A DNA stretch of 64,000 bases from Bdellovibrio reynosensis (lineage in GTDB: Bacteria > Bdellovibrionota > Bdellovibrionia > Bdellovibrionales > Bdellovibrionaceae): contig NZ_CP093442.1 of assembly GCF_022814725.1 (NCBI RefSeq), forward strand, positions 1,054,001 to 1,118,000, in the 5' to 3' direction. The notes below the pieces were generated by a model, which saw only the letters and a list, made by a program, of their open reading frames with translations, searched no databases and was not told where the DNA came from. Numbering within the stretch: position 1 is the first letter of the stretch; each line of letters opens with the position of its first letter. The position numbers were made by a program, and so were the translations under genes. Below, piece by piece: positions 1 through 64,000 of this stretch.

Positions 1-189
1 AGGAAGTTGGAAATAACCAATCACGTTTTCGATGAACTTTTCACCTAAGGAAGTATCACGAAGTCCACCTTTAGCGATGTACTCCATATCGGTGTCGTTA
101 AGAGCGCCGACTTCCATCAGGGCTTTCAATCTTTCTTCACGAGAAAGTTTAGAGAAACCTTTAAAGATATCTTGAAGCTGTTTGGTCAT
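1..189 (-). CDS. mvaA: Class II hydroxymethylglutaryl-CoA reductase, N-terminal part
   Basis: Only the first 63 codons are in the window; the gene continues past the left edge. The translation starts [16 protein letters not shown] and reaches the segment EKFIENVIGYFQLP, matching the start of class II (bacterial) HMG-CoA reductases, where a KLS..ERL helix is followed by ENVIG.F.LP. The enzyme reduces HMG-CoA to mevalonate in the cytoplasm, the committed step of the mevalonate route to isoprenoids. Its ATG overlaps the fni stop codon (ATGA), so the two are translationally coupled. The neighbouring isomerase supports the assignment. The catalytic residues lie outside the window. Confidence 0.85.
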   Translation of the reverse strand, partial: MTKQLQDIFKGFSKLSREERLKALMEVGALNDTDMEYIAKGGLRDTSLGEKFIENVIGYFQLP

Positions 190-1229
190 GACATCACCCA
201 CTTCGTTTGAAGGTCTTTAAGTGTTTTAGAACCCGTACAAAACATCGCAATCTTAAGCTCGAGTTCTAATTTTTGCAGCAGATTTTCTAAAGCTTCATCT
301 CCTGCCAAAGCCGCTTCCAGGAATGGTTTTGCGATCCCCACCTGGCTTGCACCCAAAGCGCAAAGTTTAGCGACTTCTAAACCATTTCTTACCCCACCTG
401 AAGCCCAAAGTTGATAATTAACTTGGGCTTCTTTGGCATTAAGCATGGATTGTAAAGTGCTTACACCCCAATTAGAAAAAGTTTGGGCTACCTTATAAAG
501 TAAATCTGATTCTTCAGAACGGTACCCTTCGACACGGCCCCAGTGAGTTCCACCTTTGCCACTCACGTCGACTGCGAAAACTCCAGCATCTTGCAGACGC
601 TTTAAAGTCAGAGTTGAAAAACCACACCCGACTTCTTTTACGATCACTGGAATTTGTACGGTTTTAACTAGATTTTCAATCGCCTGAAGACCTTTGCGGA
701 AATCACGATCACCCTCGGGCTGCAAAGCTTCTTGCAAAGGATTTAAGTGAACGAACAAACCCACGGCTTCCGTGGATTCAATGAGGCGTTGAACTTTATC
801 AATGGGAGTATGAATAAGCTGAGCGATTCCAATATTGCCGATGAGTTTTGCGTTCGGCGCTTGTTTGCGCACGGCCATCCACTCTTCAGCGGCATTGGAA
901 TCTTCCAGTTCACGACGTTGCGACCCCACCCCCATTAAAATTTGGTGGCGATCACTGAGTCTTGCGAGAGCTTGATTGATTTCACGGCCTTTTTCGTGTC
1001 CAGCCGTCATCGAGGAAATAAAGATCGGAGAGGAAAGAAGAATTGTCTGTTTCTGAAAAACAAAAGAGGTCGAAATATCGACCTCTTTAAAATCCATTTC
1101 AGGCAAAGCCTCATGAACTAAATTGATCGAGTCCAATCCATTTTGACCGTCGGTCTGCGACCGGGGATCCAGCGCGATTCTGATGTGGTCGCGCTTTCTC
1201 TGTTCAAACTGCGAGTTGGACTCGTTCAT
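186..1229 (-). CDS. fni: Type 2 isopentenyl-diphosphate Delta-isomerase (FMN-dependent)
   Basis: This 347-residue cytoplasmic flavoenzyme interconverts isopentenyl and dimethylallyl diphosphate. Family signatures are visible: the N-terminal [14 protein letters not shown] near residue 73, [10 protein letters not shown] near 100, VKEVGCGFS near 198, VDVSGKGGT near 223 and ASGGVRNG near 276, all parts of the FMN-binding TIM barrel. The length is normal. It is the third gene of a minus-strand run, rpmI-rplT-fni-mvaA, 30 bases after rplT, and overlaps mvaA by four bases. An AAGGGG ribosome-binding site precedes the ATG, but a CCCC lies between them and could pair with it. Confidence 0.95.
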
Positions 1230-1230
1230 T

Positions 1231-1241
1231 GGGGTAACCCC
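1231..1241 (-). promoter_or_regulatory. Small hairpin over the fni ribosome-binding site
   Basis: On the minus strand the sequence GGGG-TTA-CCCC sits two bases before the fni ATG. The GGGG is also the core of the AAGGGG Shine-Dalgarno. Pairing of the two arms would hide the site. A four-pair stem with a three-base loop is short, so any effect is inference. Confidence 0.3.
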
Positions 1242-1259
1242 TTCAAACTAGCTTAATGC

Positions 1260-1607
1260 CTATGGCAAAGCGTGTTTGCAAAGTGCAGAGAATGCTGCTG
1301 CATCAGTGATAGCAAGGTTAGCCAAGATTTTTCTGTCAACTTGGATACCAGCTTTGATCAAACCACCGATTAAACGAGAGTACGTAGTACCGTTCAAACG
1401 AGCAGCTGCATTGATACGTTGATTCCACAATGTACGGAAATTACGTTTGTTAACTTTACGATCGCGGTAAGCGAAAGCCATACCACGGTCATTTTTCTCT
1501 ACCGCGTGGATGTACGCGCGAGAACCTGCTGAATAATAACCTTTTGCTCTTTTAAGAACCTTTTTGTGACGAGCACGATTTGTTTTACCACTTTTTACAC
1601 GAGCCAT
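1260..1607 (-). CDS. rplT: 50S ribosomal protein L20
   Basis: A protein of 115 residues, close to the usual L20 length of about 117. It begins MARVKSG and carries the very basic N-terminal helix (ARHKKVLKRAKGYY) and the conserved core RNFRTLWNQRINAAAR and YSRLIGGLIKAGI. L20 binds 23S rRNA early in large-subunit assembly, and in E. coli and Bacillus it represses its own operon by binding the mRNA leader. The start is supported by AGAGG six bases upstream. It follows rpmI by 42 bases and is followed by fni, so isoprenoid genes are co-oriented behind ribosomal proteins. The usual partner infC is not adjacent here; it lies 18.6 kb away. Confidence 0.97.
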   Translation of the reverse strand: MARVKSGKTNRARHKKVLKRAKGYYSAGSRAYIHAVEKNDRGMAFAYRDRKVNKRNFRTLWNQRINAAARLNGTTYSRLIGGLIKAGIQVDRKILANLAITDAAAFSALCKHALP

Positions 1608-1649
1608 TTTATACCTCTAAAATTTATACGAGAAAGACAATGTTAATAA

Positions 1650-1841
1650 TTAGAATACCAAGCAACGACGAGCTTGAAGCATGTTTGCATCTTCAACGTA
1701 TGATGTCTTACCTAGTTGTCTTTTCGTCTTAGAGCTCATGTGTGAGTTCAAGTGACGCATGCGAGTGCTTTTTTTCTTAACTTTACCGCTTGAAAGAACT
1801 TTCATGCGTTTTTTAGCGCCAGAATGAGTGCGCATTTTCAT
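1650..1841 (-). CDS. rpmI: 50S ribosomal protein L35
   Basis: A 63-residue basic protein starting MKMRTHSGAKKRMK, with the family motif GKVKKKSTRMRHL and a C-terminal ANMLQARRCLVF. L35 is a late-assembling large-subunit protein, and length and sequence are typical. GGAAGG eight bases before the ATG supports this start. It is the first gene of the minus-strand rpmI-rplT-fni-mvaA run. In most bacteria it follows infC directly. Here its upstream side is a 300-base non-coding region with a long stem-loop that is a candidate L20-type leader. Confidence 0.95.
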   Translation of the reverse strand: MKMRTHSGAKKRMKVLSSGKVKKKSTRMRHLNSHMSSKTKRQLGKTSYVEDANMLQARRCLVF

Positions 1842-2141
1842 AGATCTTACCTTCCACCGATAAGGCGTTCTTCCCGATAGGGAAAACTCTTAACCATTGC
1901 CTTAGACAGTCATAAATACGGACTCATGGTTTTAGGCCGATTGATGTCTAAAGGCAAGCTTTTTTAAGGGCTTAGCGGGATTTCAGGGGAATTTGCTGAT
2001 TCCCAGAAGCGATCAAAAATCTTGCGTGATTTCGGTGATTTACAACACAAGCCCTGAATCTTTCGCGCTTTCTTAGGAAAAAATTGATAGCTTGAATTGC
2101 TCAAAAACTAGGCTCACCAACCCTCAGCAAGGAGAGTTCTT
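1842..2141. other. Divergent intergenic region upstream of rpmI
   Basis: About 300 bases separate rpmI (minus) from the secreted protein gene at 2142 (plus). The half nearest rpmI holds the stem-loop described at 1897-1957. The rest shows no reading frame I would support and no clear -35/-10 pair. An AAGGAGAG ribosome-binding site precedes the 2142 gene. Confidence 0.5.
1897..1957 (-). promoter_or_regulatory. Leader stem-loop of the rpmI-rplT transcript
   Basis: On the minus strand TTGCCTTTAGACA (1957-1945) and TGTCTAAGGCAA (1908-1897) are complementary over twelve pairs with one bulged base, enclosing a 36-base loop. The structure ends 55 bases before the rpmI ATG. Leaders of L35/L20 operons often contain an L20-binding structure for autoregulation; this long imperfect stem is a candidate. 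I cannot show an L20-binding rRNA mimic by eye. Read on the plus strand it is followed by TTTTTT, but no plus-strand gene precedes it. Confidence 0.45.
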
Positions 2142-2681
2142 ATGAAGCAATGCCTTCTGGTTTTAGCCCTCAGCTTTCTTACTTCTTTGGCCTATGCAGA
2201 AACCCGCGATTACAAGAAAACGGGTCCAATGACAGCGCAGGTCGTGATTACCACCGACACCAAAGATTCAATCCAAGCTGCAAGTTACATCGATGGCTTA
2301 GAAATTAAAAAATTCATCGCAGAGCTTTTAGTCGATCCTGATTCTTCTTTGGCCATCGCCAAAAAAGAACTCGAAATTGAAAATTGTGGCGAAGAAGCTA
2401 GTCCCGCGAATAATAATCTCGCGAACTGCGGAAAAGTGATGGCGACGGGTTTCGTGCAAACCTCTTTTGGCAGAGGCGGCTGGATGGAATGCGGAGCTTC
2501 CTATACTTTCTTTTTAGGATTTCAATCTACGGGAAGTGGAAGATTTTTTGAGGCAACCCGCATGGTGCAGATTCGCGAAGAAGTCTCTGCCCATGTTGAT
2601 GAAAATTTAAATTACACCGGCCAACTGACGAAATCTTTAAGCTTAGAGAATATTGAAACCATCAGTGGTCATTTGAATTGA
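2142..2681 (+). CDS. Secreted protein of unknown function
   Basis: I do not recognise this 179-residue protein. It begins with a clear signal peptide (MKQCLLVLALSFLTSLAYA, cleavage after AYA near residue 19), so it should reach the periplasm or beyond. The mature part has four cysteines (in IENCGEEA, LANCGKVM and MECGAS among others) and a Gly-rich patch TSFGRGGWMECGASYTFF, suggesting a small disulfide-stabilised beta fold. The start has AAGGAGAG six bases upstream. It stands between rpmI on the other strand and the esterase gene 32 bases downstream, with which it may be co-transcribed. Confidence 0.75.
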   Translation: MKQCLLVLALSFLTSLAYAETRDYKKTGPMTAQVVITTDTKDSIQAASYIDGLEIKKFIAELLVDPDSSLAIAKKELEIENCGEEASPANNNLANCGKVMATGFVQTSFGRGGWMECGASYTFFLGFQSTGSGRFFEATRMVQIREEVSAHVDENLNYTGQLTKSLSLENIETISGHLN

Positions 2682-2713
2682 TCTGACCTGCAGAGAGTGC
2701 AAGACTTCTAGTC

Positions 2714-3742
2714 ATGAAAACAGAAATCTTGCACAATCTGCGCACCTACGACGTTAAGAACTTCCAAATTGAAACTTTACGCATTGATAGCAGCGTCTTA
2801 AAAAACAATCCTCTGGGAGATTCTGCAACCCGCTTTAATCCAGTTTTAATTCCAGCAAATTCTGAAGGTCCGTGGCCAGTAATTTTTGTTTTAAGTGGAT
2901 TCACAGGCAATGCTCCTTTTTATTTTAATTCTAAATTTAATGAAGCCAATGCTGTGCAAGTAATTGATCAGGCTTTTTCACGGGGTGAAGCGCCTGAGGC
3001 GGTCTATGTATTTGTTGATGCGCTGACGACCTGGGGTGGGTCGCAATTTATTAACTCCCCTGCTACCGGTAATTACGAAGATTATATCGTGCATGAACTT
3101 GTTCCCTTCATTAAGAAAAAATATTCTGTGTCTGATAAAACTTCAGACTGGTGTGTGACTGGTGGATCAAGCGGAGGTTACGGCGCGCTTCACTTGGCTT
3201 CAAAGCACCCTAAAATGTTTGGTGTGGTGGCGGCGGTGGCCCCAGATTGTTTTTTTGAAGCAAGTCTTCTGCCGGAAATTTATCAAGCTTTGCCGTTATG
3301 GGAAAAGTATAAAGGCAGTTCCATGAAGGCTTTAGATGATTTACGCAATGGAAAACTGACTAAGATGAAGAACTGGCATAATCTTTTGAACGTTTTCGGT
3401 ATGGCTGCTTGTTATGGCGCCAAGGGTGATAAGGGTGAGTTTGAATTGCCCTTAGATATGCACACGGCCGAAAAAATCCCGAGTCTTTGGGAAAAATGGT
3501 TAGAGAAAGATCCACTGCACTTTCTTGAAAAGCGCGTAAAAAACCTTAAGCACTTGCATGGAATTTATATTGATGTCGGAACGAAGGATAATTTTCATTT
3601 GCAGTACGGATCACGCCAAATTTCAAAACTTTTGAAAAGTCACAGCATCCCCCACGACTATGTGGAGTTTGACGGCAATCACTTTGATATCGGTGACCGC
3701 CGTACTGAAGTTTGGAAATTTCTATCAGCGCACTGGCGCTGA
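2714..3742 (+). CDS. Esterase D-type alpha/beta hydrolase
   Basis: A 342-residue hydrolase of the putative-esterase family (related to esterase D and Fes-type enzymes). A strand-loop PVIFVLSGFTGN (residues 55-66) forms the oxyanion region. The nucleophile elbow GGSSGGYGAL (150-159) places the catalytic serine at about 152 in a GxSxG pattern. DVGTKDN (287-293) and GNHFD (321-325) supply likely Asp and His. No signal peptide is visible, so it is probably cytoplasmic. The substrate cannot be told from sequence; carboxylic esters are typical. It lies 32 bases after the preceding secreted protein gene, with a weak ribosome-binding site. Confidence 0.8.
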   Translation: MKTEILHNLRTYDVKNFQIETLRIDSSVLKNNPLGDSATRFNPVLIPANSEGPWPVIFVLSGFTGNAPFYFNSKFNEANAVQVIDQAFSRGEAPEAVYVFVDALTTWGGSQFINSPATGNYEDYIVHELVPFIKKKYSVSDKTSDWCVTGGSSGGYGALHLASKHPKMFGVVAAVAPDCFFEASLLPEIYQALPLWEKYKGSSMKALDDLRNGKLTKMKNWHNLLNVFGMAACYGAKGDKGEFELPLDMHTAEKIPSLWEKWLEKDPLHFLEKRVKNLKHLHGIYIDVGTKDNFHLQYGSRQISKLLKSHSIPHDYVEFDGNHFDIGDRRTEVWKFLSAHWR

Positions 3743-3789
3743 TAGAAATAGATCTGGAAAATGGATCTAGAAAATAGATTTTTGAGAAA

Positions 3790-4119
3790 TTAGGATTCGG
3801 TAAATTTTAGGCCTAGAATTCCGCCGATGATCATTGCGAGAAAGATAATCTTCATAAGCGACAATGGTTCTTTAAAGACTACCGTACCTATGATCACGGC
3901 GCCCACTGCGCCGATACCGGTCCATACTGTATATGAAATGCCGATGGGCAAGACTTTCATCGATAATGAAAGCAGATAGAAACTTATTCCCATTGTTACA
4001 ATGGTGAAGATTGAAGGACCCAGTTTTGTGAAGCCTTCAGAATATTTTAAGCCTGTTGCCCAGATAAATTCTAAAATCCCTGCGACAACAAGAATGATCC
4101 ATGCTGTGGTGTTACTCAT
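3790..4119 (-). CDS. gdx: Small multidrug resistance family exporter, Gdx/SugE type
   Basis: A 109-residue inner-membrane protein with four predicted helices, normal for the SMR family. The essential membrane glutamate is Glu17 in AGILEFIWATGLKYS, and the pattern WATGLKYS.GFT.LGPS with GISYTVWTGIGA fits the Gdx/SugE subgroup rather than EmrE. Characterised Gdx proteins are guanidinium/proton antiporters working as dual-topology dimers. A single SMR gene here suggests a homodimer. It is convergent with the esterase gene. A good promoter lies upstream, but I could not find the ACGR hairpin pair of a guanidine-II riboswitch in the leader. Confidence 0.88.
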   Translation of the reverse strand: MSNTTAWIILVVAGILEFIWATGLKYSEGFTKLGPSIFTIVTMGISFYLLSLSMKVLPIGISYTVWTGIGAVGAVIIGTVVFKEPLSLMKIIFLAMIIGGILGLKFTES

Positions 4120-4202
4120 AGCAATTCCTTTATTGTTTTGGAAAGTCGTTTGGATTTCATATGGGAGACTTTTTATATCCCGGTCCGTGAAGGATTTAGG
4201 TC

Positions 4203-4230
4203 ATTATAAAGATCATTGGGACATATGCAA
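4203..4230 (-). promoter_or_regulatory. Sigma-70-like promoter of gdx
   Basis: On the minus strand a perfect TATAAT (4208-4203) is preceded by TTGCAT (4230-4225) with a 16-base spacer. The -35 box matches the consensus in only three positions. Transcription would start near 4196, giving a leader of roughly 75 bases before the gdx ATG at 4119. Confidence 0.5.
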
Positions 4231-4301
4231 ATGAAGAGTGTTTCGTATTAAATTCAGATTTTTGTTTAATGGTGTCTCATCCTGAGATTTCATCAGCAAA
4301 A

Positions 4302-4325
4302 TACCGGATTATTTCGGTGCCGGTA
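4302..4325 (+). promoter_or_regulatory. Inverted repeat upstream of the fibre gene
   Basis: TACCGG and CCGGTA form a perfect six-base inverted repeat with a twelve-base spacer, ending 31 bases before the first possible start codon of the fibre gene. It overlaps the region where RNA polymerase would bind, so it could be an operator. No regulator is identified. Confidence 0.3.
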
Positions 4326-4328
4326 ATT

Positions 4329-4355
4329 TAATAAAATGTCGTGAAAATCCGATAA
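4329..4355 (+). promoter_or_regulatory. Sigma-28 (FliA)-like promoter of the fibre gene
   Basis: TAAT, 15 bases, then TCCGATAA resembles the FliA pattern TAAA-N15-GCCGATAA with two mismatches in twelve positions. A start site six or seven bases downstream would fall at about 4362, next to the second in-frame ATG (4363). The fibre mRNA might therefore be leaderless or nearly so, which fits the lack of a Shine-Dalgarno. A TAAAAT at 4332-4337 is an alternative sigma-70 -10 box. Confidence 0.35.
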
Positions 4356-4356
4356 G

Positions 4357-7300
4357 ATGACTATGAAACATCTAATCACTGGAACGTCCCTTGTTGGTTT
4401 TTTGATATTCGCTGCAAGCTTTGCCAATGCTTCGCCGCAAGAACTTACCTATCAAGGTCGAATTATTAAATCAGATGGTACTCCGCTTGAATACAATCAG
4501 GTGAGTTTTCAATTTGAAATCACCAGTCCAAACGGACACTGTGTGGTATATCGAGAACAAGTTGATTCCATTGACATGACTAATTCTGGCGGTGTGTTTG
4601 ATGTTCCAATTGGTGGCGGAACGCAAAGTTATCCGAATACGGGGACTTTTAAACTTTTAGATTCTTTTAATAACTTGGCCTCTTTTGCTTGTGACGGTGG
4701 GTCTACTTACAACGCCGCAGCTGGCGATCTACGTCGTTTGCGCGTGCGCTTTAACGATGGCACTGGTTGGAAGACGATTTCCCCTGATAACGTGATCCGT
4801 TCTGTTCCTTATGCGGCCCATTCACTTTCTTCAGATAAGCTTGGTACAAACTCTCCTAGTGATTTTGTTTTGAAATCTGCGGTGACGACATGTCCTGCGA
4901 ATAGTTTTTTAACTTATGATGGCACTTCGTTTTCCTGTGCCGGTGTTGCGGGCGCAAGTGGTGGTACTGTTACCAATGTCACTTCCGCAAATGCTTATGC
5001 GACTGTGACGAATAACACCACCTCCCCTGTTATTACCTTAAATGTCGGAACCGCGGCAAATACCCTGGCAGCTGGGAATGATGCACGCTTCACTGATGCG
5101 CGCACTCCGACTGGAAATGCAGGCGGAGATTTAAGCAGCACTTATCCGAATCCGACCGTTGCAAAAATCCAAGGCGTTGCTGTTTCTGCGACAGCTCCGA
5201 CCTCTGGGCATTTTTTAAAGTTTGACGGTACTAATTGGTTATCTGCAGCCGTTGCAATTGGTGATGTTACGAATTTAACTTCGACATTAGGAACATACTT
5301 AACTACAACAGCTTTTAATACTGCTGTCGGAAGTGCTAACTGCGCTGCTCACCAAACTCCTTATTGGAATTCTGTGGCTGGGGCCTTTCAATGTCAGGCG
5401 ATCAACGTATCTGTTGCTGGCGATGTCAGCGGTACGATTGGCGCAGTGGCAGTAAATAAAATTAAAGGCATTGAGGTTGATACAACGGGGCTAGCTAACA
5501 ACCAAGTCCTTAAATATGACGGAACTAAGTTTGTTGCGGCTAATGATGTTTCTTCTGGCGGAACTGTGACCAGTGTCGCTACGGGTACGGGGCTTTCTGG
5601 TGGTCCTATTACTGGAACTGGTACAATTTCGTTAGCAAATACTTCGGTGACCGCTGGTTCCTATACTCGCGCTAATATCACTGTGGATGCCCAGGGTCGT
5701 TTGACTGCAGCGAGCAATGGTGCTGCGGTTAGTTTAACTGCTGATGTTAGTGGAATTCTGCCGGTGGCAAATGGCGGTACAGGTATTTCTACAGGTGGCA
5801 GTGCGAATCAAGTTTTGAAATGGGATGGTGGCACTAGCAAGTGGGCTCCGGCGTTTGTTAAATTAAGCGAACTTACTAATGCTTTGGGTGGAAGTGCTTT
5901 CAACGTTGCTGGTTGTACAGCAGCCCAAACCATGAACTGGAGTTCTATCACTGACAAGTTTGAATGTCAGAGTATCGCGATTGCCAACACTCAAGTTTCA
6001 GGCTTGGGAACTGCTTCAACGAAAGCTGCTGGCACCGCGGCTAATGAAGTACTGTTATTAGATGGCAGCGGAAGACTTCCTGCCAGTGCACTTCCTTCTA
6101 CATTGGGGCAATGGGGTGTGTCTGGTACAAAACTTTTTTATGATGATGGTCCTATCGTTGCTGGTGGCTCTGCCACTACCTATACAGGAACTGGCCATCC
6201 GTTCATCGTTAAAGGTGATGCTGGTCAATACGCAGGTCTGATCATGGATCGTGGGAATAGTCTTGCTACTATGTACACCAATGGCTGGGATTTCGGGCTT
6301 GGTGAATGTACTGACACTACTTGTTCTGCGGCAACGGATATTCTTTATACCGACATGACGACCAATCGAATCGATCTTGGTATGGGTGGTTCAAGCAATG
6401 AGCTTACGATCTTGGCTTCCGGAAATGTTGGTATTGGTTCTAATTCCCCTTCTTTTAAGTTAGATGTGCAATCATCAGACGCTTTTCAACAACGTCTTTT
6501 CCACGCTTCAAATACCGCTTCAAACGGAGCCGCGCTGATGATGACTCGCACCCGAGGAACTGTTGGGACTAACTCGGCTGTGCTTTCTGGCGATACCTTA
6601 GGTGGTATTTACTTCCGTGGTCATGATGGTTCTGGCACTGGAACTACGACTGCAGCTATTGAAGTCACGGCTGAAGAAAATCATTCTTCAACCAATCGCG
6701 GCTCTAAGATGATCTTTGAAACGACGAAGAATGGCGCCGCTACCCGCCTTGAAAGAATGAGAATTGATTATAATGGACATCTGGGGGTTGGAACCACTGC
6801 ACCTTATACTCAGTTAGAAGTTGCAAATTCCAACGACACGGCCACATATCCTTACATTACAATCAACAACAAAGGTACAACCACTAAAAGAACTGGAATC
6901 ACTTTTAGAGCTGCCAACGTCCCTCAATATGAAATGGGGATTGATGCAAGCACCAACAATTCTCGTAACTTTTATATTTACGATTCAACGACGTCGACCC
7001 ATCGGTTTAATATCGACGAATTAGGACGCGTCGGTTTAGGTGCTATGCCTGGAAGCATGTATGACAAACTGACCGTGAACGGTGGCGTTCGCGTTCTAAA
7101 AGGTCAACCTTCAGGCGATGATGGTGGTGCTGGCTTTGCTTTCCAATCGGATGGCGATACGGGAATGTTCGCGATCGGCGGTAATGCGAACTCAGGTAGT
7201 GATGTGATCTTTAAAACAGATAATTCTGAAAGATTAAGACTTTTCTATACGGGCGGGGTTCAGGTCGTTGGAAGTCTCTACCCTTCTACAGATGCCACAG

Positions 7301-7746
7301 TTAACTTAGGAGGCTCCGGCAATCGTTGGAACACCGTTTACGCCTCTAATGGAACTATCCAAACTTCTGATGAGCGTTTGAAAACTGAAATCCAAACTGT
7401 GGATTTGGGTTTAGATTTCATTAACTCCATTTCGGCAGTTAAATACCGTTGGAAGTCAGAAGGTGCTGAAGGAAAAATCCACTATGGATTTATCGCGCAG
7501 GATTTGAAAAAGAACATCGAAGATAAAACACGCGCCCCTGCTACAGCAACCGGCATCTTGGATAAAAGCAGTGAATACTATGGGGTCAGCTATAGCGAGT
7601 TGATTTCACCAGTTGTAAAAGCGATTCAGGAACTTTATCAAAAATATGTTTCCCAAGAAACTCGCCTTAATGCCCTTGAAAAAGAAAATCAGGAACTAAA
7701 ATCTTATCTTTGTCAGAAGGATAAAGAAGCGCCTTTCTGCAAATAA
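4357..7746 (+). CDS. Mosaic trimeric fibre protein with C-terminal endosialidase-type chaperone (peptidase S74)
   Basis: A 1129-residue exported fibre. After a signal peptide (KHLITGTSLVGFLIFAASFANA) comes a compact head beginning QELTYQGRIIKSDGTPL, then about 850 residues of low-complexity, Gly/Thr/Ala-rich, repeat-like sequence typical of phage tail-fibre shafts (TFTDARTPTGNAGGDLSSTYPNPTV-like segments). The end is an intramolecular chaperone domain: TSDERLKTEI near residue 1003, HYGFIAQDL, GVSYSELISPVVKAIQELY and a terminal coiled coil. The S74 family self-cleaves before the Ser of SDxRxK (Ser1004), freeing about 126 residues after trimerisation. The architecture matches the mosaic adhesive trimer fibres that Bdellovibrio uses to recognise prey. 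No Shine-Dalgarno precedes either ATG (4357 or 4363). An intrinsic terminator follows. Confidence 0.85.
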   Translation: MTMKHLITGTSLVGFLIFAASFANASPQELTYQGRIIKSDGTPLEYNQVSFQFEITSPNGHCVVYREQVDSIDMTNSGGVFDVPIGGGTQSYPNTGTFKLLDSFNNLASFACDGGSTYNAAAGDLRRLRVRFNDGTGWKTISPDNVIRSVPYAAHSLSSDKLGTNSPSDFVLKSAVTTCPANSFLTYDGTSFSCAGVAGASGGTVTNVTSANAYATVTNNTTSPVITLNVGTAANTLAAGNDARFTDARTPTGNAGGDLSSTYPNPTVAKIQGVAVSATAPTSGHFLKFDGTNWLSAAVAIGDVTNLTSTLGTYLTTTAFNTAVGSANCAAHQTPYWNSVAGAFQCQAINVSVAGDVSGTIGAVAVNKIKGIEVDTTGLANNQVLKYDGTKFVAANDVSSGGTVTSVATGTGLSGGPITGTGTISLANTSVTAGSYTRANITVDAQGRLTAASNGAAVSLTADVSGILPVANGGTGISTGGSANQVLKWDGGTSKWAPAFVKLSELTNALGGSAFNVAGCTAAQTMNWSSITDKFECQSIAIANTQVSGLGTASTKAAGTAANEVLLLDGSGRLPASALPSTLGQWGVSGTKLFYDDGPIVAGGSATTYTGTGHPFIVKGDAGQYAGLIMDRGNSLATMYTNGWDFGLGECTDTTCSAATDILYTDMTTNRIDLGMGGSSNELTILASGNVGIGSNSPSFKLDVQSSDAFQQRLFHASNTASNGAALMMTRTRGTVGTNSAVLSGDTLGGIYFRGHDGSGTGTTTAAIEVTAEENHSSTNRGSKMIFETTKNGAATRLERMRIDYNGHLGVGTTAPYTQLEVANSNDTATYPYITINNKGTTTKRTGITFRAANVPQYEMGIDASTNNSRNFYIYDSTTSTHRFNIDELGRVGLGAMPGSMYDKLTVNGGVRVLKGQPSGDDGGAGFAFQSDGDTGMFAIGGNANSGSDVIFKTDNSERLRLFYTGGVQVVGSLYPSTDATVNLGGSGNRWNTVYASNGTIQTSDERLKTEIQTVDLGLDFINSISAVKYRWKSEGAEGKIHYGFIAQDLKKNIEDKTRAPATATGILDKSSEYYGVSYSELISPVVKAIQELYQKYVSQETRLNALEKENQELKSYLCQKDKEAPFCK

Positions 7747-7770
7747 AAACACAATACATTTAAAAAACTA

Positions 7771-7796
7771 AGGGACAGCAAATGCTGTCCCTTTTT
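7771..7796 (+). terminator. Intrinsic terminator of the fibre gene
   Basis: AGGGACAGC-AAAT-GCTGTCCCT forms a perfect nine-pair stem followed by TTTT, 24 bases after the fibre stop codon. The opposite strand has a weaker T-run and could serve the convergent gene. Confidence 0.85.
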
Positions 7797-7802
7797 CAAT
7801 TT

Positions 7803-7840
7803 ACGCACCGTAGACGTAAAAAAGAACCAGGCACCTTTTA
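7803..7840 (-). repeat. Cassette-type direct repeat, copy 1 (3' of the HExxH gene)
   Basis: On the minus strand the repeat begins inside the gene's own stop codon, TAA, and reads AAGGTGCCTGG, TTCTTTTTTACG, then TCTACGGTGCGT. Copy 3 at dtd is the same apart from a few bases and is also fused to the stop codon. Copies 1 and 2 bracket the gene at 7838-8875 in direct orientation. Confidence 0.8.
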
Positions 7841-8875
7841 TTGTTTATGGGATTGAAACCGTTTAATTAAAGATTTATTCGCCGAAGCTGCATCAATCGC
7901 ATCACTATTCCATGACGTTTGGATTTCTTCTTTTAGTACTTTAAAAACTAATTTGATATATGCGGCTTTTTCGTTGCCTGAATAGTTTTTTACCCAATGG
8001 TCAGCGAACAAGTACGATCTTGTTGGTGAAAGCATGTAATGAGCGGTTGTATCCTGCCACCCGTCTGCTGAATGATTATGACTAAAATCCCGAGCTTCAG
8101 CGGCATATAAATCTTTACCTTGGGCACCAGCAAACTCAATAGAATGTCTCATCGCCTGAGGGTCTTGAGCGTAAAGAACTGCCACTACATCAGCAAAGAG
8201 TTCATGGTAAGGAGCAATGATATTTAAGATTCGGGTTTGTTCTTGAGTATATTCAGACGCCTGGAAATAAACCTGCCCCAAATTTCTTTCAACGTCTTTA
8301 AGTTCAGCAGACAAAGCTTCACGCTGATTAGCTGGAGCTTGAGTTAAAAATTTATTTAAAAGAGCCCGCTTATTAGCTAATGAATAAATCATTTGGCTAG
8401 CAATAGTAGAATCCCGAATTTCTAATTGAAGCTGCTTGTAAGCAGGAATTTCGCGGGCTAACCATTCACTAAAGATCACATGACCATATTCATGGGCAAA
8501 AGTAACAAGGTTGGCTTGGTGAGATCTCAGGTGCTTTTCCTTATCAGCACTCTCAAAGTAAAGCTTCTCTGCCGAAGAAAGAATACCGATTCCATCATAA
8601 GAAGCGCCAGAAGCAGAATCTTTCAATGAAAGGAAAACTTTCTTATCAATAGGTGCCCATTTGTGGATTTCAGAAATAACTGGAGTATATAAAGAGGCAA
8701 ACTGACAGGAAGACTGAGCTAACGTAGCAGCATCCTGCCAAAGCTCCACACCTGCAAAAGCAGAGATCTCAGGACAATGATTCTCCATAGGAATAGCGCC
8801 CATCTGCGCATGCACTTGAACAGCGAATAGACACACCAATGCCGTATAAATAAAACTAGAGCTTCTAAATCCCAT
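7838..8875 (-). CDS. Secreted putative zinc metalloprotease (HExxH)
   Basis: A 345-residue exported protein with an N-terminal signal peptide (YTALVCLFAVQVHA). Near residue 128 the motif TFAHEYGHVIF contains HExxH, the zinc site of gluzincin-type peptidases, and near residue 224 YHELFADVVAVL offers the second glutamate and a family-like ELFAD. No known peptidase family is certain, and the substrate is unknown. ATG at 8875 is preferred to the in-frame TTG three bases upstream because GAGGA lies five bases before it. The gene is convergent with the fibre gene and is bracketed by two direct copies of a dispersed repeat, an arrangement shared in this window only by dtd. Confidence 0.75.
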   Translation of the reverse strand: MGFRSSSFIYTALVCLFAVQVHAQMGAIPMENHCPEISAFAGVELWQDAATLAQSSCQFASLYTPVISEIHKWAPIDKKVFLSLKDSASGASYDGIGILSSAEKLYFESADKEKHLRSHQANLVTFAHEYGHVIFSEWLAREIPAYKQLQLEIRDSTIASQMIYSLANKRALLNKFLTQAPANQREALSAELKDVERNLGQVYFQASEYTQEQTRILNIIAPYHELFADVVAVLYAQDPQAMRHSIEFAGAQGKDLYAAEARDFSHNHSADGWQDTTAHYMLSPTRSYLFADHWVKNYSGNEKAAYIKLVFKVLKEEIQTSWNSDAIDAASANKSLIKRFQSHKQ

Positions 8876-8878
8876 CAA

Positions 8879-9239
8879 ATTCCTCTAACTAAAAAACATA
8901 TCAATATATATGCCCCAATTGACGCGGCGAAACCGTAAAAAGAAGCAGGCACCTTTCTGGTGTCTCGAATTGAGACGAAGCTACAAATTGCGGCTGGGGC
9001 CGGTAGTTCTTATCTACTGACGATTATGGGCACTTTCTTGCGAGTGTGACAGTTTGTCTTGCTAAACTTTGATAAGCCTCTATGCCCCTTCCTATTGCTT
9101 TAAATCGTAAAAATACCGGTCTGTTGCAAATAGTAAAGGGCTGGCGACTTTTTTGGGCCTTTGCAAACATCGTCTTATTTTTTGGCATCCTCATTGCTCC
9201 TAGAACCTCAGGATTAAAAAAACCGTGGAGGTTATATAT
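8879..9239. other. Intergenic region between the HExxH gene and the Agl-like cluster
   Basis: These 361 bases hold repeat copy 2 (8922-8956), a small hairpin GTCTC-GAATT-GAGAC (8962-8976), and the leader of the plus-strand cluster starting at 9240. A GTGACA at about 9037 followed by GATAAG after 19 bases is a poor promoter candidate. An open frame at 9082-9309 overlaps the TolQ-like gene out of frame and is not supported. Confidence 0.5.
8922..8956 (-). repeat. Cassette-type direct repeat, copy 2 (5' of the HExxH gene)
   Basis: Minus strand: AAAGGTGCCTGC, TTCTTTTTACGG, then TTTCGCCGCGT. It has the same orientation as copy 1 and lies 47 bases upstream of the HExxH gene start, so the gene sits between two direct copies about 1.1 kb apart. 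Confidence 0.75.
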
Positions 9240-9929
9240 ATGGAATTCTTATTATCACTTGGTCGCGGCTTCACTTCTGCTGATGCTATTTGGATGTGGG
9301 CTATTTTAGCGGCACAAATCGTTTCTATCGCTATTATTGCTGAGCGTGCGATGGCTCTTTATGGTTCTCGTAAACCGAACCAAAAAGAAATCGCGAAGGT
9401 ATTAGCTGAAGATATTAAAGCTGGTAACCTTGAGAAAGCTCTTCGCCGTTCATTGCAAATCGGTGCTCGTGAGCCAATGGGTGTTGTTGCATCTGCTGGT
9501 ATCCAAGCAGCTATCGATCTTGGCGGCAAAGAAGAAATCCAACTTAAAATGGATGAAGTTCTATTAGAAGAAGCAACTCGCGTAGAAAAACGCATTGGCT
9601 TCCTTGCGATGTTTGCAAACGTTGCAACTTTATTAGGTCTATTAGGTACGATCACAGGTCTTATTCACTCTTTTGCGGGTATCTCGAACGCAAACCCTGC
9701 TGAAAAAGCGACGATTCTTTCTCAAGGTATTTCCCTTGCGATGAATACGACAGCTTACGGTTTGATCGTGGCAGTTCCTGCTTTGATTATGTATGCGGTT
9801 CTTCAAAACCGTGCGACTCGTTTAACGGATGACCTTAATAAAGGTGCTTTGAACATCTTTATCCAACTTGGTTTCCATTACGAGCCAGTTTCTAACAAGA
9901 AAGATGTTTCCTCAGTTTCTGGGAGATAA
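9240..9929 (+). CDS. MotA/TolQ/ExbB-type proton channel subunit (AglR-like)
   Basis: A 229-residue inner-membrane protein with helices at about 16-35, 120-145 and 171-190 and the large cytoplasmic loop between the first two, the topology of TolQ/ExbB/AglR. It uses the proton motive force together with TolR-type partners to drive an envelope machine. ATG at 9240 is chosen because a perfect GGAGG lies eight bases before it; an in-frame GTG at 9225 overlaps that site. Two TolR-like genes follow within six bases. With TPR, TonB-like and beta-barrel genes downstream, this resembles the Agl-Glt gliding modules of Myxococcus and Bdellovibrio more than a simple Tol-Pal system, since no tolB or pal is present. 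Confidence 0.85.
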   Translation: MEFLLSLGRGFTSADAIWMWAILAAQIVSIAIIAERAMALYGSRKPNQKEIAKVLAEDIKAGNLEKALRRSLQIGAREPMGVVASAGIQAAIDLGGKEEIQLKMDEVLLEEATRVEKRIGFLAMFANVATLLGLLGTITGLIHSFAGISNANPAEKATILSQGISLAMNTTAYGLIVAVPALIMYAVLQNRATRLTDDLNKGALNIFIQLGFHYEPVSNKKDVSSVSGR

Positions 9930-9931
9930 TT

Positions 9932-10390
9932 ATGACTAGCGGTAGCGGCAACGATAAGTTGAATTTTGAATTAAACATTCTGCCGATTCTCGACATTTTG
10001 TCGGTTCTGATCTGCTTTCTATTATTGACAGCAGTTTGGATTCAAATCGGGACCCTGGATACAAGACAGGCCATCGGCGACAACTCCACGGCGGGTGCTG
10101 TTAATCCCCCGTCGCTATGGATTTCTGTGAACACGCAAGGTGCGGTTCAACTTTCTGCTCGCGATCTTCCTAATAAGAAGACCTATGAAGTTGAGATCAA
10201 AGCCTCCAACAACAAAGTGAACTTGGATGCTTTGGCTGAAAAACTTCAAGCGCTGAAAGAGAAATTTCCAGATTTGAAAACCGGCGTGGTTCGTCCTGAA
10301 GCGCAAGCTTCTTACGGCGATGTGATTCGTATCATGGATAAACTTAAACAGTTTCAATTTGAAGGAGTGGGATTATCCCCACTTGGGTAG
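9932..10390 (+). CDS. TolR/ExbD-type channel subunit 1 (AglQ/AglS-like)
   Basis: A 152-residue protein with one transmembrane helix (about residues 13-38, NILPILDILSVLICFLLLTAVW) carrying Asp21, the position of the proton-conducting aspartate of TolR/ExbD/MotB. A periplasmic domain of about 110 residues ends LKQFQFEGVGLSPL, as in ExbD. It pairs with the TolQ-like protein encoded two bases upstream. GGGAG precedes the ATG. Having two different TolR-like genes in tandem is typical of Agl systems (AglQ and AglS) rather than of a basic Tol system. Confidence 0.85.
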   Translation: MTSGSGNDKLNFELNILPILDILSVLICFLLLTAVWIQIGTLDTRQAIGDNSTAGAVNPPSLWISVNTQGAVQLSARDLPNKKTYEVEIKASNNKVNLDALAEKLQALKEKFPDLKTGVVRPEAQASYGDVIRIMDKLKQFQFEGVGLSPLG

Positions 10391-10395
10391 GACTT

Positions 10396-10890
10396 ATGAA
10401 AACCTCGTCCTTTACAAAAGTAAATCAAGTTCGCTCCCCGCTTTCAGACATTCAAAGTTTGAAACCAGGGATGAAGTCTAAAAAAGGTAAGTTCCAGGAT
10501 TTAGCTTTGGCACTTCCTTTGACTTCTTTGATTGATGCTTTCTCAATCATTGTTATTTATCTGCTAATCGGTACTCAGAACTCTGGGATGGAAACAACCA
10601 TTCCTTCTAAAATGAGTTTACCGACGGCTTCTCATAGCGTTGGGATTGAAAAAGAAACTCCGATCTTGAGCATTCAAAAAGGCGTTTACCGTTTGAATGA
10701 CGAGGTTGTTCAAAAGAAAGACCTTGGACAAAAGCTTGCTGAGTTAAAAAAGAAGTCAGAAGAAAAATCTGTAGCACTCTTGGTTCAGGCCGACCAAGAG
10801 ATGGCGTACGAAGACTTGGATCCTTTGCTTAAGGCAAGTTCCCTGTCTGGTATCGAAAAAATGAAATTTGCGGTAGTGCCTGCACAATGA
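10396..10890 (+). CDS. TolR/ExbD-type channel subunit 2 (AglS-like)
   Basis: A 164-residue relative of the preceding protein with a longer basic cytoplasmic N-terminus (about 38 residues), one helix (LALPLTSLIDAFSIIVIYLLIG, with Asp47 in the channel position) and a periplasmic ExbD-like domain containing VALLVQADQEMAYEDL. It presumably forms a heteromeric stator with the TolQ-like and first TolR-like proteins. An AGGA site precedes the ATG. Its stop overlaps the next start by four bases (ATGA). Confidence 0.85.
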   Translation: MKTSSFTKVNQVRSPLSDIQSLKPGMKSKKGKFQDLALALPLTSLIDAFSIIVIYLLIGTQNSGMETTIPSKMSLPTASHSVGIEKETPILSIQKGVYRLNDEVVQKKDLGQKLAELKKKSEEKSVALLVQADQEMAYEDLDPLLKASSLSGIEKMKFAVVPAQ

Positions 10891-13847
10891 AAACACTAAA
10901 CGGAATCCTTATCATTGCTCTTTTAGGTGGATCTTTGGTCACATCGTCGGCTTTTGCCGAGAAAATGAATGCAGAGACTCAGGATCTCGTTATTAACAAA
11001 ATGGAACGCGTCCTATCGACTTTGGAGCGTTCTGATTCAGCTTGGCTACCAAGCCAGCAACGTCTAGCTGATTTGCTTGCAGAGCGCGCTCGTACGCGTT
11101 TTATGCTTGAAATTGAAGCTAACTGTGAAGGTTGCAAAGGATCTAAAGACGACCGTCTTAAGGCCGTTAAAATCTATGAGAACTTACTTAAAGAAGTTAA
11201 GTTAAACGAACACGGTCCGATCCTTTTCCAATTGGCCCATCTTTATGAAATGGCTGGCCAAACGGATAAAGCTATTAATTTATATGAAGAAATCATCCGC
11301 GATGCGAAGAAGAAATCCATTCTTCCAGCTATCGTGTCACGTTCCCACGCAAGCCTTGGCGATTTGTTATTTTCTAAATCTCGTTTTGCTGAAGCGAAAA
11401 CTCATTACCAAATCGCTTTAAAAGATGCTGGTCTTGAAAATCGCGTTTTGACCATCTATAACTTAGCTTGGTGTGAATTCAACCTTGGCAACTTAAATGC
11501 TGCTATCGTTATTTTTGAAAACCTGTTGAAAGATCCATCTAAAATCGTTCGTGATACCGAAGAAGGCAGCAAATACGATGCTCCTTTCCACACGGATGTT
11601 TTGCGCGATCTTGCTACTTTCTATTCCAAAAAAGACATTACTAAAAAAGAAATCGATACGTTTGAGAATTTGGCTCCGGCTGATAAACGTAAAGGTTTGA
11701 TGCTTTATTTTGCTAAAGAAGCAGACCGTATTGGTCAAAAACAGGCGGCCCACGATATCTTAAACCGCTACTTAGCTGATTCTTCTTTGACTAAAGAAGA
11801 GCGTATCGAGGCCTCTGTTCAATTAGCACAAATCAACTATGACCGTGGTCAAACTTCTGCCTCCATTGCTGAATTTGCTAAGGCAGCTACGGCTTTACAA
11901 AAAAGCGGTTGTTCTGAAGACAAATGCGCTGAATTCCAAAAAACGATGAAGCGTTATGTAACGGAACTTCATCGTTCTAAGAAACTTAAACCTGACCAAG
12001 ACTTGATGAACGCTTATTTAACTTATAATAAGACCTTCCCGTCTGACATGGAAATGACCCAACGTGGGGCTCAGATCGCGATGGATCTTGGTAACTACGT
12101 TATGGCCGTACAATTGTACCGCACAGTTAGTGAAAGCAGTTCCTTCTCTAAAAAAGAAAGACAAGAAGCTTTACTAAACGAAGTAGCTGCAGCAGAAAAA
12201 TCTGGCAACCCGGCTTTAAAGCGTGAAGCTTACTTGCACTTTATCGATGAAGCTCCGAAAGGTGAAAAGTCTTTTGAAGTTCAATACCAATTGGCTTACT
12301 TAGCTTACGAGCAAAAGCTTTACTCTAATGCAGCCGCTGATTTTGAAGACCTAGCTAAAGATAAAAACGGTAAAGCAGATCTTCGTAAAAAAGCAGCTGA
12401 CCTTTCGTTAGATTCGTTAGCACAAATTAAAAATGAAAAAACTTTGGAAGAACTTGCTTGGGATTACTCTGAGATCTTCCCATTGGCTCGTACTGAATTT
12501 GAAAGTATTGCTCGTAAAAGCTTAATGAACCGTGTTGCCGCAGTTGCGAACAATCCTAAATCTTCGAAGTCTGATCTTAAGTCAGCTTTGAACAGCATGG
12601 ATTCACGTAAATTGCAAAACGCTTCCCAACAAGAAAAAATCCTTTTCTATAATAACCAGGCGGTGCTTGCTAAAAAGCTTGATGAAGAAAAAGTTTATGT
12701 TGGCGCGATCACTTCCCTATTAGCCGTTCCTGGCATCAGCTCAGAACTTCGTGAAAAAAGCCTAGAGCAATTAACTGGTTATTATGAGAAGAAATTAGAC
12801 TTTAAGAACGCTTATGTTACAGCTTTGCGTTTAGAAAACTCTAAGATTTCTGAAAAAGAAAAAGAATTCCGTCTTGGTACATTAGCGGACCTTGCGGGTC
12901 TTGATGCTGCTTCTAAACACTATAGAAGATCTTTAGATGCAGGACTTCGTGGCGAGCGTTCTTTAGTGGTGCGCACTCGTCTGGTTTTGACTTCTGCAAA
13001 TCCAGTTCGTGAATTGAAAGCTCAAGCTCCTGAGTTAAAACAAAAGCCAGCTCTTTTAAACGAGACTGTTCTTTTGGTTTACGCTCAGAATGGCAATGCG
13101 GACGGTTTGAAATCAGTTCTTGATTTAAAAGAAATGCGTAAACAATCGGCGAACCTATTCATTAAAAAACAAGAGTTCTATACTCTGCTACAAAATGAAA
13201 AAGCTAAGATTGCTAAGCACGAGCTAGATTCAAGCAAAGATCGTTTAATGCAAAAGACGATCGAAGAGCGCGTGAAAATGCTTAAAAAAGCAGACCGTCT
13301 TCAAGCAGACAGCCTTGGTTATAAGGATGTGACTGCTCAGATGCTAGCTTTGAACCTGGTTTCTAGTGAAAACGAGCGTATGGTTAAGGACCTTGCTTCT
13401 TTACCAATGCCTCAAGGTTTAACAAAAGCTGAACAACAACAATATATCTCTATTCTTAAAGGCCGTTCTAAGCCGTTCTTGTTGAAAGCTCGTTATGCCC
13501 AACAAAAACAGCAAGAAATCTGGAATCGTTCTTTAGGACTATCACAGACTTTACGTGATTATAAAATCGCTCGCCCAGAGATCCGTAAGCTTTTAGCTCG
13601 TGAATTGACTCTGTTAAATTCAATCCCTGGTAAAGGCCCTATGAAGGACGCTTTAGAGGACACTTTGGATGAGAGACAATTATCGGCACGCGATTTAACT
13701 GCCGCGCGCAAGGTAGTGGCAGAAGACCCTGCTAACGTGCGCGAAATTGAACAATTGAAACAGATTGAGACAAAAATTGGCCATCCACTTATGGCCACTT
13801 ATCTGGAAGCGCGTATAAGCCACTTACAGAAGGGAAATAGCCTATGA
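10887..13847 (+). CDS. Large secreted TPR-repeat protein (GltD/GltE/GltI-like role)
   Basis: A 986-residue periplasmic protein. The signal peptide ends near residue 24 (LLGGSLVTSSAFA). The mature part is almost wholly helical with many tetratricopeptide-like repeats; YENLLKEVKLNEHGPILFQLAHLYEMAGQTDKAINLYEE near 95-135 is the clearest. It is rich in Lys, Glu and Ala with few cysteines apart from CEGC near residue 80. Repeats of this kind scaffold envelope complexes, and Myxococcus Glt machinery contains several such proteins. Which Glt protein it corresponds to cannot be decided by eye. It overlaps both neighbours by ATGA. Confidence 0.75.
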   Translation: MKTLNGILIIALLGGSLVTSSAFAEKMNAETQDLVINKMERVLSTLERSDSAWLPSQQRLADLLAERARTRFMLEIEANCEGCKGSKDDRLKAVKIYENLLKEVKLNEHGPILFQLAHLYEMAGQTDKAINLYEEIIRDAKKKSILPAIVSRSHASLGDLLFSKSRFAEAKTHYQIALKDAGLENRVLTIYNLAWCEFNLGNLNAAIVIFENLLKDPSKIVRDTEEGSKYDAPFHTDVLRDLATFYSKKDITKKEIDTFENLAPADKRKGLMLYFAKEADRIGQKQAAHDILNRYLADSSLTKEERIEASVQLAQINYDRGQTSASIAEFAKAATALQKSGCSEDKCAEFQKTMKRYVTELHRSKKLKPDQDLMNAYLTYNKTFPSDMEMTQRGAQIAMDLGNYVMAVQLYRTVSESSSFSKKERQEALLNEVAAAEKSGNPALKREAYLHFIDEAPKGEKSFEVQYQLAYLAYEQKLYSNAAADFEDLAKDKNGKADLRKKAADLSLDSLAQIKNEKTLEELAWDYSEIFPLARTEFESIARKSLMNRVAAVANNPKSSKSDLKSALNSMDSRKLQNASQQEKILFYNNQAVLAKKLDEEKVYVGAITSLLAVPGISSELREKSLEQLTGYYEKKLDFKNAYVTALRLENSKISEKEKEFRLGTLADLAGLDAASKHYRRSLDAGLRGERSLVVRTRLVLTSANPVRELKAQAPELKQKPALLNETVLLVYAQNGNADGLKSVLDLKEMRKQSANLFIKKQEFYTLLQNEKAKIAKHELDSSKDRLMQKTIEERVKMLKKADRLQADSLGYKDVTAQMLALNLVSSENERMVKDLASLPMPQGLTKAEQQQYISILKGRSKPFLLKARYAQQKQQEIWNRSLGLSQTLRDYKIARPEIRKLLARELTLLNSIPGKGPMKDALEDTLDERQLSARDLTAARKVVAEDPANVREIEQLKQIETKIGHPLMATYLEARISHLQKGNSL

Positions 13848-14113
13848 AATCAGTAATTTCTTTGGCCCTTGTTTTGCTGGTATCAGTAACGACCTTTGCC
13901 GCTGGCAAGAATTCACAAAGCGTGAATCCTGCTGCAGTTAAAAGAGCGAAACTAGGTACTTCCTTTAAGTTTGATGGAAGCGCATTACGCGGTAAATACC
14001 AAAGCTCGATGAATACAGCGGCAACGGTCGAAAACGATAAGTTACTCGAGGATCTTCTTAAAGGCCGTACGCAGTTTGAAGATCGTATCAACGAAGAACT
14101 TGAAAGAAACTAA
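13844..14113 (+). CDS. Small secreted protein of the envelope cluster
   Basis: An 89-residue protein with a signal peptide (MKSVISLALVLLVSVTTFA), cleavage near residue 19-20. The mature 70 residues include GTSFKFDGSALRGKYQSS and a charged helical C-terminus (LLEDLLKGRTQFEDRINEELERN). I do not recognise a family. The start overlaps the stop of the TPR gene (ATGA) and the next gene begins three bases after its stop, so it is firmly part of the operon, probably as a small periplasmic component. Confidence 0.75.
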   Translation: MKSVISLALVLLVSVTTFAAGKNSQSVNPAAVKRAKLGTSFKFDGSALRGKYQSSMNTAATVENDKLLEDLLKGRTQFEDRINEELERN

Positions 14114-14115
14114 TT

Positions 14116-15336
14116 ATGAGCGCAGCTAAACTTCTAATACTAGAAAATACTTTAGGCCAAAAGGTTCGTACTTTTGCTGTTCAAGCAGAAGCGTTGAACC
14201 TTGTGTACTTAAAAGACTCGCGCCGTGTAGAGGCTTTTGCTTCTTTAAATGAACTTGATGAAAACAAAGTGAACTACACTTTGTTGCAACAAATCCAACT
14301 TTCGCAACTTTCTGAAGAAGGTCAATTGCTTCAAGGTTTAGGACGTTTGCGCCTTTACCCAGTTGAAGTGAATAACAGCCCGACTTATGAACTTCGTGAA
14401 GAAGAAGACGAAAAAACTTTAACTACATTAATTAAGAAAACTGGTATTGGTCACTTAGTAGCTGTGCTTTTATTGGTGGGTGGATCTTGGATCTACAATC
14501 AGTATTTTGCTAAAGCCGAAGAACCGGCTTTAGTTACAATCAATATTCCTCAGGAAATTGAAAAAGTTCACCCTGAGGCTCGTCCCCATGTGAAAGTGTC
14601 ACAAACTAAGATCAAACAAACTACTAAGAAGTACAGCCCTAATGCTAAAAAACTTCGCTCTAAGCCTTACCATGTGAATACAGCTAAAGCTAAAGATGTT
14701 CGCCGTGTTGGCGCCTTGGCAGCTTTAGGTGGTTTATCGACAGGTGCTCGTGATGCTGAAGGTCTTGATATGAGATCTCTTAAAAACATCAGAGCAGCAG
14801 GAACTGGCGCTGGTGGCGGTGGCATCGGTAATGCGGGTCGCGGTGGCGCTCGTGGTTACTTACCTGGCAGCGGTTTGATTGCTGGAAGTGCTGGTGAAGG
14901 TGCTCGTGCTCAAGGTGCTGGTGGCTACGGAACTCGTGGTTCTGGTGGCGGTCGCGCGGGCTATGGAAAAATCCCAATGGTTGGTGGCACTTCTGCAGTC
15001 AGTTTACCAATTGATGATGAAGCGACTGTTGAAGGCGGTTTAGACCGCGATCAAATCATTGCGGTTATCAATCGTAACAAAGGTCAAATCATCTATTGTT
15101 ATGAAAAAGGATTGCAAGCTCAACCATCTATCGGTGGTCGCGTCGCAGTTGCTTTCGTGATCGGTGCTTCGGGCCGTATCACCACTGCTAACGTAGCAGA
15201 GTCTTCATTAGGTTCTAGAACTGTTGAAGGTTGCATGTTGTCTAAAATGAAAACATGGCAGTTCCCTCGTCCGGTTGGAAAAGTAAATGTTGATGTTCTT
15301 TATCCCTTCGAACTTATGCGCGTGAGCAGTCGCTAA
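14116..15336 (+). CDS. TonB-like energy transducer with AgmX/PglI C-terminal domain (GltG/GltJ-like)
   Basis: A 406-residue inner-membrane protein: a cytoplasmic domain of about 108 residues, one helix at 111-130 (IGHLVAVLLLVGGSWIYNQYF), a basic linker, a Gly-rich flexible stretch at about 228-285, and a C-terminal domain at 310-403. The last contains NKGQIIYCYEKGLQAQPSIG, GRVAVAFVIGASGRI, VEGCMLSKMKTWQFPRP and VDVLYPFEL, the pattern of the AgmX/PglI C-terminal domain with paired cysteines at about 328 and 373. These proteins link TolQR-type motors to outer-membrane parts in gliding machinery. A cytoplasmic N-terminus could couple it to cytosolic partners. The ribosome-binding site is weak; translation is probably coupled. 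Confidence 0.85.
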   Translation: MSAAKLLILENTLGQKVRTFAVQAEALNLVYLKDSRRVEAFASLNELDENKVNYTLLQQIQLSQLSEEGQLLQGLGRLRLYPVEVNNSPTYELREEEDEKTLTTLIKKTGIGHLVAVLLLVGGSWIYNQYFAKAEEPALVTINIPQEIEKVHPEARPHVKVSQTKIKQTTKKYSPNAKKLRSKPYHVNTAKAKDVRRVGALAALGGLSTGARDAEGLDMRSLKNIRAAGTGAGGGGIGNAGRGGARGYLPGSGLIAGSAGEGARAQGAGGYGTRGSGGGRAGYGKIPMVGGTSAVSLPIDDEATVEGGLDRDQIIAVINRNKGQIIYCYEKGLQAQPSIGGRVAVAFVIGASGRITTANVAESSLGSRTVEGCMLSKMKTWQFPRPVGKVNVDVLYPFELMRVSSR

Positions 15337-15350
15337 AAGGAGTTTTGACC

Positions 15351-16703
15351 ATGAAAACGAACCACGCATTGATCTCAGTTTTATCACTTAGTTTGCTTGC
15401 TGCTGGATGCGGCGAATACTCTAAAAATCCTGTTCAGGATTTAGCAGCTATGCGTGACAACGCAAGACTGGAACTTAAAAAAGGTCCAGACTCTGTTCGT
15501 GAAATCACTAAAGAAGTGATCGTTAAAGAAGACCGCATCGTTAAAATCGAGGAGTCCACTATCAACGGCAGCTTGCTAGTGATCAGCGCTGATGAAGATA
15601 TGGATTTTGAAGAAGGCAAAACCAAACAATATAAAATCCAAGCCCGCGTATTGGATCCTTCTGTAGAAATTAAATTAAACGTTGAAGAAAAGCCTAAAGA
15701 AGTTTCTATCGAAAAATCGACAAAAGAAGCAGACGTTTATATTTTAACTTACACTCCTGCTTTATACACAGTTCCTGCGAACAAAAAGAAACAAAAGCTT
15801 AAAGTTGTACTTAAAGCGGTTGTGACTTCGACTAAAAATGCCGCTGACGCTGCAAAATACGAAGGCCTTGTTCGAACGAAAGAACTTAATTTGACTGTAT
15901 TTAGAACTGAAGATGCTCCTTCTGAGGTTCAAGTTTTAGGCTTGGGCACGCAAGTTTCTGAAGGTTCAATCACTACTTTCTCTGTGACTGCGAAGGTTCC
16001 AGGTACAGATGCAAATGCTCCACAAAAACCTTCTTTAATTGTGACTGCCGATGAGAACCAATCTTCGGCTGGCCAAAGCTTTAAAGACCTTGATGGTTCT
16101 CGCCACATCCCGGCTGATACTAAAGTTGAATACGTTAAGGACTCTGTTTGGAAGTTCACTAAGACTTTTGATACACAAAATATCCCTGTTCAACCTCAGG
16201 TAGGTAAAACAGGTGCGATTTTGCAAAACGTTGATGGAACTTTCGTGCGTGTTGCTTTCCGCGTAGCTTACGATGGTTTACAAACGGCTCCGACAGTTCA
16301 ACGTATTAAGATTGCTTACACTAAACCTATTTCAGCTCCCCGTTTTGACCTGACTTCGATTGGTCAAACTGGTTTAAAAGCGTCCCCTGGTAAAACAGTG
16401 GTTGCAAACTTCACCGTATCTTCTGCGGATGCGCAAGCTGAAGTTAAAGTTGAGTCTCCAGTAACTTCATTGGATGTGAATCCTTCATTAACTTGCGTGG
16501 ACGCTTCAACGGGAGCTAACAAACAAAACTGTACTCTTTCATTGAATGTTTCTTGTGAGACCAAATTAGAAAACTTAAACGGTGACATCACTGTAAATGC
16601 TTTGAGTATTGTTAACGGCAGAAATTCAAATCTAGTTGCTGCTAAAATTAAAGTTGTTGCGACTCAAGACGCGACTCTATGCTCTGCGGAGGCTGCAAAA
16701 TGA
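15351..16703 (+). CDS. Lipoprotein of the envelope cluster
   Basis: A 450-residue exported lipoprotein; the lipobox is LAAGC near residue 19-20 after MKTNHALISVLSLSL. The start at ATG 15351 is preferred because AAGGAG lies eight bases upstream; an in-frame TTG at 15345 would be too close. After a charged helical segment of about 60 residues, the rest looks beta-rich, possibly several Ig-like domains (repeated stretches such as EVQVLGLGTQVSEGSITTFS and ASPGKTVVANFTVSS), ending in a four-cysteine region. No specific family is recognised. It overlaps the next gene by four bases. Likely an outer-membrane or periplasmic component of the machine. Confidence 0.75.
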   Translation: MKTNHALISVLSLSLLAAGCGEYSKNPVQDLAAMRDNARLELKKGPDSVREITKEVIVKEDRIVKIEESTINGSLLVISADEDMDFEEGKTKQYKIQARVLDPSVEIKLNVEEKPKEVSIEKSTKEADVYILTYTPALYTVPANKKKQKLKVVLKAVVTSTKNAADAAKYEGLVRTKELNLTVFRTEDAPSEVQVLGLGTQVSEGSITTFSVTAKVPGTDANAPQKPSLIVTADENQSSAGQSFKDLDGSRHIPADTKVEYVKDSVWKFTKTFDTQNIPVQPQVGKTGAILQNVDGTFVRVAFRVAYDGLQTAPTVQRIKIAYTKPISAPRFDLTSIGQTGLKASPGKTVVANFTVSSADAQAEVKVESPVTSLDVNPSLTCVDASTGANKQNCTLSLNVSCETKLENLNGDITVNALSIVNGRNSNLVAAKIKVVATQDATLCSAEAAK

Positions 16704-17440
16704 GAACTTTAACTCTTCTTTCATCGGCTTTAGTGACTTTCAGTCTTTTAGCAGCACCCGCTTTGGCTTCTTCAACGAAGTCAGCAAAACAAATCAATGC
16801 TAGCCAAGATATCGATACATTGGGTGGCAATAAAGACCTTATGGAAATGGCTACGAAGATTAAATCTGAAAGCCGCTCTCGCATCGTTCAACAACGTATG
16901 GTGGATCGCAACAACACTCTGGAATTCGGTCTATCTTACGGAAGCGTATTTAGCGGGGATGCTTACTTAAAAACTCAAACAGTGGGTTTTCAAGTTGATT
17001 ATCACATCACTCCACGCTGGTCTTTGGGTGCCCGTTACCTTGATTTTGGTTCTACCCTTTCAGCGGAAGGTCAAAGAATTTTTGACGACGCTAGAGCGTC
17101 TTATAATGCTGGTGGCCGTGCGACAATCGTAGATATCGATGCTCCACAAAATGCAACTATGGCTGTTCTAAACTGGTACCCGATTTATGGAAAAACAAGC
17201 TTCCTTGATATGGGTGTAAATCAGTTTGATATCTATCTTCTTGCCGGTGGTGGTTCGATGAACCTTGCTAGCGGCAATACTTCGCTTTTAACTGCAGGTG
17301 TGGGCTTAGGTGCTTGGATCACGAAACACGTTTCAGCTCGTGCTGAAATCCGTATGCAAAAATATGAAGACCAACTAGTCACTGGTGCTCGCAACTTGAA
17401 TACCGTTGTAGGCAGCCTTGGCTTGGGATGGATTTTATGA
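16700..17440 (+). CDS. Outer-membrane beta-barrel protein (GltA/GltB-like)
   Basis: A 246-residue exported protein with a signal peptide (MRTLTLLSSALVTFSLLAAPALA). After about 50 residues it turns into alternating amphipathic strands (NTLEFGLSYGSVFSGDAYLKTQTVGFQVDYHITPRWSLGARYLDF and further) ending VVGSLGLGWIL, as in eight-stranded OmpA-like barrels; porin-like barrels of this size occur in Glt systems. GGAGG seven bases before the ATG at 16700 favours this start over the in-frame ATG at 16679, and 16700 gives the usual ATGA overlap with the preceding gene. Its stop overlaps the next start. Confidence 0.8.
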   Translation: MRTLTLLSSALVTFSLLAAPALASSTKSAKQINASQDIDTLGGNKDLMEMATKIKSESRSRIVQQRMVDRNNTLEFGLSYGSVFSGDAYLKTQTVGFQVDYHITPRWSLGARYLDFGSTLSAEGQRIFDDARASYNAGGRATIVDIDAPQNATMAVLNWYPIYGKTSFLDMGVNQFDIYLLAGGGSMNLASGNTSLLTAGVGLGAWITKHVSARAEIRMQKYEDQLVTGARNLNTVVGSLGLGWIL

Positions 17441-18480
17441 GTAAAATCTTGTTAGCTCTTGCTACCTTTGTTTTAGCTCTTGTTGCTTTTCACTCTCAAG
17501 CAAATGCTGAGACTGTATCTGCGACAGCTTGGGCTAAGGCTTGGGTTAAAAATCTTGAAGATAAAACCACACGCACTTTTGATACTGAAGATGTTGAAAA
17601 AAGCATCATAACCAAATGTGTTGATTGTGATAGTAAAGCTAACCTGAAAAATGCCCGTAAACTTTTTGCTAAGGGTGATTTTGATGCTGCTCTTGCCGCT
17701 TACAATTCTATTCCTCGTGGTGAAGCAAACTGGTTAGCGGCGGTTGAAGAAAAAGGCTGGGCTTACTTCCGTAAAGAAGATTTCGAAAAAGCTTTGAGCC
17801 AAACTAAAACTCTTCTTAGCCCACAATTTGGCGAGATCGTTAATTCTGAGGCTTACTTGTTACAATCTTTAACTCAGTTAAAGATGTGTGACTATAAAGG
17901 TGTCTTCGAAACCCATACGAAGTTTAAAGAAAAACAAAAATCCCGCGTCATGGAAATCCAAAATCTTGCTAAAACGGGCTGGAATGATGGCGTAGCGACT
18001 GTGGTTGCTAAGGCAGATCAGTTCCCGATGAAATTAGAAGACATGACGGATTCAGTTCAGAAGCTTCCGCTTTTGACTTACAAAGACGTTGAATTTCAAA
18101 AGCAACTTTTCCGTTACAAGGCTTCGCTAAAAGCCATCGCCGTTTTAGATGGCCGTCACGAAAAAGTGGTGTCTTCGCTGCAAAAAATCAATGCGAAAAG
18201 TCTTGAGACTTTGAAAGATCGCATTAAAGAAATCGCAAGTACTGAGACAGAAAATAATTTTAAAGTGATTCAAAAGTTGAACCTTGTGGAGGTTGAAGCC
18301 ATCCACCGCGTTCACACTGATTTAGAATTAAGTCAGTCTTTGTTCAAAAAAGGCAATTTCAAAAACGTGGATGACGATCAATTGGTGTTTATGGATGACG
18401 GTCTGCCATGGATTGATGAATTGGATAAGTTTGAAGTTGCGGGGAAAGTGTGTGCTAAGGGGATTAGGAGGAAGATGTGA
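17437..18480 (+). CDS. Secreted TPR-like protein (GltC-like)
   Basis: A 347-residue periplasmic protein with a signal peptide (SKILLALATFVLALVAFHSQANA). It has a CVDC pair near residue 62, TPR-like helices (KLFAKGDFDAALAAYNSIPRGEANWLAAVEEKGWAYFRKEDFEKALSQ) and a long charged coiled-coil-like second half. ATG at 17437 overlaps the preceding stop (ATGA) and is preferred to the ATG at 17428. Position next to a beta-barrel and a lipoprotein recalls the GltA-GltB-GltC group of Myxococcus, but that correspondence is inferred from order and architecture only. Confidence 0.75.
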   Translation: MSKILLALATFVLALVAFHSQANAETVSATAWAKAWVKNLEDKTTRTFDTEDVEKSIITKCVDCDSKANLKNARKLFAKGDFDAALAAYNSIPRGEANWLAAVEEKGWAYFRKEDFEKALSQTKTLLSPQFGEIVNSEAYLLQSLTQLKMCDYKGVFETHTKFKEKQKSRVMEIQNLAKTGWNDGVATVVAKADQFPMKLEDMTDSVQKLPLLTYKDVEFQKQLFRYKASLKAIAVLDGRHEKVVSSLQKINAKSLETLKDRIKEIASTETENNFKVIQKLNLVEVEAIHRVHTDLELSQSLFKKGNFKNVDDDQLVFMDDGLPWIDELDKFEVAGKVCAKGIRRKM

Positions 18481-19715
18481 GAAATCTAATCATCGCTGCT
18501 ATCTATATCGGCGCCTTTTTATTGGTATCTGCCTGCAGCCCAGAGTCAGTTCCTTTGCGTGCTGAAAAACCATTGCATGACGAATTGGTTGTTGTTCCCC
18601 AAACCGAACACGTTCCTGAGCAAACTTTTGAGTGGATCACTGAAGATGGTGGCCAAAGCCAGCTAGAGTTCAATCCTCGCGTAGATATTCTTTTTGTGGT
18701 TGATAACTCTGACAGTATGAAGTCAGCGCAAGAAAATCTTGTTAAAAACATTGATGGCTTCACAGCTAGAATCACTAAAAACAAAATGATCGATTACCAT
18801 ATCGGCGTAATGTCAGTTTGGGATTCGTCTGAGCGTTATGCAAAGGCCAATGCAAACTCTTACCAAGTGGGTGATCTTCGTTTGGTAAAAGGTGGCACAA
18901 ACCAGAACTATCGCTTTGTTACTAAAGCCGACGGTAAAGGTGTTCTTGCCTCTACTTTGAACATCGGTGTTGCCCCTTTTGAAAAAGGCGGACCTGAGGT
19001 TGAAGAAATGTTTTCTCCTTTAGCTGCGGCTATTGAAAAAACAGGTCGTGGTGCTACCAATGAAGAGTTCTTCCGTGACGATGCTCAGCTAGTTGTTGTT
19101 CTAGTGAGTGATGCTGATGACGGCACTAAAGAATTAGATCCAGAACAATTGGCACAAAAGCTTGTTGAGTTTAAAGGTGGCGATGCTAAAAAAGTGTCTG
19201 CTTACGGCGTCCTAGTCCGCGCTAACGATCCAGATCAATATAAAGACTGGGCTTTAAGAATTCATCCTAAGTATCACCCGGAGTGCTTTACTGCAGTTAA
19301 ACAAACTGCAAAAAACAACGGAACTTGTACTGGTTTTGGTCCAGAGCGTTTAGAAAAGTTCATCGTGAAAGCGAATGAAGGCCAAGGTTTGACTCCGACG
19401 CAAATTAGAAACAACCGCATCATGAGCATCGTGAGCCCTACTTTCGGTTCTGACCTAGCAAAGATCGGCTCTGATATCACTGTTAAAACTTTGGAAAAAA
19501 CGATTTTCCTTAGCCAACGTCCTCGCGCTGAAAAGAACGGTAAACTGCAAGTGCGCGTTCGTTACGGAAATCAGTTGATCCCGCAAAGTGCAAACGGTGG
19601 TTGGTTGTACAATCCAGAAGACAACTCGATCCAACTTTCTGGCGACATCGACTATCAATATGTTGAAGGCGCTAGATTCTCGGTTGATTTGATCCCGTTG
19701 AATTTGAAGAAATAA
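18477..19715 (+). CDS. Lipoprotein with von Willebrand factor A domain
   Basis: A 412-residue lipoprotein starting with GTG at 18477 (overlapping the preceding stop, with AGGAGG five bases upstream); the lipobox is LVSAC near residue 20. A vWA domain begins near residue 70 (VDILFVVDNSDSM), with the metal-binding DxSxS pattern intact as DNSDS, followed by LVVVLVSDADDG. Extracytoplasmic vWA proteins bind ligands or partners through a divalent metal. It is the last gene of the ten-gene cluster, so it may be a surface or outer-membrane contact factor. It is followed at once by a structured post-stop element and a strong terminator. Confidence 0.8.
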   Translation: MRNLIIAAIYIGAFLLVSACSPESVPLRAEKPLHDELVVVPQTEHVPEQTFEWITEDGGQSQLEFNPRVDILFVVDNSDSMKSAQENLVKNIDGFTARITKNKMIDYHIGVMSVWDSSERYAKANANSYQVGDLRLVKGGTNQNYRFVTKADGKGVLASTLNIGVAPFEKGGPEVEEMFSPLAAAIEKTGRGATNEEFFRDDAQLVVVLVSDADDGTKELDPEQLAQKLVEFKGGDAKKVSAYGVLVRANDPDQYKDWALRIHPKYHPECFTAVKQTAKNNGTCTGFGPERLEKFIVKANEGQGLTPTQIRNNRIMSIVSPTFGSDLAKIGSDITVKTLEKTIFLSQRPRAEKNGKLQVRVRYGNQLIPQSANGGWLYNPEDNSIQLSGDIDYQYVEGARFSVDLIPLNLKK

Positions 19716-19763
19716 GTGGCGGAAGCCGCAGAGCTAAAGCGATGGCAGTCGCTTAGGTTAAAG
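19716..19763 (+). repeat. Post-stop structured element, copy 1
   Basis: It starts directly after the TAA of the vWA gene. The first hairpin is GGC-GGAA-GCC. The main hairpin is GCGA (19739-19742) with TCGC (19749-19752), then AAA opposite TTA, then AGCT (19732-19735) opposite GGTT (19756-19759). An intrinsic terminator follows eleven bases later. Confidence 0.65.
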
Positions 19764-19773
19764 TAAAATTTAA

Positions 19774-19803
19774 AAAGCCCAAGTTAAACGCTTGGGCTTT
19801 TTT
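19774..19803 (+). terminator. Terminator of the envelope cluster
   Basis: AAAGCCCAAG-TTAAACG-CTTGGGCTTT with a T-run on the plus side and an A-run before it, so it can act in both directions, serving the ten-gene operon and dtd on the opposite strand. Confidence 0.88.
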
Positions 19804-19809
19804 GTTTTA

Positions 19810-19847
19810 ACGCTCTGTAGACGTAAAAAAGAAGCAGGCACCTTTTA
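19810..19847 (-). repeat. Cassette-type direct repeat, copy 3 (3' of dtd)
   Basis: Minus strand: it begins in the dtd stop codon TAA, then AAGGTGCCTGC, TTCTTTTTTACG, TCTACAGAGCGT. Nearly identical to copy 1 and placed the same way relative to the stop codon. Confidence 0.8.
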
Positions 19848-20279
19848 GATTTCGATGATCAACGTTACGGGGCCGTCGTTGAGTAGATTTACTTTCATGT
19901 CAGCGCCGAATTCACCGCCCTGAGTTGGGACTTGTTCGGAGCTTAGCTTCAAGGCCTTTTCGTAAAGGGCTTTGGCTCTTTCTGGGAGTTCGGCGTTGAT
20001 GAAGCTTGGACGGTTGCCTTTTGAGGCATCACCTAGAAGTGTGAATTGCGAAACTATCAAATGCTCCCCGCCCACGTCTTTCAGGGACAAGTTCATTTTG
20101 CCGTCTTGATCGGGGAAGATTCTTAGCGCGAGGATTTTTTGAATGAGCTTACTTAATTGTTCTTCGGTGTCGCCTTTAGCAACTCCGAGCAGAGTTAGGT
20201 AGCCTTTGCCGATTTGAGAAATAGTTTTTCCATCTACCGTAACGGAAGCGTTAGTGACTCTTTGAACTACGGCTTTCAT
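19845..20279 (-). CDS. dtd: D-aminoacyl-tRNA deacylase
   Basis: A 144-residue cytoplasmic enzyme that hydrolyses D-amino acids (and glycine) wrongly attached to tRNA. It matches DTD1 along its length: [18 protein letters not shown] at the start, [17 protein letters not shown] around residue 78 (the SQFTL catalytic motif) and [20 protein letters not shown] near the end, holding the second conserved motif NxGP-like as NDGP. GGAG precedes the ATG. The gene lies just beyond the infC terminator and is flanked by direct repeat copies 3 and 4, so it seems to be a separate unit placed behind thrS-infC. Confidence 0.95.
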
Positions 20280-20297
20280 GATACTCCTGATTTTTTA

Positions 20298-20334
20298 ACG
20301 CGGTGGGGACCGAAAAAAGAAGCAGGCACCTTTT
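20298..20334 (-). repeat. Cassette-type direct repeat, copy 4 (5' of dtd)
   Basis: Minus strand: AAAAGGTGCCTGC, TTCTTTTTTCGG, TCCCCACCGCGT, ending 19 bases before the dtd ATG. Same orientation as copy 3, so dtd sits between direct copies about 0.5 kb apart. Confidence 0.75.
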
Positions 20335-20336
20335 GA

Positions 20337-20365
20337 AAAGACAAAGCCCACTTTCGTGGGCTTTG
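20337..20365 (-). terminator. Terminator of thrS-infC
   Basis: Minus strand: CAAAGCCCAC-GAAA-GTGGGCTTTG, a perfect ten-pair stem with a GNRA-type loop, followed by TCTTTT. It lies about 70 bases after the infC stop and separates infC from dtd. Confidence 0.85.
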
Positions 20366-20382
20366 AATATAGAAGATTCGGA

Positions 20383-20435
20383 AGCAACCAGCCTGCGCAC
20401 CTGCCGGTGCTCCGGCTCTGCGCGCGTCCGCGGTC
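20383..20435 (-). repeat. Post-stop structured element, copy 2
   Basis: On the minus strand it starts immediately after the infC TAG. The first hairpin is CGC-GGAC-GCG. The main hairpin is GCACC-GGCA-GGTGC (20410-20397), with GGA opposite GCA as a 3-by-3 internal loop and an outer stem AGCC (20417-20414) with GGCT (20393-20390). The thrS-infC terminator follows. Confidence 0.7.
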
Positions 20436-21113
20436 CTACTCTTCGCCTTCTTCTTCTTCGACTTCTTTAAGTTCGGCAAGTTCTTTAGTGTCTTGCTTAG
20501 AACCTTTCGGGTGAAGTTTTTGGTATTCTTTAATTTTAAGTGGATCAGGTCCCAACATTAGGAACATGTTTTTACCTTCCATTTTTGGCTGAGCTTCTAC
20601 TAAAGCTAAGTCATCAACGAAAGCGATACACTTTTTCATTACTTCCATACCAAGCTCTTGATGGGCCATTTCACGACCCATGAAACGCAATGATACTTTC
20701 ACTTTGTCACCGTCTAGTAAGAAACGACGAGCGTGGTTCATCTTAGTTTCAAAGTCATGCTGGTCCGTACGAGGACGCATTTGGATTTCTTTGATTGTCA
20801 CAACAGTTTGTTTTTTACGAGCTGCAGTGGCTTTCTTTTTATTTTCGTACTTCCACTTGCCGTAATCCATGATTTTACAAGTTGGAGGTGAAGCTGTTGG
20901 AGCAATTTCAAGAAGATCGAGGCCTCTATCTTCAGCAATACGTAACGCCTCTGGAACAGTCATCACTCCAAGCATGTTACCTTCATCATCGATAACACGG
21001 ATTTGTTGTGCGCGAATTTCGCGGTTTACTCTCAAAGAGTCTTTAGAGTCTTTTTTGCCGCGGTCAAAACGTCCGCCGCCACCACCTCTAAAATTACCTT
21101 CAAACTTGCTAAT
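20436..21113 (-). CDS. infC: Translation initiation factor IF-3 with AUU start codon
   Basis: The IF-3 core is unmistakable: RVNREIRAQQIRVIDDEG, CKIMDYGKWKYE, IKEIQMRPRTDQHDFETKMNHARRFL and KVSLRFMGREMAHQELG. The best start is not ATG, GTG or TTG. In frame, AUU at 21113 has a perfect GGAGG six bases upstream (21124-21120), and the frame is closed 24 bases further up. AUU is the classical infC start, through which IF-3 represses its own synthesis. This gives 225 residues with a 33-residue Gly/Arg-rich extension (NFRGGGGGRFDRGKK) before the core and an acidic tail (EEEEGEE). TTG at 21033-21035 would be an internal alternative with no good ribosome-binding site. It follows thrS by 43 bases. Confidence 0.93.
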   Translation of the reverse strand: MSKFEGNFRGGGGGRFDRGKKDSKDSLRVNREIRAQQIRVIDDEGNMLGVMTVPEALRIAEDRGLDLLEIAPTASPPTCKIMDYGKWKYENKKKATAARKKQTVVTIKEIQMRPRTDQHDFETKMNHARRFLLDGDKVKVSLRFMGREMAHQELGMEVMKKCIAFVDDLALVEAQPKMEGKNMFLMLGPDPLKIKEYQKLHPKGSKQDTKELAELKEVEEEEGEE

Positions 21114-21124
21114 GGGAAACCTCC
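21113..21124 (-). promoter_or_regulatory. infC ribosome-binding site and AUU start
   Basis: GGAGG (21124-21120), six spacer bases, then ATT (21113-21111). This deciding signal sets the infC start and implies IF-3 autoregulation by start-codon discrimination, as known in E. coli. Confidence 0.85.
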
Positions 21125-21156
21125 AATGGTTTTCGTTTTAATCACCAAGCGACCGG

Positions 21157-23142
21157 TTATTCGGTCTTTGCCTGGCTTTCGTTAGTTGTTGCAGCCTTCG
21201 CAAGTGAGGACTGCAAGTGTCGTTCTTTAATATCTGTCGTAATCAATTTTAAAAGGTCATCTACAGTGACACCTTTATGTTCTGAACCATCACGCAGGCG
21301 CAATGAAACTGTTTTATTTTCAGCTTCTTTGTCACCCACGATGATCATGTACGGGATCTTCTGCAACTGAGCTTCACGGATTTTATAGTTTAGCTTTTCA
21401 TTGCGACGATCAAATTCCACGCGAACTTTGTGCTCTTTTAAAAGCTTCTGTAAGTCTTCGCAGAATGTATTCACACGGTCAGTAACGTTTAAAATAGCCA
21501 CTTGAGTAGGGCACAACCAAGGTGGCAAGTGACCGGCCGTATGCTCTAAGTAAACGCCGATAAAGCGTTCTAAAGAACCAAGTACTGCCCTGTGAAGCAT
21601 CACTGGGCGGTGTTCTTTATTGTCTTCACCAGTGTACTTCAAATCAAATGCTGCTGGCATGTTGAAGTCCACTTGGATGGTTCCTGTTTGCCAAGAACGT
21701 CCAATCGCATCGACGAAATGGAACTCTAGCTTAGGACCATAGAAGGCCCCTTCACCGGGAGAGTATTCAAATGGAAGATTTAGTTCATTCAACGCCTCTG
21801 CCAACGCGCCTTCCGAACGATCCCAAACAGAATCATCCCCCATGCGGTTGTCAGGGCGGGTTGCTAGCAAGATCTTATAATTTGGCATTCCCAAAACATG
21901 ATAGATCTTATTTAGCATCTCTACGAAGCGATAGATTTCAACTTTCAACTGATCCAGCGAACAGAAGATGTGCGCATCGTCTTGGCAGAATGTACGAACG
22001 CGTGTGATCCCGTGAATCGCACCGGATTTTTCATAACGGTGCAAACGACCGAAGTCGGCCATACGAATTGGCAGTTCACGGTAAGAATGCTTTTCTGCAC
22101 CGAACATCAAGCAGTGAGATGGACAGTTCATTGGCTTCAAAGCATTTTCACGCTCATCAAGTTTTGTAAAGTACATCGCATCTTTATAGTTTCCGTAGTG
22201 ACCAGAAGCTTTAAAAAGCTCTACGTCAAAGACCTGCGGAGTGATCACTTCTTGGTAGTCGTATTCCATGTAAAGTTCACGGATGTAGTTTACAAGTTCA
22301 TTGTAAACAGTCGTGCCCTTGCCAGTGAAGAATGGAGAAGCTGAAGCGTATTCATGGAACATGAATAAACCAAGTTCTTTACCAAGCTTACGGTGATCGC
22401 GCTTCTTAGCTTCTTCCAAATTGTGAAGGTATAGCTCAAGATCTTTTTTATCGCCGAACGCTGTAGCGTAAATACGCTGCAGTTGAGCGTTCTTTTCATC
22501 CCCTCTCCAGTAAGCGCCGGCCACTGAGAGAAGTTTAAAAGCTTTGATTTGGCCAGAGCTTTGGATGTGCGGTCCACGGCAAAGGTCAAACCAACCAGTT
22601 CCATTAAAATAGATACCAACAGTCGTTTCGCCTTTTTTAGCCAAGTCTTCAATCAACTCAACTTTAAATCGTTCGTTCATGCCTTTGAAAGTTTCAATGG
22701 CTTTCGCGATCGGCCAGTTTTCACGGTGAATTGGCAGGTCTTTAGAAACCAGCTCTGCCATCTTCTTTTCGATTTTTTCGAAATGCTCTTCATTGAAGGC
22801 AAACGGAGAATCAAAGTCGTAATAGAAACCATTATCGATCACGGGACCGATGGTGACTTTCACTTCTGGCCAAATTTCTTGTACAGCGTGGGCCATGATG
22901 TGCGCGCAAGAGTGACGGATCACTTCCACGGCTTCAGGGCTTTTTGTGGTGATTAAGGCGACTTTAGATTGATCCTTAAGCGGCGTGCGCAGGTCAGAGA
23001 TCTCTTTAGAATCGTTGATTTTTACGCCCAAGGTTTCTTTAGCTAAACGAGGACCAATAGACATCGCTACTTCGAGCGCCGTCGGTTCATGGTCGAACAC
23101 CTTGGTAGAGTTATCCGGCAGAATAATAGTAATTTGTGACAT
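21157..23142 (-). CDS. thrS: Threonyl-tRNA synthetase
   Basis: A 661-residue class II synthetase that charges tRNA-Thr. Domain order is standard: TGS domain (about 1-62), editing domain with HSCAHIMAHAV near residue 76 and the later DLCRGPHI, catalytic core from about 240 with the zinc-ligand motif MNCPSHC, the class II arginine motif FGRLHRYEKSG, AFYGPKLEF and the anticodon-binding domain from about 550. Normal length with a short C-terminal tail. It is followed by infC in the usual order, but rpmI-rplT is not behind it. I see no T-box leader upstream. Confidence 0.97.
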   Translation of the reverse strand: MSQITIILPDNSTKVFDHEPTALEVAMSIGPRLAKETLGVKINDSKEISDLRTPLKDQSKVALITTKSPEAVEVIRHSCAHIMAHAVQEIWPEVKVTIGPVIDNGFYYDFDSPFAFNEEHFEKIEKKMAELVSKDLPIHRENWPIAKAIETFKGMNERFKVELIEDLAKKGETTVGIYFNGTGWFDLCRGPHIQSSGQIKAFKLLSVAGAYWRGDEKNAQLQRIYATAFGDKKDLELYLHNLEEAKKRDHRKLGKELGLFMFHEYASASPFFTGKGTTVYNELVNYIRELYMEYDYQEVITPQVFDVELFKASGHYGNYKDAMYFTKLDERENALKPMNCPSHCLMFGAEKHSYRELPIRMADFGRLHRYEKSGAIHGITRVRTFCQDDAHIFCSLDQLKVEIYRFVEMLNKIYHVLGMPNYKILLATRPDNRMGDDSVWDRSEGALAEALNELNLPFEYSPGEGAFYGPKLEFHFVDAIGRSWQTGTIQVDFNMPAAFDLKYTGEDNKEHRPVMLHRAVLGSLERFIGVYLEHTAGHLPPWLCPTQVAILNVTDRVNTFCEDLQKLLKEHKVRVEFDRRNEKLNYKIREAQLQKIPYMIIVGDKEAENKTVSLRLRDGSEHKGVTVDDLLKLITTDIKERHLQSSLAKAATTNESQAKTE

Positions 23143-23187
23143 TATGATGGAGTGACCGCGGATGTGCGATCTTCTGTAGTAATTAAA

Positions 23188-23217
23188 TGTGATGAAGAAA
23201 TATGCATTTGCATCACA
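23188..23217 (-). promoter_or_regulatory. Inverted repeat between the PilZ gene and thrS
   Basis: TGTGATG and CATCACA are perfect seven-base arms 16 bases apart, 46 bases upstream of the thrS ATG. It may be a leader hairpin, a weak terminator of the PilZ gene, or an operator. The arm spacing does not fit a CRP site. Confidence 0.35.
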
Positions 23218-23245
23218 TAATTAGTAGCCGCCAAGGCACATGGGG

Positions 23246-23926
23246 TCAAGCATTCACAGCAAGAAATTGCACACCTATAATTTGCTCCCCTGCACTGGTC
23301 GACACAACCCAGCGTACTTGGGATTCAACCGAGACCCATTGGCCAAATCGGTTCTGGTACATCAGGCTGATAAAGTCCTTTTCCCGGACTCCACCTTCTT
23401 CGACACTGATTTGGGCGCCACCTTGGGAAAAGTCATTCATCTGACCTTCGCGAAGGAACTGAACCCCGGCCCCTGTCGGCGAATGATTGGCGTAAACAGA
23501 CTTCTTTAGCATGACTTGGGACTGAACCGCTTGGCGTTCCTGACGACGGCATTTAACAACCTGACCAGAAAAGAAACGATTGATAAGTAAAGTAATTCTT
23601 GAACCTTCATTTTCCAATAAAAAGACCATTTTTGAAGTTCCATCACCCAATTGAAATGCTGCATTTTCAATAGTTTGCGCAATAAAGATAAAGCTTAAAC
23701 GAGCACTCTGATGGGCCCACGTAGCAAAGGCTTTTACCGCACGCAAACTTAGAAAATCAGCACGAATAATCACAGTCAGTTCCCCATGATGAGAGTTGAT
23801 GAAATACTTTAGCTGCTCGGCAGAAGTGGTATAACTCCAGCGCACCCCTTCCAGAGCCTGCAAATATGAAGGCAAGGAGTGACTCGAATTGAGATAAACC
23901 AAGTTCCGCAAAGGCGCTTTTGACAT
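23246..23926 (-). CDS. PilZ-domain protein, probable c-di-GMP receptor
   Basis: A 226-residue soluble protein. The last 100 residues contain the PilZ signature: RRQER (RxxxR, about residue 127-131), then DFSQGGAQIS (DxSxxG, about 165-170), and the closing strand VRWVVSTSAGEQIIGVQFL. PilZ domains bind cyclic di-GMP through these motifs. The first 120 residues are an unrecognised alpha/beta domain (LTVIIRADFLSLRAVKAFATWAHQ). ATG at 23926 has AAGG five bases upstream and is preferred to the ATG at 23938, which has none. Cyclic di-GMP controls predation and gliding in Bdellovibrio, so a role there is possible, but no partner is visible. Confidence 0.8.
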   Translation of the reverse strand: MSKAPLRNLVYLNSSHSLPSYLQALEGVRWSYTTSAEQLKYFINSHHGELTVIIRADFLSLRAVKAFATWAHQSARLSFIFIAQTIENAAFQLGDGTSKMVFLLENEGSRITLLINRFFSGQVVKCRRQERQAVQSQVMLKKSVYANHSPTGAGVQFLREGQMNDFSQGGAQISVEEGGVREKDFISLMYQNRFGQWVSVESQVRWVVSTSAGEQIIGVQFLAVNA

Positions 23927-24089
23927 ACGAACCTTCATTGCAAAGTCGAAGCCTAAGCTCAGTTAAAATTTAAAGCCGTTTTGCTGTCAAAAGCGTGGCC
24001 ATACGTACAAAAAGGTTTAAACAACATTGCTAAATTACTGATTTACCTCAATAAATTCTCGAACCACCATTAATAGGAAACAAATAGTC

Positions 24090-24102
24090 AGCCCTAAGGG
24101 CT
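24090..24102 (+). promoter_or_regulatory. Hairpin in the leader of the small Lys-rich gene
   Basis: AGCCC-TAA-GGGCT, ten bases before the AAGGAG ribosome-binding site of the gene at 24123. It might stabilise the mRNA start; no more can be said. Confidence 0.3.
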
Positions 24103-24122
24103 TCAAACAACAAGGAGAGACT

Positions 24123-24410
24123 ATGAAATTCATTATGATGGCAATGATCGCAACATTGGCTTTCGCTCCAGTTTCTTACGCTGATGATACAGTTGGTGAT
24201 AAGACAGAATCCACAATGGACTCTGCCACTGACAAAATGAAATCAGCCGGCAGAAAAACCAAACGTATGGCTAAAAAAGGTGCTCACCGTGTTGAAGAAG
24301 CCGTCTGCATGGAAGGCGACCTAGAGTGCGCCGCTAAAAAAGCAGGCAACCGTGTCGAAGAAGGAAAAGACACGACGGTTGATAAAGTGAAAGATAAGAC
24401 TGGTTACTAA
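24123..24410 (+). CDS. Small secreted Lys-rich protein
   Basis: A 95-residue protein with a signal peptide (MKFIMMAMIATLAFAPVSYA). The mature part is very hydrophilic and probably helical: it holds two related segments, GAHRVEEAVCMEGDLECAAK and AGNRVEEGKDTTVDKVKDK, and two cysteines. The composition (many Lys, Asp, Thr; no hydrophobic core) recalls CsbD- or LEA-like stress proteins, but I cannot assign a family. A strong AAGGAG lies before the ATG and a strong terminator follows, so it is a one-gene unit that could be highly expressed. Confidence 0.75.
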   Translation: MKFIMMAMIATLAFAPVSYADDTVGDKTESTMDSATDKMKSAGRKTKRMAKKGAHRVEEAVCMEGDLECAAKKAGNRVEEGKDTTVDKVKDKTGY

Positions 24411-24414
24411 AACC

Positions 24415-24443
24415 AAAAAGGGAGCGAAAGCTCCCTTTTTTTT
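24415..24443 (+). terminator. Bidirectional terminator
   Basis: AAAAAGGGAGC-GAAA-GCTCCCTTTTTTTT. It ends the small Lys-rich gene and, read the other way, overlaps the end of the convergent Cys-repeat gene. Confidence 0.88.
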
Positions 24444-24981
24444 AACGGCATTGGCGAGCGATCTCATGCAACTCTGAAAGCTCATCACAATCAAAGCGCG
24501 AAATCCGCGAGCAAACATAGTCGATACAAGAAACATCAAAGAGCCCCCGACACATCGCCGTCACTTCAAACATCTCTGATTTTTCATCACAAGCAAAACG
24601 ACTAACCCGACTGCAGACCGACTTCACACAGTCAGCAGAAACGTTTCTGCATTCGTTAGCGATGTCCAAAAGATCATCCCGATCATCACACTCAAAACGA
24701 CTGAGCTGCTGACAAACAGCCTCCACACAATCCCCCGGCGCAGGCCGACAATCAATAGGCCCAGGATTTGGATTACGTCGAGGTGGAGGCACAGAAGGCT
24801 CATCCTCAGAAGGATCAGGAAGCGGCCGAGGCAAAGAATTAGAAGGCTGCTTCTTAAGCATCACCGCCCAAAGCGCCTTCTGCTGATAATAACCATTCAC
24901 AAGATTTGAAACCTTAGAAGAACTAGCAAAACCCAAACTGGAAAAACTAAGAATAAGAACCAAGAGAAACGACTTAGCCAT
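24442..24981 (-). CDS. Secreted protein with three Cys-patterned repeats
   Basis: A 179-residue exported protein, signal peptide MAKSFLLVLILSFSSLGFA. Residues 50-78 form a Pro-rich linker. Then come three tandem repeats (about 84-112, 117-145, 151-179), each with exactly C-x4-C-x7-C-x12-C and the shared core VCSR.SRF.CDE (cysteines 85/90/98/111, 118/123/131/144, 152/157/165/178). The spacing is identical in all three, which suggests a small disulfide-bonded helical module, two bonds per repeat, and perhaps a binding protein. No family recognised. GGGGGA precedes the ATG. It is convergent with the Lys-rich gene. Confidence 0.78.
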   Translation of the reverse strand: MAKSFLLVLILSFSSLGFASSSKVSNLVNGYYQQKALWAVMLKKQPSNSLPRPLPDPSEDEPSVPPPRRNPNPGPIDCRPAPGDCVEAVCQQLSRFECDDRDDLLDIANECRNVSADCVKSVCSRVSRFACDEKSEMFEVTAMCRGLFDVSCIDYVCSRISRFDCDELSELHEIARQCR

Positions 24982-25045
24982 AAATCCCCCGATGGCTAAT
25001 CATTCAAAATCAAAGGTGCACCTTCAAGCCACTGCCCAAAAATAC

Positions 25046-25072
25046 AAAAAGGAAGCTTAAGCTTCCTTTTTT
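25046..25072 (-). terminator. Terminator of the act operon
   Basis: A perfect 26-base palindrome, AAAAAGGAAGCTT followed by AAGCTTCCTTTTT. On the minus strand it comes after actF and the 125-base inverted element. T-runs occur on both strands. Confidence 0.75.
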
Positions 25073-25119
25073 AAAAAACTAAATCTGTCATTCTCGCCTC
25101 CCCCGAAACCGAGGCCCAA

Positions 25120-25244
25120 GGTTGGCGAGAAGGGTTCAAGCGCAAGGCGGAGGATCCTTCGCGAAACGGAGGCGTACCTGTAAGGTACGTCGGAGAGAAG
25201 CGAAGGACCGCACAACGAAGTCGATTGAGCCCTTATCGGCGACC
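25120..25244. repeat. 125-base nested inverted repeat (cruciform-like) after actF
   Basis: Three nested stems share one axis: outer arms of about 20 bases (25120-25139 with 25225-25244, about four mismatches), CCTTCGC (25156-25162) with GCGAAGG (25200-25206), and GTACCT-GTA-AGGTAC (25174-25188). The base composition is more GC-rich than its neighbours. It looks like a palindromic intergenic element of the REP/MITE type; no second copy is in the window. Confidence 0.65.
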
Positions 25245-25251
25245 GACGTAA

Positions 25252-26451
25252 CTAGTAAGCTACGTGGTGATTGATCGCTTCATGAATTCTTGGATCCTTA
25301 AGAGGAACCAAAGAATGCTTCGCCCAGAAAGCCATGATGGTTAACAAGAAGATCCCTGCAAAACCAGCAAAGATGCCGATTTCCCAGAAGCCAAATGTTA
25401 CGTGTCCATCGAAGAAGTTTGGATAAACCATCCAGTAGATATCTACGTATTGGAAGATCAACACGATTGTAGAGATCGCCAAAACTGTAGAATCACTTCT
25501 TTTCGCTCCACGAGGAAGCAATGCCAAGAAAGGAACCACGAAACGGAAGATCACTAGCAATGCAGAGATTCCTAACCAGCCGCCTTGAGCGCGCATGATG
25601 TAGTATTCTGTTTCCTCAGGGATATTCGCATACCACATCAACATGAATTGAGAGAACGCAATGTAAGCCCAGAAGATTGAGAAACCTTTAAGGTATTTTA
25701 CAACGTCATGTTGGTGTTCATCAGTGACATAACCTTTTACGTAACCGTGTTTTTTCATCAAAACGATAACGATAGAAAGGAATGCCATACCTGCTTGGAA
25801 CATACCCGCGAAAGTATAGATACCAAAGATTGTAGAGTACCAAGTTGGAAGAAGTGACATCAACAAATCAACGCTGAAGAACGAGAACGCCAAAGCGAAG
25901 AAAGCAATGAAACCAACTGCAGGACCCACGTTTTTCTCTGTTAAGTGCGCATCACCCGTTTGATCTTGTTTCAGAGAGTTACCAACGATCACCCAGCGGA
26001 AGATCAAGCAACCAATTGCAAAAATGAACAAACGAACCACGAAGAAGCCCGTATTCAAGTAAGCTGTTTTAGCAGCGATGACCGGATTGTGAGCAATAAC
26101 TTCTGGATTCGCCCAAGGGAAAAGATATTTAAAACCAGCAAGCAAAATCAAACCACCGATAAGAATACCAGGGATGAATGAAGAAGTTGCTTCAGCAAAA
26201 CGGCGTACAGTCACTGACCAACCCGCTTTAGCTGTGTTGTTGATAGCCACCCAGAAAAGTCCGCTTAGTGCCATTGCAGAGAAAAAGAAGAAAGCCACTA
26301 GATACGAAGTCCAAAGTCTTTCTTGGTTTTTCATCAAGCCAACTACGAAAGTCAAAAGACCAATCGCAATCAAAGCGAAGCACAAAGTTTTCAACTTTGC
26401 TGGAGCTTCAAATTTAGAAACATGTAGATTTACGTGTTTATGTTCACCCAT
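25252..26451 (-). CDS. actF: Alternative complex III, integral membrane subunit ActF
   Basis: A 399-residue inner-membrane protein with about ten helices, matching the quinol:cytochrome c oxidoreductase subunit ActF, a reduced relative of ActC. It starts MGEHKHVNLHVSKFEAP and contains AFSQFMLMWYANIPEETEYY, a stretch typical of the family. With ActC it forms the membrane arm of the complex. It is the last gene of actABCDEF on the minus strand, nine bases after actE, and is followed by the 125-base inverted element and a terminator. Confidence 0.88.
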   Translation of the reverse strand: MGEHKHVNLHVSKFEAPAKLKTLCFALIAIGLLTFVVGLMKNQERLWTSYLVAFFFFSAMALSGLFWVAINNTAKAGWSVTVRRFAEATSSFIPGILIGGLILLAGFKYLFPWANPEVIAHNPVIAAKTAYLNTGFFVVRLFIFAIGCLIFRWVIVGNSLKQDQTGDAHLTEKNVGPAVGFIAFFALAFSFFSVDLLMSLLPTWYSTIFGIYTFAGMFQAGMAFLSIVIVLMKKHGYVKGYVTDEHQHDVVKYLKGFSIFWAYIAFSQFMLMWYANIPEETEYYIMRAQGGWLGISALLVIFRFVVPFLALLPRGAKRSDSTVLAISTIVLIFQYVDIYWMVYPNFFDGHVTFGFWEIGIFAGFAGIFLLTIMAFWAKHSLVPLKDPRIHEAINHHVAY

Positions 26452-26459
26452 ATTAAAAC

Positions 26460-27035
26460 CTACTTAGATTGCTTCTCTAGGAAGCGAATGTAGTTAACAA
26501 CTTGCCAACGATATTGTTGCGGAATGTGAGAAGCGTAAGGTCCCATCACACCCTGCCCCATTGTGATCACGTGGTAAAGGTGGCCATCGGTCCAACCTTT
26601 TACTTTGTCACTCACAACTGCAGGTGGTTTCAAAGCCATTTTTGCTGCGACTGAAGATTTAGCTTCAACGCCGCCTTCACCTTTAGAACCATGGCAAACT
26701 GCGCAGTTTGTTTCGTAGTATTTTTGACCTACTAACAAAGTGCTGTTTTCCATGTCACCAGCGATTGGGTTCTTCATTTTAGAAGCACCTTCAACATCAG
26801 TAGCATATCTGTACGGCTCAAAACCTACAGGAGCAGTTCCTTCTGGAGGAACACGCATACCGCTGCCGTTTGGTGAAGATTCGTCATACTCCTGAGCTTT
26901 GATTGCCGGAGTGTCCATCATATCTTGAATGATTTCTACGTTGGGTTTGTTGCCGCGAGGACCACAGCTTGTTAAAGCCATAATCGCTAAGCCCGCTGCT
27001 GCCATACCAACCGTTAAATTCACAAGGCTTCTCAT
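26460..27035 (-). CDS. actE: Alternative complex III, monohaem cytochrome c subunit ActE
   Basis: A 191-residue lipoprotein (lipobox ALTSC, Cys near residue 24) with one haem-binding motif CAVCH near residue 116 and a distal methionine in MGQGVMGPYASHI. ActE passes electrons from the complex towards the terminal oxidase on the periplasmic face. Sequence, size and position between actD and actF match known clusters. GGAG nine bases before the ATG lies in the end of actD. Confidence 0.9.
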   Translation of the reverse strand: MRSLVNLTVGMAAAGLAIMALTSCGPRGNKPNVEIIQDMMDTPAIKAQEYDESSPNGSGMRVPPEGTAPVGFEPYRYATDVEGASKMKNPIAGDMENSTLLVGQKYYETNCAVCHGSKGEGGVEAKSSVAAKMALKPPAVVSDKVKGWTDGHLYHVITMGQGVMGPYASHIPQQYRWQVVNYIRFLEKQSK

Positions 27036-27038
27036 CTT

Positions 27039-27560
27039 TTAGTACTCCGTCTTCTTCACTGAAGTTGCGCCCAGCTCTTTAAACATAGCTTCAATTTTTG
27101 ATTCATCATAATTCACATCATTGTGAGGAATGAAGATCGCAAATTTGTGAGAGCTTAGATCCGGATCGATGATCGGCGGATCAATGCGTGGAATGCCACA
27201 AGCTTTAAACAACGCTACTACTGAAGAAAGCGCTGCAAATAGAATAGTTAATTCGAACATGATTGGAATGAACGCTGGTAAAGAGAAGAAAGGCTTACCA
27301 CCCACATTCACTTTCCAGTCTACTGCTGAAGTCCACCAAGTTAAAAGCAAACCCGCAGTCAAACCAACGACACCCATTACGAAAGTTACGTAAGGGATCC
27401 AAGATCTTTTGATACCGCAAGCTTCTTCCATTCCGTGAACAGGATAAGCAGAGATAGCTTCAAACTTTTGAAAGCCCATTTCGCGAGTTTTCGCTGCCGC
27501 TTTCAAAATCAAATGCTCATCTTCCCAAATTCCGGCAATACCTTTTACGATTTTAGCCAT
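27039..27560 (-). CDS. actD: Alternative complex III, subunit ActD
   Basis: A 173-residue protein of the DUF3341 type: a cytoplasmic N-terminal domain with GIWEDEHLILKAAAKTREMGF, two membrane helices (about 52-75 and 97-118), and a C-terminal tail with DLSSHKFAIFIPHND. ActD braces the membrane arm and has no cofactor. Its ATG shares one base with the actC stop (TAATG). Confidence 0.9.
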   Translation of the reverse strand: MAKIVKGIAGIWEDEHLILKAAAKTREMGFQKFEAISAYPVHGMEEACGIKRSWIPYVTFVMGVVGLTAGLLLTWWTSAVDWKVNVGGKPFFSLPAFIPIMFELTILFAALSSVVALFKACGIPRIDPPIIDPDLSSHKFAIFIPHNDVNYDESKIEAMFKELGATSVKKTEY

Positions 27561-28921
27561 TAGTGGTGCCCTCCTTTTTCGTCATAACCCACGTGCAATA
27601 CGGGCTTCACTTCCGCGATAGAAACCGCCGGGAACAAACGTAGATACAATAAGAACAGTGTCAGGAACATACCGAAGGATCCGACCAGAACCCCGGTATC
27701 GAACCAAGACCAGTGGTACATACCCCATGAAGAAGGCAGGAAATCTCTGTGCAATGAAGTCACAGTGATTACGAAACGCTCAAACCACATACCGATGTTT
27801 ACGAAGATAGAAACAACGAACATCACAGGGATTGAACGACGCATTTTCTTCCACCAGAAAACCTGTGGAATGATTACGTTACAAGTTACCATCATCCAGT
27901 AAGACCAACCGTAAGGACCGAAGGCACGGTTTACGAATACGAAGCGCTCGTATTGGTTGCCAGAGTACCAAGCGATAAAGAACTCTGCTGCGTACGCGTA
28001 ACCAACTAACATACCAGTCGTCATGATGATTTTATTCATCACTTCCATATGATCTAGAGTTACGTAGTTTTGGAATTCTTTGAAACCAATACGTACCAAC
28101 GTCATCAAAGTCACAACCATCGCGAAACCAGAGAAGATCGCACCGGCAACGAAGTATGGAGGGAAGATCGTTGTATGCCAACCTGGCAAGTGGGAAACCG
28201 CGAAGTCGAACGATACGATCGTATGTACTGAAAGAACTAGCGGAGTAGAAAGACCCGCAAGGATCAAATACAACATTTCATAATGTGACCAGTTTTTAGC
28301 AGTTCCACGCCAACCTAAAGAAAGCGCACCGTAAACAGTACGACGCAATTTATTCTTTGCGCGGTCTTTGATTGTCGCAAAGTCAGGAACCAAACCGATG
28401 TACCAGAACACCATTGAAACAGTCGCGTATGTAGATACGGCGAAAACGTCCCAAAGAAGTGGCGAACGGAAATTCACCCAAAGTGGTCCACGTTGATTTG
28501 GGTAAGGGAATAACCAGTAATCAAGCCAAGGACGACCGGTATGTAGCAACGGGAAAAGACCCGCTGTCATAACCGCGAATACCGTCATCGCTTCCGCTGT
28601 ACGGGCTACTGAAGTTCTCCACTTTTGGCGGAAAAGGAAAAGTACCGCAGAAATCAGAGTACCGGCGTGACCGATACCGATCCAGAATACGAACGTCACG
28701 ATCATCGTTCCCCAGAAAACCGGGTTGCTCATACCAAGCAAACCGATACCCACACCCACAACTGATGCAAGGATAACGATATAGAAAAGTAACAACGTCT
28801 TCGCACCTAGGAAAAGACCCACCCAACCTTTAGAAGGGAATCTTTCCACCGGAGCACAGATGTCATCTGTTACGTCTTTAAGTGTCTTGTTACCAAGGAC
28901 TAATGGGTTGCGCTTAATCAT
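27560..28921 (-). CDS. actC: Alternative complex III, NrfD-type quinol-binding subunit ActC
   Basis: A 453-residue inner-membrane protein of the NrfD/PsrC family with about ten helices. It starts [21 protein letters not shown] and contains [45 protein letters not shown] and [38 protein letters not shown], the regions that shape the quinol site and possible proton path in solved structures. Its start overlaps the actB stop (ATGA). Confidence 0.93.
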
Positions 28922-31900
28922 GAGTGCTCACCTTGTTTTGCAGTACCGTGACCATTGTGGCCACCAGTTGATTCTTTATCATTGTTGCGGATCTTAGAAA
29001 GGTAGCGAATGTTTGGTTTCGCATTCCACTCTTCAAGAACAAAGAAGCCACGCTCGTCATTTTTGAAGATTTTGTGCACTTCACTGTTTGGATCATTCAA
29101 GTCACCGAATACGATACCGCCCGGAGGACACGCCGTTTGGCAGGCAGTCTTCACGTCGCCATCTTTCAATGCGCGTTTTTCATTACGAGCCACAGTTTTT
29201 GCTTCCTGGATTCTTTGAACGCAGAAAGTACATTTTTCCATAACCCCGCGAGTACGTACACCCACTGAAGGATTAAGAGCCATGTGAAGTGGTTTTTCGA
29301 TTTGCTTAGCAAAGTTGAACCAGTTGAAGCGACGAACTTTGTAAGGACAGTTATTCGCGCAATAACGAGTTCCCACGCAACGATTGTAAACCATGTCGTT
29401 CAAACCTTCATCGGAGTGAACAGTTGCTAATACCGGACATACCGTTTCGCACGGAGCATTGTCACAGTGTTGGCAAAGCATTGGTTGGAAAACCGCTTCT
29501 GGATTTGAAGGATCACCGTAGTAGTAACGGTCGATACGCAACCAGTGCATTTCACGACCCATAAGTACGTACTCTTTACCTACTACAGGAACGTTGTTTT
29601 CAGATTGGCAGGCCACCATACAAGCTGAACAACCAGTACAAGTGTTTGTATCGATTGCCATACCCCATTTGTGACCAGAGTATTCGTGACCACTCCAGAT
29701 AGACCAAGTGTGGTGTCTGTGAATACCAGCATCTTTTTTCTTATTATAATCCTTCAAAGTCGCAGTCGCTACGATGTTACGGCCTTCCATTGTGTGGTGA
29801 CCTTGAACGTTTGCTAACTGATACTTTTTAGAAGTTTTGGTGAACGTCGCAGTTTGACCAGAGAAGATCATTTGACCATCTTTGATAGTCGCAAGTGCGA
29901 AGGCATTTTTACCTACGCCATTACCAACTTTACCAGCGCGTGTACGGCCGTAACCGACTGCGATAGCAAGAACGTCATCATGCATACCTGGCTGGATGTG
30001 AACTGGAAGTTCCATTTTTTTATCACCGATTGTGATTTCAACCACAGTCGCTTCTTTAAGACCGTGCTTTTCAGCTGTGCCCAAAGAAACGCTTACGTAG
30101 TTATCCCAAACGATTTTTGTTACTGGATCTGGAGTTTCATGAAGCCATGAAACGTTGGCCATAGATCCATCACCCATTTGTGAAGTTGGGTAAAGAACAA
30201 CTTCAAAACCTGTTTTTGCGGATGCAGGTTTGATTGAAGTGAAAGCGTCAGTTTTAAATGAACGAGCTGAACTTCCGTTCGCCATTTCACCTACGTAACC
30301 CGCTTGCAAAGTAGATTGCCAGAAATCTTCGAAGTCTTTGCCTTTACCTACTTTAGGTAAAATGTCTGATTTCCAGAATACGCGAAGATAGTCATAGAAC
30401 GTTTCGTAATCACGAAGACGCGCAGGGCCTCTGTTAGCAGTGTAAGCCCAAGTCATCAAAGATAATTGGAAAGAACGAGTGTCGTACATTGGACGGATCG
30501 CTGGTTGGCAGATCGCGTACACGCCGTTAGCTAGTTCGATGTCATTCCAAGATTCCAAAGCATGATTGTCTGGAGTTACGTAGTCAGCGTAGATACCTGT
30601 TTCATCGATACGATCGCCAGTGTAAACAACCATGTTTACTTTTTTGATCGCATCAGCAAAGCCTGCTTCAGCTGGCAGTACGAATGCTGGATTTACTCTG
30701 TGGATGATCAAAGTTTTAACTTTGCCATCTTTCATATCTTTTATCAAAGAAAGCATGTCTGTGTAAGACGCTTTCAATGCAGAGTGACCGCGGCTTTCTA
30801 CAGTTTTGCCGTCATTTTCTAATACAGAATTTAGGAAGTTTACAGCAGCTTGAAGCTCTGCAGATCTTTCCGTCAATGTTTGCAAACCACCAGCAACTAC
30901 TAGTGATTCACCGCGAGCAGCCCATAGGTCCGCCGCTACTTTCGCAAACAACTCAGGTTCGATATTTAAAGACTTCGCAACATTTGCATAAGAGCTAAGA
31001 GCAGATTTAACACCTGCGTTGCCAGCGTATACAGAGTTGCCTTTGTTAACTACGATTTCATGGATCAAACCCATCACAACATCAAGTTGTTGCGAAGGTT
31101 TGATCTTCATGCGGATATCCGCATTAGCACCCGTCAAAGAGTAGTGTGAATCAAATGAAACCAAACGGCTCATGTTTTTGATATCACGACGACCTTCAGT
31201 GAATTGTGCAGTGTAAGTCGTTGGCGCAATCCAAGTTCCCAAGAAGTCAGCGTCAACAGAAACGATCATTTTTGCTTTGTCGAAACGGTAGTTAGGAACT
31301 ACGGCTTCGCCGTAAGAAGCTTTTTGACCTTGTTGAACTTCTTCATTGGCAAATGCATCCCACACAACGTGTTTAGCATTAAAGCCTTGAGCAAAGTCAC
31401 CAATCACAGCGCGAGTCGCTGGAGAAGCAACCGGGCCCGTCAAGATAACAACGTCACCTTTTTGAAGTTCAGCAACGATCTTTTTATCTAGCTCTTCCCA
31501 CTTAACATCAACAACTTGGCTGTTTGATTTTTTCTCGTTGAAAAGGTTGCGCTTAGGACCTTGCAAGCGCTCAGGATCATAAAGAGCCAACAAAGCTGCT
31601 TGAGAGCGAATGTCCAAACCACGGCTAAATGGTGTGTTGTTGTTCGCTTCAATTTTAATAGGGCGACCTTCGCGAGTTTTCACCAACGTCGCAATGGGGT
31701 CAGAACCATCAAAGTAAGCTGAAGAGTAATAGTTGGCGATACCAAGAGTTACTTCTTCAGGTTGTTTATTATAAGGAACGATTTTTTGTACCGGACGGCG
31801 AATGCAACCTGCAGAAGCCATCGCGATAGAAGCACCCATAAGTTTTAGGAACTCACGACGTGCCCAACCGTCTTCACCGTCTTTTTCTTTTAGCGGCGAA

Positions 31901-32046
31901 GATTTGAACTCAGTTTCAGCCATAGCCATGAACTCAGGGTCGTTTTTCCACTGCTCAAGACTTAACCAGTAAGTATTATCACGCTCCACTTTCGGGCGAA
32001 GCGCTTTTTTCATTTCTAATTCGTGATCAGTATGTATTTCAGACAT
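28918..32046 (-). CDS. actB: Alternative complex III, iron-sulfur/molybdopterin-like subunit ActB
   Basis: A 1042-residue fusion. A cytoplasmic-type N-terminus precedes a twin-arginine signal ([12 protein letters not shown], Arg63-Arg64). Residues about 110-780 resemble molybdopterin oxidoreductases, although solved complexes carry no molybdenum cofactor there. From about 795 a ferredoxin domain has [42 protein letters not shown] and CQTACP, ligands for four clusters. ATG at 32046 is chosen because GGAAGG lies five bases upstream; an upstream in-frame GTG at 32076 lies inside actA. It takes electrons from the quinol site towards the haem subunits. Confidence 0.93.
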
Positions 32047-32063
32047 TGCAACCTTCCGAAACC

Positions 32064-32606
32064 TTAGTAGTGACAAGTTGAACAGTTAAGTGGCGCTTTA
32101 TTTTCTGGCTGACGGTGACAGTTCACACACCAACCCATAGATAGATCAGAGAACTGTTCTACCTTCGCCATTTTTTCGACTTCGCCGTGGCAAGTTTGGC
32201 AGTTTACGCCTTTAGCGATGTGCGCATTGTGATTGAAATGCACAAAATCCGGAAGCATGTGCACGCGAGTCCATTCAATAGACTTACCTGCATCATAAGC
32301 ATCACGTAATTTTTGAATATTTGGTTTATCCGTTGCCACTTGAAGATGGCAGTTCATGCACGTTGAAAGTGCCGGGATATTCGAATGCTTCGTTCTTTCC
32401 ACTTGGTTGTGGCAGTACTGACATTGAATCTTGTGAGTTCCCACGTGAAGGGAGTGATCAAAAGGAATTGGTTGCTCTGGAGCATACCCCTTATTGTATC
32501 CAAACCCCGGTTGAAATTTACAACCTGTGAGAAGAGTTGTTGATAAGATGAGCGCGCCTACCAACGCGATTGCGCTCGCCAACGTTCTGCTAAATACCCG
32601 ATGCAT
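32064..32606 (-). CDS. actA: Alternative complex III, pentahaem cytochrome c subunit ActA
   Basis: A 180-residue exported cytochrome with exactly five CxxCH motifs: CQYCH, CMNCH, CQTCH, CVNCH and CSTCH. The N-terminus has a lipobox-like LLTGC near residue 29, so it may be lipid-anchored, whereas ActA is usually described with a transmembrane anchor. ATG at 32606 has AAGGA five bases upstream; the ATG six bases earlier would overlap it. First gene of the act operon, preceded by 182 bases that include a possible promoter. Confidence 0.92.
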   Translation of the reverse strand: MHRVFSRTLASAIALVGALILSTTLLTGCKFQPGFGYNKGYAPEQPIPFDHSLHVGTHKIQCQYCHNQVERTKHSNIPALSTCMNCHLQVATDKPNIQKLRDAYDAGKSIEWTRVHMLPDFVHFNHNAHIAKGVNCQTCHGEVEKMAKVEQFSDLSMGWCVNCHRQPENKAPLNCSTCHY

Positions 32607-32663
32607 AATCATCCTTCGCTAGCTGTCTATGTTTGGGCCAAAGACAAACGAATGCTGTCCTAA

Positions 32664-32693
32664 ATTTTATTTTGCTCTAATTTAATGGTGGAA
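32664..32693 (-). promoter_or_regulatory. Possible promoter of actA
   Basis: Minus strand: TTCCAC (32693-32688), 18 bases, TAAAAT (32669-32664). The -10 box is good and the -35 box poor. Position suits the act operon, about 57 bases before the ATG. Confidence 0.3.
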
Positions 32694-32787
32694 AAGTCCA
32701 GTTGTCCATAATCTTTTTGCAAGCTTAATGAAAAAGCGGCAGACTCGCTCACTTACTGAGCAACTCTGCACTTTTCAGTTTAGCGCT

Positions 32788-34422
32788 TTAGCTGCTTAAC
32801 TTTCTTTTTCCGCTGCGAATCACAGACACATAAATAACTAATAGAATGTGCGCTGCCACAAAAGCAGACACATATTCCACTCCACCCGCACCAAATCCGT
32901 AGGAATGAAGCCCTGCGCCAAGAACAAAGTTCACTCCATACCAAGCCATAATCACAAGTGAAAAGGCCACGATCGATGTCACTACCATACCGAAATGTTT
33001 CAACATACCCGCGTAGCGAGCGTGAAGAACCGCGAGGTATCCTAATAATGCGATCAACGCCCAAGTTTCTTTCGGGTCCCAGCCCCAGAAACGTCCCCAA
33101 GAATAGTCAGCCCAGATACCGCCAAGAATAATTCCCGGCGCTAAGAAGGCCACGCCGATTTGAATCGCGCGGTAAATTCCGGTGACGATTCCTTTGATCT
33201 GTTCTTGGTGTTTTTGTTCCCCACGTAAATAATAATAAAGACCAATATCACCTAGCCCGAACGCTAAGAAAAAGGCCGCGTAACTGATAGTGATAGTCAT
33301 CACGTGGATTGTCAGCCAGTAGTTACTTCTAAGAACAGGTTCCAGCGGTTGCAAACTTGGATCTAAAACGGCCGGAGCAAAATCGGCGATGACCAAACCA
33401 AATGCCGCCACCAAAGTTCCGGCCACTAGGATAAGACGGAATTTATAGATAAGCTCTAAGATCGCAGCAAAAACAATAGTTCCCCAGGAAACCCACACAA
33501 CAGTTTCATACATGTTTGAAACGGGGGCACGCTCCATAATATACATGCGCAAACCAAAACCGTAGGTGTGCAATATAAAACCAAGGGCCATCAAAACCCA
33601 AACGCCCTTCATCAAACTTTCTTTGCGCAAAGTCCACACTAACAACAAACCGATGAACGCTAAGAAATAAAAAATGTAAGCCCAACGGAACGGATGAAAA
33701 TTGTTATAGTGCACCTCTGCTTTAATGCGAGAGTCGACATTATAGAGTGCCGGATTCTGCGCACGAGCTGCATCTTGAAAATCCAGAACGGATTTATCTA
33801 AGTCTTTTGCCGATTGCTCTGTCGACTCCCCTTTTGCGACATTTCCAATATTGATCACGAAGCTCTTCGTGATGTTCATGAACTTTTCTTGGAAGGCAGG
33901 TTCAAGATCCGCAATTGAAAGCCATGTATCGCCTTCTTTTGGTGGCAAGACTTTCAGCATACGACCCGATGCGATTTCTTGGAATACAAAATACTGATTT
34001 TCAAGGCGTTGCAAAGCTTGGAAGTAGGGATTTAGCTTTTCCTTGGTTTCGCGCTTAGACTGAAGCTCTTGGCGAAGAAGTGTGAAACGGTCACCTGCAA
34101 ATAACTCTTCCCCTGAAAAATAACGCTGTTCTTTTGGCAGATTTAGCGCTGTCAGAACTTCGTGATTGCGCACTTCAAAGATTTTCTTGTCATGCCATGC
34201 TTGCGGCGAAAGCATCCATGTTAATACGATTTCAGTGGCGGCACGGCCTTCAAACTTCGATTTGCCATAAACGATTTCAAGCATTTCCCGAGAAAAGCTG
34301 TCGTAAGGTTTAATTCTTCCGCCGTCTTGAACTGGCAAAGATTTTAAAGCATCACCGTCTTTTGCCGAGGCTGAAAATGAAACCGCAAAAAGTGAAATGA
34401 GAATTAGAAATAAATGTTTCAT
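32788..34422 (-). CDS. ccsA: System II cytochrome c maturation protein CcsA/ResC
   Basis: A 544-residue inner-membrane protein with a periplasmic N-terminal half after a signal-like helix, and a C-terminal half of about eight helices with the tryptophan-rich WWD motif WGRFWGWDPKETW near residue 445. CcsA delivers haem to apocytochrome c together with CcsB. The N-terminal half (residues 20-230, SLPVQDGGRIKPYDSFSREML) is an extra domain often seen in delta-proteobacterial and Bacteroidetes-type proteins. It overlaps ccsB by ATGA and precedes the act operon, whose cytochromes it would mature. Confidence 0.92.
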   Translation of the reverse strand: MKHLFLILISLFAVSFSASAKDGDALKSLPVQDGGRIKPYDSFSREMLEIVYGKSKFEGRAATEIVLTWMLSPQAWHDKKIFEVRNHEVLTALNLPKEQRYFSGEELFAGDRFTLLRQELQSKRETKEKLNPYFQALQRLENQYFVFQEIASGRMLKVLPPKEGDTWLSIADLEPAFQEKFMNITKSFVINIGNVAKGESTEQSAKDLDKSVLDFQDAARAQNPALYNVDSRIKAEVHYNNFHPFRWAYIFYFLAFIGLLLVWTLRKESLMKGVWVLMALGFILHTYGFGLRMYIMERAPVSNMYETVVWVSWGTIVFAAILELIYKFRLILVAGTLVAAFGLVIADFAPAVLDPSLQPLEPVLRSNYWLTIHVMTITISYAAFFLAFGLGDIGLYYYLRGEQKHQEQIKGIVTGIYRAIQIGVAFLAPGIILGGIWADYSWGRFWGWDPKETWALIALLGYLAVLHARYAGMLKHFGMVVTSIVAFSLVIMAWYGVNFVLGAGLHSYGFGAGGVEYVSAFVAAHILLVIYVSVIRSGKRKLSS

Positions 34423-35834
34423 GCATTATCCCCGTCGTGTTTACGTGATTTTCCAACTTTAAAATCAAGATGCTTAAACCACATCAATAAAACGATACCC
34501 AAACTTATCACTAACGATCCTAAATATTTCAGGAATCGACCTGGATCATGATTGATTGAAAAAATCGAAGCCACGGGCTGACCTTGCTCTTCTTGGAAGC
34601 TTGCTTGGTAAATAGTCAGGCCATTGTGTTTTAAAGGCTCATTCATCGAAATTAAATGTTCACCCGCTTTTGGTACTTCCACTAAACTTTGGTAAGCCGC
34701 CGCACGCATGGTTCCTTGATAGCGAGCCACTTCGAATTTGTGCAGCTTGATTGGAAAACCGATATCAATACGACGGTTGCCATAGGTTAAAAGATAAACG
34801 GAGTTGTTCGTGAAAAGTTTCACCATATCGTTTAGCAAAACCCAGTGCTCTTTATTTTCGAATATGATTTTAATTGCCGAAGTTGTTAGTGGCGTAGGCG
34901 CATCAGAATCTTTCAGATCCCACTCTTCAAGGGCTGCTGGCAAATAGCGTAGAACACGAAAAGAAAGGGCCATTTTAAAGCCTGGATCAAAAACATCGCC
35001 TTCTTTCACGAAGCCTTTTTTCAAAGGTTTTTCAGAATCTTTTTGAAAGACGACGTATTGCAGGCCCTCTTTATCTGGAGTCAGGAAGATTTCATTCTTA
35101 CCACGCCCCTTGATCGGTGCGGAGCCTAAGAAAATTTGCGCAGGTCCGAAATTTTGGCTCGCTAAAGCGTTTGGTTTTTTCTGCACCAACCATTCAACGA
35201 CATTTACGTTGGGATTTTGCAACTGGAAGCGAACCCCTGCACCCGCTTTACCTTCTTCCCCAGGAACAACTTTGCGTGAAGGCAGAACGTATTTTTTGTA
35301 GTCGACGATCTTAATTTGTCCTTCGTAAGTGGGAACAACAAAGGGCTTTTCAGAGCTTGGCGGTTTTTTAAAGAAATCCACTTCTTGCTCTAAGGTTTTT
35401 GAATAGCGATCACCGTCAAACGATGTGTAGACAGTGAGATCTGTTTCAGGAACCTGCACTAAATTATTGCTTTCACCGATTCCTACCCGCATGGAACCAT
35501 CAAGGCCATGGTGCGCAGTAATGTAGGCGCCGGCTAACAAAATGATGATACCAATATGGGCTAAAACGAAAGAGGCATGGCGCTTTTTCCACGGCCAGCG
35601 ATCCAACATTACGGCAGTTAGGTTGATAACCAAAAGCCCCATGATGGCGTACATATACCAAGTGTCATAGACGAGCTTTTTTGCAGCATAGGCATCATAC
35701 TTTGCTTCAACAAAAGTTCCGACGGCCGTGATAACTGCAAGAGAGATGATAATAAAGACCGCAAGCTTCAAAGAAGCCAGGGGCTTATTGAGTGTTTTGA
35801 TAAGATTTTTTTGGGGCGCAGAAGCCTTATTCAA
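34419..35834 (-). CDS. ccsB: System II cytochrome c maturation protein CcsB/ResB
   Basis: A 471-residue ResB-family membrane protein: three N-terminal helices (LASLKLAVFIIISLAVITAVGTFVEAKY; MYAIMGLLVINLTAVMLDRWPW; FVLAHIGIIILLAGAYIT), a large periplasmic domain and a last helix near the C-terminus (LKYLGSLVISLGIVLLMWFKHL). It forms the haem channel/synthetase with CcsA. Translationally coupled to ccsA. No ccsX/resA thioredoxin gene is adjacent. Confidence 0.92.
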   Translation of the reverse strand: MNKASAPQKNLIKTLNKPLASLKLAVFIIISLAVITAVGTFVEAKYDAYAAKKLVYDTWYMYAIMGLLVINLTAVMLDRWPWKKRHASFVLAHIGIIILLAGAYITAHHGLDGSMRVGIGESNNLVQVPETDLTVYTSFDGDRYSKTLEQEVDFFKKPPSSEKPFVVPTYEGQIKIVDYKKYVLPSRKVVPGEEGKAGAGVRFQLQNPNVNVVEWLVQKKPNALASQNFGPAQIFLGSAPIKGRGKNEIFLTPDKEGLQYVVFQKDSEKPLKKGFVKEGDVFDPGFKMALSFRVLRYLPAALEEWDLKDSDAPTPLTTSAIKIIFENKEHWVLLNDMVKLFTNNSVYLLTYGNRRIDIGFPIKLHKFEVARYQGTMRAAAYQSLVEVPKAGEHLISMNEPLKHNGLTIYQASFQEEQGQPVASIFSINHDPGRFLKYLGSLVISLGIVLLMWFKHLDFKVGKSRKHDGDNA

Positions 35835-35927
35835 GAAGATGTCCTCATCAATTTAGCTGTTCAAATATCGGTAGATATCAATTATTTAACACAACTTCAC
35901 GGACTATCTTCTTAGCACTTCGACGCC

Positions 35928-36743
35928 TTACATTATGTGCATCAAATTGCTGCGGATATAGTTCAGCGCAAAAAGGACTTTATCCTGAACTTTCTTCGCC
36001 TCTTCTGGTTTTAACTTTTTCGTTTTTTCGTCCATGTAAAGCGATCGGTTCATTTCGACCTGCAAAGTATGATGTCCCTTGCTTGGATGACCATATTGCT
36101 CTGTGACACGGCCACCAAAGTAAGGCCAGTTGTAACCAACTTTAAAACCAGCGGTCACATAGGCAGCAATCACAAGATCCTTAAATCTTGGATCACAGCT
36201 TTTGCCTTTGCTGTCGCTGACCACAATATCGGCGCGAATTTCACCTGGATCGCGGTGCTCGCTTGTTCCCACTGATGGCATGCTATGGGCATCGATATGA
36301 AAAATCTTTTTAAAGCCTTGATCGCTATAGTTTTGAAACTGTTTTTTTACTGACTCATGAAAGGGAGTGTAAACCAGATCCACAAGTTCTTTGTGGATTT
36401 CAGGACTCATCGGCTCAGGAAGCAGTTGATGTTTGTAGGTCGTAATGACCCAATGAAAACCGCGGTTGAATGATCCTGCTGGATTTTTGTTACCAATCAC
36501 CGAAGTTGAATCCACATCTTCTGGAATTCGGTTTAAGTCCGCGGCATAACGATGCCATTCTGTTTTTACCAAAGGAATTTTAAGCTTTTGCAAAGCGGGT
36601 TCGTAAAGAAAATCAACGTAACGGTCCACATCACACATCAGGATTTCTTCAGGCAATCCTTTAAGCCAAGGGGCTTGGGAAGGAATTTTTTCGCCGCTAT
36701 GGGGAATGGTCACCAGCAATGGGATATTTTCATTTGCACTCAT
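35928..36743 (-). CDS. N-formylglutamate amidohydrolase family protein
   Basis: A 271-residue cytoplasmic protein of the FGase family: VTIPHSGEKIP at residue 11, DVDRYVDFLYE, AADLNRIPEDVD, IFHIDAHSMPSVG near 155 (metal-binding histidines) and GHHTLQVEMNRSLYMDE. The family releases formate from N-formylglutamate in histidine degradation; no hut genes are nearby, so a salvage role on formyl amino acids is equally possible. It starts divergently from the cobalamin adenosyltransferase gene and may share a transcript with ccsB, 93 bases downstream. Confidence 0.88.
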   Translation of the reverse strand: MSANENIPLLVTIPHSGEKIPSQAPWLKGLPEEILMCDVDRYVDFLYEPALQKLKIPLVKTEWHRYAADLNRIPEDVDSTSVIGNKNPAGSFNRGFHWVITTYKHQLLPEPMSPEIHKELVDLVYTPFHESVKKQFQNYSDQGFKKIFHIDAHSMPSVGTSEHRDPGEIRADIVVSDSKGKSCDPRFKDLVIAAYVTAGFKVGYNWPYFGGRVTEQYGHPSKGHHTLQVEMNRSLYMDEKTKKLKPEEAKKVQDKVLFALNYIRSNLMHIM

Positions 36744-36835
36744 GGGCTCATCTTGACCTCTTAGGTTTAAAAAGCAAGAATTAGTTATCTATGCTCTGCT
36801 TCGCCGGAGTATGGCATATCGAAGGAACGGCAACG

Positions 36836-37411
36836 ATGACTGATGCTCCGAAAGCAAAGATCTATACACGCACTGGTGACAAAGGGACAACGCGTCTTGT
36901 GGACGGTTCTTGTGTTGAAAAATTCAACCCTCGGGTTGAAGCCTATGGCACAGTGGATGAACTGAATAGTTATATTGGCGTGGTTCGCTCTAACCTTGTG
37001 AACTATTCGGAGCTGACTTCTTTGGATGCTCCCCTTGAAAAAGTGCAAAATGAACTTTTTAATATTGGTTCGTTATTAGCTACTGAAAAAGACGAAGTCT
37101 TTAAACTGTTGCCAGCCATCACTGCTGAACAAATTCATTTTCTTGAAAAAGAAATCGATGAACTGACGGCACAGTTGCCAGAGCTAAAAAACTTTATTCT
37201 TCCTGCGGGCCATCAAGTTGCTTCCCATTTGCATGTCGCAAGAACCTGCTGCCGACGTAGCGAAAGACGGTCTGCTGAAATTGCCGTTAAAGATGAACGC
37301 TATGCGATGGCTTTACAGTATTTAAACCGACTTAGTGATTATCTATTCGTCGCTGCCCGCTGGGTGAATGAAAAAACCGGCCATAAAGATGTGCTTTGGA
37401 AAAAAACTTAA
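36836..37411 (+). CDS. PduO-type ATP:cob(I)alamin adenosyltransferase
   Basis: A 191-residue soluble enzyme that makes adenosylcobalamin from ATP and reduced corrinoid. Signatures: the ATP-binding KIYTRTGDKGTTRLVDG at the N-terminus, VEAYGTVDELNSYIG, and RTCCRRSERR with LNRLSDYLFVAARW at the end, all of the PduO/MMAB five-helix bundle. ATG at 36836 is preferred to the in-frame start at 36791 because AAGGA lies nine bases before it and the conserved part begins there. The next gene starts in its stop codon (TAATG). Confidence 0.93.
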   Translation: MTDAPKAKIYTRTGDKGTTRLVDGSCVEKFNPRVEAYGTVDELNSYIGVVRSNLVNYSELTSLDAPLEKVQNELFNIGSLLATEKDEVFKLLPAITAEQIHFLEKEIDELTAQLPELKNFILPAGHQVASHLHVARTCCRRSERRSAEIAVKDERYAMALQYLNRLSDYLFVAARWVNEKTGHKDVLWKKT

Positions 37412-38538
37412 TGAAGTTAGAAGTCGCAACACCGCAAGACGCGCAAAGTTTAGCTGAATTTTATAAAAGCTTCCCCGTTCGTGGTTTGGTCGAAATTAAA
37501 ATTGACCGTGAAAAAGATTTCTTCGCCCCTTATTCGATCCAGTCAGATCGTTATCTGACTTACATGTTAAAAGACGAAGAAAAAATTGAAGGTATTGCAA
37601 GCTTCATCACCAAAGACGTTCTTTTAGATAATAAAGTTCAAACCGTGGCCTTCGGTCGCGATTTGCGGATTTCATCCAATCGCCGAGCGGTTATGGAATG
37701 GTCTAAGCACTTTTTACCTGCCATGGAAGAAGTGTTTCGTACTTTTGATTGTAAGTATTTATTTTCAGTTCTTAGCATGAGCGAAGTGCAGGCCTTAAAT
37801 GCCTTCGTGCGCCCGCGCACAATGAAGCGTCCACTTCCCCACTATCACCTTTTCCGCCGCTTTAATATGGTGTCTGTGCATGGACGACTGCCCTGGGCCA
37901 GCAACCCCTTGCCTCATCTTCGCATTCGACGTGGCAATCAAGGGAATGTGGATGCTTTGATTGCGTATTTGATTCGCAAGTCGCGGGAAAAAGATCTTTC
38001 TACCGTGTGGGATGCACAAAGTTTCTTTGATAAGTTAGAGCGCTGGAAAGGCCTAAGACTGGATGACTTTCTTATTGCGATTGATAAAAACGAAAATGTC
38101 ATTGGTTGTGCGGCCCCGTGGTCTTCAGGGGGCTTGCAGGAATTTATTCCGATGCAGTATTCTTTACGCGCCCATAACTTTCGTCAATTTTTAAAGTTTG
38201 GAAACAGACTAGGATGGACTCGCACTCTGACGAAACCCTATTCACGTTTAAAGATGGAAGCGAGTTTCAACTTTAAATATTTAAATTTTTTAAATGCGGA
38301 TAATGCTGATATCTTTGAAAGTCTTTTGTGGAAGGCTTTTGATGAAGCTGACGAAAACGAGTTCATTGTTTATGGACAAACCCGCAGTGAATACATCTAT
38401 CGCCCGCCGCGCACCTGGGTTTCTGGAAAAATGCCTTTTGGGGTTTATCTGCTATTGCCACCGGATCAGGAAGCGCCAAAGTTCATGCATCCCGCAAATG
38501 AAAGACCTATTGAAATTGAACCGTTCTTTGCGCTATAG
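37411..38538 (+). CDS. GNAT-like acetyltransferase
   Basis: A 375-residue cytoplasmic protein that appears to contain one or two GNAT folds: MKLEVATPQDAQSLAEFYKSF is a typical GNAT beginning, and the strand KIEGIASFITKDV and the later DDFLIAIDKNENVIGCAAPW look like central GNAT strands. The acetyl-CoA loop is not clearly recognisable, so activity is uncertain. ATG at 37411 shares a base with the preceding stop (TAATG), so it is coupled to the cobalamin gene. The functional link is unclear. Confidence 0.65.
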   Translation: MKLEVATPQDAQSLAEFYKSFPVRGLVEIKIDREKDFFAPYSIQSDRYLTYMLKDEEKIEGIASFITKDVLLDNKVQTVAFGRDLRISSNRRAVMEWSKHFLPAMEEVFRTFDCKYLFSVLSMSEVQALNAFVRPRTMKRPLPHYHLFRRFNMVSVHGRLPWASNPLPHLRIRRGNQGNVDALIAYLIRKSREKDLSTVWDAQSFFDKLERWKGLRLDDFLIAIDKNENVIGCAAPWSSGGLQEFIPMQYSLRAHNFRQFLKFGNRLGWTRTLTKPYSRLKMEASFNFKYLNFLNADNADIFESLLWKAFDEADENEFIVYGQTRSEYIYRPPRTWVSGKMPFGVYLLLPPDQEAPKFMHPANERPIEIEPFFAL

Positions 38539-38565
38539 AAGCTGTCGCAATTATTCGCCAGCTTC
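38538..38565 (+). terminator. Shared hairpin between convergent genes
   Basis: GAAGCTG (38538-38544) and CAGCTTC (38559-38565) pair perfectly. The hairpin joins the ends of the GNAT-like gene and the convergent membrane protein gene. There is no clear T-run, so it may instead protect the 3' ends. Confidence 0.45.
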
Positions 38566-39120
38566 TTCGTCTTGGAACTTGTCATAAATTTCGTTATTTC
38601 GATGCTCTAATACTGAGCGCATCATAAACACGACAAAAAAGACCAGACTCAGAATTGAAAACTTTAAAAGTGCGGTGAAGATCTGTTCATTGACGTTGCT
38701 GTGATAGTTATGAGTAGCAAGTTCGCTGGTTAATACCGCCAACACACAGGCCGCAAAGTTTATAAACATAAAGGTTGCATTAGAAACTTCTAACATGGCG
38801 ACCGGAAATACAGCGATGTAAATAAAGACTAAGTTGACCATGGGACCGGCGGTGGGAAAGATCACGCTAAAACCAACGGAAGCAAACATAGTGATCGTTT
38901 GCAAAAGGACAGCGGGAAAATTTCTGCGCTTATAAAACAGATAACTTGCACCGATTCCGATGAAGCAAATAATGAATAAAACGATCTGCTTCCATAGGTC
39001 CGCGCCGAAAACAAAGTGGAACATAGAAAGCATCAAACCTACAAGCCAGCCGCTTAAACTTAAATAAAAACCCATCAGATTTTGATCTAAATGCGCAGGC
39101 TTTTTCTTCGCTGTTACCAT
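38551..39120 (-). CDS. Inner-membrane protein of unknown function
   Basis: A 189-residue protein with about five hydrophobic helices between residues 15 and 165 and a short acidic cytoplasmic C-terminus (NNEIYDKFQDEEAGE). The layout resembles the membrane half of a histidine kinase or diguanylate cyclase with the output domain missing, but no such domain follows. No conserved motif recognised. Its stop lies 12 bases beyond that of the convergent GNAT-like gene. Confidence 0.65.
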   Translation of the reverse strand: MVTAKKKPAHLDQNLMGFYLSLSGWLVGLMLSMFHFVFGADLWKQIVLFIICFIGIGASYLFYKRRNFPAVLLQTITMFASVGFSVIFPTAGPMVNLVFIYIAVFPVAMLEVSNATFMFINFAACVLAVLTSELATHNYHSNVNEQIFTALLKFSILSLVFFVVFMMRSVLEHRNNEIYDKFQDEEAGE

Positions 39121-39256
39121 GGATTTAAGCTTGAATTAAGACCCTCTAATTTGCAATTTATAATACAAAATATGTCACCCTTGCCAGACAGAACAAGGTG
39201 TTTAGGCGTTTAAATATATAAGGGGCAGGTCCCGTTCTTGCTTTGTTTTAGCTGCT

Positions 39257-40744
39257 ATGAAGCCTTTCAAACTGCGTCTCATTTTTAGACACATGAACCT
39301 TGTCCTGTTTATATGCGGGATAGCATTTACTTTTTCTGTGGGCGCAGCAGAGAAAAACATCACTGAAAATCAGATCTCATCTGCGGATCGCATTGCTTCG
39401 ATTTTGATTAACACCCTTCCTGAATCTAGCACTAAAAATGGACTTAAAAGGTATTATGAAATTCTTGATCCAAGTTCTTACGCTGATGATCAAGAAGTCG
39501 CTGTTTCAAATTCAGGTGTCGCTAACTTCTTTCAACATCACTTTAAGAAAAACGCCTGCTTTTCTGAAGCCGCTTACCGCTTTTATGCGGATGTTCGTAA
39601 AAACAGCCGCAGCCAACAAAAACTTTCTGCAGAGGAAGTTCGCAATAACCGTCCTTCGTTAGGCGATAAATCAGGAGTAACCCGCACGGATTTACCGGCA
39701 GGCTGGTTGTATGAAAAAGCTTTAAAATATACAAATGGAAATCCCAATGCGGCCCTTTCATTGATTGGCCTTTGTGGTCACGATGATGTCAGCCAAGGTG
39801 AATTCACCAACCAAGATGTTGAAACCAAACTTCTTGGCGAAGGCATGCTATGGAGTGAACTTTTTGAACCTCGTGGCGAAAACGACGATAGAGAAACTGA
39901 AACTCTGTGCCCTACTAAAACAGCGGATTTCTTTTTACCGGGATCTTTATCGGCACAAGCGGATATTTCTGACTCTTTAAAAAGAAAAATCTTACGTACC
40001 CAATACCCTGGTAAAAAACCTGAACAAATTGCTGCTAAAAATTATCATGTTCTTGGTGCTGCTTTTATGACCTGCCAAATGATTGAAGCCGGCATGAATC
40101 CTGTTTTAGCCATTAAGGTTGAATCGATGGCTGCGAATATGTATCGCGGGATCCGTCTTTGTCAGAATATCGAAATCCCGGCACAATTATTCTTTAAATT
40201 ACAAAGACACCGCGATGTGATCTTTAGACCCATGGGTGTTAGTTTCGAAGATCGTATTGTTACAAAGGCCCTTGAAAGAGCGAAAAACAATGCCTGCGTT
40301 AGTGAAGCTTCTAAAAAAGATGCTTTATGTGAATTATTAAAAACCGTCGGCGCACCCATGGATGTATCATTGCCTCGCTTAGAAGCCCGCGCGAAAACCC
40401 AATTAGAAAATTATATGGCGAATATGGTTGCGAGCGGACTTTATGCAAGCTGGCACATCAGCGGCGAAATCGCCGGCATCAGTCTTCCCTGCTCTCGCGA
40501 ACAATTATTCGGACCGAATCCGTTTATGAAATGGCTCGTGGCAAATGCCAATGTCAGTTTGAATATTTGCGGTAAAGGTTTAAGCACGGAATCTTGCAAA
40601 CGTGCGGTGAAAACCATCACTGCTTGGGAAGTTGATTTTGATTGGACGGTTTCACAACACGTTGCTGGTGCTCAGTTCGCCGCGAAGGTTTGTAAACCCC
40701 TCGCAAAAGGCACTTCAAGTATGGATTCTTTTTGTTCTAAATAA
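39257..40744 (+). CDS. Secreted Cys-containing protein of unknown function
   Basis: A 495-residue exported protein; the N-terminal helix is MNLVLFICGIAFTFSVGAA, preceded by twelve basic/hydrophobic residues if the first ATG is used, or starting at 39293 otherwise. Neither has a good ribosome-binding site. The mature protein has more than a dozen cysteines, several in pairs (LCGHDD, ETLCPTK, LCQNIE, NACVSEASKKDALCEL, SLNICGKGLSTESCK, KVCKPL), which suggests many disulfides. I recognise no family. It is convergent with, and overlaps by eight bases, the gene at 40737. Confidence 0.68.
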   Translation: MKPFKLRLIFRHMNLVLFICGIAFTFSVGAAEKNITENQISSADRIASILINTLPESSTKNGLKRYYEILDPSSYADDQEVAVSNSGVANFFQHHFKKNACFSEAAYRFYADVRKNSRSQQKLSAEEVRNNRPSLGDKSGVTRTDLPAGWLYEKALKYTNGNPNAALSLIGLCGHDDVSQGEFTNQDVETKLLGEGMLWSELFEPRGENDDRETETLCPTKTADFFLPGSLSAQADISDSLKRKILRTQYPGKKPEQIAAKNYHVLGAAFMTCQMIEAGMNPVLAIKVESMAANMYRGIRLCQNIEIPAQLFFKLQRHRDVIFRPMGVSFEDRIVTKALERAKNNACVSEASKKDALCELLKTVGAPMDVSLPRLEARAKTQLENYMANMVASGLYASWHISGEIAGISLPCSREQLFGPNPFMKWLVANANVSLNICGKGLSTESCKRAVKTITAWEVDFDWTVSQHVAGAQFAAKVCKPLAKGTSSMDSFCSK

Positions 40745-41318
40745 GTGGGCTTTCAGTATGCGTGAAAGTCTCTTTCACTTGTGGCCAGAACCAATCCAGT
40801 TGCGGATCAGAAGCAATCACGTCTTTCACAATCACTTTCACATCACCGCGCGCTGAAATTTCTTTTCTAAGCCACAGTTCGATTTCATCGTATCCGGGGC
40901 CGATAATCGTGATTTCGATTTGATTGAAAAAATGCAAAAGGTGTAAATCTTTGGTGGCGACCGCGCGGCCTTCCCCTTTTGCACGAATGGAATTTAGCAC
41001 TTCGTTTTGAATATCAGCAAAACATCGGTGGTTGATTCGGCGAAGGATTAAGTCTGCTCTGTGATCTTGATTTGTCCAACGTTGATGAAGTCCGCGTTGA
41101 ACAAGATTGATTAAGAAGTTTCTCAATACAGAAGGAGTCAGACGAAAATCTTCGTCTGACAACGACATCACCTGCATCAAATCAACGTAGCGTGCCTGTT
41201 CCTGGCCGCGACGAAGGGAGGTGAGTACTTCTGGGATACGTAATAAAGATTCGCGTATTCCGAGAAGATCGATTCCTGCTCCATCCGTGAAGTAGAGAAT
41301 TCTCATATCCCTAATCAT
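40737..41318 (-). CDS. Protein of unknown function
   Basis: A 193-residue soluble protein without signal peptide. It begins MIRDMRILYFTDGAGIDLLGIRES; either this ATG or the one at 41306 (MRILYF) could be the start. It contains a helical middle part and an alpha/beta C-terminal part (EITIIGPGYDEIELWLRKEISARGDVKVIVKDVI). I do not recognise a family. It is divergent from the type II secretion operon and overlaps the end of the convergent secreted protein gene. Confidence 0.6.
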   Translation of the reverse strand: MIRDMRILYFTDGAGIDLLGIRESLLRIPEVLTSLRRGQEQARYVDLMQVMSLSDEDFRLTPSVLRNFLINLVQRGLHQRWTNQDHRADLILRRINHRCFADIQNEVLNSIRAKGEGRAVATKDLHLLHFFNQIEITIIGPGYDEIELWLRKEISARGDVKVIVKDVIASDPQLDWFWPQVKETFTHTESPLI

Positions 41319-41444
41319 GACCTATGTTTCGAGAATGTGTGCAGAAATTTACGCGTTCACGACCATGGTCCAGCTTGTATTTTTTAGTGCAGACCCCCCG
41401 CCTTTTTGATAGGCTTTCAGAAGGCCCAAGGACTAGGCGCGTAT

Positions 41445-41458
41445 CTGGTTAACACCAG
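41445..41458 (+). promoter_or_regulatory. Small hairpin in the gspC leader
   Basis: CTGGT-TAAC-ACCAG, 26 bases before the gspC GTG. A TTGATA at 41406-41411 is a possible -35 box but no convincing -10 follows. Confidence 0.3.
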
Positions 41459-41484
41459 GTTAAAACACAAAGGATTGTACAGCA

Positions 41485-42405
41485 GTGATTTTCTCGAATT
41501 CGCGAAACTCGAAGAACCAACGTCCGCCATTTGAAAAATGGTATTCCTATCTTCTTTTCGTTTTTATTGGCTACTGTATCGCTGATCTTGCCATTCTTGC
41601 CTACCGCGATCGCATGCTTCCACAATCCGCGCCAGCAGCCCGTCCCAAGGCTCCACCGATTGATACGAGTGTAAACCGCGGAGCTTATAACAGCATCACT
41701 TCCCGCAATATGTTTGCTTCAAATGGTGAAATTCCTGATCCTTTAGTTGATAAAACCAAAGGGCCTGAAGCGCAAAAAGAACAGGTCCCAGTCCCATCGC
41801 AATTGCCTTTAAATTTGATCGGAACTTTGGTTCATTCTAATCCTGATAAATCCCTTGCCGCGATTGAAGTTCGTGGCAAAAACCAGGTGATTTCTTACAC
41901 TCCAGGAAAAGAAATTGAAGGCATGGCTTCCATCGTGCGCGTTGAAAGACAAAAAGTTATCTTCCGTAATCTTAATTCAAATCGCATGGAATATATTGAG
42001 ATGAAAAAAGATGGCAATAAAGTGGCCTTCGGTGCTTCTGCCGTCAGTGCAGGCGGCAAAGAGGTGCAAAAAGCCGGCGATAACAATTTCGTGATCAAAC
42101 GTGCGGATCTTTTAAAATATACAAACGATCTTTCTAGCGTTTTGATGCAGGCCCGTGCGGTTCCCAATCGTGAACCAGGCACAGGCAACATCAACGGCTT
42201 CCGTCTTTTAGACATGCAACCTGGAAGCATCTATGAACAACTTGGCTTACAACGAATGGATGTCATCAAGTCAGTTGATGGCACGCCAGTAGACAGCCCA
42301 GCAAAAGCAATGGAACTTTATAATTCATTGAAAAATTCACCGAAAGTGACTCTGCAAGTAGAGCGCAACGGTAAGAACGAAACAATGACTTACAATATTC
42401 AATAG
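41485..42405 (+). CDS. gspC: Type II secretion system protein GspC
   Basis: A 306-residue inner-membrane protein: cytoplasmic tail, one helix (WYSYLLFVFIGYCIADLAILAY, about 19-40), a homology region (NSITSRNMFASNGEIPDPL to ITYTPGKEI, roughly 70-185) and a C-terminal PDZ domain (about 215-306, GFRLLDMQPGSIYEQLGLQRMDVIKSVDG). GspC joins the inner-membrane platform to the secretin. It starts with GTG, with AAAGGA ten bases upstream. First gene of gspC-N. A post-stop element lies between it and gspD. Confidence 0.9.
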   Translation: MIFSNSRNSKNQRPPFEKWYSYLLFVFIGYCIADLAILAYRDRMLPQSAPAARPKAPPIDTSVNRGAYNSITSRNMFASNGEIPDPLVDKTKGPEAQKEQVPVPSQLPLNLIGTLVHSNPDKSLAAIEVRGKNQVISYTPGKEIEGMASIVRVERQKVIFRNLNSNRMEYIEMKKDGNKVAFGASAVSAGGKEVQKAGDNNFVIKRADLLKYTNDLSSVLMQARAVPNREPGTGNINGFRLLDMQPGSIYEQLGLQRMDVIKSVDGTPVDSPAKAMELYNSLKNSPKVTLQVERNGKNETMTYNIQ

Positions 42406-42456
42406 GGCCTGCGGTCGCAGTGCCGACGCGCCCTTGGGCGCGCAGGCTGGAACAGC
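42406..42456 (+). repeat. Post-stop structured element, copy 3 (gspC-gspD)
   Basis: It starts right after the gspC TAG: hairpin CTGC-GGTC-GCAG, then main hairpin GCGCC-CTTG-GGCGC (42428-42441), GAC opposite GCA, and outer GCC (42422-42424) with GGC (42445-42447), tail TGGAACAGC. It lies inside the operon with no terminator after it. Confidence 0.7.
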
Positions 42457-42496
42457 TTTAGTACGACATTATTCCTCAAGAAGAGGAGAGGGACAC

Positions 42497-44833
42497 ATGA
42501 AAAAAACCGTCAGCATAGGACTTGCTTCATTGATGACAGCGCAGTTGGTTGCTAATACCGCCAGTGCTCAGTTCGAGGACTTCCCGCCTCCACCACCGCC
42601 TCCGGATTTTGGTGATTCTGGTGGTGACATGGCAAATCCTCCGCCGCCAGATTTTGACGTTCCTCAAGAATCTCCTTCAACTCCATCAATGCCTGCACCG
42701 GCTCCCCCTTCCATGCGTGGTTCGCCATCTGGCCCAACAGGTTCAGCACCTCGTGGTGGCAATGAAGTTTTAGATAAAAAAGCTAAAGATCGTTTCGCCC
42801 AAGCTCCGATTGAAGACATCAACAATCAGAACTTCCCTGAAACGATTGAATCCTTTGACTTCCCGAATGTGGAAATCACCGACGTTATCAAAGCGATTTC
42901 AGAATTAACTGGAAAGAACTTTATTATTGATCCAGGCGTTCGTGGAAAAATCACGATCATCGCTCCTTCAAAGATTACAGTGGCAGAGGCTTACAAAGCG
43001 TTCCTTTCTGCTTTGGCCATCAACGGCTTCACAGTGGTTCCTTCTGGCAGCTTCTTAAAAGTAAAATCAGCTAGAAATGCCCAGAGAGATAATATTGAAA
43101 CGTTCTCTGGCGCATACTATCCAAATTCAGATCAGATGATCACGCGAATCATACACTTGAAACACATCAGTGCCGCTCAAGTGAACAGAGACCTGCGTAT
43201 TTTGCCGTCTAAAGATGGTGAAATGAATATTTATGAGCCAACAAATTCGATCATTATTTCTGACTACGGTTCAAACATTGACCGTGTTATGAAAATCATC
43301 AGTCAGTTGGACGTTCCTGGATTTGAAGAACAACTTGAAGTTATCCCTATTAAGTACGCAAAAGCTAAAGACTTAGCAGACCTTGTTGATAAGATCGTAA
43401 ATAAAGGAAGCAAAACCCAAGGTGGTGCTCCAGGCACATTTACTGCTGGTGTTCCAAGATTCTCTCGTTCTGCGGGAGCTTCTAGCCAACAAGGTGCAAG
43501 CTTCTTTATGGCAATCCCTGATGACAGAACAAACACGATCATCGTTATTGGTAACAAAAGCGGTATCGTTCGTATTAAAAAACTAATTGGCCAATTGGAT
43601 TTCAAAATCCGCCCTGAAGATTCTGGTGGCGTTTACGTTTATTACGTAAAAAATGGCGATGCTGAAAAAATCGCGGCGACCCTTCAAGGTGTGACTAAAG
43701 ATGCGACTCCGAAACCATCTACGGGCGGAAGTATTCTTTCCCCTATCGGTGCTGGTGGTCAGATGCAAGCTCCACAAGAAATCTTTGGTGGTGATGTTAA
43801 AATCACAGCTGATAAAACGACAAATAGCTTGGTGATTACAGCTAGCAAACAAGACTACGAAGTGGTTTTAAATCTTTTAGCTAAGATCGATATCCCTCGT
43901 GACCAAGTGTTTGTTGAAGCGATCATCATGGAAATGAGCGCCAACGACGGTAATACTTGGGGTATTGGTTACTATCAATACGGTGATTCAGGTTACGGCA
44001 AAGTGGGCTTCAATGGTGGTGTTAACATCAATGACTTCCTAAGCCCTACTGGCGGTACTGGTGCGGTGATCGGTTTTGGTCAAGGCAGCAAAGTGACTGT
44101 GACAGATCCGGTTTCTAAGACGTCGCTTGAAATTCCAAGCTTGATTGGTTTCATCAACTTCTTAAAAACAACCAAAAAAGCCAACATCCTTTCAACTCCA
44201 CAAATCATGACCTTGGATAACCAAGAAGGTGAAATCGAAGTGGGTGATAAGGTTGTTACTGGTTCGCAGACAACTACGCCAACAAATGGTTCGCCTATCA
44301 CGACGCCAACGTTTGATGATGCGACTATTAAGCTGACTTTGAAACCGTTCATCTCCCCTACGAATAAAACAATTCGTATGGAGATCAAACAGCAAGTTAA
44401 ACAGCTTTCAACTGCAAGTACGCCGAAGGCGTTCCAAGATTCGACTCAGCCTTTGGCAAGTCGTAACATTAAGACAGTTATTAATGTGAATGATGGCGAC
44501 ACAGCGGTTCTGGGGGGATTGATGAAGGAACAAGATGTGGAATCAATCACGAAAGTTCCATTACTGGGTGATATTCCAATCTTGGGTTGGCTATTTAAGT
44601 CCCGCACGATCGTAAAAGATAAAACGAATATGGTTGTGTTCTTAACTCCGAAAATCATTAGAAATAATACGGATACCAATTCGATTACTTCAAAAAAACT
44701 GGACGAACGTATCGAATTCGTGAAGTCTCAAGGCGGAATTGACCCATTTGGTAAGAAGATGGATGAGATTCATCGTAAAGCCAAGGGAACTGCAGCGGTA
44801 GACACTTCAGCCCCTACTGTAGAAGAGGAATAA
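42497..44833 (+). CDS. gspD: Type II secretion system secretin GspD
   Basis: A 778-residue outer-membrane secretin. Signal peptide MKKTVSIGLASLMTAQLVANTASA; then an unusual Pro-rich segment of about 60 residues (FPPPPPPPDF, NPPPPDFDV) before the N0 domain (ESFDFPNVEITDVIKAISELTGKNF). N1-N3 domains follow, and the secretin core from about 480 holds VEAIIMEMS and the conserved VPLLGDIPILGWLFKS. The start at 42497 has AGAGGGA in front; the in-frame extension up to 42434 overlaps the post-stop element and lacks a signal sequence. It forms the outer-membrane pore for folded exoenzymes. Confidence 0.95.
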   Translation: MKKTVSIGLASLMTAQLVANTASAQFEDFPPPPPPPDFGDSGGDMANPPPPDFDVPQESPSTPSMPAPAPPSMRGSPSGPTGSAPRGGNEVLDKKAKDRFAQAPIEDINNQNFPETIESFDFPNVEITDVIKAISELTGKNFIIDPGVRGKITIIAPSKITVAEAYKAFLSALAINGFTVVPSGSFLKVKSARNAQRDNIETFSGAYYPNSDQMITRIIHLKHISAAQVNRDLRILPSKDGEMNIYEPTNSIIISDYGSNIDRVMKIISQLDVPGFEEQLEVIPIKYAKAKDLADLVDKIVNKGSKTQGGAPGTFTAGVPRFSRSAGASSQQGASFFMAIPDDRTNTIIVIGNKSGIVRIKKLIGQLDFKIRPEDSGGVYVYYVKNGDAEKIAATLQGVTKDATPKPSTGGSILSPIGAGGQMQAPQEIFGGDVKITADKTTNSLVITASKQDYEVVLNLLAKIDIPRDQVFVEAIIMEMSANDGNTWGIGYYQYGDSGYGKVGFNGGVNINDFLSPTGGTGAVIGFGQGSKVTVTDPVSKTSLEIPSLIGFINFLKTTKKANILSTPQIMTLDNQEGEIEVGDKVVTGSQTTTPTNGSPITTPTFDDATIKLTLKPFISPTNKTIRMEIKQQVKQLSTASTPKAFQDSTQPLASRNIKTVINVNDGDTAVLGGLMKEQDVESITKVPLLGDIPILGWLFKSRTIVKDKTNMVVFLTPKIIRNNTDTNSITSKKLDERIEFVKSQGGIDPFGKKMDEIHRKAKGTAAVDTSAPTVEEE

Positions 44834-44837
44834 AGTA

Positions 44838-46529
44838 ATGGCGTCCGTGGATATTCAAACGATTTTATCTAAAGCAACTTCTTTGACGAAAGATCAAATC
44901 AGATCCGTACTCAATAACCAATCGGTGGTAAGACCTATCACCGTCGGTGAAGCTTTAGCTTCGAAAGAATTTTCCACGGCGGATGAAGTCGTCGCAGATT
45001 TGTGCAAAGAACTGGGTTTGGATTTTATTAGAGACATCCCCGTCAGCGATATCTCCGTCGACTTGATCCGTGACATTCCGATCAACTACGCAAAACAACA
45101 CAACATCCTGCCTTACAAAGAAGATCAGGAAAACCTTGTGGCACTGACCAGCAATCCGGTGAACTTAAAAGCACTGGATGATTTAAAAGTGTTATTCGGT
45201 AAGCGTGTTCGCCCGCTTGTCACAACATCCAGCCGTGTGCAGGATGCAATCAATAAAGTTTATGAAAAAAGCACCGCGAATCTTTCTGGTTTAGATGAAA
45301 TCGACCAAGAAGATTATGACTTAGATGATCCTATCGTAGATCTTTTAGAAGCTGGCGAAGATGATGCGCCAGTGATCAAGATGGTGAATAGCCTTCTGTT
45401 TCGCGCTGTAAAAGAAAAAGCATCTGATATCCACGTTGAACCCTATGAAAAAGATATGGCCGTGCGTTTCCGTACAGACGGTATTTTGTTTGACGTGTTT
45501 AAACCACCTAAAAAACTTCAAAACGCGATCACCTCCCGTATCAAAGTTATGGCGAACTTAAATATCGCTGAAAAGCGTTTGCCTCAAGACGGTCGTATTC
45601 CTTTGAAGGTGGGTGGTAAAGATATCGATATCCGTTTATCTACAGTGCCTACTCCTTACGGAGAACGCCTGGTCATGCGTATTCAAGATAGATCTTCCAT
45701 CGTTCTTGAGCTGACTCAACTTGGATTTTCTGGCGAAAATCTTGATAGACTTGATGATCTTTTAGCACGCAGCTACGGAATCTTTCTTGTTACAGGGCCA
45801 ACAGGTTCAGGTAAATCCACCACTTTGTACGGCGCTTTAACTAAATTAAACAAACCAGACGTGAACATTCTGACGGTAGAAGATCCTGTGGAGCAGCGTA
45901 TTCACGGCGTCGGTCAGGTACAAGTAAATGCTAAAATTGGATTAACTTTCGCAGCTGGCTTAAGATCGTTTCTTCGTCAAGACCCTGACATCATCATGGT
46001 GGGTGAGGTCCGCGACTTAGAAACTGCGGAACTTGCTATTCAGGCTTCACTAACAGGTCACTTGGTTTTATCTACACTGCATACCAATGACTCTGCCGGT
46101 GCATTTCCCCGTCTTATTGATTTCGGCGTGGAACCTTTCTTAATTGCGACGTCAATTCAAGGGGTGGTGGCACAACGCCTTGTGCGTGTATTGTGCCCGC
46201 ACTGTAAAGCTCCGTATGAGCCTTCTGATTTTGAAATCCAATTATTAGGCGTGACTCGCGAAGAAGCTAAGAACGGACATATCTGTCGCGCGATGGGTTG
46301 CAATCACTGCAATCAAAAAGGTTATTCAGGGCGTACCACGATCAGTGAACTTTTAATTGTGACAGACGACATCCGCTCTTTGATCATGCAACGAAAAGAT
46401 GGTAACACTATTAAAAAACAAGCCGTGCAAAATGGAATGAAAACATTCCGTGATCATGGGGTACAAAAAGTTTTAGCTGGTATTACTACAATTGAAGAAC
46501 TGACTTCAAACACTCAGTTAGATATTTAG
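44838..46529 (+). CDS. gspE: Type II secretion ATPase GspE
   Basis: A 563-residue cytoplasmic ATPase. N-terminal region, N1E/T2SSE-N domain, then the motor: KASDIHVEPYE, Walker A GPTGSGKSTTLYG near residue 321, the Asp-box EDPVEQRI, Walker B DIIMVGEVRDLETAE, the His box TGHLVLSTLHTND, and the four-cysteine zinc motif CPHC...CNHC near 455-495. It powers assembly of the pseudopilus. Confidence 0.97.
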   Translation: MASVDIQTILSKATSLTKDQIRSVLNNQSVVRPITVGEALASKEFSTADEVVADLCKELGLDFIRDIPVSDISVDLIRDIPINYAKQHNILPYKEDQENLVALTSNPVNLKALDDLKVLFGKRVRPLVTTSSRVQDAINKVYEKSTANLSGLDEIDQEDYDLDDPIVDLLEAGEDDAPVIKMVNSLLFRAVKEKASDIHVEPYEKDMAVRFRTDGILFDVFKPPKKLQNAITSRIKVMANLNIAEKRLPQDGRIPLKVGGKDIDIRLSTVPTPYGERLVMRIQDRSSIVLELTQLGFSGENLDRLDDLLARSYGIFLVTGPTGSGKSTTLYGALTKLNKPDVNILTVEDPVEQRIHGVGQVQVNAKIGLTFAAGLRSFLRQDPDIIMVGEVRDLETAELAIQASLTGHLVLSTLHTNDSAGAFPRLIDFGVEPFLIATSIQGVVAQRLVRVLCPHCKAPYEPSDFEIQLLGVTREEAKNGHICRAMGCNHCNQKGYSGRTTISELLIVTDDIRSLIMQRKDGNTIKKQAVQNGMKTFRDHGVQKVLAGITTIEELTSNTQLDI

Positions 46530-46543
46530 GATAGAAAAAGAAA

Positions 46544-47764
46544 ATGCCGATTTTTGAGTACAAAGGCCTTACCCGAGATGGAAAAAACGTAAAAGGCGTC
46601 GTTGACGCCGATAATTTGCGTACGGCTAGAACTAAGCTCAAAAAAGACAATATCTACGTCATCGATATCCGCGATAAAAAGAAAACAGACCCCAAGAAGA
46701 AAGCAGGTTCGGTTCGCACGACTAAAAAAGTCGGAGTGAAGGAACTTTCTTTGATGACCCGTCAGTTGGCGACTTTAGTTAAAGCCAACATTCCTTTAGT
46801 TGATGCTTTAACTGCGGTTTCTGAACAAGTTGAAAATCCTGTTTTGTCTGAAGCTTTGGCTGACTGTAAAAACATGGTCAACGAAGGGGCGACTTTGCAC
46901 AAGTCCTTAGCAAAGTATCCAAACATTTTCACCAATATATATGTTTCAATGGTGGAAGCCGGTGAAATGTCAGGAAGCTTGGACGTTATCTTAATGCGTC
47001 TTGCAGAGTTCACTGAGGCCCAAGCAGATTTGAAGGCCAAAGTCAGCAGTGCTATGACTTACCCGATCATCATGATGACAGTGACGATTGGTCTTCTTGG
47101 TTTCTTATTCATCTTCTTGATTCCAAAAATGGTGACGGTGTTTGAATCAGCGCCAAATCTGGAACTTCCTTGGTATACAGTCATGATCATTGATGCCAGC
47201 CAGTTCATGGTGAACTATTGGTACTTGGTTGTCGGTGTAGTTTTGATTACATATTTAATGTTCAAAAATTGGAAGAACACCCCGGCTGGTGCAAAACAGT
47301 GGGATGCAATTTCTTTGAAGCTTCCGATTGTGGGTCCGACCGTAAGAATGGTCGCGGTGTCTCGTTTTACTCGCACCCTTGCAACTTTATTAAACGGTGG
47401 CGTCCCCATGTTAGCCGCATTAGATATCGTGCGTAACGTAGTTTCTAACCATGTGCTTGCTAAAGCTATTGATGAAGCGCGCAGCAATATCTCTGAAGGT
47501 GAATCCATTGCAGGTCCATTAAAAAAATCAGGACAATTCCCGCCCATCGTTATCCACATGGTGAACATTGGCGAAAAAACAGGCGAACTTGAAAATATGC
47601 TTTCACAGGTTTCTGACGCCTATGATTTCCAAGTGAAAACCAAGTTAGAAGGTCTAACAAGTTTAATGGGTCCTGTGGTCATCGTTCTTATGGGTTTTGC
47701 AATCGGCATGATCGTGGTTGCGGTCATGGTACCTATGTTTGAAATGGCTAACATTGCCGGCTAG
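46544..47764 (+). CDS. gspF: Type II secretion inner-membrane platform protein GspF
   Basis: A 406-residue protein with the GspF/PilC layout: an N-terminal segment MPIFEYKGLTRDGKNVKGVVDADN, two repeated cytoplasmic T2SSF domains (about 70-190 and 275-395), and three membrane helices (near 175, 220 and 385). It links the ATPase to pseudopilin extraction. Its TAG stop lies in the loop of a GCCGGC hairpin that opens a post-stop element. Confidence 0.95.
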   Translation: MPIFEYKGLTRDGKNVKGVVDADNLRTARTKLKKDNIYVIDIRDKKKTDPKKKAGSVRTTKKVGVKELSLMTRQLATLVKANIPLVDALTAVSEQVENPVLSEALADCKNMVNEGATLHKSLAKYPNIFTNIYVSMVEAGEMSGSLDVILMRLAEFTEAQADLKAKVSSAMTYPIIMMTVTIGLLGFLFIFLIPKMVTVFESAPNLELPWYTVMIIDASQFMVNYWYLVVGVVLITYLMFKNWKNTPAGAKQWDAISLKLPIVGPTVRMVAVSRFTRTLATLLNGGVPMLAALDIVRNVVSNHVLAKAIDEARSNISEGESIAGPLKKSGQFPPIVIHMVNIGEKTGELENMLSQVSDAYDFQVKTKLEGLTSLMGPVVIVLMGFAIGMIVVAVMVPMFEMANIAG

Positions 47765-47838
47765 TCGCCGGCAGAGCTGGAGCGACGAATGTACTCCGAC
47801 GAAGTCGGAGTGTAGGCCAGCGTCGGAAGCTAAAGCAG
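47756..47838 (+). repeat. Post-stop structured element, copy 4 (gspF-gspG)
   Basis: GCCGGC (47756-47761) and GCCGGC (47767-47772) pair around a loop containing the gspF stop codon. The main hairpin is ACTCCGAC-GAA-GTCGGAGT (47793-47811), enclosed by CGACG (47783-47787) with CGTCG (47821-47825) and AGCT with AGCT. It is a longer variant of the family, inside the operon. Confidence 0.6.
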
Positions 47839-47931
47839 ATTACGCACGTCATTACAGGCACAATTCTTTACCTCCTCATAGTTCCCTGCTACGCTTTAAG
47901 CCTGATTTAGTGACTTAACTAAGGAGTACAC

Positions 47932-48342
47932 ATGTTTGTTCTTAGAAACCGCAAGGGTATGACTCTTATCGAGATCATGATCGTACTTGCGATCATCGGC
48001 AGTATCGCAGCTCTTCTTCTTCCCAACATCACGGGACAATTGGATAAATCCAAAGTGAAAGAAGCTAAAATTCAAATGACTCAAATCGTGAATGCACTTT
48101 CAATGTATTACACTGATTGCGGTAAATACCCACAAAGCCTTGAAGGTCTATCAAAAGCAGACGCTGATTGCTCGAACTGGGGACCAGAACCTTACTACAA
48201 AAAAGATCTTAAAGATCCATTCGGAAACGAACTTGTTTACAGCGTTGAAGGTTCTGAATACGACCTTAAGTCTTTCGGTAAGGATGGACGCGAAGGTGGT
48301 TCTGGAAACGATAAGGACATCACTTTAGACGACGTTCAGTAG
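47932..48342 (+). CDS. gspG: Major pseudopilin GspG
   Basis: A 136-residue type IV pilin-like protein. The prepilin peptidase site is RKG/MTLIEIMIVLAII, with Glu at mature position 5. The C-terminal part has the GspG features YYTDCGKYPQSLEGL, KDPFGNELVYS and the calcium-site region DLKSFGKDGREGG. It is the main subunit of the pseudopilus. AAGGAG lies five bases before the ATG. It follows a 167-base gap that could hold a promoter, so expression may be set separately. Confidence 0.96.
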   Translation: MFVLRNRKGMTLIEIMIVLAIIGSIAALLLPNITGQLDKSKVKEAKIQMTQIVNALSMYYTDCGKYPQSLEGLSKADADCSNWGPEPYYKKDLKDPFGNELVYSVEGSEYDLKSFGKDGREGGSGNDKDITLDDVQ

Positions 48343-48348
48343 GTCTAA

Positions 48349-48936
48349 ATGAGATCGAATCGGGGCTTCACGTTGATTGAAATCATGATCGTGCTGGCAA
48401 TTCTAGCAGCACTGATCGTTGTCGGGGCCCCCCGCCTTTTGCGAAAAGAAGGCAATATCAAAAATGTCGCTCGCAGCTTCATTGTTTTAAGTAAAGAAGT
48501 TCGCAACAAAGCCCGCCTTACAAATTCCACTTATCGCATCGTTATTAATATGGATCCCCAAGATGAAAAATATTGGGTCGAACGCGCCAGTGGTCCACAG
48601 CCTGTAGATCCTGAGGCCTACGAAAAAGCCCAAGAAAAAAGTGAAGACAAAGATGAGGATGCTCCACCTCCGCTTTTTCAAATCGATAAATCCATCGGAA
48701 AAGAAAAAACTTTGCCGCGTGGTTTACGATTTGGCTCTGTAGAAACCATCAATATGAAAAGTCCTATGACATCGGGCACAGCCTATGTCCACTTTTTCCC
48801 GGAAGGTTTTGTAGAAGCCGCTGCCATACAAATCACCGATGGAAATAAATTAACATGGACTCTTGTTTTTAATCCTTTAACGGGTCAAGCTGATATCATA
48901 GAGAAAGCTCAATCGTTAAAGGACATTCAACGGTGA
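48349..48936 (+). CDS. gspH: Minor pseudopilin GspH
   Basis: A 195-residue pseudopilin with cleavage site SNRG/FTLIEIMIVLAILAAL and Glu at position 5. The middle holds an acidic low-complexity insertion (EKAQEKSEDKDEDAPPP), then a beta-rich C-terminus (TSGTAYVHFFPEGFVEAAAIQI). Position between gspG and gspI and its size fit GspH. Its stop overlaps the gspI start (GTGA). Confidence 0.88.
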   Translation: MRSNRGFTLIEIMIVLAILAALIVVGAPRLLRKEGNIKNVARSFIVLSKEVRNKARLTNSTYRIVINMDPQDEKYWVERASGPQPVDPEAYEKAQEKSEDKDEDAPPPLFQIDKSIGKEKTLPRGLRFGSVETINMKSPMTSGTAYVHFFPEGFVEAAAIQITDGNKLTWTLVFNPLTGQADIIEKAQSLKDIQR

Positions 48937-49448
48937 TTAGAAAGAATAATGGATTTACGTTAGTAGAAACAGTGATGGCCATGGTCATCCTAGCGTCGGG
49001 ACTTTTGCTTTTGTCAAATTCCTGGAGCGGCAGTTTCATGCGCGTAAAGAAAACCCAGCTTTCTACCGAAGTCGCTGCCCTTTTAGAACGAAAAATGATT
49101 GAAGTAGAAATGGAGTATGCGGGAAAACCGCTGGATTCTATTCCGGAAGAAAAAGAAGACGATTTCGGCGAACAGTATTCCCAATATTCTTGGAAGATGA
49201 CTTCCAAGGAATTTGAAGTCCCCGATTTTTCAGCGACCCTTGCGGCACAAACTGAAAACACCGATGAACTGACGATGACAATCATGAAGGCATTGACAGA
49301 GCATCTTAGCAAATCCATCAAAGAAGTTAAGGTGACTATCATCTATAAGGGCGCGAAAAAACCTTTAGAATTTTCCGCAACCCAATACTTTGTAGATTAC
49401 AATAAAGAACTTCCTATGCCTGGCATCCCAGGGGGAGTTGGAATGTGA
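48933..49448 (+). CDS. gspI: Minor pseudopilin GspI
   Basis: A 171-residue pseudopilin starting with GTG; cleavage site KNNG/FTLVETVMAMVILASG, Glu at position 5. The remainder is short and mixed alpha/beta, as in the GspI-J-K tip complex. It overlaps gspH upstream and gspJ downstream by four bases each (GTGA). Confidence 0.88.
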   Translation: MIRKNNGFTLVETVMAMVILASGLLLLSNSWSGSFMRVKKTQLSTEVAALLERKMIEVEMEYAGKPLDSIPEEKEDDFGEQYSQYSWKMTSKEFEVPDFSATLAAQTENTDELTMTIMKALTEHLSKSIKEVKVTIIYKGAKKPLEFSATQYFVDYNKELPMPGIPGGVGM

Positions 49449-50287
49449 TTCGCTTCACTTCCCCTCGCGCCAGAGGCTTTACGATGATCGAGCTTATGAT
49501 CGTGATTGCGATCTTAAGTACACTGACGATCCTGACGGCCCAATCTATTTCTCAAGCGATCAAAGCTAAGGTCAAACTTCAAGATCAAATCGATGATGTT
49601 TCCAGAATGCGTGATGCGGTCCGCTTGGTTGAGCGAGATATTAATTTGGCATTCCATTATCGCGATATTGAAAAAGAGCTTGAACAAATCATTAAGAAAA
49701 AATCTACGACAACAAATCCCCCGGGAACTCCCCCCGTTCCGATAGATCCAACACAAGAGGCGGTGGAACGTCGCGAAGTTCCACGCCGGGATCCCGTGAC
49801 TCATTTCATTGGCAACGAAGACAACGTCAGTTTCGTTACTATGAACAATGCTCGAACAGTAAGAAACGTGCAACAAGCCGACTTTGTTGAAGTGGGCTAT
49901 TCCCTTAAAGAATGTAAATCTGTCAGGGAAGATGGTGGTTCGTCGAAATGCCTTTGGCGCAGAAGTTCACCATTTGCTGATCTAGATGTCACCAAAGGTG
50001 GCGATGAAGTGGTGCTTTTAGAAAACGTCACTGAATTTAAATTAAAATATATCGGCAAAGGAAAACAAGATTGGGTCAATTCTTGGCGCACCGATGCCCA
50101 AGGTGACGGTGCGACCAAAGGAAAATTCCCACAGGCTGTTGAAGTTTCCATCACGGTAGAGAAAAAACAAAAAGCCAAAGCAAAAAAATATTCAATGCAA
50201 GTCGTAGCTCCAATTCATTTCACTAACAACCCTGAGGAAGGAGGATCATCAAATGGATTACAAGGCACTCAAAACAATTTCCAATAA
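49445..50287 (+). CDS. gspJ: Minor pseudopilin GspJ
   Basis: A 280-residue pseudopilin starting with GTG; cleavage site RARG/FTMIELMIVIAILSTL, Glu at position 5. The C-terminal domain includes LVERDINLAF, a Pro-rich insertion TTNPPGTPPVPIDPTQ, CLWRRSSPFADLD and LENVTEFKLKYIGKG, which match GspJ. It overlaps gspK by 35 bases in another frame; gspK has its own GGAGG inside gspJ. Confidence 0.9.
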   Translation: MIRFTSPRARGFTMIELMIVIAILSTLTILTAQSISQAIKAKVKLQDQIDDVSRMRDAVRLVERDINLAFHYRDIEKELEQIIKKKSTTTNPPGTPPVPIDPTQEAVERREVPRRDPVTHFIGNEDNVSFVTMNNARTVRNVQQADFVEVGYSLKECKSVREDGGSSKCLWRRSSPFADLDVTKGGDEVVLLENVTEFKLKYIGKGKQDWVNSWRTDAQGDGATKGKFPQAVEVSITVEKKQKAKAKKYSMQVVAPIHFTNNPEEGGSSNGLQGTQNNFQ

Positions 50288-51506
50288 TCTGCAACGCCCT
50301 GTAAAAAACGAACGCGGCATAGCTTTGATGATCGCCATCGCCTGCTTAATGCTGATCATGTATTTCGCAATGGAAGTGAGCTATGATTCCAGTGTTGAGT
50401 ACCTAGTAAACTCTGCCGGCGTAAACCGCGTGAAAGCTTATTATGCGGCAAAATCCGGAATGCAACTAAGTCTTCTGAGAATTAAGATTTATCAGCAAGC
50501 GCAAAGTAAATTTGGCGCACAACTTGGCAACAGTCCTTTATTAGACCAAATTTGGAAATTCCCCTTCGCCTGGCCTTTGCCAATTCCAGCCGAACTGAAT
50601 GCTGTCGACAAAGACAGCTTCAAAAAAATCTTCAGCGAATCCAGTATGGATTCAAGCTATCTTGTGACGATTGAAGACGAAGGTTCTAAGATCGATTTAA
50701 ACGACTTAAACTCCCCTTCCAAAGTTTTACAAGAATCCACAAAAAAACAGCTGATCAACATCTTTGAGCAAAAAAAATTAGAAGATGAAGAGTTCGGCCG
50801 CGCCTATGGCAATTATCGCTTTGAAGAATTAGTAAATAGCATCGCCGATTGGATGAGTCCGAAGTCACAATCATTTAATGGCGGCGATAAAAGATCTAAG
50901 TTCAACGAGCTGAACAACCAAGCTCAAACTGATTACTTCCCTCCGAATAGAAACTTTAGAACCCTGGGCGAACTGCACATGATCCCAGGCATGACGGATG
51001 ATCTTTACAACTTAATGCTTCCCAGGGTCACTATCTATGGCATGAAGGGCATCAATCCCAACCTTGCGACTAAAGAAGTTCTAAAATCATTAGATCCCGG
51101 CATGACGGAAGAAATCGTTAGCGACATTATCAAACGCAGAGAAACTGAAGCTGAAGGCGGCCCTTTTAAATGCGACGCAAGCGGCGGCAGCCAAGATTTC
51201 TGGAGCTTCGTACAAGGCCGCAACGCAAGACTGGTCGGGAGCCCTCAAGACATCCCTATGACGTGCGACACAGTGATGAACTTTAAAATCATCAGCACAG
51301 GGGAATTCGCAGGCTCTACCAGAGAAATCACTGCCATTGTGATGGATTTAAACAAAGCCGCCACAAAAATCAAAACCTTCACCGATAAAGAAAAGAAGGA
51401 TCAAGAAGGCAATCCGGGCGGGGCCCCCGAGAAAAAAGACGAAAACAAAAAAGCCGACCCTATTGCCAAGGGGCCGCCGCGCATTGTTTTCTGGAACGAA
51501 AGATAA
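50253..51506 (+). CDS. gspK: Minor pseudopilin GspK
   Basis: A 417-residue, unusually large pseudopilin, as expected for GspK. The cleavage site is NERG/IALMIAIACLMLIMYF; position 5 is Ile, not Glu, which is normal for GspK, the tip subunit. Conserved parts are VEDEGSKIDLNDLN-like ... VTIEDEGSKIDLNDL near 140, RTLGELHMIPGM near 233 and INPNLATKEVL near 270. The C-terminus is a charged low-complexity tail rich in Lys, Gly and Pro. A strong GGAGG lies eight bases before the ATG. Confidence 0.9.
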   Translation: MDYKALKTISNNLQRPVKNERGIALMIAIACLMLIMYFAMEVSYDSSVEYLVNSAGVNRVKAYYAAKSGMQLSLLRIKIYQQAQSKFGAQLGNSPLLDQIWKFPFAWPLPIPAELNAVDKDSFKKIFSESSMDSSYLVTIEDEGSKIDLNDLNSPSKVLQESTKKQLINIFEQKKLEDEEFGRAYGNYRFEELVNSIADWMSPKSQSFNGGDKRSKFNELNNQAQTDYFPPNRNFRTLGELHMIPGMTDDLYNLMLPRVTIYGMKGINPNLATKEVLKSLDPGMTEEIVSDIIKRRETEAEGGPFKCDASGGSQDFWSFVQGRNARLVGSPQDIPMTCDTVMNFKIISTGEFAGSTREITAIVMDLNKAATKIKTFTDKEKKDQEGNPGGAPEKKDENKKADPIAKGPPRIVFWNER

Positions 51507-51617
51507 CCACCTAGACCAACATCCAAGACGCCGAGATTTCAGTTTCAACTATACTTACGTGACGGGCTCGTCTAAAATCAGACGTACAGCTCGTTCTATG
51601 GATGGAGGAGTAAGTTA

Positions 51618-53288
51618 GTGAAATCTCTCGGTATCGACATTGGTTCAAGCAGCATTAAGATTGTCGAGGTGCAAAGCACTTCAAAGGGATTCATTGTCTC
51701 TCAATATTTCGAAAAACCATTGAACATCGTTCCTGGCGCTGATCAAGAACTTGAAATCATTGAATTCCTTCGCGACTTTTTACTTCACTATGATCCAAAT
51801 CAGACACGCATCAACTTAGCTTTACGCCAAGACCGAGTTGCCATTCGTAATAAGTTCTTCCCGTTTAATGACCGCAATAAAATCGCTAAAAGTTTGGCTT
51901 TTGAATTAGAAGAAGACCTTCCGTTTTCATCTGACAATGCGATCTTCGACGCAAAAATCATTCGTACCGTGGGCGGTGGCGCAGAAGTCCTAGCTTGTGC
52001 TGCTCCGAAGGTTCATGTGGCTAATGCCATTCAACGTGCGGGCGATGCTGGAATTGATCCATTTATTATCTCTGCAGAGGGAACTGCTTTAGCCAATGTT
52101 TTTGAACGTTGGAATGACGCTCCTCCGGCAATCACTCCTCCAGCAATTTCGTTAGATGATGAAGAAAATAAACCAGTTCGCCATATCAACTTAGTTTTGA
52201 ACATGGGGCACACCCGCACCCTGGTCAGCGCTTTTGAAGGTAACACTTTAATCGCCGTGAGATCCATTTTATGGGGTGGCAAAAACATCATCGAAGCGAT
52301 TTCAAAAAAATACGAAATCCCTTTCTTAGATGCGGTTAGAGAATTAGAAACCAAAGCCTTCATTCTGACTAACAAACAAGGTGCTACTTTTGATCAAGTG
52401 ACATTTTCAGACACGATTTCTAAAAGTGTTCGTGAAATGTCCCGCGATTTGCAACTTTCTATTTTAGAACTAAAAAGTGAATTCAATGCCCACATCGATA
52501 GCATTGGCTTAACTGGTGGCGTTTCACAAATTCAGAATGTGGGACCTTTCCTAACCCAAGCTCTTGAAGTTCCGGTCAATCGAATTTCTACTCTTGATTT
52601 AGTACCGAACGTTCAATTTGAACGAAGTGCTGCAAATGGAGCGAAGGCCGGCGTTGCCTTGGGTCTTGCCTTTGAAGGTTTCAAAAAACCCCGCAACCCG
52701 CCTATCAACTTCTTACGCGCTGAGTTCGCAAAAGAAAATCAACAGTTCAAGCTTTTCTGGGAAAAATGGAATCACACCATCAAAGTAGCAACAGCGGCTT
52801 TAGTGGTCCTTTTCGTTTACACTTCCTTACGTGAAACCTTTTCTGTAAGTCTTGCTGATCGCACTCAAGAAGTTTTAAAAAGCCAAGCTAAGTCTGTGGC
52901 CGGTCTTAAGGGGCGAAACGCTTCTGAAAATGGTATTCGTAAATACATCCGTGAAAATAAAAAAAGAGCGTCGGATTTAAAAACCTTAGCAAGTGTTGCG
53001 AATATGAACTCGGCACTTGATATCGTTAAAAAAATCAATGATGCGACCCCAGCTAAAAATGCAGTGACCCTGGATATCCACCAGTTAAACGTGCAAGATG
53101 CGCAAGTTTCCATGCAAGGTTATGTTAATTCTGCGCAAGAGCTGAGCGTTCTTCAGCAGGCCTTGGCTAATATTACTTCCGACGGGAAAGTGAGTGCAGG
53201 CCGCTCGTCTCTTTCTGCCTTGCCAGGGAAAACAGCATTTTCTTTCAGCTTTAATGTCGATCGCGGTATTCAAAAGGTGACACGATGA
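51618..53288 (+). CDS. gspL: Type II secretion protein GspL with PilM-like domain
   Basis: A 556-residue inner-membrane protein: an actin/PilM-like cytoplasmic domain (GIDIGSSSIKIVEV at the start; later NLVLNMGHTRTLVSAFEGN and SIGLTGGVSQI), one helix near residue 390 (TIKVATAALVVLFVYTSL) and a periplasmic ferredoxin-like region. The clear PilM-type start is closer to type IV pilus PilM than to enterobacterial GspL. It starts with GTG seven bases after GGAGGAG. The 111-base gap from gspK contains TATACT (51550-51555), a possible internal promoter. It overlaps gspM. Confidence 0.88.
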   Translation: MKSLGIDIGSSSIKIVEVQSTSKGFIVSQYFEKPLNIVPGADQELEIIEFLRDFLLHYDPNQTRINLALRQDRVAIRNKFFPFNDRNKIAKSLAFELEEDLPFSSDNAIFDAKIIRTVGGGAEVLACAAPKVHVANAIQRAGDAGIDPFIISAEGTALANVFERWNDAPPAITPPAISLDDEENKPVRHINLVLNMGHTRTLVSAFEGNTLIAVRSILWGGKNIIEAISKKYEIPFLDAVRELETKAFILTNKQGATFDQVTFSDTISKSVREMSRDLQLSILELKSEFNAHIDSIGLTGGVSQIQNVGPFLTQALEVPVNRISTLDLVPNVQFERSAANGAKAGVALGLAFEGFKKPRNPPINFLRAEFAKENQQFKLFWEKWNHTIKVATAALVVLFVYTSLRETFSVSLADRTQEVLKSQAKSVAGLKGRNASENGIRKYIRENKKRASDLKTLASVANMNSALDIVKKINDATPAKNAVTLDIHQLNVQDAQVSMQGYVNSAQELSVLQQALANITSDGKVSAGRSSLSALPGKTAFSFSFNVDRGIQKVTR

Positions 53289-53989
53289 ATTTTGACGATT
53301 TAAAAGATAGATTTATCTCTGATGCGCGTAACACCTGGGATCGAATCCAGGATAGCAGCGTTTATAATCAGTTGCGTGATCGTTACGAAAATATGACTCC
53401 GGTGATGCAAAAAGTGACAATCGCTGGAGTGATTGCAGTCGTAGCGTTTTCGATTCTATCAATCCCCTACGGTGCTTTTTCAACGTCTCAAGATTTAGTT
53501 GGCGAATTCGAAAGCAAACGTATGACGATTCGCGAACTTTTAAAAGTCAGCCGTGAATCTTCAGACGTTCCGCAAATCCCCCAAGCGCCACCGTTAGAGA
53601 TGATTCGTTCTAATATAGATAACCAATTGCGTGCAGCGAATCTTTTGCCTGAACAAATTAAAGGCACCGAGGTTCAAGACAGTGATTCTAAGGTTATTCC
53701 GCAAAATCTGACTGAAGGTGCAGTGCAAGTAAGTCTTGCTAAATTAAACCTGCGCCAAGTTTTAGATTTGGGTTATCAGTTTCAAAGCATCAATCCAAGT
53801 GTAAAACTGAAAGATCTTGCGATCACTGCAAACCGCGAAGACAGCCGTTATTTTGATGTGGTTTATAAGCTTGTTTCATTAGCTGTTCCTGCGGCGCCGG
53901 AAGTGGCTCCAGAACCGCCTTCTTCACGCGGTTCACTTCGTGACCGTCTAAAAAAACGCAACCAAGAAAGCGAAGGCGGAGAAGAATAA
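53285..53989 (+). CDS. gspM: Type II secretion protein GspM
   Basis: A 234-residue bitopic membrane protein: cytoplasmic N-terminus of about 44 residues, one helix (VTIAGVIAVVAFSILSIPYGAF), then a periplasmic coiled-coil plus alpha/beta domain. The sequence is not strongly conserved; identity rests on size, topology and position between gspL and gspN. The ATG overlaps the gspL stop (ATGA). The tail is Pro/Glu/Arg-rich. Confidence 0.8.
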   Translation: MNFDDLKDRFISDARNTWDRIQDSSVYNQLRDRYENMTPVMQKVTIAGVIAVVAFSILSIPYGAFSTSQDLVGEFESKRMTIRELLKVSRESSDVPQIPQAPPLEMIRSNIDNQLRAANLLPEQIKGTEVQDSDSKVIPQNLTEGAVQVSLAKLNLRQVLDLGYQFQSINPSVKLKDLAITANREDSRYFDVVYKLVSLAVPAAPEVAPEPPSSRGSLRDRLKKRNQESEGGEE

Positions 53990-54954
53990 TGGAACAACTG
54001 CGCTGTCTTTTAAAAATTATCAGAGAAGGAAAAGGCAAAATCTTTGTGATGGTCTTTTCAGCTTTGGTATTTTTATTCTTTCTTTTTCCGTTTGATGATT
54101 TAAGTGATTTGATTTCTTCGCAAGTGGCGAAATTTTCAAACAACACCGTTTACGTGCAATTTGAACGCTTGAAAATGAGCCTGTTCCCGACTCCTGGCGT
54201 GAAGATGGACCAAGTTTATATAGAATCCATTCGCACCCCGGCATTGTCAGCAGAAGAGCTTGTTATTACTCCTTCTGTTACGGGTCTTATTCAGCAAAAG
54301 CCTTACGGTCATGTTGTTGCTAAAGGTTTATTAAAAGGCGATGTCGACGTTCAAGTTGGCAAAGGCACGAAAACTGAAAACGGCGTTGAACGTCATAAGA
54401 TTGAAGTCACTGCGAAGAAAATTTCATTACATGACCTTCGCGAGATGGCGAATCTGCCTGTTTTACTTAAAGGACAATTAGATCTTCAAACAACCGCTCT
54501 TGCGGATCTTTCATTTCAAGAACAACCTGATGTTGAAGTTGATATGACGATCAATAAGTTTGAGCTACCCCCATCGAACGTGAATACGCCGATGGGTCCT
54601 TTGACTTTACCGGATTTAAAGTTAAGCAGCGTTGAACTTAAAGGTCGCTTAGCCGCAGGCCGTTTCGTCATTGAAAACGGAACAATCGGCAAACCCGGTG
54701 ATGAAGTTTACGGGACCATCAAAGGCAATATCGGTTTAACTATCGTGAACCGTGGTAACGGTTTTGGCCAACAAATCGGCGCTTATAATTTTGAAGTGGA
54801 TTTAAAAACCAAACGCAGCTTTCAAGAAAGAGCTGCTTTGTTTTTAACTTTCATCGATGGCTATAAAACGCCGACGACTGACGGTGCTCAGTACAAGTTT
54901 AAAGTTTCTGCGACAAATCCAATGATGCCACCCAGTATTGGGGCCGCGCGTTAG
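53989..54954 (+). CDS. gspN: Type II secretion protein GspN
   Basis: A 321-residue protein with one N-terminal helix (IFVMVFSALVFLFFLFPFDDLSDLIS) and a long beta-rich periplasmic domain, the GspN/AsmA-like layout (VYVQFERLKMSLFPTPGVKMDQVYIES; LSSVELKGRLAAGRFVIENG). GspN is present only in some type II systems. The start shares a base with the gspM stop (TAATG). It is the last gene of the operon; no prepilin peptidase (gspO) gene is in the window. Confidence 0.85.
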   Translation: MEQLRCLLKIIREGKGKIFVMVFSALVFLFFLFPFDDLSDLISSQVAKFSNNTVYVQFERLKMSLFPTPGVKMDQVYIESIRTPALSAEELVITPSVTGLIQQKPYGHVVAKGLLKGDVDVQVGKGTKTENGVERHKIEVTAKKISLHDLREMANLPVLLKGQLDLQTTALADLSFQEQPDVEVDMTINKFELPPSNVNTPMGPLTLPDLKLSSVELKGRLAAGRFVIENGTIGKPGDEVYGTIKGNIGLTIVNRGNGFGQQIGAYNFEVDLKTKRSFQERAALFLTFIDGYKTPTTDGAQYKFKVSATNPMMPPSIGAAR

Positions 54955-54976
54955 TCCGATTCCAGCATCGCTGTTA

Positions 54977-55010
54977 AGACCCCTGTTAATTTAAATAGAA
55001 TCAGGGGTCT
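54977..55010 (+). terminator. Hairpin after gspN
   Basis: AGACCCCTG (54977-54985) and CAGGGGTCT (55002-55010) pair perfectly around a 16-base AT-rich loop, 22 bases after the gspN stop. No T-run follows, so termination is uncertain. Confidence 0.45.
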
Positions 55011-55061
55011 GCCTAAGAATTGCTCACCTTCCCTACCAAAATAAATCGAGTCTGAAGTTTA

Positions 55062-55089
55062 TTGACTTCACTCTTAAACTTAATAGGTT
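55062..55089 (+). promoter_or_regulatory. Possible promoter of ssb
   Basis: TTGACT (55062-55067), 16 bases, TAGGTT (55084-55089). The -35 box is good; the -10 box matches only three positions. Confidence 0.35.
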
Positions 55090-55100
55090 AGTCACCTTGT

Positions 55101-55122
55101 ACTCCAACGAAGGTGTTGGAGT
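55101..55122 (+). promoter_or_regulatory. Hairpin in the ssb leader
   Basis: ACTCCAAC-GAAGGT-GTTGGAGT is a perfect eight-pair stem five bases before the GGAGGG ribosome-binding site of ssb. It resembles the main hairpin of post-stop element copy 4 (ACTCCGAC-GAA-GTCGGAGT), with compensating changes. It is not a LexA box of the Bdellovibrio type (TTAC-N3-GTAA). Confidence 0.45.
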
Positions 55123-55137
55123 GATTTGGAGGGAAAT

Positions 55138-55578
55138 ATGTCTGGAGTAAATAAAGTTATCCTAGTGGGCCGCTTAGGCGCTGATCCTGAGGTTAAAGCT
55201 ATCGGAAGTGGCAGTACTGTAGCGCGATTGAACCTAGCAACTAGTGAATCTTGGGTAAAAGATGGCCAAAGACAAGAGCGCACTGAATGGCACAGAGTTA
55301 CTGTGTGGGGCAAACTTGCTGAGATCTGCGGTAAACATCTTTCAAAAGGTCGCCAAGTGTACGTTGAAGGTAAACTTCAAACTCGTTCTTGGGAAGATCA
55401 ACAAGGTCAAAAACGTTATACGACAGAAATCGTAGCAAGCACTGTTCAATTCTTGGGTTCTGCTGGAGCGGAAAGCGGTCAAGGCCGTTCGAACTCTGGT
55501 GGCGGTAACGATGATTACGGCTTCCAAGATTTCGGCCCGGAACCAAGCTTCGATTCTAACGACGAAATTCCGTTCTAA
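55138..55578 (+). CDS. ssb: Single-stranded DNA-binding protein
   Basis: A 146-residue protein binding single-stranded DNA in replication and repair. The OB fold spans about 1-108 ([65 protein letters not shown]); a Gly/Asn-rich linker leads to the acidic tip DSNDEIPF that docks partner proteins. ATG at 55138 has GGAGGG four bases upstream; the longer frame from TTG 55126 would start inside that site. A post-stop element and a strong terminator follow, so it is a single-gene unit. Confidence 0.97.
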
Positions 55579-55632
55579 GTCGGCGGCAGCCGGCAGAGCT
55601 GTAGCGCCGGCAGGCGCGTAAGCTGAAGCAGC
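55579..55632 (+). repeat. Post-stop structured element, copy 5 (best-formed)
   Basis: It starts directly after the ssb TAA: hairpin CGGC-GGCA-GCCG (55581-55592); main hairpin GCGCC-GGCA-GGCGC (55604-55617); GTA opposite GTA; outer stem AGCT (55597-55600) with AGCT (55621-55624); tail GAAGCAGC. A terminator follows 12 bases later. Confidence 0.72.
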
Positions 55633-55644
55633 ATGGGCGCGTCC

Positions 55645-55673
55645 AAAGCCCCGAAAGATCTTCGGGGCTTTTT
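55645..55673 (+). terminator. Terminator of ssb
   Basis: AAAGCCCCGAA-AGATC-TTCGGGGCTTT, an eleven-pair stem continued by TT, after post-stop element copy 5. Confidence 0.9.
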
Positions 55674-55716
55674 ATTTATTTAAAATCCAATCAAGCTTCC
55701 CCTATACTAAATACCT

Positions 55717-56106
55717 ATGAAGTGCATTTTAGTACCAACACTTTTAGGAATTTTATTAAGCGGCTGTACCGTATATCGATCTGATGGCCGTAAACAATTT
55801 GAAACTGCCGCTCCAGGAAAAGTCGCCGCCGCCTCTTTTCAACTTCTTAGCTGCAAAAAAGAAAACAAACTTGAAAGCTGGCTGAACGAAGAATTTCCCA
55901 ATCACAGTTATGAACTGATCGTTGCTGATTCAGATTTAGAGATTTGGCGCACAAACAGAAATAATAAAATCGAAGTTAAGGCCATTCAACGTTCTGAAAA
56001 ATCAACCCACTCTTGCATTTACGAATTTGCTGATGAAGCTGTTTGGAACCAGTACAAGGAACAATTTATCCGTGAACTGGAAAACAACATCATGACCGCA
56101 GAATAG
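55717..56106 (+). CDS. Lipoprotein of unknown function
   Basis: A 129-residue lipoprotein: signal and lipobox in MKCILVPTLLGILLSGCTVY, lipidated Cys near residue 17. The mature part is a small mixed domain with one further cysteine pair (LLSCKKE, THSCIYE). No family recognised. TATACT lies eight bases before the ATG, so the mRNA may be nearly leaderless; there is no Shine-Dalgarno. The beta-barrel gene starts eight bases after its stop. Confidence 0.7.
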   Translation: MKCILVPTLLGILLSGCTVYRSDGRKQFETAAPGKVAAASFQLLSCKKENKLESWLNEEFPNHSYELIVADSDLEIWRTNRNNKIEVKAIQRSEKSTHSCIYEFADEAVWNQYKEQFIRELENNIMTAE

Positions 56107-56113
56107 GAAAAAG

Positions 56114-57013
56114 ATGAATTTCAAAACTCCCCTTTTAATTGCAGCATTGGTCTTTTGGAGTTTTTCAAGCTTTGCCGCTTCAGTCAGTGCCGTGAAAGGA
56201 CAAAAAGTTCTTATCGACCTGCAAGGGGATGATGTCACTGAAGGTGATGAATTTTACCTTATTAATTCTGGTTCTAAAAAACGCACAGGGATCATTCGTA
56301 TTAAGCAAATCAAAGGAAGCAAAGCCCTAGCGGAAATCTTAAAAGGAAAGGCCGCTAGCGGCTTCACCTTGCAAGCCAAAGCGCCTTCACAGATGTCTGC
56401 GGATCCCACTGATGAAACAAACACAGAAGATCGCCCTAGCCGCGATACAAGCTTTCACCGCACTTTAAAAGATTCGTTCGGAGTTTTAGGAAGTTATCAT
56501 TTAAATTCCATGGATGCTGAAGTTTCTTCGACGGTCTTAGGAATTCCAGTGACGGCCTCTGCCGCCATGGTCGGTAACGGTTTCGGTATCGGAAGCTTTT
56601 ATGACTACGTCTTTGCCAGGGATTTTATCGGCAGAGGCTCTGCAGCCATCGAACAGTTTAATGTTGCAGGAACAGCCAACGCTGCGGCCTGTGAAGCCAG
56701 CACAGCCTGCGATGCCAACATCAACTATCTTTCCCTTTATGGCATGATTAAATGGTACCCGGTTCAAGGTAAATACCGTATTTGGTTGGGCGGCGGCATG
56801 GGATATCTTTTGGCCATTTCAAAATCCAGCACGGCTTTGGATGAAGGTGCTATTTCTACAAATCAAGTCGGCACCGCGGCCATCGGAACCGACATTCAAA
56901 TGGATCGCAAAAACTATATTCCCGTCAGTATGGAATACAGCATGTTCCCGCCTTCTTCGACAGTGAAAGCACACATGATTGTGATTCGTGCTGGCTTTGC
57001 TTGGAATCTTTAA
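56114..57013 (+). CDS. Outer-membrane beta-barrel protein
   Basis: A 299-residue exported protein with a signal peptide (LLIAALVFWSFSSFA). Residues 22-85 look like a small beta domain (VLIDLQGDDVTEGDEFYLINS), followed by a charged linker and an amphipathic beta-barrel from about 120 (LGSYHLNSMDAEVSSTVLGIPV to VIRAGFAWNL), ending with an aromatic/hydrophobic strand as usual for outer-membrane barrels. It may form a pair with the lipoprotein just upstream. AGGA precedes the ATG. Convergent with the histidine kinase gene, one base apart. Confidence 0.75.
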   Translation: MNFKTPLLIAALVFWSFSSFAASVSAVKGQKVLIDLQGDDVTEGDEFYLINSGSKKRTGIIRIKQIKGSKALAEILKGKAASGFTLQAKAPSQMSADPTDETNTEDRPSRDTSFHRTLKDSFGVLGSYHLNSMDAEVSSTVLGIPVTASAAMVGNGFGIGSFYDYVFARDFIGRGSAAIEQFNVAGTANAAACEASTACDANINYLSLYGMIKWYPVQGKYRIWLGGGMGYLLAISKSSTALDEGAISTNQVGTAAIGTDIQMDRKNYIPVSMEYSMFPPSSTVKAHMIVIRAGFAWNL

Positions 57014-57014
57014 T

Positions 57015-59627
57015 TTACGCACTTTCGTGATCTGGGAACCACAATACAAACTTAGTCTCGTGGTGTTTTTCGTCTAAGTAGAACTCGCCTTTATGAGCCT
57101 GCATTATGCTTTGGCTGATGCTTAAACCTAAGCCCACACCTTTTCCTACTTCTTTAGTAGTAAAAAATGGCTCCATGATTTTACGGCGGATATCCTCAGG
57201 AATTCCAGGGCCGTTATCTGTCACAGTGATTTCAATACCGCCCACTGTTCTTTGTGCGCTGATACTGATTTTTTTATGTTCTTGCTCGCCCAACGCATCT
57301 GAGGCGTTATTCAATAAATTAATCAAAACTTGAGTGATTTGAACCGGACGAATTTTTAAAGTTAAATCAGGCTCTATAAGTATTGAAAGATCAATACCTT
57401 CACTTTTAAACCGATCCTGACAGAACACCAAGGTATCCTCGATTAAAGTTTCAATTCTTGTTATCTCGGACTGCGCATCATCGGAGTCATGCACGTAACT
57501 GCGCATACCGCGAATGATCTTTGCGATTCTGTGAATCACGATTTCCATAGATTCGACTTTTTGGTAAATATCTTGATCCGCAATTCCTTTTCGATTCATC
57601 AAACGACGAATCATCCCTAAGTGACCTGACATGATTGTTAGTGGGTTATTAATTTCATGAGCTATACCCGCAGCCATCTCTCCTAGGGAAGCCATACGGG
57701 AAGAAGTTAAAATCTTACGCTCTTGTTCTTTAACTATTCGTTCTTTTTCACGCAAAAGCGTTACGTCTTCGCAGACTGAAAGATAACCCGTAGTTTTTCC
57801 GTTTTCGTCAAGAATTTCACTTGCGGCTGCGACCATGTTATAGCGTTTGCCGGATTTAGAAATGAACGTCCATTCGGTGGTTTTGTGATACCTATGACGG
57901 AAGCCTGTTTCTAGCAAAACCGGATTATAGTTTGCAGCGTCAGTATCGATCACTAATTTTACGTTCTTTTCTTTTTCCATTCTATCTTGAAAAGCTTTTA
58001 CTTCTGCAGGATCTAAGAACGTAAAGAAGGACTTTTTACCCTTTAATTCTTCAGCCGTGTATTCCAAAATCTTTAATGCGGTTTCGTTAATTTCGCGAAT
58101 AATGGTTTTTTCATCCGTAAAAATAATAAGCATTGGCATGCTATCCATACCCGCCTTGGTCCATTCAAAAGCTGCTCTTGATTTTTGCTCTGCTTCTTTT
58201 GATAAATAGTAAAAATTTAAAGCAATGGCCAATAAGATGGAAATCGAAAAACCAAATACTAAAACAGCCATTGGCAGCGCCGACAGATGCTGACGTAAGA
58301 CAGCCGGGGAAGGGACAACCATAATAGTCCAATTAGCACCGAAGTTGCGATACTCACTTTGTTCTTGCCACTCTCGTTGAAAGACTGACTCGATAGTGCC
58401 CTGGTTAAATACGACAGCGTTATTTTCAAGAATTGAAAAGTTATATCCATTTGCTGGATAAAGATGCGAGAAGAATATATCTGTTAAAATAGTCGCACCT
58501 ACTGCGCCGACATAGTGGTTATTTCTATACACCGGAACGAAAAGCACAGAAATTTTTTCACCCGTGTTGCGCGCGAAAACCTCTGTAATGAAAGCCGATT
58601 TGTAGTTTTGTATGTTTTCGATTTGTTCCTTTAAGGCTAAATGGCGTTCATTAAGGTTCACATTTTTGGGTGTATTATTCTCGTCTGGATATCTCCACCG
58701 AATTACAGAATCCTTATCCGCAAAGAACACTCTTACAACGCCCTTAAAATCTTTCACAAAATGCAAGGCTTCAGAGTTCCAATGAGTTCTATCCCTTTCA
58801 TTGGAAACATGGCGCGCAAGATGCTCTAACCCTTTTTCGATCGGAATCAGGGTTTTATCGATATTAGATTTAAGTTGTTCCGCCTGGTGGTCAATCATCT
58901 CCCGGCTGCGCTCTTGATCACGAAGAACTAATAGCTGCCAAATGAGTACGCTGATAATGACACCAAACCATAAAACATAGCCTGGAAATAACGCGAGTTT
59001 TTTAGAAGATTTTCTGCGAACCTCACCCCTAATCATCCATAGGTTTGCAAGAGCTAGAAAGAAAAGACAAACCGCAACTTGCATTGATATTCGGCCAAAG
59101 CTGCCCCAACCATATTCAGGGTTGTAGTCAAATACATAGCTAAAGGCGCAGATCAGGCTTACCCCTAAAACCCCGGAACTAAATCCAAGTCGCAACATTT
59201 GTCGAACAATTCCTGCGCCAGAAAATAGTCCCGCCAAAGAAAGCAAAGTCAGACAAAGTACTGTACTAGCTGCCATTCTACCTGGATAGATTGAGCTGTC
59301 AGAGGTAAATGGATTAATAAATAAAGTATCAATCCCGACATCAATGCCTAAAGGTATTTGCAAACCTGTCGTCAAAGCTAAAATTAGAACTAATCCATGA
59401 AATAAAATACGCGTATTACTGCATTTTAAAAAATATGTGACGGAAAGAAGTGCTAAAGCCATTGCAGTGTTGAACTTCATCAACCCCATGTCTGACGTCC
59501 ACTGTATCAGTTGTGGCGAATGAGAAACCCACCCCGTCATCGTCAGCAAACTAAATAACAGCGTAAGACCTGGGAAGATCAACGGGAATTTATCTGGCAG
59601 TTTTAGTTTGCTATTAATGAATAACAC
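57015..59627 (-). CDS. Membrane sensor histidine kinase with PAS domain
   Basis: An 870-residue hybrid of sensory modules: seven or eight N-terminal helices (residues about 14-240), a periplasmic sensor domain (about 250-465) that looks like a double-Cache/PAS fold, another helix (about 468-492), a cytoplasmic PAS domain (about 510-635), the HisKA box [14 protein letters not shown] with phospho-acceptor His657, and the ATPase domain ([31 protein letters not shown]). No receiver domain or partner regulator gene is adjacent. It starts with GTG inside the end of rsh (14-base overlap), so it is translationally coupled to the alarmone enzyme. Confidence 0.88.
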
Positions 59628-61827
59628 GGGTCACACCAATGATACCTTTGATTTTTTGAATCTCATAGATAGCTTGGTTGAGTTGGCTCGCATCTTTAAC
59701 GCTCACTTCAAAATGACAGACGGCTTTTTTATCTTTGGTGGTGCGGATTTGGGCTGTTTGAATATTAATCCCCTGCTGAGCAAAAGCCTCAGACATTGAT
59801 TTCAATAGGCCTGGAATATCCTGAGAAATAATTTTTAAGCGCACCACGCGCTCTTGTCCGTCACCGGCCTGTTTCACGTTCCAATTCACATCTACTTTGC
59901 GAAGTTGATCGAATTCAAACGCTTTACGGCAGTCACTGCGGTGAATGGTAATCCCACGACCGCGACTGATAAAGCCAACAATAGGATCCCCTGGAATCGG
60001 ATGGCAGCATTTTGCATAATGCACAAGTACGTCATCCATGCCATCGACACTGATCAGGGAATTTGTCTTCCGTGTTTTTTGAGTGGCTGCGCGCATGACC
60101 CTTTCCATAAAGGTGGTGTCATCGGTTTTCGCAGCTTCTTTAGCGATATTTTCTGGCGTCAGTCTTTCAACTAAAACGCGAGTTTCAACCTTTCCATATC
60201 CGACGTTGACGTACAGTTCATCGACATCAGAAAGACCATGATCTTTGAGATATTGCTCAAATGCCGGGCCTTTCATGTATTTGACTGCAGCCATTCCGAA
60301 TTTACGGAATTCTTTTTCAACCAATTCTTTTCCAAGCATGATCGCGCGGCGACGCTGCTCTTCTTTCACAAACGCACGGATTTTTGATTTGGCTTTATTG
60401 GTAACAACGAACTTCAGCCAATCTTTGGAAGGGACTTGTGTTTTAGATGTCATCACTTCAACGGTGTCACCGTTTTGAAGTTGATATTTTAATGGAACCA
60501 TTTTGCCATTCACGCGGGCCCCGACGATGCGGTTCCCTAATTCGGTGTGAACTGCGTAAGCAAAATCTACGGGTGTTGCACCCTCTGGGAATTCGCGCAC
60601 GTCCCCTGTCGGAGTGAATACGTAAATTTCCGTTTCAAATAAGTCGGTCTTAACGGTATCAAGAAACTCATCAGGATTGCGAGTCTGCTGATGCAAGGTC
60701 ACTAGATCGCGCAGCCAGTTGGCTTGTTGGAAATCGGATTCATCACCCATTTTCCCGCGCTCTTTATACTTCCAGTGAGCCGCGATACCGCGCTCTGCAA
60801 CCAAATGCATTTCAGAAGTTCGAATTTGAATTTCGATACGCTCGCCGCCAGGCCCGATCACTGTCGTATGCAGAGACTGATAGTTATTGGCTTTCGGCAT
60901 GGCGATGAAGTCTTTAAATCTTCCCGGAATTGGCTTCCATAAAGAGTGGACTAAACCAAGTACGGCGTAACATTCAGCCACATTCCCTACAAGTACGCGG
61001 AATGCAAGAACGTCATAAACTTGATCGTAATCGATGTTACGGGATTGCATTTTACGATAGATGGACCATAAGTGTTTTGAACGGCCGAACACTTCGTATT
61101 TGAAGCCTGCTTTATTCAACTCTTTAGCAATTAAACTTTTAACTTCATCGATATAGCGATTTTGTTCAGCTTCGGTTTTCTTAATTTGCTGAACAAGTTG
61201 GTAGTACATGTCAGGGCGATAATAACGGAAGCACAGGTCTTCAAGTTCCGTCTTTAACGAACTGATACCCATGCGACCTGCAAGAGGAGTGTAAATTTCT
61301 AAAGTCTCAAGGGCAATACGCTCTTGCTTTTCAAATGGCATGAAATTCAATGTGCGCATATTGTGCAAACGGTCTGCTAGTTTCACCAGCACCACGCGCA
61401 CATCTTTACCCATCGCCACGATCATCTTGCGAATATTTTCGCCTTGTTTTTCATGACTGTTTTTAAATTTCATCTGACCGATTTTAGTAACACCATCCAC
61501 CAAGTGCGCGATGACGTCACCAAATTCACGGCGAATATCTTCAAGCGTTGCCGCTGTATCTTCAACAGTGTCATGAAGTAAACCGCAGGCGATGGTATCT
61601 AAATCTAAATGAAGATCCGCAAGAATTGCTGCTACAGAAAGTGGATGAGAAATATAAGGCTCACCACTGCGACGGATTTGACCTTCATGGGCTTTTTCAG
61701 AAAAAAGGTAAGCCTTTTCGATCACTTTTAAATCCGCATTTGGATAAAAGCTACGAATGCGATTCAAAAGATCCTCGCACGTTTTTACAGGTTTTTGGCT
61801 TACAGCGGTTTCTTTAATAAACTCCAT
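59614..61827 (-). CDS. rsh: Bifunctional (p)ppGpp synthetase/hydrolase, Rel/SpoT type
   Basis: A 737-residue Rsh protein controlling the stringent response. Domains in order: HD hydrolase (about 45-195, HDTVED at 85-90 intact), synthetase (about 235-370, GRFKDFIAMPKANNYQSLHT with the RxKD motif of bifunctional enzymes), TGS (about 395-455, EIYVFTPTGDVREFPEGATPVDFAY), helical/zinc-finger region with CCHPIPGDPIVGF, and C-terminal ACT. It is downstream of rpoZ, a common order. AAGGA directly abuts the ATG, which is closer than usual. Confidence 0.95.
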   Translation of the reverse strand: MEFIKETAVSQKPVKTCEDLLNRIRSFYPNADLKVIEKAYLFSEKAHEGQIRRSGEPYISHPLSVAAILADLHLDLDTIACGLLHDTVEDTAATLEDIRREFGDVIAHLVDGVTKIGQMKFKNSHEKQGENIRKMIVAMGKDVRVVLVKLADRLHNMRTLNFMPFEKQERIALETLEIYTPLAGRMGISSLKTELEDLCFRYYRPDMYYQLVQQIKKTEAEQNRYIDEVKSLIAKELNKAGFKYEVFGRSKHLWSIYRKMQSRNIDYDQVYDVLAFRVLVGNVAECYAVLGLVHSLWKPIPGRFKDFIAMPKANNYQSLHTTVIGPGGERIEIQIRTSEMHLVAERGIAAHWKYKERGKMGDESDFQQANWLRDLVTLHQQTRNPDEFLDTVKTDLFETEIYVFTPTGDVREFPEGATPVDFAYAVHTELGNRIVGARVNGKMVPLKYQLQNGDTVEVMTSKTQVPSKDWLKFVVTNKAKSKIRAFVKEEQRRRAIMLGKELVEKEFRKFGMAAVKYMKGPAFEQYLKDHGLSDVDELYVNVGYGKVETRVLVERLTPENIAKEAAKTDDTTFMERVMRAATQKTRKTNSLISVDGMDDVLVHYAKCCHPIPGDPIVGFISRGRGITIHRSDCRKAFEFDQLRKVDVNWNVKQAGDGQERVVRLKIISQDIPGLLKSMSEAFAQQGINIQTAQIRTTKDKKAVCHFEVSVKDASQLNQAIYEIQKIKGIIGVTRVIH

Positions 61828-61940
61828 TCCTTAAAGGATACCCGAAAGACCCTGCGGTCTCCAAGGAGCATTTCAAAATGGACTCAAATTTCTTAATGAT
61901 TCTAGTTACTTGGACCAAGGTCCGCTATTTGACAAGTTCT

Positions 61941-62002
61941 CGGCGGAAGGAGGCCTGTCACGCCGTAGCTCCGCAGGAGCGGAGGAGGAAAGCTGGAGCA
62001 GC
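61941..62002 (+). repeat. Post-stop structured element, copy 6 (divergent form)
   Basis: Main hairpin GCTCC-GCA-GGAGC (61968-61980), GTA opposite GGA, outer CC with GG, tail AGCTGGAGCAGC as in copy 5. Unlike the others it does not follow a gene on its strand: it lies upstream of rsh, antisense to it. A terminator hairpin follows in its direction. Confidence 0.5.
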
Positions 62003-62020
62003 ATTCTCATTTTAAAATAA

Positions 62021-62045
62021 AAAAGGAGGCCTATAGCCTCCTTTT
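62021..62045 (-). terminator. Terminator after rpoZ
   Basis: AAAAGGAGGC-CTATA-GCCTCCTTTT; on the minus strand it is followed by a T-rich run. It separates yicC-gmk-rpoZ from rsh, and could also end transcription through post-stop element copy 6 on the plus strand. Confidence 0.82.
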
Positions 62046-62068
62046 ATTCAATCTGAAAAACGACTCAA

Positions 62069-62308
62069 TTATTTATTAAGGTCTTTCTCGATTTGCTTAA
62101 TAGCTTCTTCATTAGCCATAGCTTCTTGGTATCCCACGTTTCCGATAGCTACTTCGCGAAGAGCGCTCACAATATATTTATTACTGCGAGTAGAAACTGT
62201 CGCTTCTGCACCTTTAAGAAGTTGCTTAGCTCTTTTAGAAACCATCAAAACTAGAGCAAATCTATTAGGGACTTTTTCCAAGCAATCTTCAACAGTTACA
62301 CGAGCCAT
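62069..62308 (-). CDS. rpoZ: RNA polymerase omega subunit
   Basis: A 79-residue protein starting [34 protein letters not shown], the standard omega sequence; it helps fold and stabilise beta-prime and, in many proteobacteria, forms a ppGpp site. It lies between gmk and rsh as in many proteobacteria. A strong terminator follows. Confidence 0.96.
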
Positions 62309-62347
62309 TTCGCCTCCAGGCAGATATCTAATCCGGCTAAATTACCG

Positions 62348-62908
62348 CTAAGCTAGCAATTCTTCAACGATTTTTTTAAATTGGGCGTAGGAATGTTCAA
62401 AGTTATCATTCACGATCTGATAATCGAACTTTGAGGCCTCTTTGATCTCTTTTTCGGCGTTCGCCATACGAACTTCGATATCTTTAGGAACCTTGCCGTC
62501 ACGCTTTTCAATGCGGCGACGCAGCTCATCAATCGACGGGGGAAGGATAAAAATCGTCTTTGCGTCCTCTGGGAACTTGGTTTTAAAGGTCACGACACCC
62601 TGGATATCAATATCCATGATCGCGCACTTACCCTGCTCCCAAGTATCATTGATGGATTTATAGGAAGTTCCGTAATAGTTCGTGTGAACTTTGGCCCATT
62701 CTACGAAAAAGCCCTCTTTGACCTTTTTTTGGAAGTCTTCAGAATCGATGAAGTGGTACGGGTGGCCTTCAGACTCCCCTTTACGCATTTCCCGGGTAGT
62801 AAAAGTAATGACGTCGACTAAGCGAGGATCTTCCTTGCTAATCTTTTCGACAAAGCTACTTTTTCCTGCGCCACTTGGAGCGGCGACAATAATCAACCGA
62901 GTCTTCAT
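62348..62908 (-). CDS. gmk: Guanylate kinase
   Basis: A 186-residue enzyme phosphorylating GMP to GDP. P-loop APSGAGKSSFVEK at residue 9, GMP-binding region TFTTREMRKGESEGHPYHFI and EWAKVHTNYYGTS, DIDIQGV, lid IFILPPSIDELRRRIEKR. Slightly shorter than the common length of about 205. Its ATG overlaps the yicC stop (ATGA). Its place next to rpoZ and rsh links GTP supply with alarmone control. Confidence 0.95.
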   Translation of the reverse strand: MKTRLIIVAAPSGAGKSSFVEKISKEDPRLVDVITFTTREMRKGESEGHPYHFIDSEDFQKKVKEGFFVEWAKVHTNYYGTSYKSINDTWEQGKCAIMDIDIQGVVTFKTKFPEDAKTIFILPPSIDELRRRIEKRDGKVPKDIEVRMANAEKEIKEASKFDYQIVNDNFEHSYAQFKKIVEELLA

Positions 62909-63783
62909 TGTACGTTTTGTACCTGTTCTCTAAGTCTTTCAATAAGGGTTTTAGCTTCTACCACAGCCTGGGTGATCTTGGCTACCTGAGACTTTGAGCC
63001 AATCGTATTCACTTCGCGCAGCAGCTCTTGAGTGTAAAAATCTAACTTCTTACCTTCCGCCTGCTGAGAGCCCACCAATTGGCGGTAGTTTTTAATATGC
63101 TCACTTAAGCGGCTTAGTTCTTCGTTGATATCTGCTTTTTCAAGCTGAATCACAATTTCCTGGGACAAACGAGCCGGATCAAGATCATTGCCTTTAAGGC
63201 GAGCGCGGATCTTTTGCTCGAACTTTTCTTGAAGCTGAGTATTAGCTTCTTCGCGCAACTCGCTGATGGTCTTCACTTGTTTTTCTAACGAGATCAAAAG
63301 CTTTTCCAGATCTTTTCTTAAAGCTTTACCTTCACGCACGCGTTCACGGTCACAATTTTTACAAGCTTCCGTGAAGGCTTTCTTTAAGATCTTTTCTTCA
63401 CCTGGAAGAAGTTCGTAAGTGTCTTCGACTTTAATTACGTCAGGCAGACGGGCTAAAGCTTCAAGGTGAACTTGATATGGCAGTGAAAGTTCTTTAGATA
63501 GATGCTTGTAGGCGCTAACGTATTTCTTCGCTAAACCGTCATTCACAGTCATCACAGCTTTTGCTGCGGAACTTTTCACTCGACGGGAAACGAAGATATC
63601 AATCGTTCCGCGGTGCAAGCTTTGACCAAGGGTTTTTTTAAGCTCCCCTTCATGGGCGACGAATTCACGCGGCAAATGAAAGCGAGTTTCCAAAAAGCGT
63701 CCATTCACTGCACGAATACTCACTTCAACAGTAACGTCTTTTGCTTGAACTCTCGCGGTGCCGTAACCAGTCATGCTTCTCAT
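62905..63783 (-). CDS. yicC: YicC family endoribonuclease-like protein
   Basis: A 292-residue protein with both family signatures: MRSMTGYGTARVQ at the N-terminus and LREVNTIGSKS near the C-terminus, with a long helical coiled-coil middle (LEKQVKTISELREEANTQLQEKFEQKIR). YicC proteins are reported to act as endoribonucleases affecting small-RNA stability. It precedes gmk, as in many bacteria, and lies 35 bases after miaA. Confidence 0.93.
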   Translation of the reverse strand: MRSMTGYGTARVQAKDVTVEVSIRAVNGRFLETRFHLPREFVAHEGELKKTLGQSLHRGTIDIFVSRRVKSSAAKAVMTVNDGLAKKYVSAYKHLSKELSLPYQVHLEALARLPDVIKVEDTYELLPGEEKILKKAFTEACKNCDRERVREGKALRKDLEKLLISLEKQVKTISELREEANTQLQEKFEQKIRARLKGNDLDPARLSQEIVIQLEKADINEELSRLSEHIKNYRQLVGSQQAEGKKLDFYTQELLREVNTIGSKSQVAKITQAVVEAKTLIERLREQVQNVQ

Positions 63784-63818
63784 AGTCTCTCCATTGTGCT
63801 TAACGCCCTATTCTGGGG

Positions 63819-64000
63819 TCAAGAGTTCAGAAATTTCTCGACCATATCTCTTGCTTCAGGGAAACCGGTTGCGCCTGCAAACCAGTGAATATCTTTGTCA
63901 CGTTGAAACCAAGTGCGCTGTCTTTTTGCTAGCTGTCGTGTGTTTTTCGAAATTTCTTGGAGCAAATCCTGGGAAGTTAACTCACCCTTTAAGTGCGCAA
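63819..64000 (-). CDS. miaA: tRNA dimethylallyltransferase, C-terminal part
   Basis: Sixty codons of the 3' end; the gene runs off the right edge. The translation contains SKNTRQLAKRQRTWFQRDKD followed by IHWFAGATGF and ends EARDMVEKFLNS. The block TRQLAKRQRTWFRR is a hallmark of MiaA, which adds a dimethylallyl group to A37 of tRNAs reading UNN codons. It uses dimethylallyl diphosphate, the product of fni at the other end of the window. Stop TGA at 63821-63819. Confidence 0.88.
   Translation of the reverse strand, partial: AHLKGELTSQDLLQEISKNTRQLAKRQRTWFQRDKDIHWFAGATGFPEARDMVEKFLNS

Follow-up and report, generated by a model that had tools for sequence, protein, structure and literature searches.

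What machine do the ten genes at positions 9240-19715 (+ strand) of the stretch of the Bdellovibrio reynosensis genome analysed here (NZ_CP093442.1, positions 1,054,001 to 1,118,000; 64,000 nucleotides, hereafter the window) encode, and at which stage of predation would it be used? In the published literature, the gliding motor of Bdellovibrio, its adhesins and the path of its force are described as a major open challenge (PMC13104615), and the push of the predator through the prey outer membrane as an enigma for which genes are still to be identified (PMC4237445).

The ten ORFs lie on the same strand without internal stops and form one operon, as originally predicted, if a secreted-looking ORF of 89 aa at 13844-14113 is counted; a 90-aa ORF length filter removes this tenth gene and leaves only nine. 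The operon is not a chance assembly, since each of the ten genes has its reciprocal best hit in a single cluster of strain HD100 (388,215-398,542), with the order kept and 40-82% identity. The genome taken as HD100 encodes a PBP4 that agrees with PDB Bd3459 at all but two residues. With the likely starts, five of the nine junctions are 4-bp overlaps (four ATGA and one GTGA) and the remaining junctions have gaps of 2, 5, 2 and 14 bp; the statement that most genes are joined by overlaps holds, but "fully coupled" was slightly too strong. A terminator-like stem-loop of 13 pairs (19772-19802, +; a scan match only) is found just 3' of the last stop. The Rfam scan of the window gave no family at the gathering score and scanning for promoters yielded fewer sites than in shuffled sequences. 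The flanking genes scanned encode a Peptidase_S74 protein, an unknown 346-aa protein, IF-3 and threonyl-tRNA synthetase.

The first three genes encode an AglR/TolQ-like protein of 229 aa (9240-9929, +; PF01618, 8e-30), a predicted proton channel subunit, and two TolR-like proteins, AglQ-like (152 aa; 9932-10390, +) and AglS-like (164 aa; 10396-10890, +), that both match PF02472 (1.1e-19 each) and both keep the membrane Asp, in the transmembrane stretches PILDILSVL and TSLIDAFSI, respectively. This trio of one TolQ-like and two TolR-like proteins is what the Agl-Glt gliding machinery requires, and it is found together in the operon. It is followed by a secreted TPR protein of 986 aa (10887-13847, +; TPR_2, 1.2e-11), GltD-like by size and position, and by the small secreted 89-aa protein (13844-14113, +), which itself had no family match in the profile search and is classed as GltF/CglF-like through a relative in a paralogous cluster (X, below): its HD100 ortholog also matches the GltF-like ORF of the X cluster, and that ORF matches CglF (NF033764, 1.3e-4). 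Next comes a GltG-like TonB-type protein of 406 aa with one transmembrane segment (14116-15336, +; NF033760, 9.8e-38), the match covering profile positions 402-644 with 130 bits against a cut-off of 650. Its C-terminus is an AgmX/PglI domain (NF033768, 99 bits, cut-off 40), residue counts place a Gly-rich linker at about residues 200-292 (14713-14991, +), and its N-terminus is of a non-FHA kind, with no FHA match in profile searches. A second periplasmic TPR protein, of 347 aa (17437-18480, +), is GltC-like (NF033756, 1.7e-12, 47 of 450 bits).

Three genes encode candidate outer-membrane parts. The 450-aa lipoprotein (15351-16703, +; LAAGC lipobox, found by eye) had no family match in profile searches; its structure model (pLDDT 65) matched 665 PDB chains with E-values up to 0.001, the best 50 of which are mostly Ig- or cadherin-like with TM-scores of at most 0.27 by query, a hint that the protein may consist of tandem beta-sandwich domains. 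The barrel (246 aa; 16700-17440, +) is of the GltA/GltB type (TIGR04565, 1.3e-31, 110 bits, cut-off 60). The last gene, with a GTG start, encodes a vWA/MIDAS lipoprotein of 412 aa (18477-19715, +) that matches CglD (NF033765, 2.7e-6) and MIDASAdhsBdello (2.1e-5); it carries a DNSDS motif at residue 76, and the D, S and S of DxSxS are invariant in all nine aligned proteins. Its match to Pfam VWA (4.3e-4, 21 bits) is just short of the cut-off of 23.8, and against the Bdellovibrio MIDAS adhesin model NF052240 it scores 23.8 bits, below the equivalog score of 700. A search for solved structures with a profile of the nine vWA proteins gave nothing better than E 0.58, and an AlphaFold model of the lipoprotein was set aside for its mean pLDDT of 42. 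Myxococcus gliding is reported to use two vWA lipoproteins, CglB and CglD (PMC4488436; PMC13104615). All the parts listed by the original prediction are present, the motor trio and the AgmX/PglI protein with its Gly-rich linker by profile matches and residue counts, and likewise two TPR proteins, a barrel and two lipoproteins. By contrast, the remark that the vWA lipoprotein and the 986-aa TPR protein are less usual has to be withdrawn: both are standard parts of operons of this type and are seen again, like the gene order itself, throughout the taxonomic order, a vWA gene lying within 8 kb of 68 of the 73 GltG matches of the window kind.

The HMM comparison with the Agl and Glt families supports the proposed Agl/Glt-type machine: the GltG (1e-37), GltC (1.7e-12) and CglD (2.7e-6) models match and OMP_myx_plus is above its cut-off, although the Glt-model matches fall below NCBI's equivalog cut-offs. 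No better match to a Tol-Pal or uptake system was found: tolQ scored 78.5 of 221 bits, exbB 62 of 206, ExbD_1 24 of 153 and tonB_Cterm 26.3 of 27.1, and none of the ten operon proteins matched a TolA, TolB or Pal model.

The genome carries four paralogous Agl/Glt-like clusters, of which the window holds one. By position and order, its HD100 counterpart would be Bd0412-0420, a cluster with an existing agl-like annotation that is called Bd0411-0421 in a proteome paper (PMC12546842). The two differ by sequence divergence only, most in the 450-aa lipoprotein (40%), the GltC-like protein (53%) and the vWA and GltF-like proteins (58% each). The same ten genes in identical order are also found in the X cluster of the genome (L013) and in HD100 Bd2368-2377, which is reported as upregulated when the predator leaves its prey (PMC12546842), but the X cluster has 25-52% identity to the window cluster by gene and forms a separate clade in the AglR tree. 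The Z cluster (L012/L034; HD100 Bd0828-0838) has an Agl/Glt-type motor and envelope set as in the window, with an FHA-bearing GltG, two barrels, GltC/GltE/CglF-like matches and stronger Glt scores than the window cluster; we found no vWA gene in it. In the AglR tree, which carries a long-branch warning, and in the GltG tree, where many X-like copies from other families lack a clear placement, the window copy groups with the HD100 388,215-398,542 cluster (near 390 kb), and the genome taken as exovorus is found only in the Z clade.

The window type, traced by the ortholog of the 986-aa TPR protein, is present in 22 of the 24 genomes of its own genus, the two without it being the drafts G003 and G014, and in none of the 14 genomes of the exovorus genus, which includes both known epibiotic predators (lifestyles as given in PMC11656739). 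This contrast, which may already be in print, may reflect a single loss. Both epibiotic species keep other cluster types; the statement that they keep only Y and Z had to be qualified, the genome taken as qaytius also having a fifth, divergent cluster. The idea that the X cluster serves exit and should occur in every invader was dropped, its TPR being found in only 14 of the 24 genus genomes. In the 47 genomes taken as Bacteriovoracaceae, setting aside G108, the best window-type GltG match reached 123.8 bits, and G108, also taken as a member, has a full-length GltG match of 217 bits, of ambiguous type. Since the Bacteriovoracaceae include invaders and yet seem to be without the window type, it is not generally required for invasion.

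As reported, the HD100 counterpart is expressed in a way that suggests a role early in the intraperiplasmic stage: Bd0412-0420 are described as increased 4-7-fold at the 30-min point of predation and as not up in prey-independent growth (PMC2797640), and the Bd0411-0421 proteins as peaking at 45 min-1 h (PMC12546842). We think it reasonably probable that the operon encodes one proton-driven trans-envelope motor moving the vWA adhesin, a specialised paralogue among the four, serving around the time of entry into prey or for moving within the bdelloplast. From the matches to Glt and Cgl models, the AgmX domain and the membrane Asp of both TolR-like proteins, we infer that AglR and the two TolR-like subunits would form the inner-membrane proton channel; the Gly-rich linker and TonB-type end of the GltG-like protein would pass force to the periplasm, the TPR and GltF-like proteins would act as a periplasmic bridge, and the barrel and two lipoproteins would make the outer-membrane end, where an exposed vWA lipoprotein could grip a surface, as in the Myxococcus Agl-Glt machine with its CglB/CglD-type adhesins. 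In the literature surveyed, no mutant of a window-type cluster was found.

A general motor for gliding on surfaces outside prey, unconnected with the intraperiplasmic stage, would have the same part list as Myxococcus gliding, and Luciano et al. regard the four expanded core complexes that they count in Bdellovibrio as potential gliding sets (PMC3169522). However, it is in other clusters that bd1480 (Y type) is reported as induced on a surface (PMC9140294) and that Bd1481/Bd1483 insertions reportedly reduce biofilm predation (PMC2277423), and the rise of Bd0412-0420 in predation without one in prey-independent growth (PMC2797640) makes this explanation unlikely. Lambert et al. raised uptake or secretion for the same genes (PMC2797640), and a TonB-like energiser of outer-membrane transport that feeds the predator in the bdelloplast would suit both the TolQ/TolR/TonB-type ends and the timing of expression. 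We hold this to be less likely still, since the operon has no TonB-dependent receptor, Pal or TolB match, its exbB and tonB model scores are below cut-off, and both the 986-aa TPR bridge and the lipoprotein adhesin resemble Glt parts. Agl motors reportedly also drive the Nfs spore-coat machine of Myxococcus, and the operon might in the same manner move a surface polymer or remodel the bdelloplast wall and not move the cell, but the vWA partner near most GltG matches suits gripping better and no polymer genes are among the flanking genes scanned, so that we regard this as very improbable.

It is conceivable, and we propose it tentatively, that the Bdellovibrionaceae split an ancestral gliding motor by stage, the window type being a motor dedicated to locomotion or anchoring inside prey and lost with the epibiotic shift and the Z type the attachment motor kept in both epibiotic species. 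The orthology sorting of the four clusters, three of which have a vWA adhesin gene, tells which to delete for each stage, and also yields a presence pattern that the two epibiotic species already fit.

With the Agl-Glt gliding machinery of Myxococcus xanthus, the window operon shares an AglRQS-like motor, a GltG-type C-terminus, a putative GltC-like protein, a GltA/B-type barrel and a vWA lipoprotein. By profile search, the operon has no GltE-, GltI- or GltJ-like gene beyond the C-terminal domain shared with the GltG-like protein; GltI and GltJ are described as absent in Bdellovibrio (PMC3169522). Unlike the Myxococcus set, which lies in three operons (PMC3169522), it is a single operon, and its GltG is without FHA. 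Among the four clusters of the genome, the nearest to the Myxococcus gliding set is the FHA-GltG type (Bd0828-0838; compare PMC3169522) and not that of the window, which is a further member of a known machine type and not a new kind.

The ten open reading frames of the operon (9240-19715, + strand), each without an internal stop, encode in order AglR-, AglQ- and AglS-like proteins, a 986-aa TPR protein, a GltF-like protein, a GltG-like protein, a lipoprotein, a barrel, a GltC-like TPR protein and a vWA lipoprotein. A 90-aa length filter retained nine of them; the tenth, the GltF-like one (13844-14113, + strand; 89 aa), occupies the space that separates the gene of the 986-aa TPR protein from that of the GltG-like protein. 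If the likely starts are used, neighbouring genes overlap by 4 bp at five of the nine junctions and lie 2, 5, 2 and 14 bp apart at the others. Upstream, positions 4357-7746 encode a protein of 1129 aa whose C-terminal domain is a Peptidase_S74 chaperone of the endosialidase type.

Family models matched one operon protein as MotA_ExbB (8e-30), two as ExbD (1e-19 each), the TPR repeats, GltG (1e-37, confined to the C-terminal part), the AgmX/PglI tail (99 bits, cut-off 40), the barrel as OMP_myx_plus (110 bits, cut-off 60) and GltC (1.7e-12), while the vWA lipoprotein matched both CglD (2.7e-6) and the Bdellovibrio MIDAS adhesin (2e-5). As the Glt, CglD and MIDAS scores all fall far under the NCBI equivalog cut-offs, we consider these proteins to be relatives rather than named members. 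The TolQ and ExbB models gave 78.5 bits (cut-off 221) and 62 bits (cut-off 206), and the family-model search found no FHA domain in the GltG-like protein. Both TolR-like proteins retain the aspartate in the membrane stretch, the residue that carries the proton according to work on TolR, ExbD and MotB.

The genome (3,582,323 bp, single contig) contains nine PF01618 matches, four of which sit in Agl/Glt-like clusters: W, the ten-gene window operon; X (locus L013), with the same ten genes in the same order and an AglR 52% identical; Y (L014), in which the vWA gene comes first; and Z (L012 and L034), with GltC, GltE and CglF matches, two barrel matches and an FHA-bearing GltG. On either side of the Z cluster lie kdsC and an LptC/LptA-like gene, and rpoN is close by (L012 9397-12617, L034 9965-10465). 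In all five genomes examined, the Y-cluster AglQ, the first TolR-like protein, has alanine in place of the membrane aspartate of the other clusters (L014 4027-4632; L037 13844-14401; L065, L070 and L071), and its AglS keeps the aspartate; Y is perhaps a motor with a single active axle subunit.

The genome we take as B. bacteriovorus HD100, whose PBP4 equals PDB Bd3459 but for two adjacent residues, carries four matching clusters (388-399, 777-788, 1392-1405 and 2272-2283 kb). All 36 proteins tested (ten W, ten X, eleven Y, five Z) were reciprocal best hits to the matching cluster, with identities of 40-82% for W, 48-91% for X, 58-87% for Y and 65-98% for Z, where five proteins were compared. 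Within W, it is the lipoprotein and the GltC-like, vWA and GltF-like proteins that have changed most. We infer the HD100 locus tags from the agreement of cluster order and strand with published labels: Bd0838 AglS ends a + strand cluster (PMC6561027), Bd1483 is a vWA protein with Bd1481 aglR and bd1480 aglQ adjoining (PMC9140294, PMC2277423), and Bd0417-0420 form the TonB-like end of Bd0412-0420 (PMC2797640). Two flagellin genes adjoin the HD100 counterpart of the operon (L035 779-2915); flagellin-like ORFs, judged by eye, likewise lie downstream in kdesi (L027). As for the Z cluster, genes similar in size to those beside it in the window's genome also come after it in HD100 (L036) and in the genome taken as exovorus (L041).

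Since the HD100 W cluster has long been known, the window operon is a further member. In the literature that our searches covered, we found no sorting of the four types against predation mode, and the word "gliding" is absent from a 2024 comparative-genomics paper (PMC11656739).

We probed 38 genomes of two genera with the 986-aa TPR protein. In the window's genus, 22 of 24 genomes gave a W-type match (1089 bits or more) and 14 of 24 an X-like one (276 bits or more). In the genus of G025, taken as Pseudobdellovibrio exovorus JSS, none of the 14 genomes gave a W-type match and 5 gave an X-like one. One additional X-like match was partial. G003 (550 contigs) and G014 (320 contigs), the two genomes of the window's genus without a W-type match, are both drafts; they contain the X cluster and lack the window-type one, through either draft gaps or a true loss. 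G025 shows only a Z-type cluster, and G059, taken as Ca. B. qaytius, shows Y, Z and a fifth, divergent cluster. Near the AglRQS-like genes of this fifth cluster (L072 1646-10364) lie genes for TPR, GltC-like, GltF-like and barrel-like proteins, and a vWA gene is also close. Both organisms are described as epibiotic (PMC11656739).

Outside the two genera, W-type-scoring GltG proteins occur in four genomes (G024, G035, G038, of another family, and G121); of these, a GltG tree covered G038 and G024 and places both inside the W clade (98/92). This distribution favours loss in the exovorus genus over late gain elsewhere. The epibiotic contrast is based on one genus and may represent a single event. 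A phylum-wide search gave some GltG match in 154 of 156 genomes, with no clear W-type among the 47 of family f12, taken as Bacteriovoracaceae, where G108 has one full-length match that is not clearly W-type; yet this family includes prey invaders (PMC11656739), which counts against a simple rule linking W to invasion.

Published HD100 work reports that the four clusters are regulated differently. W rises 4-7-fold at 30 min of predation and not in prey-independent growth, in which X, Y and Z are up (Lambert et al., PMC2797640). W proteins reach their maximum at 45 min to 1 h, with Bd0414 also among the proteins up at exit, as are those of X (Bd2368-2377; PMC12546842). For Y, bd1480 is induced on surfaces (PMC9140294) and biofilm predation falls when Bd1481 or Bd1483 carries an insertion (PMC2277423). 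A Bd1483 deletion mutant is reported to invade normally. For Z, a Bd0838 insertion lowers attachment, killing and rounding (PMC6561027), and Luciano et al. considered Bd0828-0838 the best gliding candidate (PMC3169522).

The vWA gene is a regular partner: 59 relatives gave 73 GltG-like matches of at least 182 bits, and 68 of these have a vWA match within 8 kb, at spacings of 3.6-5.9 kb, including all 25 that score as W-type. The DxSxS residues are invariant in the nine vWA proteins aligned (W, X and Y types), and we detected no vWA gene within the Z clusters examined (L034, L036, L041). By analogy with the Myxococcus machinery (PMC4488436, PMC13104615), AglRQS would be powered by proton flow and GltG would relay its force, and the TPR and GltF-like parts would span the periplasm, with the barrel and lipoproteins presenting the vWA adhesin.

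Follow-up and report, generated by a model that had tools for sequence, protein, structure and literature searches.

A dispersed, REP-like repeat of about 54 nt, found only in the genus Bdellovibrio, usually lies directly behind stop codons and folds into two hairpins whose pairing has been kept while the stem sequences changed. We put at about 0.5 the probability that it is a mobile repeat retained mainly as an mRNA structure docked at the stop, with a role at the end of the cistron, and we favour such a role over a purely selfish REP-like element. An initial annotation of the window (the whole 64-kb stretch of DNA analysed here) had read six loci as copies of one RNA motif. Selection on base pairing stands from that reading, which has to be widened because the element is also a dispersed DNA repeat that behaves like a mobile REP. 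Restriction of this mobile-like repeat to one genus, the native origin of the stop and the constraint after insertion are added here. The result is a predicted structured RNA absent from Rfam, in a predatory bacterium, at core loci that include fli, gsp, ssb and infC.

Family members, fold and distribution

The six loci were folded, aligned and searched by BLAST against their own genome (a single contig of 3.58 Mb), in which copy 5 alone as the query gave about 10 dispersed relatives. Two covariance models were used: R1, from 13 own-genome copies, whose training set held stop codons in its first columns and is mildly biased in this respect, and R2, from 94 copies of other species only. R2 found copies 1 to 5 and not copy 6, so that five of the six loci are one family. 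Copy 5, the archetype, occupies 55576..55632 on the plus strand, where the native stop TAA of ssb (55576-55578; PF00436) is followed by the element and, 12 nt downstream, by a terminator (E = 3.4e-14 with R1 and 6.9e-16 with R2). Copy 1 (19713..19763, plus strand; 3.8e-8 and 1.5e-5, respectively) starts with the native TAA at 19713-19715, has GGC-GGAA-GCC as hairpin 1 and GCGAT-GGCA-GTCGC as the main hairpin, and is followed by a terminator 8 nt downstream; its RNA fold reached a z of -3.75 against shuffles. Copy 2 (20383..20438, minus strand; 3e-9 and 1.2e-7) stands behind the stop TAG of infC (20436-20438; IF3_N/IF3_C) and has a divergent tail and is followed by a terminator. Copy 3 (42403..42456, plus strand; 2.6e-9 and 3.7e-8) lies between gspC and gspD, behind the TAG of the gspC-like gene (42403-42405). 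In copy 4 (47756..47839, plus strand; 3.7e-5 with R2) the TAG of gspF (47762-47764; T2SSF) falls within the loop of hairpin 1, and the long main hairpin is a second, unrelated hairpin, ACTCCGAC-GAA-GTCGGAGT (47792..47811, plus strand), inserted in the apical loop.

Membership of the proposed copy 6 (61941..62002, plus strand) was rejected, with E values of 1.6 (R1) and 0.17 (R2). It has only a short core in common with the others, shows a fold no more stable than those of shuffled sequences (z -1.4) and lies on the strand opposite to its neighbour genes, and no stop codon was found upstream of it. The six-copy claim thus holds for copies 1 to 5. Adjacency to a stop, claimed for five loci, was found directly behind a long ORF for copies 1, 2, 3 and 5, with the stop of copy 4 placed inside the hairpin 1 loop; of the four terminators claimed, those of copies 1, 2 and 5 were recovered, whereas copies 3 and 4 run into the next gene of the operon.

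With R1, 24 copies in the own genome passed E <= 0.01, and relaxing the threshold to E <= 0.2 raised the number to about 28. R2 detected the element in 22 of 24 Bdellovibrio species, at 2-49 copies each. Among 40 relatives searched it occurred only in this genus and in none of 16 other genera of the order, and when 84,980 species genomes were scanned for the pattern, the only matches were in Bdellovibrio. Copies 1 to 5 are one repeat family restricted to one genus. One exact pattern match was also seen on a viral contig (L196, IMGVR_UViG_3300016484_000153), which may be a prophage or carry host flank. No Rfam covariance model scored above its gathering threshold anywhere in the window, Rfam searches of 12 loci gave sub-threshold chance matches only, and a literature search returned no description of such a repeat in Bdellovibrio, in agreement with the earlier view that this is no described family.

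The element runs from hairpin 1 through CAG and an interrupted main stem to a tail. The stem of hairpin 1 is 4 bp long (its sequences include CGGC, CCGC, GGCC and GCGC), the loop is GGNN in most copies, and the CAG behind this hairpin is nearly invariant (95-100%). The outer stem reads (A/T)GCY/RGCT, the internal loop GNA/GNA keeps its outer G and A at 96-98% with the middle base free, the inner stem is highly varied in sequence among copies, and the tail behind the main stem, GRAGCAR(C), is single-stranded and conserved. This confirms the layout drawn initially, namely a small hairpin with a GGNN loop, a 3-by-3 internal loop, an outer stem and a tail like GNARCAGC. Among 93 distinct copies, 91.7% of 1282 cells were paired, and 152 double-sided pair changes were counted against 34.4 +/- 5.8 in shuffles, which bears out the compensating stem changes noticed in the window. 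Sliding the structure by one column lowered pairing from 92% to 29-37%. G.U pairs were rare (13 versus 1063 Watson-Crick), below the expectation for selection on RNA pairing only, and this counts against the mRNA-structure reading.

Tandem duplications of hairpin 1 units occur, and the second hairpin family is nested in the apical loops of copy 4, L028 and L035. Hairpins of this second family have the tail GTGTAGACCAG and are either nested or standing alone (window 47792-47811; L028, L035, L021, L044); a version with covarying stems, ACTCCTGC-AAA-GCAGGAGT, was seen in one species (G005, L147).

Position behind stop codons and host genes

Of 146 distinct copies, taken from the own genome and from congeners, 87 had an in-frame stop (ORF >= 70 codons, stops being assigned from open frames rather than annotation) 0-3 nt before hairpin 1; the same was true of 2.1% (0.021) of random non-coding positions. 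The initial annotation had put forward a covariance-model search as the check on its placement of the element at stops. The search gave many matches, mostly behind stops (21 of 27 in the own genome, one of which, L036, is weak and rests on a short ORF), and the placement stands. The remaining copies lay in an open, possibly coding frame (24), lay further downstream of a stop (18, many of them second units of arrays that start at the stop), abutted a possible opposite-strand stop (6, two of them doubtful because the ORF is short) or were unclassified (11).

Where the distance from the end of the stop to the stem could be measured (74 copies), it was -1 to +3 nt in 70, and the 3' gap from the element to the next start or terminator was loose (6-79 nt). 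The element is oriented in sense with the upstream gene, with a few copies antisense to the stop (L017; L121/L175/L179). Coding copies and antisense-side copies indicate that docking at a stop is not required for the element to exist. The 87 docked copies used TAG 42 times, TAA 40 times and TGA 5 times; among 493 other long ORFs the stops were TAA (232), TAG (164) and TGA (97), and TGA is under-used in front of the element (5/87 versus 97/493, p 0.001). A TAR stood at the 5' edge of 57/74 stop copies versus 4/43 copies away from stops. Filled and empty orthologues of ssb, gspC and a leucine-dehydrogenase-like gene (ldh) share the same C-terminus and have their stop at the same position. Judged from these orthologues, the docked stop is native to the gene and not supplied by the element. 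Stop-codon readthrough or recoding was rejected because the varying distance from the stop leaves no fixed downstream frame, and a bacterial SECIS because few of the docked stops are TGA and the stop is the conserved protein end in orthologues.

Docked genes include ssb, infC, gspC, gspF, mnmE, fliE, fliI, fliK and a flagellar rod gene, as well as genes for ribonucleotide reductase and acyl-CoA dehydrogenase and a Topo VI A/Spo11-like gene (PF21180, PF04406), which has the element L034 behind its stop. Copies recur within the fli, gsp and mnmE-mnmG operons. One flagellar cluster (G000:C1:3017658-3026751) carries four copies in 9 kb (L041, L025, L042 and L020), each between consecutive genes, at the rod gene, fliE, fliI and fliK. 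About 10 docked copies of the own genome precede the next operon gene, with no terminator detected before the next start, and about 8 precede an intrinsic terminator. Because operon-internal copies are about as many as terminator-linked ones, terminators are not part of the element.

Gain, loss and change in sister copies

Occupancy was patchy: the ssb site was filled in 3/24 species and empty in 21/24, and gspC was filled in 7/24, so that no host gene needs the element. Parsimony on a tree of host genes gave 3, 6 and 4 changes at the three sites, and within the close group G002/G006/G023 occupancy differed at each of them. At ldh, G023 has the element between TAG and TTAAA, a site that is empty in G002 and G006 and also in the outgroup, G016. 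No target-site duplication was evident at this insertion, nor was any duplication consistent overall. In the filled allele the final two codons are changed as well (AACAGA to AATCGC), so that the element may have arrived by recombination with another species. At the 3' end of ssb, G002 and G023 (L089, L090) have a longer, MITE-like inverted repeat, GGGATGAAAACGG ... CCATTTTGATCCC, directly after the same stop that in G006 is followed by the hairpin element.

In-frame coding copies are mostly read in one frame, A-A-D-A-G-S-A-x-A-P-x-G-A-x-A-x-A, and argue for copying at the DNA level. Such in-protein copies (L016, L061, L117, L122, L125, L133, L147, L164, L180) form Ala/Gly/Glu/Pro-rich linkers.

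Inserted copies went on to change unevenly. In 16 non-coding orthologous sister pairs the unpaired core differed by 2.1%, the loops by 21% (Fisher p 7e-9) and the aligned 3' flank, where alignable, by 10.7%; conservation in such pairs may be inflated by score-chosen matches, re-insertion and interspecies recombination. Over all 19 sister pairs, nine base pairs had changed on both sides and were still paired, one had changed on both sides without pairing, and nine had changed on one side (five to G.U), while we estimate that an unpaired rate of 8.5% would give about 38 one-sided changes and < 1 compensated pair. At ldh, G011 and G021 show one compensated pair each relative to G012. Hairpin-templated correction could produce the compensations but not the conserved unpaired core. 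Since changes between sister copies are ten times rarer in the unpaired core than in the loops, constraint, on this comparison of sequences, is acting after insertion.

Interpretation and relation to known repeats

The reading that we favour is as follows. The element would spread as a short, non-autonomous DNA repeat and be kept mainly directly behind native stops. In the predicted transcript, hairpin 1 would begin 0-2 nt after the stop and the GNA/GNA stem at about 16-18 nt, with the single-stranded tail after it. A terminating ribosome would keep hairpin 1 unfolded in the mRNA channel and abut the main stem; when it departs, the whole structure would close at the cistron boundary. The closed structure, probably with a bound protein, may shield the upstream message from 3' decay, tune termination and passage into the next cistron, or both. 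The family raises the questions of how a repeat comes to stand at stops, by finding them or by being sorted to them, and whether mobile hairpins serve as ready-made 3' boundary elements of operons. CsrA, which binds GGA in a loop, was considered and set aside, the loop being usually GGCA, GGAC or GGTA.

A purely selfish REP-like DNA element with no host function is possible, and we hold it to be less probable than an mRNA role at the cistron end. A putative single-strand transposase would recognise the hairpins and insert them after TAA/TAG, insertions elsewhere would be purged, and pairing would be kept by the transposition signal, by hairpin-templated correction or by gene conversion. IS200/IS605 or RAYT chemistry inserts 3' of a short target with no target duplication, and the ldh insertion, found in G023 only among its sisters, lies directly 3' of TAG with no evident duplication; the under-use of TGA, the tandem, nested and in-frame coding copies and the few one-sided pair changes are consistent with the same account. 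However, TAR is missing from the 5' edge of copies that do not stand at stops, which argues that TAR is not the DNA target as such, and intergenic TARs other than stops are seldom used. The number of Y1 transposase genes did not track copy number (0 genes and 16 copies in G008, 12 genes and 3 copies in G022), R2 had no match in 31 Y1 loci within flanks of about 1-1.5 kb, and the unpaired core is still conserved after insertion.

It is rather unlikely, in our view, that insertion or retention of the mobile repeat is itself coupled to translation termination, which would fix it 0-2 nt behind UAA/UAG and avoid UGA; UGA is read by RF2, not RF1. If this were true, the repeat would represent a class of mobile RNA element for which the terminating ribosome is the address and which then acts at the cistron boundary. 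Still more doubtful is that the element forms part of a transcription termination or 3'-end processing site: the roughly 8 own-genome copies with an intrinsic terminator 6-28 nt downstream would agree with this, but behind the element stands the tail GRAGCARC and no U-tract, a terminator is separate or, in the operon-internal copies, was not detected, and docking is to the stop codon and not to the terminator. It is very improbable that the stop comes from the element itself, a reading that would make the stop association trivial and that has a precedent in GTAG REPs, whose termini frequently give flanking ORFs a TAG (PMC3733652). TAG is used in 42/87 copies, but the reading was rejected: ssb, gspC and ldh orthologues that lack the element have their stop at the same place, by which the idea is largely refuted, 40 TAA and 5 TGA stops are used, and no copy away from stops carries GTAG.

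Like the element, GTAG REPs/BIMEs with their RAYTs (E. coli, Pseudomonas, Stenotrophomonas; PMC3733652) are short GC-rich palindromes, dispersed, mostly extragenic and downstream of ORFs, with sub-families of alternative complementary stems, frequent contact with stops and occasional in-frame genic copies. Unlike them, the element combines two hairpins with a GNA/GNA internal loop, ends in a conserved tail and docks at native TAA/TAG; the GTAG tag was found in 11/74 stop copies, where it overlaps the stop, and in 0/43 others. With CGTC REPs and Rickettsia palindromic elements it shares the lack of a dedicated transposase and in-frame insertion into proteins (here Ala/Gly-rich linkers with A-x-A-G-S-A-x-A peptides), whereas most of its copies are at stop codons and not in genes, and the CGTC tag occurs in 1/117 copies. 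In E. coli, REPs that lie no more than 15 nt from a stop affect translation by stalling ribosomes, with lower translation or trans-translation as the sign of it; a stable hairpin near the stop is common to both, with a spacing here of 0-2 nt in most copies. The 5' end, CGGCGG..., and the 3' end, GAAGCAGC, form no inverted repeats of the MITE kind. In Xanthomonas, G-rich heptamer repeats lie on the sense strand < 50 bp from the stop, some overlapping it, and most are transcribed (PMC4692102); these are G-quadruplex tandem repeats, whereas the Bdellovibrio element consists of Watson-Crick hairpins. Short repeats near stops are known; this family adds the lock at 0-2 nt to native stops, gain and loss between sister species and a shape held afterwards.

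Partnership with a RAYT was rejected. The single Y1_Tnp gene of the own genome (L014), its only RAYT gene, lies between flagellin-like genes and is flanked by another repeat, of the GTAGACGTAAAAAAGAAGCAGGCACCT type. This repeat, present in the window at 7823, 8941, 19830 and 20318 and not docked at stops as the element is, appears to be the genome's genuine GTAG REP.
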